This document shows positions 1 to 64,000 of a DNA stretch of 64,000 nt, piece after piece. Within the stretch, counting starts at the first letter, position 1, and every line of letters begins with the position of its first letter. The stretch is from Neocallimastix lanati (nom. inval.) (taxonomy: Eukaryota; Neocallimastigomycota; Neocallimastigomycetes; Neocallimastigales; Neocallimastigaceae): the NCBI GenBank assembly GCA_016946835.1, contig JACVTC010000021.1, forward strand, positions 969,501 to 1,033,500. The letters are read 5' to 3'. The notes under the pieces were generated by a model. That model did no database searches. It was given only the letters and a program-made list of their open reading frames with translations, and was not told where the DNA came from. The position numbers and the translations under genes were made by a program.

Positions 1-968
1 GTTCCATAATAGAAGCGAAGCTTTTTATGAATTTTCTATAAAAATTGCAAATACCCAAAAAACTTTGAAGATCTTTTAACCTTTTTGGGGTAGGCCATTC
101 AGATATTGATTTTAGTTTATCAAGGTCCATAAGTAACCCTTCAGCAGATACAGAAAATCCAAGAAATTTAGTTTTTTGCACATGGAAGTCACACTTCTCG
201 ATTTTAGCATGTAGATTATTTTTGATAAGCCATTGGAGAGTATATTTAACTTGCTTAATGTGGTCTTCAAGATTTTAGTATAGATGATAATATCATCTAG
301 GTAGACTTGTAAAAATTTTCCGATATCCGCTGAAAAAATATCTTGTACAAGGCGTTGGAAAACGGAGGGGGCATTCAGGAGTCCGAAAGGCATCACTAGA
401 TATTCAAAATGACCAATGGGGTGCGGAAAACTGTCAAATATTGGTGACTTTCTTTTATTCGAATTAAAATATATGCTGATCGAATGCCTAATCGAGTGAA
501 GATTGTAGCACATTTAAATGATTCTATTATATCGTTTATGCGAGGAATTGGATAACTGTTCCGAATAGTTATTGCATTCAACTTTCTATAATCCACGCAT
601 AATCTTGAGTTCCGTCATGTTTCTTGATAAATATTACTAGGGCACCGGCTGGCGATTTGGACTTTCGTATGAATCCTTTTGAAAGATTTTCCTTGATATA
701 TACTTTCGATGCCTCCATTTCAGGATCGGTAAGAGAGTAGATTGGACCAAAAAAGAGTTGGCTTCCAGGAACTATGTCGATTGATATATTATAAGGCCGG
801 TGAATTGGAAGTTTATCCGCTTCCTTTTTTTCGAAAGCGATTATTTCTTCATTATAATATTTTTGTTTAAATATTTTCTTTTTCTTCAAGAGATTGTTCA
901 CTTTCCATTTCAATCATGGTAACACATAAGTCTGAGTTAAGGTCATCGTAGAAGTCTTCAGGAAGCAT
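1..968 (-). pseudogene. Element E3 reverse transcriptase region, broken, cut by window edge
   Basis: Ty3/gypsy RT, which copies element RNA into DNA inside the particle. Reading down the minus strand, recognisable blocks are the pre-RT segment (PIYSLTD, then KGFIRKSKSPAGA, about 780-620), the DYRKLNAITIRNSYPIPRI block (596-540), the MPFGL and YLDDIIIY catalytic block (about 390-285) and the LQSFLG connection block near 60-30. They lie in at least three frames, so several indels have destroyed the gene. RNase H and integrase would continue beyond base 1. The closest relatives in the window are E1 (17834) and E2 (53189), to which it aligns block by block. It is clearly older and more decayed than either. 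Confidence 0.85.
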
Positions 969-2172
969 TTAATCGTAAGTTACTGACTCTAAAGGGATCA
1001 TTGGGGCTGTAACATTTTGATAATGAAAAAGGAACTTATTTCCTTTCGAGGAAGGACAATGTTCCAAACAGTGTTTTTCTAAAAAGTAGATATGATTGTT
1101 TTCGAAGTTGATATATGGCTTATGTAGATTAAGCCAATCCCTTCCCAAGATTCCAGAAACACCATGAAGTTGTAAGTTAGCGATACAAAACTCAAAGTTT
1201 TCTTCAAGATCCATGAATTTGAGTTTTAGAGTTTTTGTTGTCTGGGTTATATTCATTTTATTTTTATTAGGTAATTGGATATTTATTGTAGATGGAAGAT
1301 TTGAAAATGGAATTTTATTTGAAATTACATAGTTCTTGCGGATAAAACTTCTTGCAGAGCCTGAATCGATCATAAGCTTTATCTTTAAGCTTTTAGTTCC
1401 AAAGAATATTGTGAACGTAGTGGTCATCGTATTTTCATTATTTAGAGTATAGTTTGCCGTTAACATTTGTTTATTCTTTCCTCTATAAGCTTTAAAGTAT
1501 TTTTTCTCTTTGTCTTCGGTAGGTTCATTTTTAAAATGTCTTCTTTTAAATCCTTTTTTATGGTTGTTTTCAATAAGTAAAATGTTCTTCCTGGTGTTGA
1601 CAGTGGTGTAGCATTTTTTATCTATACTAATTATTATATTAGTTGCTTCAAACAAGTTTGAAGGCTTTTTAATCTTATCAAATTCTTCTTTAACTTCTTC
1701 CAGTAGTCCTCGTCTAATTAAGTCAATCAGTACATTATCAGGCCATCTAATAAGCTTTGCCAGACTTCTAAATTCGATTGTGTAGAAGGCGGCTTTTCCC
1801 AAATTATATTGTTTCAGATTCAAAAGTTGTCTATTAGAACGTATTTTTCTTCCCGAGTCTCCACAAAGTTTTCCAATAATAAACTTTTAAATGTTTCGTA
1901 GTTTAGGTTGTCTATTGTTCCATCATTCTTCAAGGAAAGACCCCATTTCTTAGCAGGCCCATAAGTTTTGTTTATAACAAATGTATTTTTAAAGTCATCC
2001 GTAGGAAAAAACTTTTGATGTTCTTTAAAAATAAATCGCAGTAGTCTAGTATTTCGTTCATTGACCAATTTTCCATTCCGTTTTCTCGTTCTATTACGCC
2101 ATTAGAGGAAAAATAAGTAGGTATGAATTCTGTCAATGAATTAATAAATTCAAAAGTTTTATCTTGTTTCAT
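969..2172 (-). pseudogene. Element E3 Gag and protease, frameshifted
   Basis: The start ATG (2172) lies 29 nt inside the primer-binding site. The N-terminal Gag piece ends near 1972 and the reading jumps frame (2068-1820, then 1823-969), so at least two indels are present. The second half shows a Lys/Arg-rich tail in place of a CCHC zinc knuckle, then a retropepsin with DSGS at about 1370-1355 and the downstream ILGRDW motif (about 1150). Gag packages RNA and protease matures the polyprotein. Family membership is secure from side-by-side similarity to E1 and E2. The leader here is much shorter than in E1, so most of it was lost. Confidence 0.8.
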
Positions 2173-2201
2173 TGTTTTTAAGAAATATTTAAAATTATTA
2201 G

Positions 2202-2213
2202 AAGAGTTATTAT
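2202..2213 (-). promoter_or_regulatory. E3 self-priming PBS
   Basis: The minus strand reads ATAATAACTCTT immediately after the 5' LTR end (2214). Eleven of its 12 bases are complementary to the LTR site at 2398-2409, which lies 34 nt downstream of a TATA box (TATAAAAG, 2443-2436 minus). This matches the self-primer arrangement of Tf1/sushi elements; the mechanism here is inferred. Confidence 0.65.
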
Positions 2214-3076
2214 TGTAAGAAACTATTAAATAAATTATATTTTAAATAGTTTCTTTTATGATTTAAAAATTTAGAAGATTAAAAAAATTTAATTAAAATT
2301 TAATTAAAACAGTTTTCAAAAATATATTAAAAAAAAATAAAAAAAATTTTTATCATAGATTGAATTATTTAAAATTCTTTATTAATATATTTTATAAAAA
2401 ATAACTCTTGATTTCCTAAAAGGAAATCAATCGTTCTTTTATACATTTTGATTTATATTTTTTTTTGAATAATTATTTTATTTTAATAATTATTATTTAA
2501 TTAATTACTTATTTTATTACTAATAAATCATTATTTCTAATATTTTATTATTTGATCATTTGTTATCTATTTTTATTTATTTTTTTTATTTAATTATTAA
2601 TTAAAATTATTTAATTTGTTCATTATTTATTTTGTTTATATTGAATATATATTGCTAATTTATTATTAAATAGTCTGTACTAGTCTAATTGGTAATTCAT
2701 CAGGAAAAGACTAGCAGAAAAACCTGATGAAGTGATAATGTGATTTATTAATATTAAATAATAATAAAAAACCAAATTGTCATTGGAAAAAAATTATTTA
2801 ATTTTAGATATTAATAATTAATTAAATTTTTATTATATTTAATTTTAATTAATATAAATATTTATTTATTTTGATAAAATTATTTAGTTTTTATTGGTTT
2901 TTAAAATGGAAATCAAGAATTAAAATTTATAATAAATAATAATTTTAGTATGATATTTAATTAAGTTTATATAAATTTTAATTTAGTATTTAATAATTAT
3001 ACTTATCCATAATAATAAATATTAATAATATTAATATTTAACTAAGGAAATGGATAATTTATCTAAATTCCTTACA
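2214..3076 (-). repeat. 5' LTR of element E3 (family E, about 863 bp)
   Basis: Runs TGTAAG to CTTACA on the plus strand, giving short inverted LTR tips. It lies directly upstream (minus sense) of the E3 PBS and gag. It contains the TATA box near 2440 and the self-primer match near 2400. It shares the family E core (AATAACTCTTGATTTC) with the LTRs at 22261, 60600 and 62012. Unlike E1, E4 and E5 it has lost part of the GATCGATAT block. Confidence 0.75.
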
Positions 3077-3085
3077 CAACAGTAT

Positions 3086-3163
3086 TGTTACAGATACATG
3101 GTAACATTAAACCTATCCAATGATAGTTCTCTGGTTACGTAATGTATCTATAATCAGTTAGCA
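3086..3163 (+). repeat. Fragment of family B LTR start
   Basis: Diverged copy of the first ~78 bases of the B LTR (compare 24021 and 49022). It keeps the CAGATACATGGTAAC, TATCCAATGATAG and GGTTACGTAA blocks. Only the LTR tip is present, joined directly to an A-family RNase H fragment. Confidence 0.7.
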
Positions 3164-3164
3164 T

Positions 3165-4274
3165 TGTTTGTTATTTAACTACAATTTTTAACATACTAAA
3201 AGTTATAACCCATCTAGATTGACAAGCATTATTTGGTTCTTTATTATTAAATAAGCCTACTAAAGGTTTATGATCAGTATATAAAATAGTATCATATTTA
3301 TTACCGATAAAATATGGTTTAAATTTTAAACAACAATAGTAAGCAGCTGTGCCTTCTAAATCAGTAATACTATAATTTATTTCAGTAGGTTTTAAAGATC
3401 TACTAATGTATAGAATTGGATGTTCGATGTTATCTTTATCTTTCTGCATTAATACACCACCTATTCCATCTAATGAAGCATCCGTTCTAATTAAAAATTG
3501 TTTATCATAATCTGGATATTTAAGAATAGGAGCTTCAATAAGTTTTTCCTTAAGAATTTGATTTTGAAGGTTCTATCAATCCATTTCTTATTAATTTACT
3601 TATTTCTTCTCTTAGTATACTCATTTGTTTCTTATTTGCTACTCGATACATTCTTTGTTTAATTGGCATTCGACCACTTATGATTTTTATTTTATGACTT
3701 AGTAATTTCGATTTACCTAAATCATCTGTATCAAGTGCTAATTCATTTATATTATTTAATAATAAAAATTTCAGTTTGTTTCTAATTTTTGTTGGTGTTT
3801 TAGCCGCAATTTCATGAATAGTTATTTCCTTTGCACTTTTAAAATTCTTATCAGTATTTTCAATCAAACTATCAATATTTTTTATTACACTGTTTTCATA
3901 ATTCCTTTTATTATTAATTTCATTTATTTTTGCTAATAAAGAATAATTATTTTGTAAAGAATTTTTATTATCATTTTTGTTACTACTTATAACGAAATTA
4001 TTAATATCATTAATATGACGATTAATTTCAAAAGAATTTTTATTATTATCATCTTCATTAAAAATTGAGGAAAAATTTTTATTACTAATAGTATTATCAA
4101 CATCCTTAGAAACTATATTATCACTATTATTATTACAAAAATTTTTAGAAGGTTTATCAGTATTAATATTATTTTTATTAAGGTTTTCAGAAAGATTATT
4201 AATATTATTTTTATTAAAAATTTCAGAAAAATTATTAATATTATTTTTATTTCCAAAATTATTATAAGGATTAT
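3165..4274 (-). pseudogene. Family A pol fragment (A2) with RT deleted
   Basis: In minus sense this holds an Asn-rich linker (4274-3880), the pre-RT segment ending in EPSKS (about 3560), then RNase H (DGIGGV to about 3171; TDHKPL near 3270). It is almost identical in places to the intact family A pol at 31881. About 725 bp of RT, including the YMDD site, is missing. The deletion joins the equivalents of 34250 and 34975 at a short shared AT-rich string and shifts the frame. Integrase is absent because the copy is cut at 3165. It is a dead fragment. Confidence 0.8.
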
Positions 4275-4753
4275 TTACTATTACATTCTCTTAATTTTAT
4301 ATAATTGTTAAAATAATTATTTATTATTATATTTTTATTAAACATATCTCTTAAACTATTAATTTCTTAATAACTTTATTTAAAACTAAAATTTCATTTT
4401 TAAATATATTTAACTATTAATATTTAAAATATATTTAAAATATATTTCCTAAATAAAATATAATTATCAATATTTATAATATAATTCCTAAAACTATATA
4501 ATTCTCAAAATAATATTTAAAATATAAAATAAAACTTATAATAATGATGAATTAATTTATTATAATAATAAAATCATTAATAATATAATTTATCTATTTT
4601 AATTATGATAAAAGAATTAACCATGCTTTTAAAAATAATTATTTGAATAACTATATATAAATTATTTTAATTATTATAAACAATAATATTTATACATTAT
4701 TTCTAACCTACATTTTTTTACCTAAATCTTATTTTTATAGTGGTATCGTATCA
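4275..4753 (-). repeat. Truncated 3' LTR of element H
   Basis: Nearly the same as 7170-7641, ending GTATCGTATCA. The first ~190 bp are missing, replaced by the A2 fragment. On the minus strand a purine-rich tract (AAAGTGGGGGAATCT, 4768-4754) abuts it as the polypurine tract, matching the tract of element A at 31869. Confidence 0.75.
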
Positions 4754-6646
4754 AGATTCCCCCACTTTAAATAAGACTTCGTCCCTTGAAGTCAGACGAA
4801 AAAAAATTTTTTTTTTTTTTTTTTTTTTTTTATTGTTTAATAATTAAAATTTTATATATATTTGTTAAAAAAGTAATTAAAAATAAAAATATATTATACA
4901 AATTTTTTTTTTTTAGAAATTTGAAATTTGAAATCTGAATTTTAATAATTTAAATTTTGAATTTTTGAATTTCTGAAATATAATTGAATTATAATTAAAT
5001 TATATTTTTCTTTTTCTTTTATATTTGTAATTCCTGATAATACACATTGTATCTTTCCTATTATTATTATACTTTTTAATAATTGTATTTTTATAATTAT
5101 ATTTAATTTTAAATTTTCTTTTTGAATTATTTTTAATATTACCATTATTTTTGTTATAATTTTCTACAATAGGTATTTTTTTTATTATTTTATTATCAGA
5201 ATTTATCTTAATTTTATTTATCATTTCATTATAAATATTTAAATTATTTCCTTCCATCTTAATTTTATTTATTTTCAATTTATCAATAGGTTTACTTTCT
5301 AATAATTTACTTTCCTCTTTACATAATAATATGTTTTCGTTTTTTCTTTTCTACTGGAATTATTTTATGTGATGGATTATACTAGTTACCTTCGAGAATA
5401 GTATCACTCGATTTATTAATTACAATATTACTTTCTATATTTTCTTCAATAATTTGTTTATATATATTATCATTACACGTTGTGACTTTAGTTTGAATCC
5501 TATCATTATCATTATTTACGTGTTTATTTCCTGATTCGTACTTAACATTAACATTTTCATCCATAGAACTTAAATTATAATTTTCTTCAATAGTGCAAGT
5601 ATTCATATTATTAATATTTTTATCATAATTGCTATTTATTATTTCTTTATAAGTACCTTTTGAAGAACTATTAATATTACCGTAATAATTATAATATGAA
5701 TTCAATTTTTCTTTATTATTAAAATAATTATTTATTGAATTAACATTCATGCAAGAATCATAATTAGAATTTTTCATAGATTTTAAATAATTTTCTTTTC
5801 CATTAAAATTTGAATTGCCACCTTCAATATTAGTATAACACAAATCAAAATAATTAAAATTTTTATTTTGTCCAATATTATAATTTCTTTTATAATAATT
5901 CATTTTGTTTTGTCTACACGTAAAATTATTTATTTTATTATAATAATTATTAGACTTTAATTTCTTATTATAATTATTGTAATGATTAAAATTAAAATTT
6001 CAATAATTTTTATTATTATTTTTATTTATTATTTTATATTCTCTAAAATACGTGTTATAAGGGTCAATCCTATTGTTTCTCCTATTATAAGTTATTTTAT
6101 GGTTATTAAAGCTTTCTCTTTCTTCCTTATTATATTCAATTAATTCATTTTATATTCTTTCAGCAAGAGAAGCAGTTTTCATAGCATTTTCAATAGTTTT
6201 ATATCCTCTTGTAATTACTTGTTGACTGGGTAACGTCTAACTTTTATTGAATTTATATAATCTTCGATTGTCACTAATTTCCTAAAGTCACTCTCTAAAT
6301 TCTTTAATAGTCTTCTATATATTACATTAAAAATTGAAATTTTGATATCATTTGGAATTTTTATTTTCTTTAAGGTCCAGCATTTTTCACTTTGAGTGAT
6401 ATTTAAATATTTTTCAATTACATATTGTATTTCTTTTAATATTGGATACTTATTTTTGTTATATTTTTCTTTTTATGTTTTAATTTCAATACTTATGTCT
6501 TGATTTACACATTTAATTATCCAAAAGTATTATTGCTTTAATGTGTAAATCTCCCATAACTCCATAACTTCCTCAATCCATCCATCAATATCCCTTCCAT
6601 AATTGACTAATAATGGTAGTTCTTTTATTAAGCCCTGAACATTCAT
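4754..6646 (-). pseudogene. Element H internal region: decayed Asn-rich gag, no pol
   Basis: The minus-strand ATG at 6646 opens a Gag-like reading (MNVQGLIKELPLLV, then RDIDGWIEE) resembling family A Gag (KLLPRLGSFDRDIESW). The similarity resumes as IEKYLNITQSEKC near 6400. Several in-frame stops and frame changes break it. A long Asn-rich stretch remains open at 5903-5382. I see no CCHC knuckle, protease, RT or integrase between the LTRs, so the 2.2-kb interior is a gag-only remnant that would depend on another element, probably of family A. T-runs at 4801-4830 and 6650-6680 are A-runs in the sense strand. Base content is very AT-rich throughout. Confidence 0.7.
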
Positions 6647-6962
6647 TTTGGTTTTTTTTTTTAAAAAAAAAATTTTTTTTTGTTTATATTTATATATATT
6701 ACGCGTTATTTTAAATAAATATAATATTATAACATTTTATAATAACTATTATTTTATTATTTACTATTTTAAACTATTATTTTATTACGTGTCATTAAAA
6801 ATTATTAATATTATCTTTACGCGCTAAAATAAACTATTATTTTATTACACTCTATCTTTTTTTTTTTTTTTTTTTTTTATAATTATTATTATTATTATTA
6901 TTATTACTATTATTACTATATTTTCAAATTTTTATTATTTTCATATTATCATGCCAGAGAAA

Positions 6963-6980
6963 CGCCCGGATTCTCCACCA
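6963..6980 (-). promoter_or_regulatory. H primer-binding site, tRNA type
   Basis: The minus strand reads TGGTGGAGAATCCGGGCG, 4 nt from the LTR at 6985. The same 18 bases occur at 40673-40690 in element A. It starts with TGG, as expected for pairing with a tRNA CCA end. I could not assign the tRNA. Confidence 0.6.
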
Positions 6981-6984
6981 TTTT

Positions 6985-7641
6985 TGATACAGAACATTTA
7001 AAATATTCCATATCGAGTTATTAATTTAGTTGGTCGTTTCTCTAGGGAATTATGACACGATAATATATTCTAATAAATATAAGAAAATAATTTATAATAA
7101 TAATGTTTTATAATAATATTTTATTCTTTATTTATTTTTATTATTTTATCTTTACATATATAAATATTTATTACTACATTCTCTTAATTTTATATAATTA
7201 TTAAAATAATTATTTAATATTATATTTTTATTAAACATATCTCTTAAACTATTAATTTCTTAATAACTTCATTTAAAACTACAATTTCATTATTAAATAT
7301 ATTTAACTATTAATATTTAAAATATTATTCCTAAATAAAATATAATTATCAATATTTATAATATAATTCCTAAAACTATATAATTTTTAAAATAATATTT
7401 AAAACACAAAATAAAACTTATTAATAATAATGATGAATTAATTTATTATCATAATAATAGAATCATTAATAAAATAATTTATCTATTTTAATTATGATAA
7501 AAGAATTTACCATGCTTTTAAAAATAATTATTTGAATAACTATATATAAATTATTTTAATTATTATAACCAATAATATTTACACAATATTTCTAACCTAA
7601 ATTTCTTACCTAAATCTTATTTTTATAGTGGTACCGTATCA
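6985..7641 (-). repeat. 5' LTR of element H (657 bp)
   Basis: Starts TGATACAGAAC and ends GTACCGTATCA, giving a TGATAC/GTATCA inverted tip like families A and G. Its right ~470 bp repeat the sequence at 4275-4753. It is followed after 4 bp (AATT) by the solo A LTR. Confidence 0.75.
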
Positions 7642-7645
7642 AATT

Positions 7646-8525
7646 TGATACGGGCTGGGGTTGAAACACTAAGATATTCAAAACAAAAGAAATAAATATT
7701 AACACATAACTATAAAAATAAATTTGGAAACAAGAAAAAAAAATTAAATTTTAAAATATTCTTTATTTAAATTTAAAATTAAAATTATTTGTTCCAAGTA
7801 TTAAAAATTAAGAAAGAAATTTATTCTTCTTTTTTATACTTTTATTTTAATACATTTTATTAATCATTAATATATTCTTTATAAAAAAAAAACTATTATT
7901 TTATTTCAATTTTTAACTATTATTTTAAATTATTTTAATAAAAAATAATATTTATTTAATTAAAATATAAAAATTAATTTAGAGATTGTATCACGAAGGG
8001 CATTCCGGGCGGTAACTTCTTTTTGATATTGTTTTCAGAGAGAGAATTATACAGAATTGATATTTTCTGTATTTTAGATCATTTTTATTTTAATAAAGAT
8101 TTAATTTATTTTTGATTTTTGTTTTATTTTTAGTTTATTTTAAAGGTTTAGAAAATATTATACAGAAACTTATAATTCTGTATTTTATATCAAATATTTA
8201 TTGAAATAGGTTTTTATTATTCTTAATATAAAAATAAGAATTAGTAATGATTTAAATTATATATAAATTTTTATAAGAATATTTAGTAATAATTTTTACT
8301 ATATTTAATATTAATAAAAGATTTTTATTAGAATATTTAATAATAATTTTTATTATATTTGATATTAATAAAAGATTTTTATTAGAATATTTAATAATAA
8401 TTTTTATTATATTTGATATTAATAAAAGAAATTTATAAGAATATTTAATAATAATTTTTATTATAAAAGATTTTAATAAGAGTATTTAATAGGAAATACA
8501 AGGTATTTAGTGACACCCCGTATCA
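7646..8525 (-). repeat. Solo LTR of family A, short form (A3, 880 bp)
   Basis: Tips TGATACGGG and CCCGTATCA form a perfect 9-bp inverted repeat. The body matches the LTRs at 29802 and 40699 but carries only a few units of the internal AT-rich minisatellite (about 8270-8480). Flanks AATT and TGCA do not match, so the insertion site was rearranged. Confidence 0.85.
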
Positions 8526-9113
8526 TGCATGGTATGGTTCATATAGTTTTGGGAAATATAATAATAATTAACACAAATAATTAAATTACAATAAAAATAA
8601 TTTTGTTTTAAAATCAATATTTATTTATTTAAATTTTATAAAAGAAAAATAATAATAATATAATTATTTATTTAATAAAAAGAAAGTTATTGATTATATT
8701 TTATTTCACTAAAAATTACATGTATTTATATTTTTTTATCAAATTAAAATTTGTAAAGCCTAACTATTTTTTTAATAAACTAATTACTATTATTTTTATA
8801 AATAAAACATTTAAATTGATTTTGAATTATTTTTTTAGTTAATAATATTATTGTTATAATTAGTAGTTATATATTATTGAATTATTAATTATTTAATAAT
8901 AGTTTAATATTAATATATATAATAGAATCGGATCGATAATTCAAAAAAGAATTATAAGTTGATTGGTGATTTATTAACTTAAGATTCTTATTTAGTAATA
9001 TTTGAAGAATATTGGAAAGTTCCAATTATATAGATAGAATAATCTATAAGGTTAGAATAATTTATATTATTCTAGCACAATTAGTATTATTTGTTCATTC
9101 TGTATTATCCAAC
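8526..9113 (-). repeat. Relic LTR of family J (J1)
   Basis: Diverged copy of 57271-58188 and 58190-59004. Shared blocks are ATTACATGTATTTATA followed by AAATTTGTAAAGCCTA, and GGAAAGTTCC and ATTTGTTCATTC near the right end. On the minus strand TATAAATA would be its TATA box. Ends are approximate. Confidence 0.45.
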
Positions 9114-9120
9114 TTCAGAT

Positions 9121-9167
9121 ATCCAAATACTGTAGTGGTTATCACGTTTGCTTTGCACGCAAAAGGT
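9121..9167 (+). pseudogene. tRNA-Val-like relic, 5' two thirds only
   Basis: TGTAGTGGTTATCACG followed by a perfect 5-bp anticodon stem (TTTGC/GCAAA) and AGG matches the D and anticodon arms of eukaryotic tRNA-Val. The loop TTTGCAC gives anticodon TGC rather than the expected valine TAC, which would be a G at position 35. The T arm and acceptor 3' strand are absent, and AT-rich sequence follows at once. It is a fragment, not a working tRNA. Confidence 0.6.
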
Positions 9168-9690
9168 TTATTTCTTTTTATATTTTTATATATTTTTTTA
9201 TAGAAAATTTTATATTCTAAACTAAATAATTATTACTTTTAATAATAATATCTCTCTTATTTTCTTACCACAATTATTTCTATCCTTTTTCTTTTATTTA
9301 TTATTTATTATTTATTATTTATTATTTATTAGTTTTTTTATTATTATTATTTATTTTCTGTTACATGTTTTTTTTTAGTTACTCTTTTCTCCTTTTTTTT
9401 CCTCCTTTTTTTATAATAATCATTTTCTAATGTTTTTATATATTTTTAATATTTATAATAATTTTACGAAATGTTTCTTTAATACTCCGAAAATTATTAT
9501 TTTTGTTTATATTATTTAAACAATAATTTTTTAATTATTATTATTTTTTTTATTTTTACAAATTTAACTTTTTATAACTAAATATAAACAATAATATTTT
9601 TATTTTGTTATTTATAAACAAAGTATAAACTATAACATAATATTTACTATTTATAATTAAAATAAAGTTTAATTATATTTTATATAAAAC
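9168..9690. other. AT-rich spacer
   Basis: No gene seen. It contains about five copies of the 7-bp unit TTATTTA at 9293-9332. A block near 9600-9660 (ATTTATAAACAAAGTATAAAC) resembles repeat L at 23660. Confidence 0.5.
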
Positions 9691-11089
9691 TGTAAAAAAA
9701 AATACTAAAATAGATTACAATAACAAGATACAATAAATTTTATTTTATTAAAAAATTTTTATTAAAATATATTTTATTAATATTTAATAGTTATTTGTTA
9801 AATAACAATTACATCGAGAAAAAATGTGAAAAGTATCTTCTATTTATACTTTTCCTAAATACATTGATAATATATTATTTTATTTAAATTACATATATTA
9901 TAATATAAAACTATCCTAATGAATTTTATTAAATAATAAATTTATAAACTATAGCTAAATTTAGAAAAATATAATTATTAATTAAACTAAATACTAAATA
10001 ATTAAAATTATGTACAATTATTGTCTATTTATTATTTTAATATTATAAGTAAAGTCTTTATTTATTTTCGATTTAAAAACAATGTTAAAAGAGTATTAAA
10101 TTTTGAAACTTAATTTTCACAAAATAAATTATTAATTTATTTTGTTTTAAACTTTAATTAATTCATTTAAATTATTTTACAACAATAATTTTCTCAGAAT
10201 TAAATTTTATAAAAATTTTTATATTAAAAATTTATTTTGTGGCTTAAAGAATATAATTCAAAAATTTAGTTCATATGATTTATTTACTGATATGCGGGAC
10301 TTTTATGTGCTACTAATTTTTAATAGTATCGTTATATTTAATTAACCTTTATTAATATTTTTTTAATTTATAAAACCCAATTAACCAAGGGTCTTCTCTA
10401 AACTACAATCAAGAAGAGTAGTTATTAGGAATCTTTATAATAATTTAATTATTAATAATAATAAATATACATTTAAAATATATTATATCGGAGTATAGTA
10501 TAATATATAATAAATATATATTAAAATAATAAATATAATAAATATAACTATATAATTCTTAAAATGAAAATAAGAATAATAAACTTAAATATAAGAATAT
10601 AATTATATAATAAATATGAATATAATAAATAATATCAACTATATATATTTAATTATAATTAAAATAACTAAAACTATTTCATTATATTATATATTATAAT
10701 ATATAGAAGTATTATGTATTTTTAATATAACTTTAAAATAAATATGAATAGTTAAGTTATATATATAATAATATTCTTATTATATATATTTAGATGAAAT
10801 TAACTATTTAATTTAATATATTTAATATATTTCATATTATAATGAATAATATATATAAATATTGAATAATATATGAATAAGAAATTATTTCAAATATTAT
10901 TATTGACAAAAGAGATATAAATTTAATATTTAATAATTATTATTAAATATACAAATATGTTGCTACACATATTTGTTTTATATCATTACTTTGCTTATTA
11001 TTTTATAAATCAAAGAATAATTTACATTTTTGAATTACACAAGAAAAATTTTTAATTTAAAATGTGATTGGGATAATCACATCTTTACA
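9691..11089 (-). repeat. 3' LTR of element F, split by solo LTR G
   Basis: Starts TGTAAA and ends ATCTTTACA; without the 702-bp insertion and its duplicated bases it is about 697 bp. The partial copy at 56754-57159 runs through uninterrupted, which proves the insertion. A TATA box (minus, near 9850) and the ATAACAATTAC self-primer match (near 9800) are present. The purine tract AAGGAGGGAGAT (11101-11090, minus) abuts it. Confidence 0.85.
10288..10985. repeat. Solo LTR of family G (698 bp)
   Basis: Tips TGATAT and ATATCA are inverted. It is flanked by the 4-bp duplication TTAC (10284-10287 and 10986-10989), and the empty site is visible in the F LTR copy near 57060. Near its right end a perfect 9-bp hairpin ACAAATATG/CATATTTGT lies at 10951-10976. 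Confidence 0.8.
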
Positions 11090-11120
11090 ATCTCCCTCCT
11101 TAAATCGAGCTCCTGCGAGA

Positions 11121-12704
11121 TCAAAGTTTTCTCGAAGGTATATCTATCGTAAAAGGTTGATACTTATGCCTGACATAATATTCCGGCTCAACGGATTCTT
11201 CAGTATCAGTTGGTTGTTTTCTTTTTCTGCATCTTTTTTGATATTCTTGAATTAACTGTGGATCAGGGATTTGACTTTCTTCAATCCAACTGTTTTCGAC
11301 AATATCACGATCTTTCCAAGAAACAAGGTAAAAGTTCTTTCCATTACGTCTCTTCATGTCGTTAATTCTTTCCGGAATTCTTTCTTCATAATCAGTTGTT
11401 AAAAGTATATTTTTTCTTTTGCAATTTCTCCTATCTTTAAATTCGTTTTCATAGTAAGGTTCGAGTAATGAAACATGAAAAACTGGATGGCAACGCATTC
11501 CCTTTGGAAGATTAAGTTCATAAGCTAAATCATTTATTTTCTTACTAATTTTAAAGGGACCAGCCATTTGATTAGAAAGTTTCTTTTTATTATTTTTTTC
11601 GTTAATTCCTTTAAGTAACCAAACTTTATCACCAACTTCGAATTTAGGAGGATCCAATCTTTTTTGATCAGCATATTTCTTATAAGTTTCTTTTGCTCTA
11701 TGTAAATTCTCTTTTAACAAATTTATATTTTCATTAATCTCAATTACACATTTTTCCGCCCTACTAGGTCTTTTGTTAGATGGAATTTCCGGATGAGCTT
11801 TAGGATTAAATCCATAATTTGCAAAAAATGGTGTTTGATTAATTGATTGCTGTATAGAGTTATTATATGAGAACTCAGCAAATGGTAAAAGATCAGCCCA
11901 ATTGTTTTGTATTTCATTGATGAAGCAACGGAGATATTGTTCCAATATCGCGTTCACCCTCTCCGTTTGACCATCTGTTTGAGGATGATTAGCAGTAGAA
12001 AGAGAATGTTCAATGTCATAAAGGCTATATAGTCTGTTCCAAAACGCAGAAGTAAACTGAGAACCTCTATCAGAAATAATAGATTCCGGTAAGCCATGCA
12101 AACGAAAAATAGTAGAAAGAAAAGCATCAGCGGCAATGGCAGCAGTAGTAAGACAGCGAAAGGGAATAAAATGTGCCATTTTAGTTAAACGATCTACAAC
12201 AACCATAATACAAGTAAGATCTTTAGACTTAGGCAGATCAACAATAAAATTCATAGATAATTCAGATCACGGTTTATTCGGTGTAGAAAGAGGTGAAAGA
12301 AGACCGTAAGGTTTATGACGGGGGACCTTGTTTTTACAACAAATCTCACAAGACCTAACAAACCTTGAAACATCATTGAATAATTTTGGCCACCAAAAAT
12401 TACGGGAAATAAGTTCTGACATCTTTTTAATACCAAAGTGACCAGCAGAAACTGAATCATGATGAAGTTCAAGAATCCTCGTTCTTAATGATTCAGGAAC
12501 ATAAATCAAATTATCAAAAAGTAGAAATCCTTCCTCATCAATTTTTACTTTATTTATATTATTAATAGGAGGCGAAGATGAGGAATTGTTGCTTAAATAA
12601 GTTTTAATTTTACAAAATAATTCATCCGAATTTAATAAAGACAATATGGAATTAATGAGAGAATCACTAGATTTTTTAATAATTGTTAAACAACATTTTG
12701 ACAC
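11121..12704 (-). pseudogene. Element F integrase with chromodomain-like tail
   Basis: The integrase inserts element DNA into chromosomes. In minus sense it shows an HHCC zinc finger (HHDSVSAGH ... CEICCKNK, about 12475-12330). The catalytic core follows with D in IVDLP, D in ISDRGSQF (about 12070) and E in GQTERVNAILEQ (about 11960). Then come a GPF module (AGPFKI, about 11560) and a chromodomain-like tail (YLVSWKDRD ... NSWIEESQI, about 11335-11265). A TGA at 12264-12262 breaks the frame where E1 and E2 have tryptophan, and a TAA separates this piece from RNase H near 12705. The rest is one long frame, so decay is recent or mild. Confidence 0.85.
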
Positions 12705-14100
12705 AGTTCATAAATTGGCGAATAAATGATCACTTCTTCTTGAGAGTAAATCAGGTTTACCAGACTTCTTTCCAGCACGATAAATAAGCTTAAAATCAAA
12801 TCTAGATAAAAATTCGTACCAACGAATTTGTCGTTGAGAGAGCATTTCTGGTTTTCTAGGGAAAGTAAGATTTTTATGATCAGTATAAACGATAAATTGA
12901 TGTCGAGCACCTTCTAAGTAATGTCGCCATTCCTCAAGTGCTAATTTGATTGCTAACAATTCTTTATCATAAATTTAGTAATTCCTCTGACATTTAGTTA
13001 AACTTTTCGAGAGAAATGCAACGGGATGTAATTTACCTTCAAATTCTTGAGATAATACAGCACCAACAGCAAAGTTACTAGCATCAGTTTCAACTATAAA
13101 AGGTTTATCACTGTCGGGATTTCTTAAGATAGGAGCAGAAGTAAATAAATGCTTTAACTTATCGAAAGCGTCCTGTTGATCTTTACCCCAAACAAATTCA
13201 ACATTTTTTCTAGTGAGTTTGTGAATAGGATTTGCGATTTTAGCAAAATCTTTTATGAAAAGACGATAATAATTGCAAAGACCGATGAACGATTGAACTT
13301 CCTTAACGTTTGTTGGAGAAGGCCATTCTAAAATTGCTTTAACTTTTTCATTATCCATTTTTAATCCATCTTTCTAAATTACATAGCCAAGGAAAGTGGT
13401 TTCCGATTTATCAAATTCACATTTTTCCAATTTCACAACTAAATTATTTTCAAGTAATCTTTTTAATACCTTTTTAACATGTATGTGATGCTCTTCGATA
13501 TTATTGGAAAAGATAAGAATATCATCAATATAAGAAATGACAAAATCATCTAAATAATCACTGAGAACATCATTGATAAAGTGCTGAAAAGTAGCATGTG
13601 CATTTTTTAGTCCGAAAGGCATAACTAAGAATTCAAAATGCCCATATCTGGTTCTAAAGGCAGTTTTATATTCATCGCCTTCTTTAATACGGACTAGATT
13701 ATATGCATTTTAAATCTAGTTTCGTAGATATTTTATCACCTTTAACTCTATCAAGTAGTTCACTAATTAAAGGTAAAGGATATGAATTATGTATCGTCAT
13801 TTCATTTAACTTTCTATAATCAATAACTAAACGTAATGTACCATCTTTTTTTCTAACAAATGGAACTGGAGCACCAGCAGGAGAAGTGGATTTTCTAATG
13901 AATCCTTTATCTAATAATTCCTTTAATTGTTTCTTTAATTCTTCACGCTCTAATTACGTCAAAGGATACAAAGGACCATAAAATAAAATTGAATTATCTT
14001 TTAAATTTATCTCACAATCATATACTCTATGTGGAGGTAACACATTACAATTTTTTTCATTAAACACTTCTTTATAATATAAATAGATGATTGGTACGGT
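12705..14100 (-). pseudogene. Element F reverse transcriptase and RNase H, interrupted
   Basis: Order in minus sense: pre-RT (LPPHRVYDCEINL, about 14050; [15 protein letters not shown], about 13910-13865), [18 protein letters not shown] (about 13820), [12 protein letters not shown] (13622) and YIDDILIF (about 13520). Then follow connection LQSFIG-type sequence (about 13290), RNase H ETDASNFAVGAVLSQ (about 13090) and YTDHKN (about 12880). The YIDD box replaces the usual YLDD. In-frame stops occur near 13970, 13375, 12977 and 12706, with one frameshift near 13705 in the LDLKSAY block. Between breaks the frame is constant, so it derives from a single gag-pol reading frame. Confidence 0.85.
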
Positions 14101-14120
14101 GACCGAATTTTGATTTTTAT

Positions 14121-15805
14121 TTAAATTTTCATTTTCGTTACAAGTTTAAATTTTTTACATGAAACATTAATATTATTACATGAATTAATATTATTACATG
14201 AGTCATTTTTAACTATATTATCACTATCATTTTCACATTCTAAACTTTTTTCTAATTTACTTTCACTAATACTATCGTACATAAAATTATCATCTAAATC
14301 ATAATCACTATCGGATTCATCATTTATAGTTCGAACAACTAGTCCTTTGAAATATGGTTCGGGTTCGGATTCGGAGTCAGAATAGTATTTTAAAGTGGAT
14401 CTTGAACAGGATGGCTCTTCCTTCTTCTCTTCATCAGTTACTTTAAGTTCTTGTTCAAGGAAAGCCAGTTTATTCCTCTTAGTAGTCCTTTTTCTTTTGC
14501 TTCTTCTTCTTTTTCCATTATTACAATGGCGAGCACAAAAACCAGAACTAAAAGCGATTTTCTTAGCATCATGGTAATTACTTGGACTGTGCTTATCAAT
14601 CCAAGGTAGTCCTAGAATCACATCTACATCTGGGATTCGGAGAACATAAAATTGAATAATTTCAAAGTGATTCTTATAACGTAGAATACATTTTTCAGTT
14701 TCTTTAGTGACATTAGCGATTCCATATCCAAGTCCTGAAACTCTAAAAGACTTGTTGATCCTTCGGTCTTAATACCAAGTTTCTTTACGACCTCCGGATG
14801 GATAAAATTTAAGTCGGATCCAGAGTCAATAAGAACCTTAACCTTGCTTTCTTCAATCACATTAGTCTTGATAAAAAAATATAAAATATTTGTTTTTTGG
14901 TGATTTTTGTCTTCATAAGTAACTTCCCTCATCATTAAAAGTTCTTCTTGTCCAGTAAGTCTTCTTATTCTACGAATATTTGAAAAGTTACCCATAACAC
15001 TATCATCGGTATCCTTTCCCTTCATAATTAACCTTAAATTTTTGGGCTTAATCCTATTTGGACAATTGAATTTAAGGTGTCCTGGTTGTTTACATAAAAA
15101 ACAAACGCCCTTCTTTTTTTCTTCAGAATAATCTCTCTTTTCTTCTTTATACTTTATTGGACAGTAAGTATACTTTCTCTCGTTGGGACCTCTTTTTACA
15201 CGGTAAAGGTCGATGCTCATTGGATCGTTATGCGCAGCAGTATTACTAAAAAATTCTACCTTTTCGTTTCTTCTAATTAAGCTTTCTATATTTAATACTG
15301 TAGTAGTTAACCTAGCAAGAGATCTAGGATTTGGATCGATTAAAGCAAGTTTCTCTCTTAATGGTTGTTTTAATCCTCTAATGAACATATATATTTTTGC
15401 ACTTTCATTAAAATCAGAGTATTAAGCGATCCTTTGAAATTTTGAAATATATTCAAATACGTGCCCATTCTTCTTCTGATAAATACTACACAGCTTACTA
15501 TTTGCAACAATGGATTCGCTGGTATAATCACCAAAGTTTGATTTTAACTCTTTCACGAAGTCATCGTATGAGTTAAGTAATGGGCTATTATTCCTACGCA
15601 AGCAAGAGACCCATTCCAAAGGTTTCCCAATCATGTAAGACATTAGGAATCTTACTCTTGCTGCATCATTATTAAATTGATTTGGTCAGGATTCCATTGC
15701 TAGTTCTGCCCTTGTAAGGAATCCCTCAAGGTCGCATTTTCTTCCAGTAAATGATGGCAGCTTATTAATTACCCCAAATGTATCGTTTTCTTCGTGATTC
15801 TCCAT
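14121..15805 (-). pseudogene. Element F Gag and protease, interrupted
   Basis: I place the start at the ATG at 15805, which opens MENHEENDTFG in the frame of the later Gag blocks. Gag runs to a CCHC knuckle (CFLCKQPGHLKFNC, about 15108-15065). The protease has VLIDSGSDLNFIHP (about 14845-14805) and ILGLPWIDKH after a frameshift at about 14622. A basic segment and an acidic Ser/Glu/Asp-rich linker (14520-14150) follow. In-frame stops are TGA at 15688-15686 and TAA at 15424-15422, the latter in an RIA-stop-YSDF context where chromovirus Gags usually have Gln. The acidic linker between protease and RT is not seen in E or B. Confidence 0.8.
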
Positions 15806-16205
15806 TATCTCTTCCAAGGATAATGTTTCAAAGAGTCTTTCTAAGTCTTCCAATTTAAGAAAATTTATTATTTATTTATTTATTTATTTTTTGTTTTGTT
15901 TTGTTTTGTTTTGTTTTCTCAAAATTAATAACTTTTTAATTTAATCAGTAAAGTCGACCAGGTCTCTGTCCAATTATGTATGGTGACGATCGAGTAAACT
16001 AATTTTTTATAAATAGTTTATTAATTTTGAAATGTTATATTTTATTTTTTTTTTTTTTTGATTAAATTTTAATACTAATTTAATACTAATTTCCACTAGG
16101 TAATTTTTTAGACTAATTCCCACTCGGTAGCTTTCAATACTAATTCCCACTCGGTAGCTTTCAAGTTATTGTAACGTATTTTATCCAGGAAAAGGTAATT
16201 GTTAT
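15806..16205 (-). promoter_or_regulatory. Element F leader and self-priming PBS
   Basis: The 400-nt leader holds (TTTA)n and (TTTTG)n runs at 15866-15915 and two near-perfect copies of CTAATTCCCACTCGGTAGC at about 16113 and 16139. The minus strand reads ATAACAATTACC right after the LTR (16205-16194). Its first 11 bases are complementary to LTR bases 16317-16327, which lie 36 nt downstream of a TATAAATA box (16363-16356, minus). Confidence 0.65.
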
Positions 16206-16703
16206 TGTAAAAGAAAATACTAAAATAGATTACAATAACAAGATACAATAAATTTTATTTTATTAAAAAATTTTTATTAAAATATATTTTATTAATATTT
16301 AATAGTTATTTGTTAAATAACAATTACATCGAGAAAAAATGTGAAAAGTATCTTCTATTTATACTTTTCCTAAATACATTGATAATATATTATTTTATTT
16401 AAATTACATATATTATAATATAAAACTATCCTAATGAATTTTATTAAATAATAAATTTATAAACTATAGCTAAATTTAGAAAAATATAATTATTAATTAA
16501 ATTAAATACTATATAATTAAAATTAAGTATATTTATTATCTATTTATTATTTTAATATTATAAGTAAAGTCTTTATTTATTTTCGATTTAAAAACAATGT
16601 TAAAAGAGTATTAAATTTTGAAACTTAATTTTCACAAAATAAATTAATAATTTATTTTGTTTTAAACTTTAATTAATTCATTAAAATTATTTTACAACAA
16701 TAT
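16206..16703 (-). repeat. 5' LTR of element F, truncated
   Basis: Begins TGTAAAAG and follows the 3' LTR copy (9691 on) with few changes to about 16703. There it stops at ACAACAATA, where family E LTR sequence begins. The outer ~190 bp (minus-sense U3 start) are lost. Confidence 0.8.
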
Positions 16704-16863
16704 TCCTTCTTTTACTTTTTGTGTTGTTATTATAATTAATTTTATAATAAACTCTTTTTTAGGTAAAATTTTTATTTTTATTTTATTTCTCAACTTAATG
16801 AATTAGTCATTAAGTTGAAGTTAATAATCATATTTAGTGATAGAACTTAGTATGATTATTACA
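16704..16863 (+). repeat. 5' LTR remnant of element E1
   Basis: The last ~160 bp of a family E LTR, ending GATTATTACA. It is practically identical to 22379-22536 plus 23424-23437 in the E1 3' LTR; a single G/C difference is visible at the D2 insertion point. The rest of this LTR is missing. Confidence 0.75.
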
Positions 16864-16875
16864 ATAATAACTCTT
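16864..16875 (+). promoter_or_regulatory. E1 self-priming PBS
   Basis: ATAATAACTCTT directly follows the 5' LTR end and is the exact reverse complement of AAGAGTTATTAT at 22267-22278 in the E1 3' LTR. That site lies 35 nt downstream of TATAAATA (22232-22239). No tRNA-type TGG site is present. Confidence 0.7.
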
Positions 16876-17833
16876 CTAGATTAGATTAGTTTAGGGTTAG
16901 ATAAAATGTGGAAAATTTTTAGAATAATGTAACATTGGAATAGTGAATTAGTCTATTAAAAATATATATATTAGAATAAAATAATATATAGCTAGAGTGG
17001 CGTAAAAAAAAAATTTTTTTTTGGCAATTTTGATTGGAAAAAAAAAAAAAAAAATTAGTTTTAATTAATATTTTTTATTAATAAAAAAAAAAAAAAAAAG
17101 AAGTAAATAATTAAATAAATAAATAAAATTAGTAAATAAAATTAGTAAATAAAATTAGTAAATAAATATATAAAAATAGAGAGTAAATAAATAAATTAAA
17201 TAAATTAATGATTTAATAAATGGATAAGTCAACTATAGAAAAATAAATAAATTAAATAATTATTAAATAGATAAATCAATTATAGAGTAATAAATGAATG
17301 AAATAATTAGTAAATAGATAAATTGAATAAATTAATAATTTAAAAAAAAAAAAAATTAATTATGAGTATCAACGAATTGATATAAAAAAATAAATAAACA
17401 AAATATAAAATAAAATAGTAAATTAAATAAATTATTAGATAAATATAGTTAATGATGGAAAATTATAATTTTTAAAAATAATAAATTATTTAATAATTAT
17501 TTCAAAGAGAAAATTTTATAATTGAATAATTAAGGAAAGTCTTGTTTATTTTGTTTTGAGCCTCTTATTAATAAAATTTTTTGCATCCTGGCCCTCGCTG
17601 GTAGAACTGAAATCTACATTCAGCTCATCGACCAAGCCGGTTGGTGAACAGCAGCATGCAAAATAATTTTTTTAATAAAACTTAAAATATTAATAATCAA
17701 TTCAGAAGCTTAATTATGAAATTATAATAATTTTGCTGTTATAATTATTTATATTTACTTATCATATATTACATATTACACTTATCTTTATTTTATTATT
17801 TATTTTATCAATTTAATATTTAGATTTAGGAAG
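16876..17833 (+). other. E1 leader (5' untranslated region)
   Basis: About 960 nt of A-rich leader with A-runs near 17040-17055, 17083-17098 and 17342-17354 and AAATAAATTAG-like short repeats. It contains the structured segment at 17579-17663 and no convincing open frame. Confidence 0.55.
17579..17663 (+). ncRNA. Structured leader element of family E, copy in E1
   Basis: A GC-richer island in an AT-rich leader. An 8-bp closing stem TTTTGCAT/ATGCAAAA encloses two hairpins: GTAGA/TCTAC (17601-17617) and ACCAA/TTGGT (17631-17645). The E2 leader carries the same layout with different stem bases at 56246-56324. The ncRNA label means a structured segment of the element RNA; I do not claim a separate transcript. 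Packaging, dimerisation or translation control are possible roles. Confidence 0.5.
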
Positions 17834-20800
17834 ATGGAATTCAATAGTGATATCTCAAATAATCTCCTTATTAATAATAACCCAAATAATCTCACTACAA
17901 ATCACATCACCCAGAACAGCAGTGCTTCCAAACTCATTACAGCTATTACTGATTTCATTCCTGCATTCCTTTCTCCAGGAGGAATATTAGTTAAAGAAAA
18001 CGAGGGAAAAAGTAAACCAACTGTCCTCGAAACCATCATTCAAAGCGAAGATTTCTTTAAGGAACACCCAGATTCCTTTAGAAACGACGAATCAAAAAAT
18101 TCATTTGTAATAAATAAGCTTGCAGGGACGGCAAGAAGATGGGGTCTCTCTTTACTTGGTGACGGTACTTTAAAATCCCTAAGATTTGATGAATTCAAAG
18201 CTCTTCTTTTGGAAAATTTTGATTCGGGTAGTGAGAAAAAACAAAAGTATGTAATTATGGACAAACTTTGGAGATTAAAACAGCTTCGTCTTGGTGAAGC
18301 TGCCGAATACACTATTGAGTTCCGAAGGTTAGCTGGACGTTTGGGATGGCCTGACGAAGTACTAATCGACATCATTGGAAAGGGTCTCGTTGATCGGGTT
18401 CGAGAAGAATTTGATAAACTTAATAAACCCGATACCTTGTTTGAAGCTACTAATACAATTATCGGTATTGACAAAAAATGCTATCTTGAAAGCTGCATTC
18501 GTCATAAATCCGATAATAAGAGTAAAGCTAGTAAGTCTTTCCACAGAAAAAGAAAAGAACTTACAAAAACGGAGAACCGCTTTAAGAAATCTAAATTCAG
18601 AAAAAACAAGCCAAATAAGGAAATCTTGTCAGCTAATTACACTCCTTCGGGAAGATTAACAGTAACAACTACATTCTTCATCTCCTGTAATAATAAAAAC
18701 CTTAGAGCTAACATTCTTATTGATTCTGGTTCCGGCAGAAGTTTCTTGTGCAAGAATTTTGTTAATGCTAATAAAATCCCTACTTCTGGTCTCTCTTCTC
18801 CAATTAAGATTCAGTTGCCTAATGACAAATGCATGACCATTAAGCAAACCACTAAACCACTTAAATTGAAGACTTTGGATCACTCTGAGAATTTTGAATT
18901 TTGCATTGGAAATATATCACTTGAAGGAGTCAATGGTATCTTGGGTAGAGATTGGCTACGAAAACACAATCCTTTCATTGACTATGAAAGGAATAAAATC
19001 TACTTTTTGGGAAAACATTGTAGATCTCATTGTCCTTCATCAAGGAAAAACAAATTTATTATTCAAAATCCTAATATTACAGCTCCAATGCTGGATGAGG
19101 ACTCTTATACTGCTAAAGAAACTTTGGATTCCATAATTCCTACTACTATTTCTGAAGATGAACTCTACGAGGATGTCTGTGCTGCAATGGATACTTCTAC
19201 TGAAGGCAAGAAAGAAAAATCAAGAAATGAATCGATTATTAAAAAATTTTATTCTGATCTCAAAATTGTTTTTGAAAAGAAAGAAGCTGAGAAACTTCCT
19301 CCACACAGGAAGTATGTTATTTCTATCGATCTTATTATTGGAGGACAACTCTACTATGGCCCGATTTACTCGTTAACCGTTAAAGAATTAAAGACTTTAA
19401 GGAAATACATTAAAGAAAACATGAAGAAAAAATTTATAAGAAAATCTAAATCTCCCGCAGGTGCTCCAATTCTTTTTGTTATGAAGCATGATGGAACTTT
19501 AAGGCTTGTCGTTGATTACAGAAGACTCAATGCTATTACAATCCGTAATAGTTATCCTATCCCAAGAATCAGTGATTTGATTGAGTCTTTCAAAGGAGCT
19601 TCAATATTCACTCGGCTAGATCTCAGATCCGCTTACAATCTAGTCAGAGTAAAAGAAGATAATGAATATTTAACTGCATTTAGAACTCCTCTTGGTCATT
19701 ATGAATATCTCGTAATGCCATTTGGTCTTCGTAATGCCCCTTCGGTTTTCCAACGTTTTATTCAAGACGTTCTTGATGAAGTCATTGGAACTTGCGCTCA
19801 AGTTTATTTAGATGACATTATAATTTACTCAAAGAACTTAGAAGATCACGTTAAGCATGTCAGATTAGTGCTTTCTCTTTTAATTAAGAATGGTCTTTAT
19901 GCAAAATTGGAAAAGTGTGAGTTTCATGTTAAAGAAACCACTTTTCTTGGCTTCGTAGTATCTATTAATGGATTAAGAATGGATAGAAACAAGGTAAGAT
20001 CGGTTTTGGAGTGGCCAATCCCTAAGAATTTAAAGGAACTTCAAAGTTTCCTGGGTTTGTGCAATTTTTACAGAAAATTTATTAAAAACTTTGCAAAAAA
20101 CATGGAACCATTAAGGAAGCTACTCAAAAAAGAAAATCAATTTATTTGGAACGATGAAGCTGATTCTGCATTTAATAAATTAAAGAGTGCCTTTGAAACT
20201 GATGAAGTCTTAATATTCCCTGACCATGATAAAGAATTTATAGTTGAAACGGATGCTAGTGACTTTGCTATTGACTGCGTTCTTTCTCAGGTTTGCGATA
20301 AGGATAATTTACTTCATCCAGTTGCTTTCCACTCCAGGTCCCTTAATAAAGCTGAGTTAAATTACACTATTTATGACAAGGAACTCCTTGCAATTATTAC
20401 TGCTTTTGATACCTGGAGGCACCATCTAGAAGGTGCCAAGTTCCCTGTGCAAGTCCTGACCGATCATAAAAATCTGTTATATTTAAAGAAGCCCTAACAC
20501 TTAAATCAAAGGCAAATTCGTTGGAGCTTATTCCTTTCCAAGTTTGATTTCAGGGTAGCTTATAGACCCGGTGCTAAAGGTGGTAAACCAGATGCACTCT
20601 CAAGAAGGCCGGATTATAAAAAAGATATTCCGGTTGTTTCTCAGTCAGTTATTAGTGAAAAAGCTTTCTATTACACAATTAGTGATAATATTAGCGGTTT
20701 AATTGAAGCCCAAAAAGCTGATAAATACTGCAATGAAATTCTTAAAAAAATCAAACAACATGATAAAAAGTTAAAAAGTTCTTTGTTCAGTTACATTGAA

Positions 20801-21686
20801 GGTGTACTTCACTTTCAAAAACGTATTATTGTCCCATCCGCGTTAAAGGCTAGGCTATTAAAATCGTTCCATGACGCACCAACTAGTGGGCATCAGGGGG
20901 TAGATAGGACTTTTGAAAAACTTCAAAGGTACTACTGGTGGCCCAATATGAAGAAAGACGTACAGAATTATGTTGCATCGTGTGATGTTTGTTGTCGAAG
21001 TAAAATCCGCAGGCATAAACCCTATGGTAAGTTACAACCACTTCCTATTCCTTCTAAACCCTGGGAAGTAATAGGGGTCGACTTTATTGTCTACCTGCCA
21101 ACTTCGCAAAACTGTACTTGCATAATGGTGGTGTCTGACCATTTAACAAAAATGGTTCATTTAGTGCCTTGTGCCGACGTCCTTTCTGCTGATCTTGCTG
21201 CCAAGCTCCTATTGTTTAATGTTTTTAAATATCATGGTTTTCCAAAAACCATCGTATCCGATCATGGTTCCCAGTTTTCATCCGAATTTTGGACTTCTCT
21301 TTGCTCCGCTGTTCGTGCTAAACCAAGACTTGCTACAGCTCATCATCAGCAATCAAATGGTCAAGTGGAAAGAGCTAATTCAGTCATTGAACAATATCTT
21401 AGATGCTACTGTTCTTCTGCTCAAATTGAATGGTGCTTCTACTTACCACTCTGTGAATTTGCTTATAATAATTCGATGAACAAGTCTATTGGTCATTCTC
21501 CTTTGCTAACTATGGCTTTCATCCTAATGCTGTTATTGATTCTCCTCCTATTTTACTTAAAGATAATGCTTCAGTTCTTACAAGAGACTGGGCTGCTCAT
21601 TTTGATGCTCTTCGTCAACATTTAAGCAAAGCCAAAGAAGATTTTAAAAAATATGGTGATACAAGAAAATCTACTGGCCCCAATTT
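17834..21686 (+). pseudogene. Element E1 Gag-Pol polyprotein, one stop and 3' truncation
   Basis: A single frame from ATG 17834 (GAAGATGGAATTC). Domains: Gag to about residue 230; Lys/Arg-rich tail (230-275) with no CCHC knuckle; protease LIDSGSGRSFL (about 295); RT VDYRRLNAITIRNSYPIP (about 560), MPFGLRNAPSVF (about 635) and [10 protein letters not shown] (about 660). RNase H follows with ETDASDFAIDCVLSQ (about 810) and TDHKN. A TAA at 20495-20497 sits in KKP-stop-HLNQRQIRW, where E2 has Gln. The frame then stays open through integrase (HDAPTSGHQG ... CDVCCRSK; D in VDFIVYLP; VSDHGSQF; QVERANSVIEQ) to about 21500. There a small deletion shifts frame, and the GPY/F module is lost at 21686. 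Apart from these breaks it is well preserved. Confidence 0.9.
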
Positions 21687-23437
21687 TATTATCAAATTTA
21701 TTATAATTGTAATTATTCATACACTTAAATAATATTAGAAAATTTATTTAAATAATTATTATATGTACACTTATTAATATTATTAATTTTATTTAGTTAT
21801 TCATTTAATTGTCAAGTTAATCTAAACATTAGTTTTATTTATTTTTTACATTGTACATTTAAAAGAACAATTAATAAGTTTCTGTATTTTTTATAATTCT
21901 GTATTCTAGTTTAAAGATAGTTTTATGTTAATAAGTTTAGATTAGATTTTAAAAATAATATTTAGAAAAATAGAATAATTTAGATCATTCCGGCTATTAT
22001 TGATTTTTCCTTTTATTTGATGATCTAAATTAAAATTTAGGAAATCGATATATTAAGGGTTTATCCAAATATAAAATAATATATTTGGTTTTACTTAATA
22101 TATACGATGATCGATATGAATAGAATATCGATCAAAAAACCTATCTAGTTTTTTCTTCTAATCTTTTTCTAGATAAGATATTTTTTAAGATTAGAAAACC
22201 CTTTTTATTTAACCTTATTTCCATAAAAAAATATAAATAAGGCTCTTGATTTCCCTTTAAGAAATCAAGAGTTATTATTATAAAAATATAGTTATAATAA
22301 TAGCAATTTTATATTTTAAACTTTAATAAATTAATAAAACATTTTATTCAAAAACATATTTTTTAAACCAAATTTATCCAAATATTCCTTCTTTTACTTT
22401 TTGTGTTGTTATTATAATTAATTTTATAATAAACTCTTTTTTAGGTAAAATTTTTATTTTTATTTTATTTCTCAACTTAATGAATTAGTCATTAAGTTGA
22501 AGTTAATAATCATATTTAGTGATAGAACTTACTATGTGTAAAATATTTAATAATTTGAATACGTATTTAAATGTAATGTAATGTAAATTATTGTGGATAA
22601 AAATGTTTTCCAAATTTTTAATATAAATTTAAATGTATACCAAATTATTAATTTAAATAATTTTCTCAAAAATGTATGACTAAATTATTTGGAGAATTTA
22701 CATCATTATTACTCACTTTGAATCATGAAACTTTGTAAATTAAAAATAATTAGTCATAAATTAGTTAAATTAAAATAATCAAAGAAAAATTGCCTTTTCC
22801 GTTTGTTTACAAAAACTTGCCGTTTTGTTTATTTATTTTAGAAATATTAGATAGTTTTAAATAGTTTTTATATTAAAATAATTCATAAAATTTCATGTAA
22901 TTTATTATTAAATGTAATTATAAATATATAATAATATTGTAGTTAGTTTATTACAATTTATTCAATTTAAATTTTAATTTTCAAAAAGTATAAAAAGAGT
23001 TAATTTTCAACTATTGAACGATAGTTGGAAAATAGTATAGTTTAGTATAGTTTAGTATAGTTTAGTATAGTTTAGGATAGTATAGAATAGTATAGTATAG
23101 TATAGTATAGTAGAAAATTATTAATAGAATAGTTATTTTTTATAAAACAAATTTAATTTTAAATTTTATTTTAAAAATTTTAACTGCTAGTAGGCATTCC
23201 GGTAAAGGACCATACGGTACCCAGTTAAGTGATTGTTGATTTTTAGAATAGTTAAATTCGATAAATAAGAAATATTAATAAAAGGATTTTTTATAAAACA
23301 AAAAATTAAATTAGTTTTAGTTTTAGTGTTTTAGTTAATAATTAATTATAGTGTTGATATAATAAAATTGTGTAAAATAAGATAGTCTGTCCACACCGAC
23401 CTAAGTTATTAGTTTATTTTACAGTATGATTATTACA
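21687..23437 (+). repeat. 3' LTR of element E1, start deleted, split by D2
   Basis: Follows the family E LTR (reverse of 60332-61190). Features are CTGTATT repeats near 21880, a GATCGATATGAATAG block (22090), TATAAATAAGG (22232), the CTTGATTTCC hairpin region and AAGAGTTATTAT (22267). The outer tip TGTAAG is missing because one deletion removed the end of pol and the start of the LTR. The LTR resumes after D2 and ends GTATGATTATTACA at 23437. Confidence 0.7.
22537..23423 (+). repeat. Solo LTR of family D (D2, 887 bp)
   Basis: TGTAAAATATT to TTATTTTACA, flanked by CTATG (22532) and GTATG (23424), a 5-bp duplication with one later change. It carries a TATA box (GTATAAAAAGAG, about 22987), a 7-bp hairpin CAACTAT/ATAGTTG just downstream and a TTAACTG/CAGTTAA-bounded GC-rich island (about 23180-23230). 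About 80 bp of TAGTATAGTT-type microsatellite (23033-23112) is absent from D1. Confidence 0.8.
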
Positions 23438-24020
23438 AAAATTGATAAAGAATGAAAATTAAAAATTAAAAATAATTATAAAACGGAATTTAAAAATAAT
23501 AAATTATTAAATTATAATAAAGTAATTAATTTTTAGATTATAAACATATAAATTATAAAAATATTAAATATTTAAATAATACACAATAAATAATAATTAG
23601 ATTAAAATAATATAAAATAAACAATAATTGTTTATTTAATTGTTTATTATTAATAGTTAATTTATTATTTATAAACAGAGTATAAATATAAAAATTAATA
23701 TAAATAGAAATAAAAATTAATAGTTTTAAAAATTGTTCCTAATTAGCCATTATAAAAATTAGATAATATTAATAATAATATTTTAAAATGATTATTTTTA
23801 ATAAATTATAATTTTAATAAAACAAAATGTATTAATAAATCAATAACTAATTGATTTAATTATTTTAAGTTACTTAATAAAATATTAAAATAAAATTAAA
23901 ATTGCTTTTATCTTTTGTTTTTATTAACTAGTATATCTAGTTATATTTGAACATGAGAATAAAGACTTTTAGTAAGAAATTACTAAATTAACTTTATTTT
24001 CAATCTGTTTCAAAATTTCA
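23438..24020. repeat. Repeat L, first copy
   Basis: AT-rich sequence with stretches matching 62780-63250, notably TTTATAAACA...GTATAAA and TGTTCCTAATTA. No coding potential seen. It may be an old LTR remnant. Left flank of element B. Confidence 0.4.
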
Positions 24021-24577
24021 TGTAACAGATACATGGTAACTTCAAGCCTATCCAATGATAGTCCTTTGGTTACGTAACGTATCTCTAAACAGCTAGCAAT
24101 TTCAGCTAATCAAATAAAATCTTTTGTTAATTTCGTACATTAAATTTTATTATTTTATAATTAATTATATAGTTAAATACTTATTTAAATATATTTTATT
24201 TAGTGATTAGTAAACTAAGTTAAATAAAATTATTTACCAATCATAATATTATTGACATGTATAAATAATAATTGAACTTGTAACTGTAACGCACTAGCGT
24301 TACTATTAACGTAAATTGTTATTATAAATATTAATATTAATAAATAAAATATAATTATTAAATAAAATATATTACGCAGGGTAAGCCCAGTGACTGATAA
24401 CAAATAGAGTTATAAAGTGCTACGATATATTCTAGTGTAATTAAGAAATAATAATTATTGAATTAATTAATTTAGCGTTTATTATTAACAACTCGAATAG
24501 AGAGGTGTTAAGTTATCTTAGCCTTTAGATTTAGTTATTATTCGTTATTTTAGTTAATAATAAACGTACCTTTTACA
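24021..24577 (+). repeat. 5' LTR of element B (557 bp)
   Basis: TGTAACAGATAC to CTTTTACA. The right copy starts at 49022 and differs at only a few bases over the first ~510. The first 80 bases fold as nested short stems (GATAC/GTATC, GTAAC/GTTAC, TATC/GATA). TATAAATA is at 24260-24267, and GCGTTACTAT, 37 nt downstream of the box start, matches the PBS. Confidence 0.85.
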
Positions 24578-24587
24578 ATAGTAACGC
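24578..24587 (+). promoter_or_regulatory. B self-priming PBS
   Basis: ATAGTAACGC directly after the 5' LTR is the exact reverse complement of GCGTTACTAT at 24297-24306 within the LTR. This site contains CG dinucleotides that are rare in this window, which makes chance pairing less likely than for the AT-only sites. Confidence 0.7.
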
Positions 24588-25317
24588 TTTATAACTAAAT
24601 AGCCGATAATAATTAAATAAAAATTTAAACGCTAAGTAATAATTTAATAGATAGAATAGTTAGTTTTATAAAATAAAAATTAATATTTAAATAATAAATC
24701 ATAGTTTATTTATTTTCTTTGTTTACTTTTAATTGTATAACTTAGAAAATTTTTGATACAAAATTTTACGCCACAATACGTAGCCGAAGAAGCCACAAAA
24801 ATTTTAGTTAAAAAAAAAATTTTTTTCGGCTTCAAAATAAAATTTTAATCAAAAATTTAAAAATTTAAATTTTTTAAAATTTCGCATATCCGAAATTTAA
24901 TTTATTAATAATTTAATTATAAATCATTATTTAATTTAAAAATTTTTAATTTTTGGTAGTATCGATTTTTAATTAATAAAATTTTTGTACTTTACCAAAT
25001 AAAATTCGCTTTTGCTTGATAGGTAGTCATTTTTTGTACAAATTTATATTTGTAGTGACTCAGGAAGCGAAAGAAAAAATTTTTAAAATAATTATTTATT
25101 TAAATTATTAATTTTTATACATTTAATTTTTAAAAAAAAATTTTTTTTATTTTTTATTTTTTATTATTTTATATTATTATTTAAAAAAAAAAAAATTAAG
25201 TGAACGATCACATCAACTAAATAAATTTAAGTAAGTGAACAAATTATAATCTTTTAAATAAACTAAAAGTGAGTGAATATATTTATTATTACTAGATAAA
25301 TTATTAAGAAAAGTAAA
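24588..25317 (+). other. Element B leader
   Basis: About 730 nt, AT-rich, with AAAAAAAAATTTTTTTTCGG-like runs near 24810 and a poly(T)/poly(A) cluster at 25130-25195. No convincing gene. Confidence 0.5.
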
Positions 25318-27168
25318 TGGATTAAAAGAATAAGAATAATAAAGCGCCCGAAAACACAAGAAAAACCACAAGGAGTGGTTCTCTGAAGAGTTCGGTGGGC
25401 AGCGTGACTGCAGAGAGTAGCCCTACGCCTGTAGAAGCACCTCCATCTCGACGCCAAAAATACAGGAGACAAGAAAGTGACTAGTACTCCTGAGAAACCA
25501 GCTGCTTCTAAACCTAAACCAGCTGCTTCTAAACCTAAACCAGCTGCGGCGCCTGAGAAGAGTCAACACGAGGCTAGTAAACCTGAAGCCAGTAAGCTAG
25601 GGACTAACCAAGGAGAAAGTTCAAGCAAAAATGTTAATGCTGGAGCGATGGACTTTGCTGCTTTGCTGAGTAAGCAGATGGAGGATTTTAAGAACATGAT
25701 AATAAGCACTCAGCAACAGACGGCTGCGATGATAGAACAGATGCAAAACCAAAGTGAAATAAGATTCGCTAAAATTGAAGCTGAACTAAGCAACTTTATC
25801 CCCGCTGTGGACCAACGATTTGGAGAGGTTGAGAGGCGTGTGGAAGAAGAGGAGTCTAGTAGCCAAGCTAGTGTGCTAGAGCTTCAAAAGGTACAAGCGT
25901 ATCTAAATCAGCAACTTGCTGAAAGTAAAGATAAAGAGGCCGCTGTTAAAGCTGAAATCAAAAAGATTGAAACCTATCTGGATGCGGACCAGATAAAAGG
26001 AAAACAAATACAACAAGACCTAGAGGATAAAGGTCAAAAATTGTACAAGATTGAGGAATTCTTGGATGCGAACCAAGAAAGGGATAAGGTACACTTGAAT
26101 GAGCTCGAAGAAAAAATCGAGAAGCTAATGGCCATTAACCAAGTACAGCAACAAGAGATCGAACGACTGGGTAAGCTGGCTTTGGACGCTCAGAATAAGG
26201 AGCAGGCATCGACGAGCAAACCTTTCCCACTACATATAGATACTAAAGAAGCAAGATACGGTAGTTATCACCACCTCACACCGCCTATAATGACCAGAAG
26301 TGCGATGGAAGATGTGGTTATGACCGACGCGTACCCCGTGGAGTACGAACGAGACATCCCAATGTTCAATGGTGAAACTGGGGATGTAGAATCATTTATT
26401 GACAGGTTAAAAAGGTACTTTGGTAGACACCAAAAGTATTACCAAAGCGAGCCCACGGCTATGTTGTACTTTATTGAGGACCACTTACAAGGAACTGCTA
26501 AGAAGTGGTACCAAATGGACGAAGTATTTAAACAACGAGATGACCCACAACCTCAAAGGTTGATGGATAGATTGCTGAAGGAATTTAAAAGCGAAAGAAC
26601 ATTGGAAGAGGTTAAAACAGTAATGCTTAAACTTAAGCACGATTGGGGTAAAGCCTATGAATACCTATCAGAATTCAATAGGTTAAGTAGAATACTTCAG
26701 CTAACGGATGAAACCAAAAGACTACTACTCGTACAACAAGTTAGACCCTCGGTTCGTGAAGCCTTTTATGATCTACCTGCAGAAAAGCAAACCTTAGAAG
26801 ATTACGTGACTTGTCTAAGGAGATGCGATACATTCCCCGCGGATTACAAAGACGTTTACCTAGAAAGATACGAATACAACCGCGAGAGGAAGATAGCCAT
26901 CATGGCCCTACTTGGAATGATGGACCCGCGAAGACCCTCCAAGGATATTGAAGCCAAAAGAAGGAGGAACAGCGACAATCGCCGAGGCGATAAAAGAGAT
27001 TTCAGTAGGAAAGAGCCTACTAAGCAAAACAATTACGATAAAAACAAGAAAGAGGGATATAACCACAATAGTGGTAAAGATTTCAGTACGAGACCAAGCG
27101 AAAAACAAAACTACTATAAGGACTCACGTACCAGCAGTAATAATCCAATTCCCAAGACAGCCTTCTGA
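25318..27168 (+). pseudogene. Element B Gag with N-terminal breaks
   Basis: The main frame is open from 25444 to the TGA at 27166-27168. A basic N-terminal extension (KAPENTRKTTRSGS, about 25343-25480) lies in another frame that begins ATG GAT TAA at 25318. The start therefore carries a nonsense codon and a frameshift near 25480. Visible parts: Ala/Lys/Pro repeats (ASKPKPA), a long coiled coil (about 25640-26200, heptad-like Glu/Lys/Gln) and a retrotransposon Gag core (DIPMFNGETGDVESFIDRL to RRCDTFP, about 26350-26840). A Lys/Arg/Asn-rich tail follows and no CCHC knuckle is seen. Base composition is clearly richer in GC than families A and H. Confidence 0.75.
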
Positions 27169-29780
27169 TGCAAGATGGGTCTGAGTACTAAGAATTTGTG
27201 CCAGAGGCCAAAATAAGTAATCTTCGTACCAAAGAGGGGCTCCAAGATTTAAATGTGCTGTACGATACTGGATCACAGATCAACATGATCCATCCGCAGT
27301 TAGCCAAGGAGATGGGACTCAAGACAGAAGACCGTCCCCTAACGTTCACTACTGCCGCTGGTAAAGTGCTGATACCACAGGTTATGGAAGAGTTCAAGAT
27401 TAAGATTAAGCTGGTCGAAGAGCGTACTGGTAAAGTCAAATGGTATGACTTTAATACAAGATGCAGGCTAGCCGAGGCTATGCCGAGAACAATCATTCTG
27501 GGATCAAGATTCATGGATAGACATTTAATCTATAGAAAGATTGACGTCCATGATCAACAGCCTAAGGTATATAAAATAGATGGCGAAAGACCAGGGCTAC
27601 CAGATGTAGACTCACCAGAAGAGTGTGCAGGTGAAAGTATCTACATGGTGCAACTCCCAGAAGAAAGAGAAGAAGCTGTGCAAAAGGAGATTCAACCTAC
27701 AGCGAGAATTACAAAAATCATAAATCAGGTTATTGATAACCAGAAGTTGAAAGACACGGTGTATGAATTAACGAGGCAATATTACCGTGATAGAGGAATT
27801 GAGTATACAATGGATTACTACGATTACTTAGTGGATTACGACAAATGGGCAGATTGGTTCAAGGTACAAAAGACTAAAAATCTAAAGGAGAGTGAAATTA
27901 ATAAAAACCCTACGGAAAGTAGTGCACAAATAGCTAGCCAGACAAAAGATCATCTAGCCATGATCTCGCAAGAGGATTCGGAAGCGGAAACAATCAGAAA
28001 AGTGGGACTTGAGAAGCTATTGTCAATAGGCGAAATTATAGATAAGTATTATGAAGACTTAACGGAAGCCTTTAATGAAGAAATCGCTGAGACATTACCA
28101 GAGCACAGGCCGTATGATTGTAAAATAGAACTAGAGCCTGATGCACCACTTTATAAAGGAGCTATCTACCCAACGAGTCCTAAAGAAGAGAAAGCACTTA
28201 AAGAATATATTGATGAAAATTTAGCTAAGGGGTTTATAAGAAGGTCAGAATCTCCGGCGGGTTACCCTGTATTGTTCGTACCGAAGAAATCAGGTGAGCT
28301 ACGACTTTGCATGGATTATCGCAAACTGAACCAATGGACCAAACGCAATGCCTATCCGATACCAAGAATTAGTGCAGTGTTCGAAGCTATGAAAGGAGCA
28401 GTCGTGTTCTCTAAGTTCGATCTAAAATCTGCCTATAACTTGGTACGAATTCGAGAAGGTGATGAGTACAAGACAGCCTTCAACACCAAGTTTGGACACT
28501 TTGAGCATTTGGTAATGCCTTTTGGGCTAACCAATGCGCCAGCAGTGTTTCAAAGCTTCGTGAATGATGTCTTCAGTGAGAATATCGGGAAGTACTGTCA
28601 AGTCTACCTAGATGACATCGTCGTATATTCCAAAACTTTGGAGGAACATGTAGAGCATGTTCGAACGATTTTAAAGAAGCTGATTCAACATAAACTCGTA
28701 GCTAAGAAGTCCAAATGTGAGCTACATAAGTTAAAGATTTCATTTCTAGGTCATGTGGTCAGCAAGGATGGTGTAGAGACTGACCCAGAAAAGATTAAGG
28801 CCGTGGCAGAATGGCCACAACCAGAAAATATCAAGCAGATGCAAAGCTTCTTAGGCTTTTGCAATTATTACAGGAATTTTATTAAGAATTTCTCTGAAAT
28901 AGCCAAACCGCTATTCAAAATGACCTCAAAGAAAGAAAAATTTGAATGGAATGAAGAAGGATTCAATTATTACAGGAATTTTATTAAGAATTTCTCTGAA
29001 ATAGCCAAACCGCTATTCAAAATGACCTCAAAGAAAGAAAAATTTGAATGGAATGAAGAAGGATTGGCCGCGTTTCACAAATTAAAGGAAATGCTTACCT
29101 CTCCGCCAGTGCTAGCTTACCCTGACCACGAGAAACAGTTCTTCGTTGAATGTGATGCTAGTAATTACGCGATAGGAGGTGTGCTGTCACAGAAAGGAGA
29201 TGATGGTACCCTTCATCCTATATATTATTATTCTAAGACACTTAGTAAGGCTGAAGTAAATTATTCGATTACAGAGAAAGAACTATTAGACATTAAGACT
29301 GCTTTTACAGAATGGCGACACTTGCTTCAAGGTGCGAAGCATAAGATTATTGTTTATAGTGACCACAGAAATCTGTTGTTCGCTACCAAACCACAATTAT
29401 TAACTCCTAGGCAAATTAGATGGCAAGAACTATTCGCCACATACTGGTTTGAAATAGTTTACAGACCTGGGAAGAAAAATGGTAAAGCTGACGCCCTCTC
29501 AAGAGTTGAAACAGAGAAAACTGAGGGTAAAAAATTTGATAAAGATAGTCTTTTAAAACCCGAACAATTGGTAGGATTTGATGACGTAGATGGAGAAGCT
29601 AGTTATCTAGCCTTAGCTACCAATTTCGTGGATGATATCAAACAGGCCTACCGACAGGACAAAATGGCCCAAGAGATTATGAAAGATCTAGCAGAAGAGG
29701 CCAGAAATAATTATAACAAGAAGCATTGGCTGGAAGTAGATGGCCTTCTGGTTAGAAAGGAAAACCCTGAACAAATTTAC
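27168..29780 (+). pseudogene. Element B Pol, part 1: protease, RT, RNase H
   Basis: The pol ATG (27168-27170) overlaps the gag stop as TGATG. A TAA at 27189-27191 then interrupts, and the frame is open from 27192. Domains: protease LYDTGSQINMIHP (about 27255); pre-RT LPEHRPYDCKIEL (28095); MDYRKLNQWTKRNAYPIPRI (28310); MPFGLTNAPAVF (28515); YLDDIVVYSK (28605); RNase H ECDASNYAIGGVLSQ (29145) and YSDHRN (29355). A perfect 102-bp in-frame tandem duplication (28862-28963 and 28964-29065) repeats 34 residues of the RT-RNase H connection. The reading is split at 29780 by element C and resumes exactly in frame at 47663. Confidence 0.85.
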
Positions 29781-29785
29781 GTGCC

Positions 29786-29801
29786 TGTAACGAATCGTAG
29801 A
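29786..29801 (+). repeat. First 16 bp of element C 5' LTR
   Basis: TGTAACGAATCGTAGA, preceded by the 5-bp duplication GTGCC (29781-29785; partner 47663-47667). The LTR is split here by element A; TAGA (29798-29801) is A's 4-bp target duplication, repeated at 42766-42769. The remainder is at 42770-43273, giving 520 bp in all, equal to the right LTR. Confidence 0.85.
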
Positions 29802-31868
29802 TGATACGGGCTGGGGTTGAAACACTAAGATATTCAAAACAAAAAAATAAATATTAACACATAACTATAAAAATAAATTTGGAAACAAGAAAAAAAATTA
29901 AATTTTAAAATATTCTTTATTTAAATTTAAAATTAAAATTATTTGTTCCAAGTATTAAAAAGAAAGAAATTTATTCTTCTTTTTATACTTTTATTTTAAT
30001 ACATTTTATTTATTATTAATATATTCTTTATAAAAAAAAAAAAACTATTATAACTATTTTATTTTAATTTTTAACTATTATTTTAAATTATTTTTTAAAA
30101 AAAAAAATAACATTTATTAAATAAAAATATAAAAAAATTAATTTGGAGCTTGTATCACGAAGGGCATTCCAGGCGGTAGCTTCTTCATGATATTGTTATT
30201 CAGAGAGAAAATTATACAGAATTGATATTTTCTGTATTTTAGATCATTTTTATTATTGGAATTCTTCTGTATTTTAGTTCATTTTTATTTTAATAAAGAT
30301 TTAATTTATTTTTAATTTTGTTTTATTTTTAGTTTATTTCAAAGGTTTTAGAAAATATTATACAGAAACTTATAATTCTGTATTTTACATCAAATATTTA
30401 TTGAAATAGGTTTTTATTATTCTTAATATAAAAATAAGAATTAGTAATGATTTAAATATTATATAATTTTTAATAAGAATATTTAGTAATAATTTTTATT
30501 ATATTTAATATTAATAAAATATTTAATAATTATTTTTATTAGATTTGATATTAATAAAAGATTTTAATAAGAATATTTAATAATAATTTTTATTATATTT
30601 AATATTAATAAAAGAATTTTATAAGAATATTTAATAATAATTTTTATTATAAAAGATTTTAATAAGAATATTTAATAATAATTTTTATTATATTTGATAT
30701 TAATAAAAGAAATTTATAAGAATATTTAATAATAATTTTTATCATATTTGATATTAATAAAAGATTTTAATAAGAATATTTAATAATAATTTTTATTAGA
30801 TTTGATATTAATAAAAGAATTTTATAAGAATATTTAATAATAATTTTTATTATAAAAGATTTTAATAAGAATATTTAATAATAATTTTTATTATATTTAA
30901 TATTAATAAAAGATTTTTATTAGAATATTTAATAATTTTTATTATATTTGATATTAATAAAAGATTTTAATAAGAATATTTAATAATAATTTTTATTATA
31001 TTTAATATTAATAAAAGAATTTTATAAGAATATTTAATAATAATTTTTATTATAAAAGATTTTAATAAGAATATTTAATAATAATTTTTATTATATTTAA
31101 TATTAATAATAGATTTTTATTAGAATATTTAATAATTTTTATTATATTTGATATTAATAAAAGATTTTAATAAGAATATTTAATAATAATTTTTATTATA
31201 TTTAATATTAATAAAAGAATTTTATAAGAATATTTAATAATAATTTTTATTATAAAAGATTTTAATAAGAATATTTAATAATAATTTTTATTATATTTAA
31301 TATTAATAAAAGATTTTTATTAGAATATTTAATAATTTTTATTATATTTGATATTAATAAAAGATTTTAATAAGAATATTTAATAATAATTTTTATTATA
31401 TTTAATATTAATAAAAGATTTTTATTAGAATATTTAATAATTTTTATTATATTTGATATTAATAAAAGATTTTAATAAGAATATTTAATAATAATTTTTA
31501 TTATATTTAATATTAATAAAAGAATTATATAAGAATATTTAATAATAATTTTTATTATAAAAGATTTTAATAAGAATATTTAATAATAATTTTTATTATA
31601 TTTGATATTAATAAAAGATTTTTATTAGAATATTTAATAATTTTTATTATATTTAATATTAATAAAAGAAATTTATAAGAATATTTAATAATAATTTTTA
31701 TTATATTTAATATTAATAAAAGAAATTTATAAGAATATTTAATAATAATTTTTATTATATTTGATATTAATAAAAGATTTTAATAAGAATATTTAATAAT
31801 AATTTTATTTTATTATTATTAAGAGTATTTAATAGGAAATACAAGGTATTTAGTGACACCCCGTATCA
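29802..31868 (-). repeat. 3' LTR of element A, long form (2067 bp)
   Basis: TGATACGGG to CCCGTATCA. It has the same length as, and by eye the same sequence as, 40699-42765. From about 30474 to 31800 it consists of roughly two dozen AT-rich units of 50-60 bp (TTTAATAATAATTTTTATTA plus GATATTAATAAAAGA). The polypurine tract AAGCGGGGAGATTA lies at 31882-31869 on the minus strand. Confidence 0.9.
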
Positions 31869-31880
31869 TAATCTCCCCGC

Positions 31881-34800
31881 TTAAGATGAGACTTCGTCCC
31901 CTGAAGTCTGATTATACCAAGTATAATAATGAACAAGATTTTTCTGGTGTACATTTCTGTCAGCTATTTCACCAGTGTAAATATCACAAATACAAGCGGT
32001 ATTATAATTCATTTGAACAATTCTAAAAGGACCAGTGTAAAAGGGGTCTAACTTTCTTCTTGAGAAATTTCTAACTAAAACTAAGTCCCCTGGTTCAAAA
32101 ACAGTATTCATAGATTTTTGTTGTTTTCTTCTATTTTCCCATAATTTATTAGCATTATCAATATTAGCAGTGGCTTCCATAATCCATTTATGATGAGTTG
32201 TAAATTTTCTAATTAAATATTCATCAAAGGTTTCATTTATATTTCTATCATTATATGCAATTGTTAATTCGAATGGTTGTAGATCAGTTCTACCATATAA
32301 GAGTTCAAAACTAGAAAATTTTGTAACTTCACTTTTGCAAGTTCTTAAGGCCCATAAAGCAACTGGAAGAATTTCATCCCAATTCTTTTCTGTTCCTCCA
32401 AGTAGTCTAATATATTTTATAATTTCTCTATTTCTATTTTCAACTTGGCCATTACTTTCAGGATGGTAAGTACTGATGTAATGAACATAAACATTATATA
32501 AATCTAAAAATCCTTTTGTAGCATTGGAAGTAAATTGCGGACCATTATCAGTGATTAAAATTTCAGGAATGCCATGTCGAGAAAATACATTAGTAAGAAA
32601 CTTAATAACGTCTTTAGATTCAATTGTAGGAAATGGTTCGGCTTCTACCCATTTTGTAAAATAATCAACTAAAACAATTATGTATTTATTATTTGATTTA
32701 GTGATAGGTAAGGGTCCTATAATGTCTAAACCAACTCGAGTAAAGGGTAAACCTGGTTTAGTAGCAAATGATTCAGTACCTCTATTAATTGGTTGTGGTC
32801 TGTTCATTTGACAATCATGGCAAGTTTTAACAAGTAATTCTACATCTTTGGACATGTTTTCCCAATAATATTTCCTTTTAAGTCTATCGTATGTTTTATA
32901 ATAGCCTTCATGTCCAACACTATGCGCAGCTAATAATAGTTCTATTTTCTCTTCTTTGTTTTCGACAAATTTACGAATATTTTCTCCGTCTTTAAAATAT
33001 TTAATATTATCTATAATAATTATTTTCTTTTTCAAATATTCTTTAATAGCAATACTATTATTTAATTCTTCAACTTCAGTATTATTACTGTCATCATTAG
33101 TTGTAACAAAAATTATTTCATTTTCATTAAAATTATTTTCAATGGAATCTTTATTTAAAATATAATAATTTTCCAAATTATTATTATCTTTACTTTTATT
33201 TAAATTAATATTATTTTCATTATAGTTATCATTAATTTTAGAATTACATATATTAAGATTTTTATTATAAGAATTTTCAGAAATATCAATTAAAGGATTT
33301 TTATCAAAATTATTTTCATAAAAATTTTTAATACAATTTTTATTAATATTGTTATAATTAAGTTTTTCAGAAAAATTTTTAATATTATTTTGATTAAGGT
33401 TACAAAATTCCTTTGAAAAATTTTTAATATCGTTACTACTATTATTACAATTATTATTAAAATTTTCTAAATAAAAATTTTTGTCATTATTATTATTATT
33501 ATTATTAAATTTTTCATAATAACTATTAACACTGGAATTATTATTTAAATTTTTAAAAATATAATTATTATTATTATTATTATTATTATTTAATTTATTT
33601 AAAGAATTAATTATATTATTATCTAAATTATTTTTATTAAAATTAACGTAATTATTTTCTTCAGAAATATTATTTAAAGGATAATCATTTTTATTTGTAT
33701 TATTCATTCTATTTATATTTTCAATAGAATCGTAATTAATATTTTCATTATTATTCAAATGAATAAACAAAGTATTATTTTTAATTTCTTTATTAATATT
33801 TTTAGAGTCAGGAATTAATCGAGAAAGTGCATCAGCAATAACATTTTTCTTTCCTTGTTCATATTTAACTACAATTTTTAACATACTAAAAGTTATAACC
33901 CATCTAGCTTGACGAGCATTATTTGGTTCTTTATTATTAAATAAGCCTATTAAAGGTTTATGATCAGTATATAAAATAGTATCATATTTATTACCACTAA
34001 AATATGGTTTAAATTTTAAACAACAATAATAAGCAGCTGTGCCTTCTAAATCAGTAATACTATAATTTATTTCAGTAGGTTTTAAAGATCTACTAATGTA
34101 TTGAATTGGATGTTCGATGTTATCTTTATCTTTCTGCATTAATACACCACCTATTCCATCTAATGAAGCATCCGTTCTAATTAAAAATTGTTTATCATAA
34201 TCTGGATATTTAAGAATAGGAGCTTCAATAAGTTTTTCCTTAAGAATTTTAAATCTTTCTTCAGTTATATCATCCCAGATATATTTTATATTTTTCTTTA
34301 ATAGTTTAAATAATGGTTGAGCAATTATAGCAAAATCTTTAATAAATTTTCTATAATATCCAATTGCACCTAAGAAAGATCTTAATTGAGTAATATTTTT
34401 AGGTGATTCCCATTTGGATATTACATCTACCTTTTTGGGTACTGGCTTTATACCTTCTGTGGATAAAATATGGCCTAATACTTCAACTTCTTGTTTAATA
34501 AAATGGCATTTTGATAAATTAGCCTTTAGACCATTTTCTTTAATAATATCAAAAACTTTTTGTAGATCCAATATGTGTTGTTCTAAGGTATCAGAAAATA
34601 TTACTAAATCATCCATATAAATGAACATACATTTACCAATTAAAGGCAAGAATATTCTGTTCATTTCACGTTGGAAAGTTGCAGGAGCATTACAAAGTCC
34701 GAATGGCATAACTTTGTAATTATAATTTCCAAACATTGTTGTAAAGCAAGTTTTATCTCTGTCTTCTTTTTCCATAGGAATCTGATGGAAACCAGAAAAT

Positions 34801-37463
34801 AAGTCAAGCGTGGTTAAGTACTTAACTTTATTGCCTATAGAAAATAATATTTCTTCTATATAAGGTAAAGGATATGCGTCTTTAATAGTAATATCATTTA
34901 ATTTTCTATAATCCACTACCATTCTCCATTTACCATTCTTTTTAGGAACGAGAATAACTGGGAACGACCATGATGATTTTGAAGGTTCTATCAATCCATT
35001 TCTTAATAATTTACTTATTTCTTCTCTTAGTATACTCATTTGCTTCTTATTTGCTACTCGATACATTCTTTGTTTAATTGGCATTCGACCACTTATGATT
35101 TTTATTTTATGACTTAGTAATTTCGATTTACCTAAATCATCTGTATCAAGTGCTAATACATTTATATTATTTAATAATAAAAACTTTAGTTTATTTCTAA
35201 TTTTTGTTGGTGCTTTCGCCGCAATTTCATGAATAGTTATTTCCTTTACACTTTTAAAATTCTTAACAGTATTTTCAATAGAAATATCAATATTTTTGAT
35301 TACACTGTTTTCATAATTCTTTTTATCATTAATTTCATTTATTTTTGTTAATAAAGAATAATTATTTTGTAAAGAATTTTTATTATCTTTTTTGTTACCA
35401 CTTATAACGAAATCATTAATATCTTTAACATGATGATTAATTTCGAAAGAATTTTTATTATTAACATCTTCATTAAAAATTGTGGAAAAATTTTTATCAC
35501 TAATAGTATTATCAACATCTTTAGAAACTATATTATCATTATTATCATTACAAAAATTTTCAGAAGGTTTATCAGTATTAATATTATTTTTATTAAGGTT
35601 TTCAGAAAGATTATTAATATTATTTTTATTAAGGTTTTCAGAAAGATTATTAATATTATTTTTATTAAAAATTTCAGAAAAATTATTAATATTATTTTTA
35701 TTTCCAAAAATATTATAAGGATTATTAGTATTATTAATGCTATTTAAGTTTTCATAAATATTATTAATATTATCTAAATCTTTAGAAATATTATCAGTAT
35801 TATTAACATCATATAAATTTTTAGAGAAATTATTAATATTATTTTTATTATTAAAATTTTCAGAAGAACAATTTTTATTATTAATACTAATCGAATTATT
35901 GATATTATTTTTATTAATAGGTTTTTCAAAAATATTATTAATTCTATTATTAAAAATTTTATTAGAAAAATTTTTACTATTAAAATTTTTATTAGATAGA
36001 TTTTTACTAGAAAAATTTTTATTAGAAAAATTTTCGATATTATTATTATTATCGATATTAATTTCATTTGGATTATCATGATTATTTATAGTATTAAAAT
36101 TTTTGTTAGTATTATTATTATTAATATCTTTATTAGAAGAACAATTATTATTATAAATTTTAGAAATTTTATCATTATTAATTTTACATCCAAATACATT
36201 CTTTAAATAATTATCATTATTATTTATATTGCAAAAATTATTTCCATCTTTATCATTATGATTTCCAAAGGAATTATCAATATCATTATTATCATTATTT
36301 TCTTCATATAAAATTTGAATATATTTATCTTCGGTGGTTAATAAATAATCAACTAGCACATCTTTATTCAATTCTTCTTCGAATTCATCTTTAATATCAT
36401 CTTCTTCATCTTCTATTTCGGTCACACTTTCAAAACTTCCTATCTTTCGTATCTCATCTGTTTTTTGATACAAGGTGTGATCAGAGAAGTCCATAATAAT
36501 CTTCATTCTAGCTAGCGCATCCACACCAATTAATACTTGGAAAATATCATCTTTTTCAACCAATCTAAAGATTTCCTTAGAAGTAATATTTCCAATTGTT
36601 ATTTCTATTTCATATAATTTTGAGATGAGCGTGGTATTAGTACAAGCTTGATATAAAGTTTCTTTAATAGCAGAAATTGGTTTAAATGGAATTTTATTAT
36701 TTATCATGAAGGTTTTGGTGATCATATTAATAGAAGAACAGGAATCTAAATATACTGTAGTTTCTACGTTTTCTACCTTACATTTTGTTTTTACAATCTT
36801 ATCTTTCTTAATTGTTGATAAGATTGTTTCTTCATCTTCTATAATTGTTGTAAACTTTAAGGCTTTTGATAATTCAGTTCTCAATTTAGGATTGATATTG
36901 AGCAACTGTCCGATGGTAATATTAGCGAACTTATTTCCAATATCGTCCACTATATTATAATTATCTTGATTTCCTGTTATTTTTAATTTTTTTGTAATAT
37001 TTTCCTTATTGGATTTTTCTACCTTTTTTTCACTTGGAAGTTGTATTTCTTTAGCTAATTCTTTTATTTCTTTTGCTCTTTCTTTCTTGTTTCTTCTTTT
37101 TGCTTCTTCAATTGAGGGTTCATTTATAAAAGATGGATCAAGATGATTTAACGCTTCTGTTTCTTTTTGATTTTCATTTCCTTTATTATTACTATTAGTT
37201 TCACTTTCTGGTTCCATTTCCATTTGTTCCTGATTATTTGATGGAACTTTAATTGGTTGAGGATTTTCTTTTAAACTTTTCTTAGTTGCTTTCTTATATG
37301 GTTTATTTTCATTAGTTTTTCTACTTCTTCTTTCAGCTACAATGGCTATTTCTTTATTATCTTCTATATTCGAAGATTCTTTAGTTCCAGTAAGTGAATT
37401 AGTTAAAAGAGTTGTATTGGTTTGATTTATGGGAGTATTCCTTCTCCCATTTAGAAGTTTAAA
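31881..37463 (-). CDS. Element A Pol: protease, RT, RNase H, integrase
   Basis: Open in one frame from the slippery site at the end of gag; the first ATG is at 37223 (1780 residues from there), but frameshift entry is more likely. Residues counted from that ATG: protease YLDSCSSINMI (about 155; DSC instead of the usual DSG), Asn-rich linker (about 310-630), RT VVDYRKLNDITIKDAYPLP (about 765) and IYMDDLVIFSD (about 868). RNase H IRTDASLDGIGG (about 1018) and YTDHKPL (about 1087) follow, then a second Asn-rich linker (about 1140-1410). Integrase has HHCC (HSVGHEG ... CHDCQ, about 1440-1475), D in GLDIIGPLP, TDNGPQF (about 1558), E in NGQVENRNREI and a YTGPFRI module, with no chromodomain. No internal stop. 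A Ty3/gypsy lineage distinct from B, C, E and F. Confidence 0.9.
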   Translation of the reverse strand, partial: FKLLNGRRNTPINQTNTTLLTNSLTGTKESSNIEDNKEIAIVAERRSRKTNENKPYKKATKKSLKENPQPIKVPSNNQEQMEMEPESETNSNNKGNENQKETEALNHLDPSFINEPSIEEAKRRNKKERAKEIKELAKEIQLPSEKKVEKSNKENITKKLKITGNQDNYNIVDDIGNKFANITIGQLLNINPKLRTELSKALKFTTIIEDEETILSTIKKDKIVKTKCKVENVETTVYLDSCSSINMITKTFMINNKIPFKPISAIKETLYQACTNTTLISKLYEIEITIGNITSKEIFRLVEKDDIFQVLIGVDALARMKIIMDFSDHTLYQKTDEIRKIGSFESVTEIEDEEDDIKDEFEEELNKDVLVDYLLTTEDKYIQILYEENNDNNDIDNSFGNHNDKDGNNFCNINNNDNYLKNVFGCKINNDKISKIYNNNCSSNKDINNNNTNKNFNTINNHDNPNEINIDNNNNIENFSNKNFSSKNLSNKNFNSKNFSNKIFNNRINNIFEKPINKNNINNSISINNKNCSSENFNNKNNINNFSKNLYDVNNTDNISKDLDNINNIYENLNSINNTNNPYNIFGNKNNINNFSEIFNKNNINNLSENLNKNNINNLSENLNKNNINTDKPSENFCNDNNDNIVSKDVDNTISDKNFSTIFNEDVNNKNSFEINHHVKDINDFVISGNKKDNKNSLQNNYSLLTKINEINDKKNYENSVIKNIDISIENTVKNFKSVKEITIHEIAAKAPTKIRNKLKFLLLNNINVLALDTDDLGKSKLLSHKIKIISGRMPIKQRMYRVANKKQMSILREEISKLLRNGLIEPSKSSWSFPVILVPKKNGKWRMVVDYRKLNDITIKDAYPLPYIEEILFSIGNKVKYLTTLDLFSGFHQIPMEKEDRDKTCFTTMFGNYNYKVMPFGLCNAPATFQREMNRIFLPLIGKCMFIYMDDLVIFSDTLEQHILDLQKVFDIIKENGLKANLSKCHFIKQEVEVLGHILSTEGIKPVPKKVDVISKWESPKNITQLRSFLGAIGYYRKFIKDFAIIAQPLFKLLKKNIKYIWDDITEERFKILKEKLIEAPILKYPDYDKQFLIRTDASLDGIGGVLMQKDKDNIEHPIQYISRSLKPTEINYSITDLEGTAAYYCCLKFKPYFSGNKYDTILYTDHKPLIGLFNNKEPNNARQARWVITFSMLKIVVKYEQGKKNVIADALSRLIPDSKNINKEIKNNTLFIHLNNNENINYDSIENINRMNNTNKNDYPLNNISEENNYVNFNKNNLDNNIINSLNKLNNNNNNNNNYIFKNLNNNSSVNSYYEKFNNNNNNNDKNFYLENFNNNCNNSSNDIKNFSKEFCNLNQNNIKNFSEKLNYNNINKNCIKNFYENNFDKNPLIDISENSYNKNLNICNSKINDNYNENNINLNKSKDNNNLENYYILNKDSIENNFNENEIIFVTTNDDSNNTEVEELNNSIAIKEYLKKKIIIIDNIKYFKDGENIRKFVENKEEKIELLLAAHSVGHEGYYKTYDRLKRKYYWENMSKDVELLVKTCHDCQMNRPQPINRGTESFATKPGLPFTRVGLDIIGPLPITKSNNKYIIVLVDYFTKWVEAEPFPTIESKDVIKFLTNVFSRHGIPEILITDNGPQFTSNATKGFLDLYNVYVHYISTYHPESNGQVENRNREIIKYIRLLGGTEKNWDEILPVALWALRTCKSEVTKFSSFELLYGRTDLQPFELTIAYNDRNINETFDEYLIRKFTTHHKWIMEATANIDNANKLWENRRKQQKSMNTVFEPGDLVLVRNFSRRKLDPFYTGPFRIVQMNYNTACICDIYTGEIADRNVHQKNLVHYYTWYNQTSGDEVSS
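37437..37463 (-). promoter_or_regulatory. Candidate -1 ribosomal frameshift signal between gag and pol of A
   Basis: The minus strand reads T TTA AAC in the gag frame (37463-37457). The 6-nt spacer TTCTAA contains the gag stop. A perfect 7-bp hairpin ATGGGAG/CTCCCAT with an 8-nt loop follows. Pol lies in the -1 frame and is open from the heptamer onward. All three parts of a classic -1 signal are present at the right spacing. Confidence 0.7.
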
Positions 37464-38779
37464 GGTTGATTATTGTTATTAAAGAAATTTTGGTTATTAT
37501 TAATAGGATCTATGTTATTATGATTAGGATTTGAACTGTTATAACTAGTATTATTATAATTAGTATTAACATTAAAGTTTCCATTTGAGTTATAATTATT
37601 TACATTATTAGTATTAATATTAGAGTTTCTATTTAAATTACTAATATTATAATTACCATCATAGTTATTATTATTGTTTAGGTTATGATTTCTGTTTGTA
37701 TTGCTGTTATTTGTAATGTAGAGATTATTGTTATTAAGTCTTCCAGTAGCTTCCATATCAGCTAGTTCTTGATAAGTATAAGGACAATCTTGCATCCTAT
37801 GACCAGGTTGATGACATTTAAAACAATTTAGATTAATATTATTAGACATAAAATTTTGATTTCTTAAATTATTTTTAATTCCGGGTACTTTATTATTGCT
37901 AAAATTATTATTCATGTTGTTAAAATTTGGATTATTGTTATTATAATTATTACCACTATTATAACCATTTCGGAAATGATTTATATTTCTGTTATTAATA
38001 GAGTTATTATAATTATTATTATAAGAATTTCGATAATTATTATTATAATTATTTGAATGATTATAACCATTATTTTTATTGTAATTATTATAATTATTAT
38101 AGTTATAATTATTATAATTAGAGCGATAATTATTGTATTCATAATTATTAGGATTGTCATAATTTCTATTATTATAATTATTACTATAATTATTTGGAAA
38201 AATAGAATTTAGACCTCCATAAGTATTGGTAAACATAACGACATTTCTATTTCTATTGGGCATTTCAGAAGCAGTCTCTGCAAGTTCAGCTATTTTAAAT
38301 GCTTCTTCTAAATTAGCTGGTTGAGAAGTTATTACTTCCTTTCTAGCATATGGACGACTTAATAATGAATCCGTGTAATCATTAATAGTAATAAATGCTT
38401 GACTTTCTGGAGTAAGTGATCCGTATAATTTACCGTATCTCCAGTTAAAGTCTTTAATTGATTCACCCTTTTGTATTTTGAGTGATTTTAGGTTAAAGCA
38501 TTTTTCTTGAGGAGTAATATCTAAAAATTTTTCAATGGCAGTTTTAATATCCGTAATACTTGGATATATGATCATTTCAGCCTCTTCATCTTCTTCTTTA
38601 AGATCTTCAATTACTCCTTTTAATCGTCCAGGAACACATTCTTTTGCCCAAGCAAACATTTTTCTAGGGTCATCAATATCTGAGAGTTCCATTACCCTAT
38701 TGAACTCTTCAGCCCATGATTCTATGTCCCTATCGAAACTACCAAGTCGTGGCAATAATTTAGCTATTTCGCTAATCTT

Positions 38780-38782
<3 letters not shown>
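37451..38782 (-). CDS. Element A Gag, Asn-rich with CCHC knuckle
   Basis: Starts at ATG 38782 (MKISEIAKLLPRLGSFD), directly after a sense-strand run of about 50 A. The frame stays open through the A-run, but a Lys run is an unlikely N-terminus. The capsid-like core covers about residues 1-190 (RDIESWAEEF, IEKFLDITPQEKC, SIKDFNWRYGKL). A low-complexity Asn/Tyr region (about 200-320) precedes the zinc knuckle CFKCHQPGHRMQDCP near 325, and another Asn-rich tail follows. It forms the particle and binds RNA. The stop TAA at 37453-37451 lies inside the frameshift signal. Homologous to the decayed H Gag. Confidence 0.9.
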
Positions 38783-38838
<56 letters not shown>

Positions 38839-38885
38839 AAGAACACAAAAGAACACAAAATTGCTTAAATAGAAACGAATATAAA

Positions 38886-38926
<41 letters not shown>

Positions 38927-39273
38927 TGGATATATATATATTTTATTTTTATTTATTTTATTTAAAATATAGTTTTATAATGAAATTTATTTTCTAATAT
39001 TTATATATATATATAGATTTTAACAAAAAAAAAATGATAAAGAAAATCTTTTTTTTTTTTTTTTTTTTTTAAAAAAAAGGAAAGATAAATATTATGGAGA
39101 AAATATATTTATATATTTTCTTTTATTAATAAAGAACAATAAAGAACACAAAATTTCTTTTATAGAAACGAAGATTTAGATTTTTTTTTTTTTTTTTTTT
39201 TTTTTTATTATTTAATATTATTTAAAAATTGTGTTTTACAGGAAATTTATTTATAATTTATAAGTATATATAT

Positions 39274-39304
<31 letters not shown>

Positions 39305-39443
39305 AGATTTTAACAAAAAAAATAAATGATAAGTAAATCCTGTTAAAAGGAAAATAATTATTATAGAAGATATTTTTTTTATATGGATTTTTAAAAAAAA
39401 TGATGAAGTAAATCTTATTAAAAAGGAAGACAAATATTAATGA

Positions 39444-39493
<50 letters not shown>

Positions 39494-40269
39494 CAAATTC
39501 CAAATGAAGAATAGTTTTTAGCGATAGAAAAGGCTTGTTAGTAGAATTATTATTATATAAATTAGTATATTTTTTTTGTATATATTTTAATAAGGGACAA
39601 TCAAATATATGTTATAACTTTATTATTATTTTCGATTCCCGCAAGCATTTACTCTGCGTCTTTCGACCTCCACTATTTAACCGTCAGTTCCAAGTAACCT
39701 TTAACTGTTCCTGCCTATTGAAACAAGGGCTTTATGGATTTTTCAATTAAAGGTCTGATATTGAAACCTTATTAAATAGCGCTCTACTCCCCCGCTTATA
39801 CAAGTAAACGCTCTTATCTACTCTCTAATAAAAAGTTATTTTAATAATTTATTATACCTGAATTTAATCAAGCCACTAATAAATTACCATATATTGTATA
39901 TTCCCGGAAGACGATGCTGATTTTAGAAATAATTAATAATAATAATTTTTATTTAATTAATAATACGGAATTACTTAATTCACCTATCCCAATCGATGAG
40001 CCTTTAGCTATAGAGTTTTTCATCTAACAGCCGCTCTCCCTGATGGTAGGTACTGAATGAATTTAGTATTCTAATATTAAGAAAATAAAAATTTAAAATT
40101 AATAATTATAAAACTTATTTATTATTGTTGAATAAAACTAATTATTCCAAGTTTTTCAATATCTTGAAAAATCCTCTTGATAGACTTTCCAGATAGAACA
40201 AACTCTCTTGATGGAAGTAATTATTTTAATAATAAATAAGAATTGAGCGGAAGTGCTCTTCTAAAATGT

Positions 40270-40300
<31 letters not shown>

Positions 40301-40672
40301 GAATTATTATAATAATATTATTATTATAATAACTATTATTATATATAAATAATATATATATATATATATATATTTTTTTTTTTTTTATATTATTATTATT
40401 TTTATTATTATTATAAGTAAAAATAAATGTTTTATTATAACAAATAAAATTTACGAATTAAGTTTCACAAAAAAAAATTTTTTTTTTTTTTTGTATAAAA
40501 TTTGTGTAACTAAGTAAAATAAATTAAATAATTTTTCCAAAAAAAAAAAGTTTAAGTTTTATAAATTTTATATTCCCTATAACAAAATAATAAGTTTAAA
40601 TAAAAAAAATTATATGTTTAATATTTATTCTAATGTTTCCTTTCATCTTTTCATCTTATAATGTGTTTCAGG
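38783..40672 (-). other. Element A leader with many A-runs
   Basis: About 1.9 kb between PBS and gag ATG. In sense orientation it has A-runs of about 50 (38833-38783), 30-40 (near 38890-38923), 20-45 (39050, 39182, 39280, 39450) and 34 (near 40272-40305), plus AT dinucleotide runs near 40360. Two less AT-rich islands (39640-39740 and 39900-40060) have no open frame I can support. The run touching the ATG is a feature also seen, in weaker form, in element H. Confidence 0.6.
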
Positions 40673-40690
40673 CGCCCGGATTCTCCACCA
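40673..40690 (-). promoter_or_regulatory. A primer-binding site, tRNA type
   Basis: The minus strand reads TGGTGGAGAATCCGGGCG, 8 nt after the 5' LTR, identical to the H site at 6963-6980. Conservation in two elements with different LTRs supports function. The tRNA was not identified. Confidence 0.65.
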
Positions 40691-40698
40691 AATTTTTA

Positions 40699-42765
40699 TG
40701 ATACGGGCTGGGGTTGAAACACTAAGATATTCAAAACAAAAAAATAAATATTAACACATAACTATAAAAATAAATTTGGAAACAAGAAAAAAAATTAAAT
40801 TTTAAAATATTCTTTATTTAAATTTAAAATTAAAATTATTTGTTCCAAGTATTAAAAAGAAAGAAATTTATTCTTCTTTTTATACTTTTATTTTAATACA
40901 TTTTATTTATTATTAATATATTCTTTATAAAAAAAAAAAAACTATTATAACTATTTTATTTTAATTTTTAACTATTATTTTAAATTATTTTTTAAAAAAA
41001 AAAATAACATTTATTAAATAAAAATATAAAAAAATTAATTTGGAGCTTGTATCACGAAGGGCATTCCAGGCGGTAGCTTCTTCATGATATTGTTATTCAG
41101 AGAGAAAATTATACAGAATTGATATTTTCTGTATTTTAGATCATTTTTATTATTGGAATTCTTCTGTATTTTAGTTCATTTTTATTTTAATAAAGATTTA
41201 ATTTATTTTTAATTTTGTTTTATTTTTAGTTTATTTCAAAGGTTTTAGAAAATATTATACAGAAACTTATAATTCTGTATTTTACATCAAATATTTATTG
41301 AAATAGGTTTTTATTATTCTTAATATAAAAATAAGAATTAGTAATGATTTAAATATTATATAATTTTTAATAAGAATATTTAGTAATAATTTTTATTATA
41401 TTTAATATTAATAAAATATTTAATAATTATTTTTATTAGATTTGATATTAATAAAAGATTTTAATAAGAATATTTAATAATAATTTTTATTATATTTAAT
41501 ATTAATAAAAGAATTTTATAAGAATATTTAATAATAATTTTTATTATAAAAGATTTTAATAAGAATATTTAATAATAATTTTTATTATATTTGATATTAA
41601 TAAAAGAAATTTATAAGAATATTTAATAATAATTTTTATCATATTTGATATTAATAAAAGATTTTAATAAGAATATTTAATAATAATTTTTATTAGATTT
41701 GATATTAATAAAAGAATTTTATAAGAATATTTAATAATAATTTTTATTATAAAAGATTTTAATAAGAATATTTAATAATAATTTTTATTATATTTAATAT
41801 TAATAAAAGATTTTTATTAGAATATTTAATAATTTTTATTATATTTGATATTAATAAAAGATTTTAATAAGAATATTTAATAATAATTTTTATTATATTT
41901 AATATTAATAAAAGAATTTTATAAGAATATTTAATAATAATTTTTATTATAAAAGATTTTAATAAGAATATTTAATAATAATTTTTATTATATTTAATAT
42001 TAATAATAGATTTTTATTAGAATATTTAATAATTTTTATTATATTTGATATTAATAAAAGATTTTAATAAGAATATTTAATAATAATTTTTATTATATTT
42101 AATATTAATAAAAGAATTTTATAAGAATATTTAATAATAATTTTTATTATAAAAGATTTTAATAAGAATATTTAATAATAATTTTTATTATATTTAATAT
42201 TAATAAAAGATTTTTATTAGAATATTTAATAATTTTTATTATATTTGATATTAATAAAAGATTTTAATAAGAATATTTAATAATAATTTTTATTATATTT
42301 AATATTAATAAAAGATTTTTATTAGAATATTTAATAATTTTTATTATATTTGATATTAATAAAAGATTTTAATAAGAATATTTAATAATAATTTTTATTA
42401 TATTTAATATTAATAAAAGAATTATATAAGAATATTTAATAATAATTTTTATTATAAAAGATTTTAATAAGAATATTTAATAATAATTTTTATTATATTT
42501 GATATTAATAAAAGATTTTTATTAGAATATTTAATAATTTTTATTATATTTAATATTAATAAAAGAAATTTATAAGAATATTTAATAATAATTTTTATTA
42601 TATTTAATATTAATAAAAGAAATTTATAAGAATATTTAATAATAATTTTTATTATATTTGATATTAATAAAAGATTTTAATAAGAATATTTAATAATAAT
42701 TTTATTTTATTATTATTAAGAGTATTTAATAGGAAATACAAGGTATTTAGTGACACCCCGTATCA
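40699..42765 (-). repeat. 5' LTR of element A, long form (2067 bp)
   Basis: Same length and, by eye, same sequence as the LTR at 29802, including the minisatellite unit order. It is followed by the duplicated target TAGA (42766-42769). Identical LTRs mean recent insertion, or gene conversion. Confidence 0.9.
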
Positions 42766-42769
42766 TAGA

Positions 42770-43273
42770 GTTAGCAAAATTGTTGTTGTAGTCTGGTGGT
42801 AATACACCATGACAATGAAGCCGAACTTCTTAGGTTCGACTCACACCCTTTCCCAATCTAAATTATTTTTAGTTAATTAATTAAATTATTGTAGAAAGTT
42901 CTAGAGTTTCTTTGGTTAATATTATATAACTAAATGAAACTAGAAAGTTCTATTTTAATAATTATTTTATCATTTTTTCTATAAGATTCATTTTCTAGAA
43001 AGAAAACTTAATTTTTCGAACTTTCGTTAATCTTAACTTTTTCCGAAACTGTTTTTCCGAAAAAGTATAAATAAGTGTGAATTTCTCAATAAAAAATAAT
43101 TTTTCTTTGTGCTTTTATTAACTAGTTAAAAGTAATTCGAAATATTACAATAACTAATTAATAATAAAAAATAATAATAAATTTTATATTTTAATAAAAA
43201 ATATTAATAAAACAAATTTTTTAAGAAAACGAATTACTTATTAGTGTAGACCTATTGGGTGTAAACCGTTACA
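42770..43273 (+). repeat. Element C 5' LTR, remainder
   Basis: Continues the LTR begun at 29786 and ends CCGTTACA. It matches 47159-47662. It includes TATAAATA (43066-43073), the self-primer match GTGCTTTTAT (43109-43118), and A-box-like (42789) and B-box-like (42833) strings 44 bp apart. Confidence 0.85.
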
Positions 43274-43283
43274 ATAAAAGCAC
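43274..43283 (+). promoter_or_regulatory. C self-priming PBS
   Basis: ATAAAAGCAC directly after the LTR is the exact reverse complement of GTGCTTTTAT (43109-43118), 43 nt downstream of the start of the TATA box. Confidence 0.65.
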
Positions 43284-43997
43284 CCAAAGAAAAGAAGCCC
43301 AGTACCCCTGCACTAAGGACTAGCCAAAGGAAATCTACCAACTCAAGAAATCAAGGAAATCAAGGAAATCTACCAACTCAAGAAATCAAGGAAATCAAGG
43401 ATATCTACCAACTCAAGAAATCAAGGAAATCAAGGATATCTACCAACTCAAGAAATCAAGGAAATCTACCGAATCAAGAAGATTTATTATAAGGCGAATA
43501 AAATAAAATAAATTAAATTACAGATACTATTCTAAACAACATCTCGCATTAAATAGTACTCTACTCTCCGAATAAATATTTATTTTAATTATAATTAATT
43601 TTAAATTTCTTACGTTATATATAAAGGCTTGCCCGGCTCCCAAAGCGACGATAGTTGAGCATCGTTACCATAATACTTTGTCGTTCAGATTCTGTTGATA
43701 ACTGGGGAAGATAATTTGTTGTACTTTTTCATGCTAACAAAGGTTAGATACAAACAAAAATACAATTACATTACTTCCTTCTACCATTAATTGGTACTAA
43801 CAATCGACTTAATCTGCGTTTATCGATAAAGAGCTAAAGAGACTTACCACGCAAGGCTTTAACAAATTATATATTTCCTGGCTCAATACTATATGATTTG
43901 GTTTATAACAATTCAATAAGAAATAAAGATTAATCAAATAAAATAAATATTTAATTACTCCTATATCTTCCAAAATAATTATATATTACTTTATCAC

Positions 43998-44042
<45 letters not shown>

Positions 44043-44458
44043 ATCACGGGATATATCAAAAAAATCAACTCTGAAAATATCCAATCTCAAATCACTCTCA
44101 AAATCAATCTGAAATTTTATATCAACTTAATGCAATAAATTTTAAATCTCAATAATCTTTTCTAAATTATTTCCAGCTCTCTATAACTATTAAATTACTA
44201 TAATAATATATATACAAATCTACTATACCTAATTTAGTATATTATATAAATTTAAAATTTCAATACCAAACCTTATTTAATTCTAAATAATTCCAGTGGG
44301 ATCAATTATTACTATTTATATATTCAAATCCTCCTTAATCAAAAGTATATTATAATTCAATTCCTCTCTATTATACTGAAAAAATCGTTCTTAAATATAT
44401 CTTATTCCAACTTATTCAATAATCAACTATAAAAATAACAGTGAAACTTATATTCAAA
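43284..44458 (+). other. Element C leader with minisatellite and poly(A)
   Basis: A tandem array at 43327-43470 of about four ~36-bp units (AATCTACCAACTCAAGAAAT plus AAGGAAATC variants), then an AT-rich leader. An A-run of about 38 at 44000-44037 is followed by about 420 nt to the ORF. No other gene supported. Confidence 0.6.
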
Positions 44459-46744
44459 ATGGAAGAAAACAATTTTGCCAACGCAACCTATAAGGATGGT
44501 TTTGCCGTAGATAGACGCTACCTTAAGGGATTCTTAGCTAAAATGAATTTAATCTTCATGATTCACCCTGATCGATTCAATAATGATGAAACAAAAGTAA
44601 TCTACGTTATTTCTAGGTTATATGGTAATGCTATGAATTGGGCAGCATCACTTATGGAGAATCAGGACCCTTGCTTGTTAAATTACGAAGCCTTCGTTGA
44701 AAGAATGAAATCTGTATATGGGAGTTATGACTCAACATTTGTTGCAAATCAGAAACTCAGAACTATAAGACAAAAACGGTTAGGCGACATTAGAAGCTAT
44801 ATACTCGAATTCAACTCTTATGCCGACGAGTCATCTTGGAACGAAGAAGCGAAAATGGACGCATTTCTTGTTGGTTTAAATGATCAAATCGCTACAAGAA
44901 TTCTGAAAATGTTCCCTGGTCCAAGATCTCTTACTGCTATGCAAACTATAGCTTCCAGAATAGATGGCCGTCTATCAGCCCATAGGCAATTTACAAATAA
45001 TCAAAATCGATCAAACAATAACCTTAATAACAACAATTCTAATAAGAAAAGATGGAATTTTTATAAGAAAGGTTCGAATTCTAAACATTATGGACCCCTA
45101 TCCGACGAAGAGAAAGAAAGAAGAAAAAGAGAAAACCTCTGTTTATATTGTGGATCCTCAAATCATACTCTAGGCAATTGTCCACTCAAAAATAAGAAAA
45201 AATCACCCTCAAGCACTTCTCATATTACTAATCCTGAACCAAAGGCCAAAGAAAGAACAAGAATCTCAGATCAACAAAATTTGAGTCTTCCTATATTTGA
45301 ATTCACTCTCAATGTTTTAAAATCATCAGTCAAAACTAAGATTCTTCTAGATTCAGGTTCTCAACTTAATCTTATGGATGTCTACTTTGCCAATGAAAAT
45401 AACATTCCTTATTCATCCGAAACCATTCATCCTGAAGTAGGAGGAATTGGTGGTACTCAGAAAATTCTCGGGGAAACTTTGCCAATTTCGATCAGCTATA
45501 AAAATCACAATTGTAAAACTAAGTTTTATGTCGTCGATTTACCTTCTTATTGTGCTCTTCTTGGCGCTGAATGGCTCTCTACTCATAATCCAACAATAGA
45601 TTTCTCTTCTAAAACACTTCATTTTAATTCAAAATATTGCATTAATAATTGTCTCGTTATTCCAAATACTTATACAACCTTCATTCCTTCATGCAATTTA
45701 ATAAACGAAATTCCAAAAAATTCTGATAATTCGGACAACCAAAAAATTGAAGAAATTAACAATTCAGAAGAAAAAATATCTAATGAAATAATTAATAATA
45801 CTAAGAACCAACACAAGGAACCCAACGAAGATAATAAAAATGTTATCTATCTTTTACCAACTAAATTATCCTCATTTATGGATGTTTTTAGTGAAGTCGC
45901 TGCGAACATGCTACCCCCTCATCGACAATATGATTGTGAAATTAATTTGAAACCAAACACTAATTTATATTACGGCCCAATATATCCATTTCATCACCAA
46001 ATAAATGGTTTAACGGAGAGGGTGAACTCCGTTATCGAACAATACTTAAGATGCTATACAAATTTCAAAGGATCTAATTGGAATGACTTCCTTTACTTAG
46101 CAGAATTTAGCTATAATAACACCATTCAAGAATCCACTAATCATTCACCTTTCTTCGCTAATTATGGATTCAATCCCAGACATTCTCCCGAAGTCCCCAC
46201 AAATGTTGAAGTACCTAGAGCAGAAGAACTTGTTATAAACCTTGCAGAATTAACCAAGGAATTAAAAGAAAATATTAAAATAGCAATTGAAAAACAAGAG
46301 AAATATGCCAATAAGCATCGTATGGAACCACCTGAATTCAAGAAAAATGACAAAGTTTGGATCAATAGTTCTCTAATTATAAAGAATGGTAACAAAAAGC
46401 TTAAACCAAGAAAATTAGGACCTTTTAAAATCCTAAGCAAAATATCTCCTATTTCGTATAAACTTGACTTGCCAAAAAATCTTAGGATTCATCCAATCAT
46501 GCATGTCTCTGACCTTGAACCATACTTTGAAGATAAGTTTGGAAGAAACCAAGAACCACCACCAATTATCATTAACAACGAAGAAGAGTACGAAGTTGAA
46601 CAAATATTAGACAAACGAACTCATTATGGGAAAATCCAATACTTGATAAAATGGAAAGGATATCCGCTTTCAGAAGCTTCTTGGGAACCTGAGGAAAATC
46701 TTAATTGCCCCAAACTCTTGAAAAAATTCAATAAAAATAATTAA
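44459..46744 (+). CDS. Element C Gag-protease fused to integrase C-terminus (RT deleted)
   Basis: Open from ATG 44459 (761 residues). Gag core (about 1-170), CCHC knuckle [15 protein letters not shown] (about 228-242), protease [14 protein letters not shown] (about 298) and ILGETLPIS, then the pre-RT segment [16 protein letters not shown] and YYGPIYPF (about 510). Here the frame jumps straight into integrase: [20 protein letters not shown] (about 512-532, keeping only the last catalytic Glu), the KVWIN and GPFKI modules, and a good chromodomain ([21 protein letters not shown], about 725). RT, RNase H, the HHCC finger and the first two integrase Asp are absent without loss of frame. A deletion derivative that could supply Gag and protease but not copy itself. 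Confidence 0.9.
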
Positions 46745-46895
46745 AATAACTTAAACTAGAAAATGAATCTCTAATAAACTTTAAATTTTATAGTATATTA
46801 TATAATTATATGATTAAATTATATTCTTAAATTATTAATATTAAACTTATTATTATTGTTAAAACCTAATTTTTCCTTTATATTATTTTATAACT

Positions 46896-46927
<32 letters not shown>

Positions 46928-47142
46928 TCTATAATAACTATAAACTTTATTAATATCATGTAACAAAAATAATTATTAAATATGTTATTTCATATAATTA
47001 CTTATTAATATCATGTATTATTATTTTTATTATTTCATACTATTAAGCAAAAAAGAAATTCACACTTAAATACTTTATTTATTCATTGTAGTCTAGTTTA
47101 ACTTTAAGATTCGTCTGGTATCCGAATCCTGGAGGAGGACCA
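46745..47142 (+). other. Element C 3' untranslated region and polypurine tract
   Basis: AT-rich, with an A-run near 46901-46927. The tract GGAGGAGGACCA (47131-47142) abuts the right LTR. No gene seen. Confidence 0.65.
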
Positions 47143-47662
47143 TGTAACGAATCGTAGAGTTAGCAAAATTGTTGTTGTAGTCTGGTGGTAATACACCATG
47201 ACAATGAAGCCGAACTTCTTAGGTTCGACTCACACCCTTTCCCAATCTAAATTATTTTTAGTTAATTAATTAAATTATTGTAGAAAGTTCTAGAGTTTCT
47301 TTGGTTAATATTATATAACTAAATGAAACTAGAAAGTTCTATTTTAATAATTATTTTATCATTTTTTCTATAAGATTCATTTTCTAGAAAGAAAACTTAA
47401 TTTTTCGAACTTTCGTTAATCTTAACTTTTTCCGAAACTGTTTTTCCGAAAAAGTATAAATAAGTGTGAATTTCTCAATAAAAAATAATTTTTCTTTGTG
47501 CTTTTATTAACTAGTTAAAAGTAATTCGAAATATTACAATAACTAATTAATAATAAAAAATAATAATAAATTTTATATTTTAATAAAAAATATTAATAAA
47601 ACAAATTTTTTAAGAAAACGAATTACTTATTAGTGTAGACCTATTGGGTGTAAACCGTTACA
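47143..47662 (+). repeat. 3' LTR of element C (520 bp)
   Basis: TGTAACGAATC to CCGTTACA; no difference seen from the 5' copy. Followed by GTGCC (47663-47667), which completes the 5-bp duplication. Confidence 0.9.
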
Positions 47663-48997
47663 GTGCCCACAACGTTCAGGAAAACAATTATTCAACTAAA
47701 CCATGACTCGGAGTACGCAGGACACTTAGGAATTGATAAGACTTCGGACCTAGTATCTAGGAATTTCTACTGGCCGAAGATGAGGAAGGATATATCAGGC
47801 TACGTGAAAGCTTGTAGAACCTGCGCTACCAAGAAGGATGATCGCCATAAAGAATATGGTACTGCGGTAAGAGCTCCGGTTGCAGAATTACCCTGGCAAG
47901 AGGTACAATTGGATTTTATAACTGATCTGCCAGTGAAGAGTAGAGTAAGGACAAATAGTGGTTATGTTTGGGAAACGAAAAGAGCAGGTTGTATCTTAGT
48001 ATGCTGCGATAAATTAACCAAGATGATACACCTGATAGGATTTAAACATGTGCCCAACGCTATCGAGACTGCTGACGCATTCCTAAAGGAAATCTATAGG
48101 TTGCATGGATTCCCTAAGGTGGTTACAACTGATAGAGGAGTGCAATTCACTAGTCAGGTATGGAAGGAGCTACTAGAGTTCTTCGGGACCGAAGTAAACC
48201 ATGCTACCACTAGTCACCATGAGACAGTAGGCCAAGTGGAAAGGAACAATGCCTACGTAGAGACTTATTTACAGTGCTTTGTGGGAACCTACGATGATGA
48301 AAGTTGGATGGACTACTTGTTCTTAGCAGAGTTCTGCTATAACAACGCAATCCATGCTTCTACCCAACAATCTTTCCTCACCTTATATAATTACCAGGTA
48401 CACAACTCCCCTAAGACAGCCGATTTAGTGCACTCGTTAGGCGAAGTTAAAATGATCGATAGCTTTGCCCACAACTTGGGAAACCTAAAGCACATCCTAG
48501 AAATTGCCCAAACAAGATACCTGGATAATATGGATAGGACCCGTACAGATAATTACCCTAGGTACAGGTTGTTAGATAAAGTATGGCTAAAGAAACCTGA
48601 AAATTATGACGCGTTGCCATTCTACAAACTTGCAACAAGAAAATTCGGACCATTCAAGGTAGTTGGTGTCGACGAAGAAAAGAAGAATTACAGATTAGAT
48701 ATAAGTCGTTCACCCTTCCCAAATATGTACCCAGTGTTCCATGTAAGTGATTTGGAACCATTCTACAAATTACCTAAAACATTAGTGCCGGCTCCTGCAG
48801 GAAACCAAAAGATAATCCATATCCTTGGATCAAGGAAACACCAAGGACTCTATCAATACCTGGTTGCGTACCAGAATGATAAACAAGAGTGGGTTAACGC
48901 CGACGTGATCGACGACAATCCTCACTACGCTGAGTTGCTGGAGGATTACCAAGATTTTAGCTATAGCCAGTTCATTGCTAGCGTCGTCAACCATTAG
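47663..48997 (+). CDS. Element B Pol, part 2: integrase with chromodomain-like tail
   Basis: This is the exact in-frame continuation of the reading stopped at 29780, after removal of C and one copy of its duplication. HHCC finger HDSEYAGHLG ... CRTCATKK (about residues 15-55), catalytic D in LDFITDLP, D in TTDRGVQF (about 155) and E in GQVERNNAYVETYLQ (about 190). A FGPFKV module follows, then a weak chromodomain-like end (YLVAYQNDKQEWVNADVI). The stop is at 48995-48997. Between the first D and the next block an insertion of about 20 residues (KSRVRTNSGYVWETKRAG) is not present in E or F. No internal stops. Confidence 0.85.
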   Translation: MPTTFRKTIIQLNHDSEYAGHLGIDKTSDLVSRNFYWPKMRKDISGYVKACRTCATKKDDRHKEYGTAVRAPVAELPWQEVQLDFITDLPVKSRVRTNSGYVWETKRAGCILVCCDKLTKMIHLIGFKHVPNAIETADAFLKEIYRLHGFPKVVTTDRGVQFTSQVWKELLEFFGTEVNHATTSHHETVGQVERNNAYVETYLQCFVGTYDDESWMDYLFLAEFCYNNAIHASTQQSFLTLYNYQVHNSPKTADLVHSLGEVKMIDSFAHNLGNLKHILEIAQTRYLDNMDRTRTDNYPRYRLLDKVWLKKPENYDALPFYKLATRKFGPFKVVGVDEEKKNYRLDISRSPFPNMYPVFHVSDLEPFYKLPKTLVPAPAGNQKIIHILGSRKHQGLYQYLVAYQNDKQEWVNADVIDDNPHYAELLEDYQDFSYSQFIASVVNH

Positions 48998-49009
48998 TAG
49001 CTTGCTCCT

Positions 49010-49021
49010 TGGGAGAGGCCT
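49010..49021 (+). promoter_or_regulatory. B polypurine tract
   Basis: A purine-rich stretch (GGGAGAGGCCT) immediately before the right LTR. It is the likely primer for plus-strand synthesis; position supports it, but two C residues make it imperfect. Confidence 0.45.
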
Positions 49022-49529
49022 TGTAACAGATACATGGTAACTTCAAGCCTATCCAATGATAGTCCTTTGGTTACGTAACGTATCTCTAAACAGCTAGCAA
49101 TTTCAGCTAATCAAATAAAATCTTTTGTTAATTTCGTACATTAAATTTTATTATTTTATAATTAATTATATAGTTAAATACTTATTTAAATATATTTTAT
49201 TTAGTGATTAGTAAACTAAGTTAAATAAAATTATTTACCAATCATAATATTATTGACATGTATAAATAATAATTGAACTTGTAACTGTAACGCACTAGCG
49301 TTACTATTAACGTAAATTGTTATTATAAATATTAATATTAATAAATAAAATATAATTATTAAATAAAATATATTACGCAGGGTAAGCCCAGTAACTGATA
49401 ACAAATAGAGTTATAAAGTGCTGCGCTATATTCTAGTGTAATTAAGAAATAATAATTATTGAATTATTTAATTTAGTGTTTATTATTAACAACTCGAATA
49501 GAGAGGTGTTAAGTTATCTTAGCCTTTAG

Positions 49530-50241
49530 TGTTAAAATTTGGATATAATTTATAGTTTAAATTTAAATAAAATAATATGGTTTATTAAAAATATTTACTA
49601 AGTCGATATGTCTATATAGTAATATACTATATAGATATATAATAAAAATAATAAATATTTAAATGTTTAATTTAATAAAATTTTATTTATAATAAACTTT
49701 GATAATTAGAATTATCAAATTAATTTGATTTTAAATTTGTTTATTTTATTTAATAATAAAATATCTATAATATATTACTATTAAGGTAATTTTAAAATAA
49801 CCTTACAAAGAACATTTAAGATAAATTTTTACATCTTTCTTTTATACTTTGTAAGTTACATAATAATAATATTTAATTATAAGATAGTAATAATATAGTA
49901 ATATAAATAATAATAAAATATAAGGATAAATTTAATTATATAATTAATTTGAATAATTGAATTTAATATAGATATGTTGTAAACATATATAAAAACATAA
50001 TATAAATAAAATACACGTGACGTCAAATGTATCATTGAAATTAATTATTAATATAAACCTTATTTATTAATATTCTCAGAATTATTAGGCCTAAGATGAC
50101 CCTTTAAATATTAAACAAGAATTTATATTAATTATTAATTATTTAAATATATATATTATTTATAATTAAATAAATAATATTTTTAATTATTGAAATGTAA
50201 ATAACTGAAATTGAGATTTCAATTCAGTTATAATTTCAACA
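49530..50241. repeat. Solo LTR of family K (712 bp)
   Basis: TGTTAAAATTT to AATTTCAACA with exact 5-bp duplications TTTAG at 49525-49529 and 50242-50246. A minus-strand TATAAAAG lies near 49848. Orientation is uncertain. No other copy in the window. Confidence 0.8.
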
Positions 50242-50283
50242 TTTAGATTTAGTTATTATTCGTTATTTTAGTTAACAATAAAC

Positions 50284-51250
50284 TGTAAAATATTTAATAA
50301 TTTGAATACGTATTTAAATGTAATGTAATGTAAATTATTGTAGATAAAAATGTTTTCCAAATTTTTAATATAAATTTAAATGTATTCCAAATTATTAATT
50401 TAAATAACTTTCTCAAAAATTTATGACTAAATTATTTGGAGAATTTATGTAACAATTACTCAGTTTGAATCACTAAACTTCATAAATTAAAAAATAATTA
50501 GTCATTAATTAGTTAAATTAAAATAATTAAAGGAATATTGCCTTTTCCGTTTGTTTACAAAAACTTGCCGTTTTGTTTACTTGTCTTTTAAATTATAGAA
50601 ATTCTAAAAATAAAAATAGCAAGTTGTGGTTTAGTAAATTGGTTTTCACAACTTGGCAAAATTTAAATTAAATATATGGATAGAATATATTTAATCATAT
50701 AATTAATGAATTAAACTCTAAATTTTCTTCATAGAAAATTTTAGAAAAATTAGATAGTTTTAAATAGGATTTATATTAAAATAATTCATAACATTTCATG
50801 TAATTTATTATATAATGTAATTGATAATATAAAATAATATGTTTATGTAATTTATTAAAATTTATTTTGATTTAAAACTTTATTTTGAAAAAGTATAAAA
50901 AGAGTTAATTTTTCAACTATTGAACGATAGTTGGAAAATCGTATAGTAATAGGAAAATTTAAATTTTATTATTAGTTTCGTAACTATTATTAGAATAGTT
51001 ACTTTCTTATAAAACAATTATATTATAGTTTGTGAAACCTTAACTGCTAGTGGGAACTCCGGAAAGGACCCTGCGTTACCCAGTTAAGTGGTTGTTGAAA
51101 ATTAGTTAATAAATAAAATAAATAAATAAAAGGAATTAAAAAAGAAAATAATTAATTAATTAATAGAGGTTTAGGATATAGTGTTATTAGTGTAGTAAAG
51201 TTAGTATAGAATAGCCACAAACCTAGACTTGATAAGTATTTTATTTTACA
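50284..51250 (+). repeat. Solo LTR of family D (D1, 967 bp)
   Basis: TGTAAAATATT to TTATTTTACA with exact 5-bp duplications TAAAC at 50279-50283 and 51251-51255. It shares the TATA box, the CAACTAT/ATAGTTG hairpin and the TTAACTG/CAGTTAA island with D2. It has extra sequence near 50600-50740 but lacks the microsatellite expansion. Confidence 0.85.
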
Positions 51251-51266
51251 TAAACGTACCTTTTGC

Positions 51267-51973
51267 TGTAATAATTTAATTATAAAATTAATTATAATTA
51301 AATTATTAACTACAACTTAATAATAATTAAATAATAATTATTATTAAATTGAGAGAGCAAAAAAGATAAATATACTTATCTTCTATAGGAAAGAGTTTAT
51401 TATAACTAATTATAATAAACTAATAACACAGAATTGACAAAGGAAAAAGATTATTTTATTTTATTTTATTTTTAAATTTGTTTTATTAAATCTTGCTTTA
51501 TTAAAATAGAAATATAAAATATTTATTAATGTTATTACTATATTTAATCTAATGTAATTGATCGAAAATAAAAGAATAAAATAATAAAAGATATTTCGAT
51601 CATAAAATTATAAATTTACAAATAAGGAAAATAACATAATGATATTAATAAACAAAATACAGAATACATTATTAAAATACATATTAGAATACATAATACA
51701 TTTGTTTACAATTTAATTAAATAAATAAACTAAAACTAATAAATTTAATAATTAAATGTATAATTAAATAAACTATAATTATTAATAAATGTATAAATAA
51801 TAATTAATTAAATAAATTTTGTTGTATTAAATTAATGAATATTTAATATGGGTTAAATAAATTATTAATAATATTTAAATGAATAAATATTATATAATTA
51901 AATAAAGTTATAATTATAACTTTAACTAAGAAAATATAATTATTTTATTTAAAAATAATTATAGATTCTTACA
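51267..51973 (-). repeat. 3' LTR of element E2, promoter segment deleted
   Basis: TGTAATAATTTAATT to ATTCTTACA. Compared with 60332-61190 it lacks about 260 bp covering the TATA box and the self-primer site; the join is at CTAATGTAATTGATCG. On the minus strand a purine-rich stretch (CTTAAAAGGAGCAA) lies between pol and this LTR. Confidence 0.75.
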
Positions 51974-51982
51974 TTGCTCCTT

Positions 51983-53217
51983 TTAAGATGATGGCTCTTT
52001 CAATTCTTTATTCCGCTCTGTATAAGGCTCCAATTGTGAGATATGAAATACCGGATGGAGATGAAGATTTTCTGGTAACTCCAAACGGTAGTTCATTCTT
52101 TCCCTCTTTTCGATAATTTTAAAAGGCCCTAAGTATTGTGAGGCAAGTTTTTTGGCAGGTTCGTTTGTGAAATAGTACCGTTTGAGCCAAACCTTGTCGT
52201 TTACTTGAAGATCGGGTCCAATGGAAGTTCGTTTATCACCATATTTTTTAAAGTCTTCTTTTGCTTTTATTAAATGTTGGCGAAGAGCATCAAAGTGAAA
52301 AGACCAGTCCCTGGATAAAATCGAGGCATTGTCTTGGAGGAGTACTGGAGGAGAGTCTATAGTGCAATTTGGGTGAAAGCCATAGTTTGCCATGAAAGGA
52401 GATTTTCCAATGGATTTATGTATTGAATTATTATAAGCAAATTCACAAAGTGGAAGGTAAAGGCACCATTCACTTTGAGCAGTGGAACAATAGCAACATA
52501 GATATTGTTCAACGACAGAGTTAGTACGTTCGACTTGGCCATTTGACTGTTGATGATGGGCAGTAGCTAGACTTGGTTTAGCATGGATTGCAGAGCAGAG
52601 GGAAGTCCAAAATTCAGAGGAGAACTGAGAACCATGATCAGATACTATGATTTTAGGAAAACCATGGTATCGAAAAACATTAGAAGGAGCTTAGCAGTAA
52701 GATCGGCAGTTGGGACATCAGAACAAGGCACAAGATGGATCATTTTAGTTAAATGATCAGACACAACCATTATACAAGTGCAACCTTGCGAAGTTGGCAG
52801 GTAGACGATATAGTCGACCCCTATAATTTCCCAGGGTTTTGTAGGTATGGGAAGCGGCTGTATTTTACCATAGGGTTTATGCCTGCGCGTTTTGCTTCGA
52901 CAACAGGTATCGCACGATATAACATAATTATAGATATCTTTTTTCATGTTGGGCCACCAGTAGTACCTTTTTAATTTTTCATAGGTCCTATCTACCCCCT
53001 GGTGTCCACTAATTGGTGCGTCATGAAAAGTTTTTAAAATTCTTGCCTTGAGAGAGGATGGTACTATAATGCGTTTTTGAAAATGTAAAACGCCATCGAC
53101 GAGGCTAAATAATGAACTTTTAATTTCGTTCGATTTATTACGGATTTTTGATAAGACTTCCTTGCAGTATTTATCTGCATTTTGTGTTTTAATAAGACTT
53201 TGAATATTTATTATCAT
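51983..53217 (-). pseudogene. Element E2 integrase, two frameshifts
   Basis: In minus sense: HHCC finger HDAPISGHQG ... CDTCCRSK (about 53030-52890), D in VDYIVYLP (about 52820), then a frameshift near 52680. The core resumes with VSDHGSQF (about 52640) and GQVER with its Glu (about 52540), then MANYGFH (52393), KVWLKRYY and YLGPFKI. It ends LEPYTERNKELKEP at 51983 with no chromodomain. A second frameshift near 53200 separates it from RNase H and looks like a 4-base insertion relative to E1. This copy keeps the C-terminus that E1 lost and shows that family E ends after the GPY/F module. Confidence 0.85.
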
Positions 53218-56056
53218 TTATAGCACAACAAAAAGAATCAGCTTTAATAACTGAATTAATATTAGATGGAAGTTCAATTTTATAATCAGGCCTTCTGGAT
53301 AATGCATCAGGTTTACCACCTTTCGCTCCTGGCCTATAAGAAATCCGAAAATCAAATTTGGAAAGGAATAAGCTCCAACGTATTTGTCTTTGATTTAAGT
53401 GTTGGGGCTTCTTAAAGTATAGTAAATTCTTATGATCGGTTATTACTTGGACTGGATATTTAGCACCTTCGAGATGATGCCTCCAAACATCGAAAGCTGT
53501 AATTATGGCAAGAAGCTCTTTATCATATATTGTATAATTGACTTCTGCCTTATTTAAAGACCTAGAATGAAAGGCCACTGGATGTAATAAATTATCGGTA
53601 CTACTAATTTGTGAGAGTACACAACCAACAGCAAAGTCGCTGGCATCGGTCTCCACAACAAATTCTTTCTCAGAGTCTGGAAAGATAAGTACCTCACCAG
53701 TTGTAAACGATGCTTTTAATTTTATGAAAGCATCTTCAACTTCCGAGTTCCAGTTAAAATTATTTTCCTTTTTAAGGAGAGCGCGAAGAGGTTCCATAAT
53801 TTTAGCAAAGTTCTTAATAAACTTGCGATAAAAATTGCAAAGCCCAAGGAAACTTTGGAGTTCCTTTAAGTTTTTTGGAGTAGGCCATTCTAAGGCCGAT
53901 TTGACCTTGTTTTGGTCCATTGTTAGATCATTAATAGAAACAGTGAAGCCTAGAAAAGTAGTTTCTGTAACATGAAAGTCACACTTTTCTAATTTTACAT
54001 ATAAGCCATTATCAATAAGTAATTTTAATACAATGCGAACATGATTTACATGCTCTGAAATAGTTTTGGAATAGATAATGATGTCGTCAAGATATACTTG
54101 AACATAAGAACCGATGACATTATTAAGCACATCTTGAATAAATCTCTGAAATACCGAAAGGGCATTTCTTAATCCAAAAGGCATTACAAGATATTCGTAA
54201 TGGCCAATTGGAGTCCTGAAAGCAGTTAAGTATTCATGTCCAGCTTTAACTCTAACAAGGTTATAAGCCGAACGCAAATCCAACCTAGTAAATATTTTTG
54301 AATCTTTAAACGATTCTATTAAATCACTTATTCTCGGAATTGGATAGCTATTACGGATTGTAATAGCATTAAGGCGTCGATAATCTACACAGAGCCTTAA
54401 AGAACCATCATGTTTTTTCACAAATAAAACAGGTGCACCCGCTGGTGATTTAAATTTGAGATTGAATTTCTTTTTTAGATTTTCTTTAATATACTCTTTC
54501 AAAGTTTTTAATTCAGTGGTAGTTAAAGAGTATATTGGACCAAAGTATAATTGACCTCCAGGAATGAGATCAATGGAGATATCATATTCTCGATGAGGTG
54601 GGAGTTTCTCTGCATTTTTCTTTTCAAATACGATTATTAGATCATAATAATATTTTTTAATAATTTCTTCCTTGTTAAGTTGTTCTTTATTGTTGGTTAA
54701 TCCAGGTAACATTACGGCACAAATGTCTTCATCAAAGAGTTCATCTTCTGAAATTGATTCAGGAATTATAGTGTCACAATTATTTTCATCATATGAGTTA
54801 TTTGGAGTGATCATGGATGCTGTTACTTCTGATTTTTGATTGAAAAATTTATTCTTCCTTGAGGATGGACAATGTGATCCACAATATTTTCCGATAAAGA
54901 ATATCTTGCTTGCTTGATAATTAATATACGGATTATGTTTTGACAGCCAATCTCTTCCTAAGATTCCATTGATACCATTTAGTTGCAGATTTCCAATACA
55001 GAATTCAAATATTTCGCTATGATCCATGATTTTTAACCTCAATGGTTTTGTTGTTTGCTTAATAGTCATATTTTGACCATTAGGCAATTGGATGTTTATT
55101 GGTGTTGAAAGTCCAGAAGTTGGTATTTTGTTTGCGTTGGTGAAGTTTTTGCATAGATAACTTCTTGCTGAACCTGAATCGATTAAAAAGTTGGTCCTAA
55201 CGTTTCTTCCATTTACCTTAATAAAGAATGTTGTTGTCATTGTAGAATTCCCACTTGGAGTGTAATTAGCAGAGAGTATGTCGCTTTTGAATTTATTTTT
55301 CTTACTTTTATTTCTTTTGAATTGACTTCCTGTTTTATTTAGTTCGTGTCTTCTTTTATTGAAGGTTTTATGGTTCTTGTAGTGATTATTGTTGGATTTG
55401 TGTCTTATACAGCTTTCTAAGTAGCACTTCTTATCTATTCCAATGATAATGTTTGTGGCTTCAAACAAGGTCTTAGGCTTTTGTTGTTTATCGTACTCTT
55501 CGCGAACCCGATCAAGTAATCCTTTTCCAATAATATCTACTAGCACTTCGTCGGGCCATCCTAGACGTCCTGCCAATCTTCGGAATTCAATGGTATAGTC
55601 GGCTACGTTTCCAAGCTGATGTTGTTTTAAGTTCCATAATTGATCCATAATTACGTATTTCTGCTTTCTTTCGTCACCCGCATCAAAGTTTTCTAATAAA
55701 AGTTTCTTGAAATGTTCATATGGAAGTTTTTTAAGAGTTCCATCCGTTAAGAGAGAAAGACCCCATCTTCTTGCTGTTCCACTAAGTTTGTTGAGGACGA
55801 ATGCACTTTTTGATTCATCATCTTGGTAAGCGTTTGGATGATTTTTAAAGAATTCTTCACTTTGGATGATAGCTTCTAAGATATTCGGTTTGTTCTTTTC
55901 TTCGTTTTCTTTTAAGAGAACCCCATTTGGAGAGAAGAATGCGGGAATAAAGTCAGTTATTGCAGAAATTAATCTTGAAGTACTGTTTGTTTGGAACTTT
56001 TGGTGTGTTGAACTTTCAGCTGGATTAGCCTTAATATTTTCTTCATTGAATTCCAT
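53189..56056 (-). CDS. Element E2 Gag, protease, RT, RNase H
   Basis: One open frame of 955 residues from ATG 56056 (MEFNEENIK). Gag core about 30-230; basic Asn/Lys-rich tail without CCHC (about 230-275); protease FLIDSGSARSYL (about 290) and ILGRDW. RT blocks are VDYRRLNAITIRNSYPIP (about 560), MPFGLRNALSVF (about 630) and [10 protein letters not shown] (about 660). RNase H has ETDASDFAVGCVLSQ (about 810), ITDHKN (about 880), KKPQHLNQRQIRW and a GGKPDALSRRPDY tether. Highly similar to E1 throughout. Where E1 has a stop this copy has Gln, which makes it the reference for family E. NALSVF in place of the usual NAPSVF is a small oddity. Confidence 0.9.
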   Translation of the reverse strand: MEFNEENIKANPAESSTHQKFQTNSTSRLISAITDFIPAFFSPNGVLLKENEEKNKPNILEAIIQSEEFFKNHPNAYQDDESKSAFVLNKLSGTARRWGLSLLTDGTLKKLPYEHFKKLLLENFDAGDERKQKYVIMDQLWNLKQHQLGNVADYTIEFRRLAGRLGWPDEVLVDIIGKGLLDRVREEYDKQQKPKTLFEATNIIIGIDKKCYLESCIRHKSNNNHYKNHKTFNKRRHELNKTGSQFKRNKSKKNKFKSDILSANYTPSGNSTMTTTFFIKVNGRNVRTNFLIDSGSARSYLCKNFTNANKIPTSGLSTPINIQLPNGQNMTIKQTTKPLRLKIMDHSEIFEFCIGNLQLNGINGILGRDWLSKHNPYINYQASKIFFIGKYCGSHCPSSRKNKFFNQKSEVTASMITPNNSYDENNCDTIIPESISEDELFDEDICAVMLPGLTNNKEQLNKEEIIKKYYYDLIIVFEKKNAEKLPPHREYDISIDLIPGGQLYFGPIYSLTTTELKTLKEYIKENLKKKFNLKFKSPAGAPVLFVKKHDGSLRLCVDYRRLNAITIRNSYPIPRISDLIESFKDSKIFTRLDLRSAYNLVRVKAGHEYLTAFRTPIGHYEYLVMPFGLRNALSVFQRFIQDVLNNVIGSYVQVYLDDIIIYSKTISEHVNHVRIVLKLLIDNGLYVKLEKCDFHVTETTFLGFTVSINDLTMDQNKVKSALEWPTPKNLKELQSFLGLCNFYRKFIKNFAKIMEPLRALLKKENNFNWNSEVEDAFIKLKASFTTGEVLIFPDSEKEFVVETDASDFAVGCVLSQISSTDNLLHPVAFHSRSLNKAEVNYTIYDKELLAIITAFDVWRHHLEGAKYPVQVITDHKNLLYFKKPQHLNQRQIRWSLFLSKFDFRISYRPGAKGGKPDALSRRPDYKIELPSNINSVIKADSFCCAINDNKYSKSY

Positions 56057-56439
56057 ATTTACCTAAATTATATAAATTATATAAAAATATAAAAGATCAG
56101 TGTAATATAAAAATATAAAATTCTAAAGGATAAATAACAAATTTAAGTTTTAATAATAGTTAATGATTAATAAGTATTATCTATAATAAAGCTTCTGAAT
56201 TAATAAAAATTTAATTAAAACTTATTTTAATTTTTTCCTTTTCGTGTTGCTGTTCATTCAGTCTATCAACCGAAGAGCTGCAATGTAGGTCTTACGCCTC
56301 TGCCTACAAGCGTGGGTCAACAACGTACTTAGAAATTGATAAATTAAAATAAATTTTAAGGAAATATCTATCAAGACTTTCCTTTATTATAAAATTTTTC
56401 TTATAAAAAATTCACTATTATTAATTACTTAAAATATTA

Positions 56440-56474
<35 letters not shown>

Positions 56475-56753
56475 TTTTTTTTTTTTTTAATTTATTATTA
56501 TTGTTATTACTAACTAGAATATTATTATTTATTTATTTATTATAACTATAACTAAAACTAATTATATTGTTTATAATTTATTTAAATAAAATATTAAATA
56601 AAACCAATATTACTAATATTTCAGCACCGACCTTCCTAATCAACAAAGGAATCAATTGCTCCAATATTTATATTTTGTGTTTACTAATTCTTATGTTTAG
56701 TTTACTTATTCTAAGTGTCCTTTTAGTATTGGAACACCCAGGTTTCCGTTACA
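56057..56753 (-). other. E2 leader and unassigned junction
   Basis: About 580 nt of leader containing the structured segment (56246-56324) and T-rich runs (56466-56488). The 5' LTR and PBS of E2 are missing. From about 56600 to 56753 a stretch ending TTTCCGTTACA may be the tip of an unrelated LTR. No gene supported. Confidence 0.45.
56246..56324 (-). ncRNA. Structured leader element of family E, copy in E2
   Basis: In minus sense GTTGTTG (56324-56318) pairs with CAGCAAC (56252-56246) with one G-U wobble that would be a mismatch on the other strand. Inside are hairpins TGTAGG/CCTACA (56308-56284) and TTCGGTT/GACTGAA (56274-56257). The layout matches E1 17579-17663, with stem bases changed on both sides. 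Confidence 0.5.
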
Positions 56754-57159
56754 TAAATACTAAATAATTAAAATTAAATACATTTATTATCTATTTATTA
56801 TTTTAATATTATAAGTAAAGTCTTTATTTATTTTCGATTTAAAAACAATGTTAAAGGAGTCATGATTAAATTTTGAAACTTAATTTTCAAAAAATAAATT
56901 ATTAATTTATTTTGTTTTAAACTTTAATTAATTCATTTAAATTATTTTACAACAATATTTTTTTTTTTTAATTAAATTTTATAAAAATTATTATATTAAA
57001 GATTTATTTTGTGGCTTAAATAATATAATTCAAAAATTTAGTTCATATGATTTATTTACTTTGCTTATTATTTTATAAATCAAAGAATAATTTACATTTT
57101 TGAATTACACAAGAAAAATTTTTAATTTAAAATGTGATTGGGATAATCACATCTTTACA
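56754..57159 (-). repeat. Partial LTR of family F
   Basis: Matches F LTR bases from about 9990 to 11089, ending ATCTTTACA, but without the G insertion; it therefore shows the empty target site. The beginning is lost. Confidence 0.8.
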
Positions 57160-57270
57160 AAAACTAAAATTATTTACATTATCTAATTAATTGAAATTTA
57201 TTAACATATATTAAAGTTTTAAGTAATTTATTAATGATTTAGTATTTTTCTGAATGTAATGGCTCATGAA

Positions 57271-58188
57271 TGTTGAGGTTCGGGACAGAATAATAATAAA
57301 TATAGAAATAAACACTACAATAAAAAAAAAAATTAAAAATTAAAATATATCTTTTTTAAAATATTTTATTTATTTATCTAATAAAAATTATTCAATTAAA
57401 ACTAAAGATAATTTAATTTCTTGAATAAGATTATATTTTTCAAGATTATTTTTCTCAAATACAATTTTCTCATCTATTTATATTTTTTTTATCGTTAGAA
57501 ATGGTCAAGCTATTTCTTTAGAATATTTTAGAGTTACATGTTTGAATTGTATTTAAATTATAAATTCATAATCTATTCTATGATAATAAATAATTATTAT
57601 ATATTATTAAATTCTAAACTATTTATTATTAATTGTAGTGATAATATATTATAAAAATAATTTTATTACTTTTACAGAACTATTAGTAATAGAGTATTAT
57701 TTAATTTTATTCTATTTTTAAATAAAAGTATTTTAGATTATTATCTATTATTAATCTTATTATAAATAGGGTGTATTTTGGAAGGAAGTATTACTAATTT
57801 TAATGACAAGGATCATGGATTTAAGTAAAATATTTTTAAATCATTATTAATTATGTTAATTTTTATTAATAATAAATAATCTGTATTAGTAATATTTGTA
57901 AAATAAAATTTTCTTTAATAATAAAATATTGATAGAATAAATCATATTAATAAAACTAGATATTGATAATAATATTGATATTAATAATATAGTATTAATT
58001 TTAATAATAAAGTATTGATATTGATAAAGAATTTATATTAATAATAATAATTTTAATATTAGTATTAATTTGGCAGTAATAGAGCATAAGAAAGTTCTCC
58101 AAGTAAGGAAATAAATAATTTAATTTTAGTGGTTAAGTTATTTTTATGAAAAATAATAAAATTAACATTATTTGTTCATTCCTTAACA
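57271..58188 (-). repeat. Solo LTR of family J (J2)
   Basis: TGTTGAGGTTC to CCTTAACA. It shares CATTCCTTAACA and other blocks with J3, which starts 1 bp later in the same direction. The upstream 57160-57270 stretch holds nothing I can identify. Confidence 0.5.
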
Positions 58189-58189
58189 T

Positions 58190-59004
58190 TGTTACGGTTC
58201 GTAACAATTTTTAGATTATAATATTTTAACACTTCAATGAATTAAATAAATAAATAAATATTTGTTTTATATAATTTTTATTAAAATTATTTCAAATTAA
58301 AAAATTAAAAAAAAAATGTTTTATTAATTACTATCTTCTTAAAAAGTTATTTTAGAATTACATGTATTTATATTTTTTTTTACATTTAAAATTTGTTAAG
58401 CCTATCTAAAATATTTTCTAAATATTTCTAACTAATTACTAAAATAATGTTTTAAATTGATTTTAAATTATTAATATAATTATTATTTATTTCTAATAAA
58501 TAATAGTTATATAATTTAATTATAAAATATTTATTATTATTTAAAATATATAAAAGAAAAATATAAAATTTATACAGAATTTTTAAGTGTGGTTTAGTAA
58601 GTTTTTAGTAATTAAAAATTACCAAAAAAATATGTTAAATTATCAATATAAAATTTAGTAATTAATTGAATTGATTTTTAGAAATTATAATAAATAATAT
58701 ATTTTAGAAAATATAAAATATTAATAATATTGATATAACTATATAATTAATATTAATAATAAAGTGATATTGATAATATATTGATATTAATAAAATAATT
58801 GAATATTAATAATAATTTTTCATCTTTAATTTGATATTAATAATATATAAAAATTTAATAATAAAATATTAATAATAAAATTTAATCATAGAATAAAGGA
58901 AAGTTCCAAAGTATTGAAGAATAAAATAATTTATTTAAGTGGTTAGGTAAGAAAATACAATTCGAACTAAAATAATAAGATTATTTGTTCATTCTTTATC
59001 AACA
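58190..59004 (-). repeat. Solo LTR of family J (J3, about 815 bp)
   Basis: TGTTACGG to ATCAACA. Its first bases form a palindrome ATTGTTACG-GTT-CGTAACAAT (58188-58208). TATAAATA on the minus strand near 58370. Same family as J1 and J2. Confidence 0.55.
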
Positions 59005-59007
59005 TGT

Positions 59008-60328
59008 TGATACGGGCTGGGGTTGAAACACTAAGATATTCAAAACAAAAAAAAATAAATATTAACACATAACTATAAAAATAAATTTGGAAACAAGAAA
59101 AAAAAATTAAATTTTAAAATATTCTTTATTTAAATTTAAAATTAAAATTATTTGCTCCAAGTATTAAAAAGAAAGAAATTTATTCTTCTTTTTATATTTT
59201 TATTTTAATACATTTTATTTACTATTAATATAATCTTTATAAAAAAAACTATTATAACTATTTTATTTTAATTTTTAACTATTATTTTAAATTATTTTTT
59301 TAAAAAAATAGCATTTATTAAATTAAATATAAAAATTAATTTAGAGATTGTATCACGAAGGGCATTCCGGGCAGTAACTTCTTTTTGATATTGTTTTCAG
59401 AGAGAGAATTATACAGAATTGATATTTTCTGTATTTTAGATCATTTTTATTATTGAAATTCTTCTGTATTTTAGTTCATTTTTATTTTTATAAAGATTTA
59501 ATTTATTTTTGATTTTTGTTTTATTTTTAGTTTATTTCAAAGGTTTAGAAAATATTATACAGAAACTTATAATTCTGTATTTTATATCAAATATTTATTG
59601 AAATAGGTTTTTATTATTCTTAATATAAAAATAAGAATTAGTAATGATTTAAATATTATATAATTTTTAATAAGAATATTTAGTAATAATTTTTATTATA
59701 TTTAATATTAATGAAAGATTTTTATTAGAATATTTAATAATTATTTTTATTATATTTGATATTAATAAAAGATTTTAATAAGAATATTTAATAATAATTT
59801 TTATTAGATTTGATATTAATAAAAGAAATTAATAAGAATATTTAATAATAATTTTTGTTATATTTAATATTAATAAATGTAATTTATAAGAATATTTAAT
59901 AATAATTTTTATTATTTTTGATATTAATAAAAGAAATTAATAAGAATATTTAATAATAATTTTTATTATATTTAATATTAATAAAAGAAATTTATAAGAA
60001 TATTTAATAATAATTTTTATTAAATTTGATATTAATAAAAGAATATTTAATAATAATTTTTATTATATTTAATATTAATAAAAGAAATTTATAAGAATAT
60101 TTAATAATAATTTTTATTAAATTTGATATTAATAAAAGAATATTTAATAATAATTTTTATTATATTTAATATTAATAAAAGAAATTTATAAGAATATTTA
60201 ATAATAATTTTTATTAGATTTGATGTTAATAAAAGATTTTAATAATAAGATTTAATAATAGTTTTTATTTTATTATTATTAAGAGTATTTAATAGGAAAT
60301 ACAAGGTATTAAGTGACACCCCGTATCA
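59008..60328 (-). repeat. Solo LTR of family A, medium form (A4, 1321 bp)
   Basis: TGATACGGG to CCCGTATCA with exact 4-bp duplications ATGT at 59004-59007 and 60329-60332. It contains about 10 minisatellite units, between A3 and the long form. It sits exactly at the tip of LTR E4. Confidence 0.9.
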
Positions 60329-60331
60329 ATG

Positions 60332-61190
60332 TGTAATAATTCTATTAAGAACTAACTCAAAATAGAATTATTAACTACAACTTAACGACTAATTCATTAA
60401 GTTGAGAAAATAAAATAAAATAAATTTTTTTTACCTTTAGAGTTTATTATAAAATTAATTATAATAATAACACAAATAGTAAAAGAAGAATTGTTTGTAT
60501 AAATTGATTTTAAAAATATGTTTTTGAATAAAATATTTTTATTAATTTATTAAAGTTAAAAATATAAAATTATTACTATTATAACTATGTTTTTTATAAT
60601 AATAACTCTTGATTTCTCAAAGAGAACTCAAGAGCCTTATTTATATTTTTTTATGAAAATAAGGTTAAATAAGAAAGGGTTTTCTAATCTTAACAAATCT
60701 CTTGTCTAGGAAAAGATTAGATAGAAAAACCTAGATAAGTTTTCGATCGATATTCTATCCATATCGATCATCGCATTAATTAAGTAAAACCGATTACTTC
60801 TAAAAAGTAATTGGAAAAAATCTTAATTAACCGATTTTCCAATCTAATCTAATGATCGAAAATAAAAGAATAAAATAATAAAAGATATTTCGATCTTATA
60901 ATTTATCCTTATATTAAAAATATAAAATTAAATAGTTAATAAAATACAGAATACATTATAAAATACAGAATACAATACAATACAGAATACATTAGTTACA
61001 GTAGAGAATTTAACATATTGTAAATATATTGTTTAAAATTAATTAAATAAATTTTGTTAAATTAATGAATATTTAAAATTAAATTAAATAAATTTAATAA
61101 ATGTTATATGTAATTAAATAAAGTTATAGTTATAATAACTTAACTAAGAAAATATAATTATTTGTTAGCAAATAATTATAGATTCTTACA
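60332..61190 (-). repeat. Solo LTR of family E (E4, 859 bp)
   Basis: TGTAATAATTC to GATTCTTACA. It keeps the full promoter segment: minus-strand TATAAATAAGG (about 60640) and the self-primer match (60599-60610). Two direct GAATACA clusters lie near 60945-61000. Confidence 0.8.
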
Positions 61191-61733
61191 CAATTTTGGT
61201 ACGTTATTTTTATATATTGTACCTTTTATATGATTTGGGGAAAGCAAGTTGTAAAATTATAAAATAATATATTCTAATAAAAGAAATAAATCAAAATAAT
61301 TATAACACAAAATTAATAATAAATTTTTAATAAATAATAATGTGTTACTTTTAAGTCTTTATTTTATTTATAAGTTTTGTTCTTTAAATAAGTACATATA
61401 ATTTTATTATAACTTTATTATATCTTTAAATTTATATTTTAATAACAATATTAACCAAAATATTTTATAATTCCTATTCTAACTATTATATTCCTTAAAG
61501 ATATTAGATTATTAAGTTCCTCTTTTGTTAATATTTTATCTTTCACTTATTTTTATACTATAATTTATCTTAATTCTTATTGGTTATCTATTAATTAAAA
61601 TTATTTTTATTAATATTATATTTTTATATACTAATTAAACCTTATACCTATTATTATAAAATAACTAAATAATTATTTATTTTCTTATATTTTTAATAAT
61701 TTATTCTATTTTTTGTGAGTAACGTACCAATTG
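61191..61733. other. Segment with inverted ends between two E LTRs
   Basis: CAATTTTGGTACGTTA (61191-61206) and TAACGTACCAATTG (61720-61733) are inverted copies apart from a 2-bp gap. The 540-bp middle is AT-rich with no open frame. It may be a short inverted-repeat element or just the two flanks of E insertions. Confidence 0.35.
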
Positions 61734-62733
61734 TAATAATTTAATTAAAAAATTATAATTAAATTATTAATCATTAATATTAGCTCTAACTGCTAATATT
61801 AAAGGTTTAGAAAAGAATCATACTTACCTATGGTTCTTTCTAATTATTGAGTTTATTATAACGAATTATAATAGACGAAACACTGAAATTGATAAAGAAA
61901 AGTTTTAATTATAAAATTTGTTTTTAAAATAATTTGTTTTATTAATTATTAGAAACTTTAAATGTTAAAACTATTTATTATTATTATTATTATTATATTA
62001 TAATTGTTATAATAATAACTCTTGATTTCTCAAAGAGAACTCAAGAGCCTTATTTATACTTTTTTGTCAAAATAAGGTTAAAATCAAAAGGGGTTCTAAT
62101 CTTAACAAATCTCTTATCTAGGAAAAGACTAGAAGAAAAACCTAGATAAGTTTTTGATCGATATTCTATCCATATCGATCATCGCGTTAATTAAGTAAAA
62201 CCGATTACTTTTAAGAAATAATTGGAAAAACCTTAATTAACCGATTACTTAATCTAATATAATGATCGAAAATGAAAGAATAAAATAATGAAAATTATTT
62301 CGATCATAAAATTTAAAATTTAATCTATTTAGTTCTATTTTATAGAACTTTACATAAAAATATAAAACAATACATTAATAATAAAAATACATCATTAATA
62401 AAATACAGAATACATGATAGAATACAGAATACATGATAAAATACAGAATAGTGTTTTAGTTTATGATTTAATAAGTAAGAGAAAACTAAAACTAATAAAT
62501 TTAATAATTAAGTGAATAATTAAATAAATTTAATATTATTTTAAATGTATAAAAATTATTTAATTAAATAAAATTTTAATATTAAACTAAATAAATTTTT
62601 AATATGTAATTAAATAAATTATTAATTATAATTAAGTGTATAAATGAAATATGAATTAAATAAAAGTTATATTAATTATAACTTAACTAAGAGAATATAA
62701 TTATTTTGTTGAAAATAATTATATTTTCTTACA
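61732..62733 (-). repeat. Solo LTR of family E (E5, 1002 bp)
   Basis: TGTAATAATTT to TTTTCTTACA, same direction as E4. TATA box (about 62060, minus) and exact self-primer match (62012-62023). Three repeats of TACAGAATACATGA type near 62400-62445. Confidence 0.75.
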
Positions 62734-62779
62734 TTTGCTATGATAAGAAACGAAATATTTAATTAATAATTAATATAAA

Positions 62780-63250
62780 TAAAGTTAATAAGAAAAATAA
62801 GAAATAAATATATTATAAATATTAAATAGTTAAATAATTTTATAAATAATTGTTTATAAACATAATTTTAAAATGAAGAATTAGTATAAATAGTTATTAG
62901 AAATAATACTTTAATAAATGTTCCTAATTATCCAGTAAAATTAGTATATAATATTTTAATAAAATTAGAATTAATATTGATTAATTTTATATTTTGATTA
63001 TTAGAATTATGTTATAAAATAATTGTATTAAAGGTTTACTAATTACCTATAAATATTAGAATATTAATAAAACAATATTTTATTTAAAAATGAATTAAAT
63101 ATTTTAAGTGTTATTATTTAAATATATAAAGACTTGTTATGGACAAGTATAAAAATTGTCACGAATACTAGTTGATTTGAAGTTAAAATTCACTATTAGA
63201 TCAATTGAAATTTAATTTAGTTATTGACAAAAATTATTTTAATTCGATTT
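62780..63250. repeat. Repeat L, second copy
   Basis: Resembles 23500-23990 (ATTTATAAACA, TGTTCCTAATTA blocks). No gene. A small CTTGT/ACAAG hairpin is at about 63132-63146. Confidence 0.4.
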
Positions 63251-63270
63251 AATTATAAAAATAAATATTA

Positions 63271-63303
63271 GAAACATTAAATAATTAGAAACCAAAGGGT
63301 TTG
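63271..63303 (+). repeat. Left 33-bp direct repeat of the Rep segment
   Basis: GAAACATTAAATAATTAGAA plus ACCAAAGGGTTTG; 32 of 33 bases match 63908-63940. The period is 637 bp. It lies just beyond the end of the Rep reading frame. Confidence 0.75.
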
Positions 63304-63304
63304 T

Positions 63305-63658
63305 TTAAACTTTAAGTTTTGGTTGACCAATTTCATCGACAAGAATGGCCTCAACTCCCTCATCCTTATGCTTTTCATCTCTGGCCCAACAATAGTCGAT
63401 ATTCTGCTGGGCAGATCCATAACATTTTTCAATGTGAGCCCCGTGTAGCTTTCTTCTTGCAATATATTTAGATTGGTTATATTACACAAACATATGGTAA
63501 TGCTTGTTACTACTTCCAACGTGTTCAGTTACCAACATATACGCAAATTCACTTAATTTTAAAAAATACTGTTTTATATCTTCATAAAATTCCAAACTGG
63601 CTTCATTTATTGTTAAAATAAAAGCAGTACCAGTATTTCTTCCTTCAGTGTTTACCAT
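63305..63658 (-). pseudogene. CRESS-DNA-virus-like Rep endonuclease domain, one stop
   Basis: Rep proteins nick the replication origin of small circular ssDNA viruses and related plasmids. From ATG 63658 there are 117 codons with a TAA at codon 59 (63484-63482); the frame continues on both sides. Rolling-circle motif I is FILTIN (about codons 11-16) and motif II is HYHMFV with the HUH pair (about 53-58). A GAHIEKCYGSAQQNIDYC block follows. It contains the motif III tyrosine, but four residues later I read no lysine where YxxK is usual. The frame ends at 63307-63305. The SF3 helicase half of a typical ~300-residue Rep is absent. The stop and the missing half make it non-functional as it stands. 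Confidence 0.8.
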
Positions 63659-63680
63659 TCTCAATAAAAAATCTCAAAAA

Positions 63681-63739
63681 AGCAGTCTGTAAAAAAATAA
63701 AAATTTCTCTAATTTTTATTGTAGTATTACCAGACTGCT
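63681..63739 (+). promoter_or_regulatory. Candidate rolling-circle origin hairpin with TAGTATTAC
   Basis: AGCAGTCTG (63681-63689) and CAGACTGCT (63731-63739) form a perfect 9-bp stem. The nonanucleotide TAGTATTAC (63722-63730) lies inside, touching the right arm. A second perfect 10-bp stem AATAAAAATT/AATTTTTATT (63696-63720) fills most of the loop. It is 22 bp upstream of the Rep ATG. The nonanucleotide fits the CRESS consensus NANTATTAC and is on the strand opposite to Rep. Confidence 0.7.
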
Positions 63740-63742
63740 AAA

Positions 63743-63776
63743 TAAGAGATTTTAACTCTTAAGAGATTTTAACTCT
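63743..63776 (+). repeat. Two iteron-like tandem repeats beside the hairpin
   Basis: TAAGAGATTTTAACTCT occurs twice head to tail without a gap (63743-63759, 63760-63776). Each unit is itself nearly palindromic (AAGAG/CTCTT). It is 3 bp from the hairpin, the usual place for Rep-binding iterons. Confidence 0.6.
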
Positions 63777-63907
63777 TATTTATACTTTTTTGAAATCTTG
63801 AAAAATTTCAAAAAATTTTTGAAAAAAAATGAGGGAAATCGTCAGATACCCGTAATTTTTTTGAAAACAATAGTAAAAATTAATTTAACACAAAATAAAT
63901 TAAATAT

Positions 63908-63940
63908 GAAACATTAAAGAATTAGAAACCAAAGGGTTTG
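63908..63940 (+). repeat. Right 33-bp direct repeat of the Rep segment
   Basis: GAAACATTAAAGAATTAGAA plus ACCAAAGGGTTTG, one mismatch to 63271-63303. Sequence after the repeat differs from that after the left copy. From 63941 to the window end I see nothing identifiable. Confidence 0.7.
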
Positions 63941-64000
63941 GACTTATTTATTAAAGATAATTTAATTTAATTTAACCCTTAAGAATTTGATAAAAATAAC

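Follow-up and report, generated by a model that had tools for sequence, protein, structure and literature searches.

The locus lies towards the right end of the window, by which we mean the whole stretch of DNA analysed here (64,000 nucleotides of a Neocallimastix lanati contig, JACVTC010000021.1, positions 969,501 to 1,033,500 of the forward strand). The window is very AT-rich and, judged by eye, filled with retrotransposon-like open frames, including an 870-aa frame at 27192–29804 on the plus strand in which some 34 residues (NYYRNFIKNFSEIAKPLFKMTSKKEKFEWNEEG) are directly duplicated, and a 1862-aa frame at 31881–38974 on the minus strand with long asparagine-rich stretches, upstream of which lies a 507-aa gag-like frame that opens with a long run of lysines. 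The genome holds at least 150 matches to CBM_10 (150 of 1440 candidates scored) and 14 control genomes hold none; CBM_10 is the dockerin-type domain of anaerobic fungi (Neocallimastigomycota), and it marks the host as one of these.

At 63157–64000, on the plus strand, the window contains the LTR of a host retrotransposon, which starts with TGTCACG and continues beyond the window to about C124:1034497. We assign the element as a solo LTR because the same 5 bp, AAAAT, stand on both of its sides (63152–63156 and again past the LTR end) and because its termini read TG at the start and CA at the end. When the 5-bp flanks of nine LTR copies were inspected, both ends were visible in eight, of which, by eye, six match and two do not. 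Within the LTR sits a 604-bp insert (63304–63907), read here as a piece of a CRESS-type virus. Of 477 candidate copies of the LTR, 40 were scored; 30 besides the window copy were fetched, and every one of them runs on uninterrupted, without this insert. Aligning 18 of those 30 sets the boundaries of the insert and reveals a duplication of 33 bp of LTR sequence around it, with the left copy at 63271–63303 and the right copy, differing by one mismatch, at 63908–63940 (both plus strand). No termini belonging to the insert itself are present, and this arrangement was found once in the genome. Because it interrupts the solo LTR, the viral piece is younger than the LTR. An arrangement in which two separate LTR copies flank the Rep piece is ruled out, since AAAAT brackets the entire LTR. 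Contamination is likewise ruled out, since the piece sits inside a host LTR with duplicated flanks on a 1.7-Mb contig, and integration in host DNA is borne out by the same setting.

A CRESS-type Rep can be read on the minus strand of the insert (63658–63308), limited to its endonuclease half and in a single frame that falls into two open pieces. Piece 1 (63485–63658) begins at an ATG, carries the motifs FILTIN and HYHMFV and is 84% identical in amino acids, over 58 codons, to a related locus, C412. An in-frame TAA (63482–63484, minus strand) splits the reading just after HYHMFV, and piece 2 (63308–63481) covers the motif III region, which reads IDYCWARD, and contains GAHIEKCYGSAQQNIDYCWARD. 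Piece 2 is 56% identical over 57 codons to an open Rep frame at another locus, C15, and the window pieces range from 56 to 58% amino acid identity against that frame. The preliminary description of this DNA had recognised FILTIN and HYHMFV as parts of a Rep domain, and both lie in a 63-aa minus-strand frame (63673–63482). Motifs I, II and III of HUH endonucleases are all present. The rule for motif III is YxxK; the K at +3 after the tyrosine is absent in four of the four family copies that reach this motif. The superfamily 3 helicase half is absent from the window copy and the examined flanks, and as homology to Rep breaks off at 63311, which is 7 nt short of the insert edge, its loss is a simple truncation, which accounts for the earlier observation that only the endonuclease half is present.

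In Pfam scans, listed at E up to 1 for the window pieces and up to 0.1 for their relatives, piece 1 matched REP_ORF2-G2P (E 0.027) and piece 2 matched Viral_Rep (E 0.057), both below cut-off, with ThsA_Macro (E 0.21) next for piece 2. No geminivirus Rep family appeared in these scans at those E values, the only Rep-related families being Viral_Rep, REP_ORF2-G2P and RNA_helicase. A profile of five family pieces (hereafter family A) searched against the PDB gave five matches at E ≤1, all five named Rep or replicase (E 0.0037–0.023), which we take to be Rep of porcine circovirus 2 (PCV2). Because the single pieces score below the Pfam cut-offs, the identification as a CRESS Rep is carried by the family and not by the window pieces.

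The plus strand carries, upstream of the start codon of Rep, an origin-like hairpin (63681–63739) with a perfect 9-bp stem, five of its pairs G/C, and a 41-nt loop. The left arm, AGCAGTCTG, occupies 63681–63689 and the right arm, CAGACTGCT, occupies 63731–63739; TAGTATTAC (63722–63730), the presumed Rep nick site, directly abuts the right arm and lies on the opposite strand to Rep, and a second, inner 10-bp A/T stem lies inside the loop (63696–63705/63711–63720). Among 150 first-order Markov randomisations of the window, 56 contained a perfect 9-bp stem flush on any NANTATTAC, and the real window also has one pure A/T stem of this kind, at 4128. Such a stem with at least four G/C was found in none of the 150 Markov copies and in this single case in the real window. 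DNA folding of 63675–63745 gave −13.8 kcal/mol (z −7.8), a value that none of 200 shuffles reached, and a shorter stretch (63678–63742) gave z −6.75. On the strength of the G/C-containing stem and of the fold, the hairpin is not chance. Besides the window copy, C412 is the one family-A copy known to extend into the origin; it shows about 80% DNA identity to the window copy, keeps the left arm, with one change, and the loop, lacks the right arm, reads TAGTATTATTAC and folds poorly in this region (z −0.85). No nonanucleotide hairpin was seen beside Rep at C15 or C744, and at the locus C124:680k about 50 bp lie between Rep and an LTR. The reading of the window hairpin as an origin is supported by a second, unrelated Rep locus in the genome, C643 (see below), which also has a TAGTATTAC hairpin, with the nonanucleotide on the strand opposite Rep.

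Starting 3 nt past the hairpin foot, the 17-mer TAAGAGATTTTAACTCT stands twice, in perfect copies without a gap (63743–63776, plus strand). The position beside the hairpin foot is a usual one for iterons, and in the assembly searched (199 Mb, 762 contigs) the 17-mer has two exact matches, both in the window tandem. Perfect tandem repeats are common in the window (nine rows, against 0 or 1 in each of ten Markov copies), so the repeats alone carry less weight, and since the C412 match ends at 63742, directly before the repeats and not including them, they are known from one copy only. The preliminary description had named both the 9-bp stem holding TAGTATTAC and the two gapless repeats, all of which were found, and had called the repeats iterons; this role, in which Rep would bind the 17-mers, is unproven, and of the hairpin and repeats together the related copy C412 retains the left arm and loop only.

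Beyond the tandem, the 18-mer CTTATTTATACTTTTTTG (63775–63792, plus strand) has 345 exact matches in the genome, compared with 0 for its reversed control, and recurs at 62049–62066 of the window within a dispersed host repeat; it may be a Cap-side promoter element or captured host DNA. Local alignment of 63743–63907 with the host repeat at 62 kb was no better than with shuffles (256 of 500 as good), and nothing significant is shared beyond the 18-mer. A noncoding match, C759, shares only 63779–63885 with the window, at 77%; a putative Rep remnant beside that segment ('MLVTEH') was dropped because 41 of 300 shuffles align as well. What speaks for a viral nature of 63743–63907 is only its place within the same insert. 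It is possible, if doubtful, that only the Rep piece and hairpin are viral, the tandem repeats and everything behind them up to 63907 having come along as host or filler DNA, which would make 'iterons' a misreading. The end of the C412 match just short of the repeats and the abundance of the 18-mer, one copy of which stands in the dispersed host repeat at 62049, fit such a capture, whereas the shuffle result for the 62-kb repeat, the lack of any other exact match to the 17-mer in the genome and the start of the 17-mers at a usual place for iterons argue against it.

Eight further loci in the genome match the family Rep or Cap-like proteins: C412, C15, C124:680k, C744, C224, C335 and C699 match Rep, and C112 matches a partner frame only. 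A weak additional match was found at C760 (28% identity, E 7e-4). For C224, C335, C699, C112 and C760 the evidence consists of search rows alone. The genome thus supplies Rep relatives and, as described below, a capsid candidate, and no second copy of the window arrangement. The family-A copies that were read all look partial or decayed, except for the open Rep frame of C15 (286 aa; L043:3596–4453, minus strand; C15:406095–406952), which spans endonuclease and helicase. In Pfam this frame matches Viral_Rep (E 0.041) followed by RNA_helicase (E 0.0024), both below cut-off, and it has no match when queried alone against the PDB. It is open although its motif II reads HYP, a form common to C744, and its Walker A region reads GPSAIRKS; both domestication and a recent insertion of a divergent Rep are possible.

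At C124:680k, Rep lies in pieces with GKPGSGKT, tail to tail with a 243-aa frame at C124:681710–682438, the partner frame; the top two PDB matches of its helicase piece are replication-associated proteins (E 0.0023 and 0.0038), and five weaker matches (E ≤5) are unrelated by name. C744 (L045:1738–4643; C744:186237–189142) holds, in order, a helicase piece, partner-frame pieces on the opposite strand, and Rep, and is therefore longer than one unit, as head-to-tail integration would give. From such decayed copies, the unit period of family A can be roughly estimated at ~2.7 kb. At C224:1470588–1471692, overlapping helicase matches hint at a tandem pair of helicase stretches. The Rep fragment of C412 has, a few hundred bp away, an inverted repeat (L002:2188–2651 / 2887–3352) with arms of ~470 bp that are 90% identical. 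Between the window pieces and C412, the differences over 76 codons number 7/7/28 at codon positions 1/2/3, indicating that the two lines diverged mostly as working genes, under protein selection, a pattern that fits viruses diverging before integration. The family-A relatives suggest that anaerobic gut fungi have been hosts of such viruses.

The partner frame lies on the other strand beside Rep at two loci (C124:680k and C744), and stands alone at C112. It is conserved at these three loci with 52–68% identity and had no match in profile searches or the PDB. Farther on, C744 carries a lysine-rich frame, much of it one poly-K run. Judged by its place, its conservation at three loci and the lysine-rich frame at C744, the partner frame is a candidate capsid gene.

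Family B consists of two loci, C643 (Rep at L046:3919–4293, minus strand) and a decayed copy at C24:509421–509779. The Rep of C643 scores above cut-off for Viral_Rep (E 5.5e-07) as well as for RNA_helicase (E 4e-06); a match to coronavirus NSP15 (E 0.00059), below cut-off, was disregarded. Its best PDB matches are Circoviridae Rep, in entries that we take to be porcine circovirus 2 structures, and the C643 Rep is circovirus-like and unrelated to family A. Its origin, at about L046:4497–4538, is a textbook one: the stem is 14 bp long, with 13 Watson-Crick pairs plus a single G-T, and TAGTATTAC, which is the circovirus nonanucleotide, stands on the strand opposite Rep (z −7.7); the C24 copy has TAGTATTAG and a weaker fold (z −1.75). 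The preliminary description had considered a Rep relic that keeps its origin and iterons to be more unusual; the window copy does keep its origin hairpin, and it is not unique in this, since the unrelated C643 also keeps one. The C643 origin is a concrete signature to seek in gut viromes.

We conclude that the window insert is very probably an endogenous fragment of a CRESS-type virus, comprising Rep endonuclease and origin hairpin, captured in a solo LTR. This agrees with the earlier recognition of a CRESS-type Rep relic beside an origin hairpin, in that the family profile finds PDB Reps and relatives hold the helicase half and a capsid candidate; the broken Rep frame, the end of homology at 63311, the 41-nt loop with its second stem and the LTR setting had been left out of that account. 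The points against a viral fossil are the sub-cut-off Pfam scores, the missing right arm of C412, a loop of 41 nt that is longer than that of C643, a motif III without K at +3, the host-abundant 18-mer behind the repeats, and the lack of any profile or PDB match for the partner frame. In the ancestral virus, Rep would have nicked TAGTATT/AC in the hairpin, and the circle would have been copied by rolling circle, with Rep and the putative capsid gene diverging from the origin and meeting tail to tail. A linear piece of ~600 bp, spanning roughly the first 117 codons of Rep, the origin and ~170 nt beyond it, would then have been captured at a staggered break inside the pre-existing solo LTR, a step that we infer because 33 bp of the LTR are duplicated. 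What remains in the window is dead, a fossil fragment that most likely serves no function today.

Integration driven by Rep at the viral nick site, instead of capture at a random break, is quite unlikely: the C412 match does stop within about 12 nt of the presumed nick, which may only reflect fast intergenic change, and the window insert ends 170–420 nt from the nick, with a 33-bp target duplication. A further possibility is that the Rep genes derive from bacterial CRESS-type plasmids and not from a virus. In the collections searched outside the genome, no relatives were confirmed among viral contigs, phages, plasmids (by protein) or GTDB prokaryote contigs. Searched by DNA, the plasmids yielded a single match, to Arsenophonus, at 69% over an AT-rich stretch that lies outside the insert, and this was attributed to chance. 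An IMG/VR contig, L081, which matched the Rep-motif pattern, was rejected, as the part read in three frames had stops around the motif and nothing Rep-like by eye. CRESS-like Reps are known on bacterial plasmids, according to the available portion of one source (PMC6668415), yet a plasmid origin appears highly unlikely given the lack of a plasmid match at E up to 0.01, the lack of a confirmed one in GTDB contigs and the partner frame, putatively a capsid gene, that accompanies Rep at two loci. Finally, the suggestion that the locus is a reduced mobile unit, with Rep endonuclease, origin and repeats that move or are moved by rolling circle in the manner of a minimal ssDNA transposon, is largely refuted and has only the slimmest chance of being right: the window copy and C412 both hold the endonuclease half only, running from the origin region to mid-endonuclease, but the arrangement was found in one copy, C412 ends elsewhere in Rep and at ~80% DNA identity is not a recent copy, the insert edge cuts through Rep and is bordered by a duplication of host LTR sequence, other loci hold other virus parts with other ends, the reading is broken by a stop, and constant ends with several near-identical copies, as expected of a Rep transposon, were not found.

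As a captured viral fragment, the window element is an endogenous cressdnavirus, of a known kind; its lineages and host phylum are apparently new within the open literature searched. Among the matches listed from open-licence literature, judged by title and the start of the abstract, there was no report of CRESS elements in anaerobic fungi. A 2021 study by Zhao et al. is said to cover CRESS viruses across eukaryotes and may include fungi of this phylum. Many cressdnaviruses from gut samples lack known hosts. Anaerobic gut fungi may host at least two unrelated cressdnavirus lineages outside Genomoviridae, a reading that we regard as evenly poised: one circovirus-like, represented by C643 with its TAGTATTAC origin, and one a new family-level lineage whose Rep-Cap genome would be ambisense and very roughly 2.7 kb in size, with an atypical motif III and an origin formed by a double hairpin whose loop is 41 nt. 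If this holds, some orphan CRESS viruses of animal faeces would be viruses of gut fungi. One account recognises no cressdnavirus family in fungi other than Genomoviridae (PMC9603141). The presence in a single gut fungus of Rep loci from two unrelated lineages, one of which has a capsid candidate beside Rep, points to a host group that this account does not consider. Other surveys, as far as their available portions go, had a different scope: a rumen virome survey assigned all of its 109 ssDNA vOTUs to Microviridae, with mycoviruses outside its analysis (PMC10465536), and in the text of an RNA-virus survey of early-diverging fungi the terms 'ssDNA', 'single-stranded DNA' and 'CRESS' are absent (PMC7482067).

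Compared with known systems, both the family-A endonuclease profile and the C643 Rep resemble Circoviridae Rep, which gave their best PDB matches. Unlike in the aligned PDB sequences, which read HLQ, motif II here is HYH, and the window copy further differs from Circoviridae in its motif III without K at +3, its nonanucleotide opposite the Rep strand and its 41-nt loop. Rep relics occur in many eukaryotes, those of fungi being geminivirus-like in the available portion of one study, which describes a geminivirus-like transposon of Tuber with 42 Rep copies and 37-bp terminal inverted repeats (PMC3198968). The loci described here are, like the Tuber relics, remnants of circular ssDNA virus Rep in a fungal genome, but they show no geminivirus Rep family in Pfam and no transposon ends. 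Whole, partial and tandem integrations of CRESS Rep and Cap in Entamoeba and Giardia chromosomes have been used as host-range evidence, as given in the available portion of that report (PMC7493932). Here the host is a fungus, the family-A copies that were read look partial or decayed except for the open C15 frame, and no exogenous relative was found, unlike in the elements described there; like those elements, the loci of N. lanati combine CRESS Rep and Cap-like frames in the chromosome of a gut eukaryote (PMC7493932).
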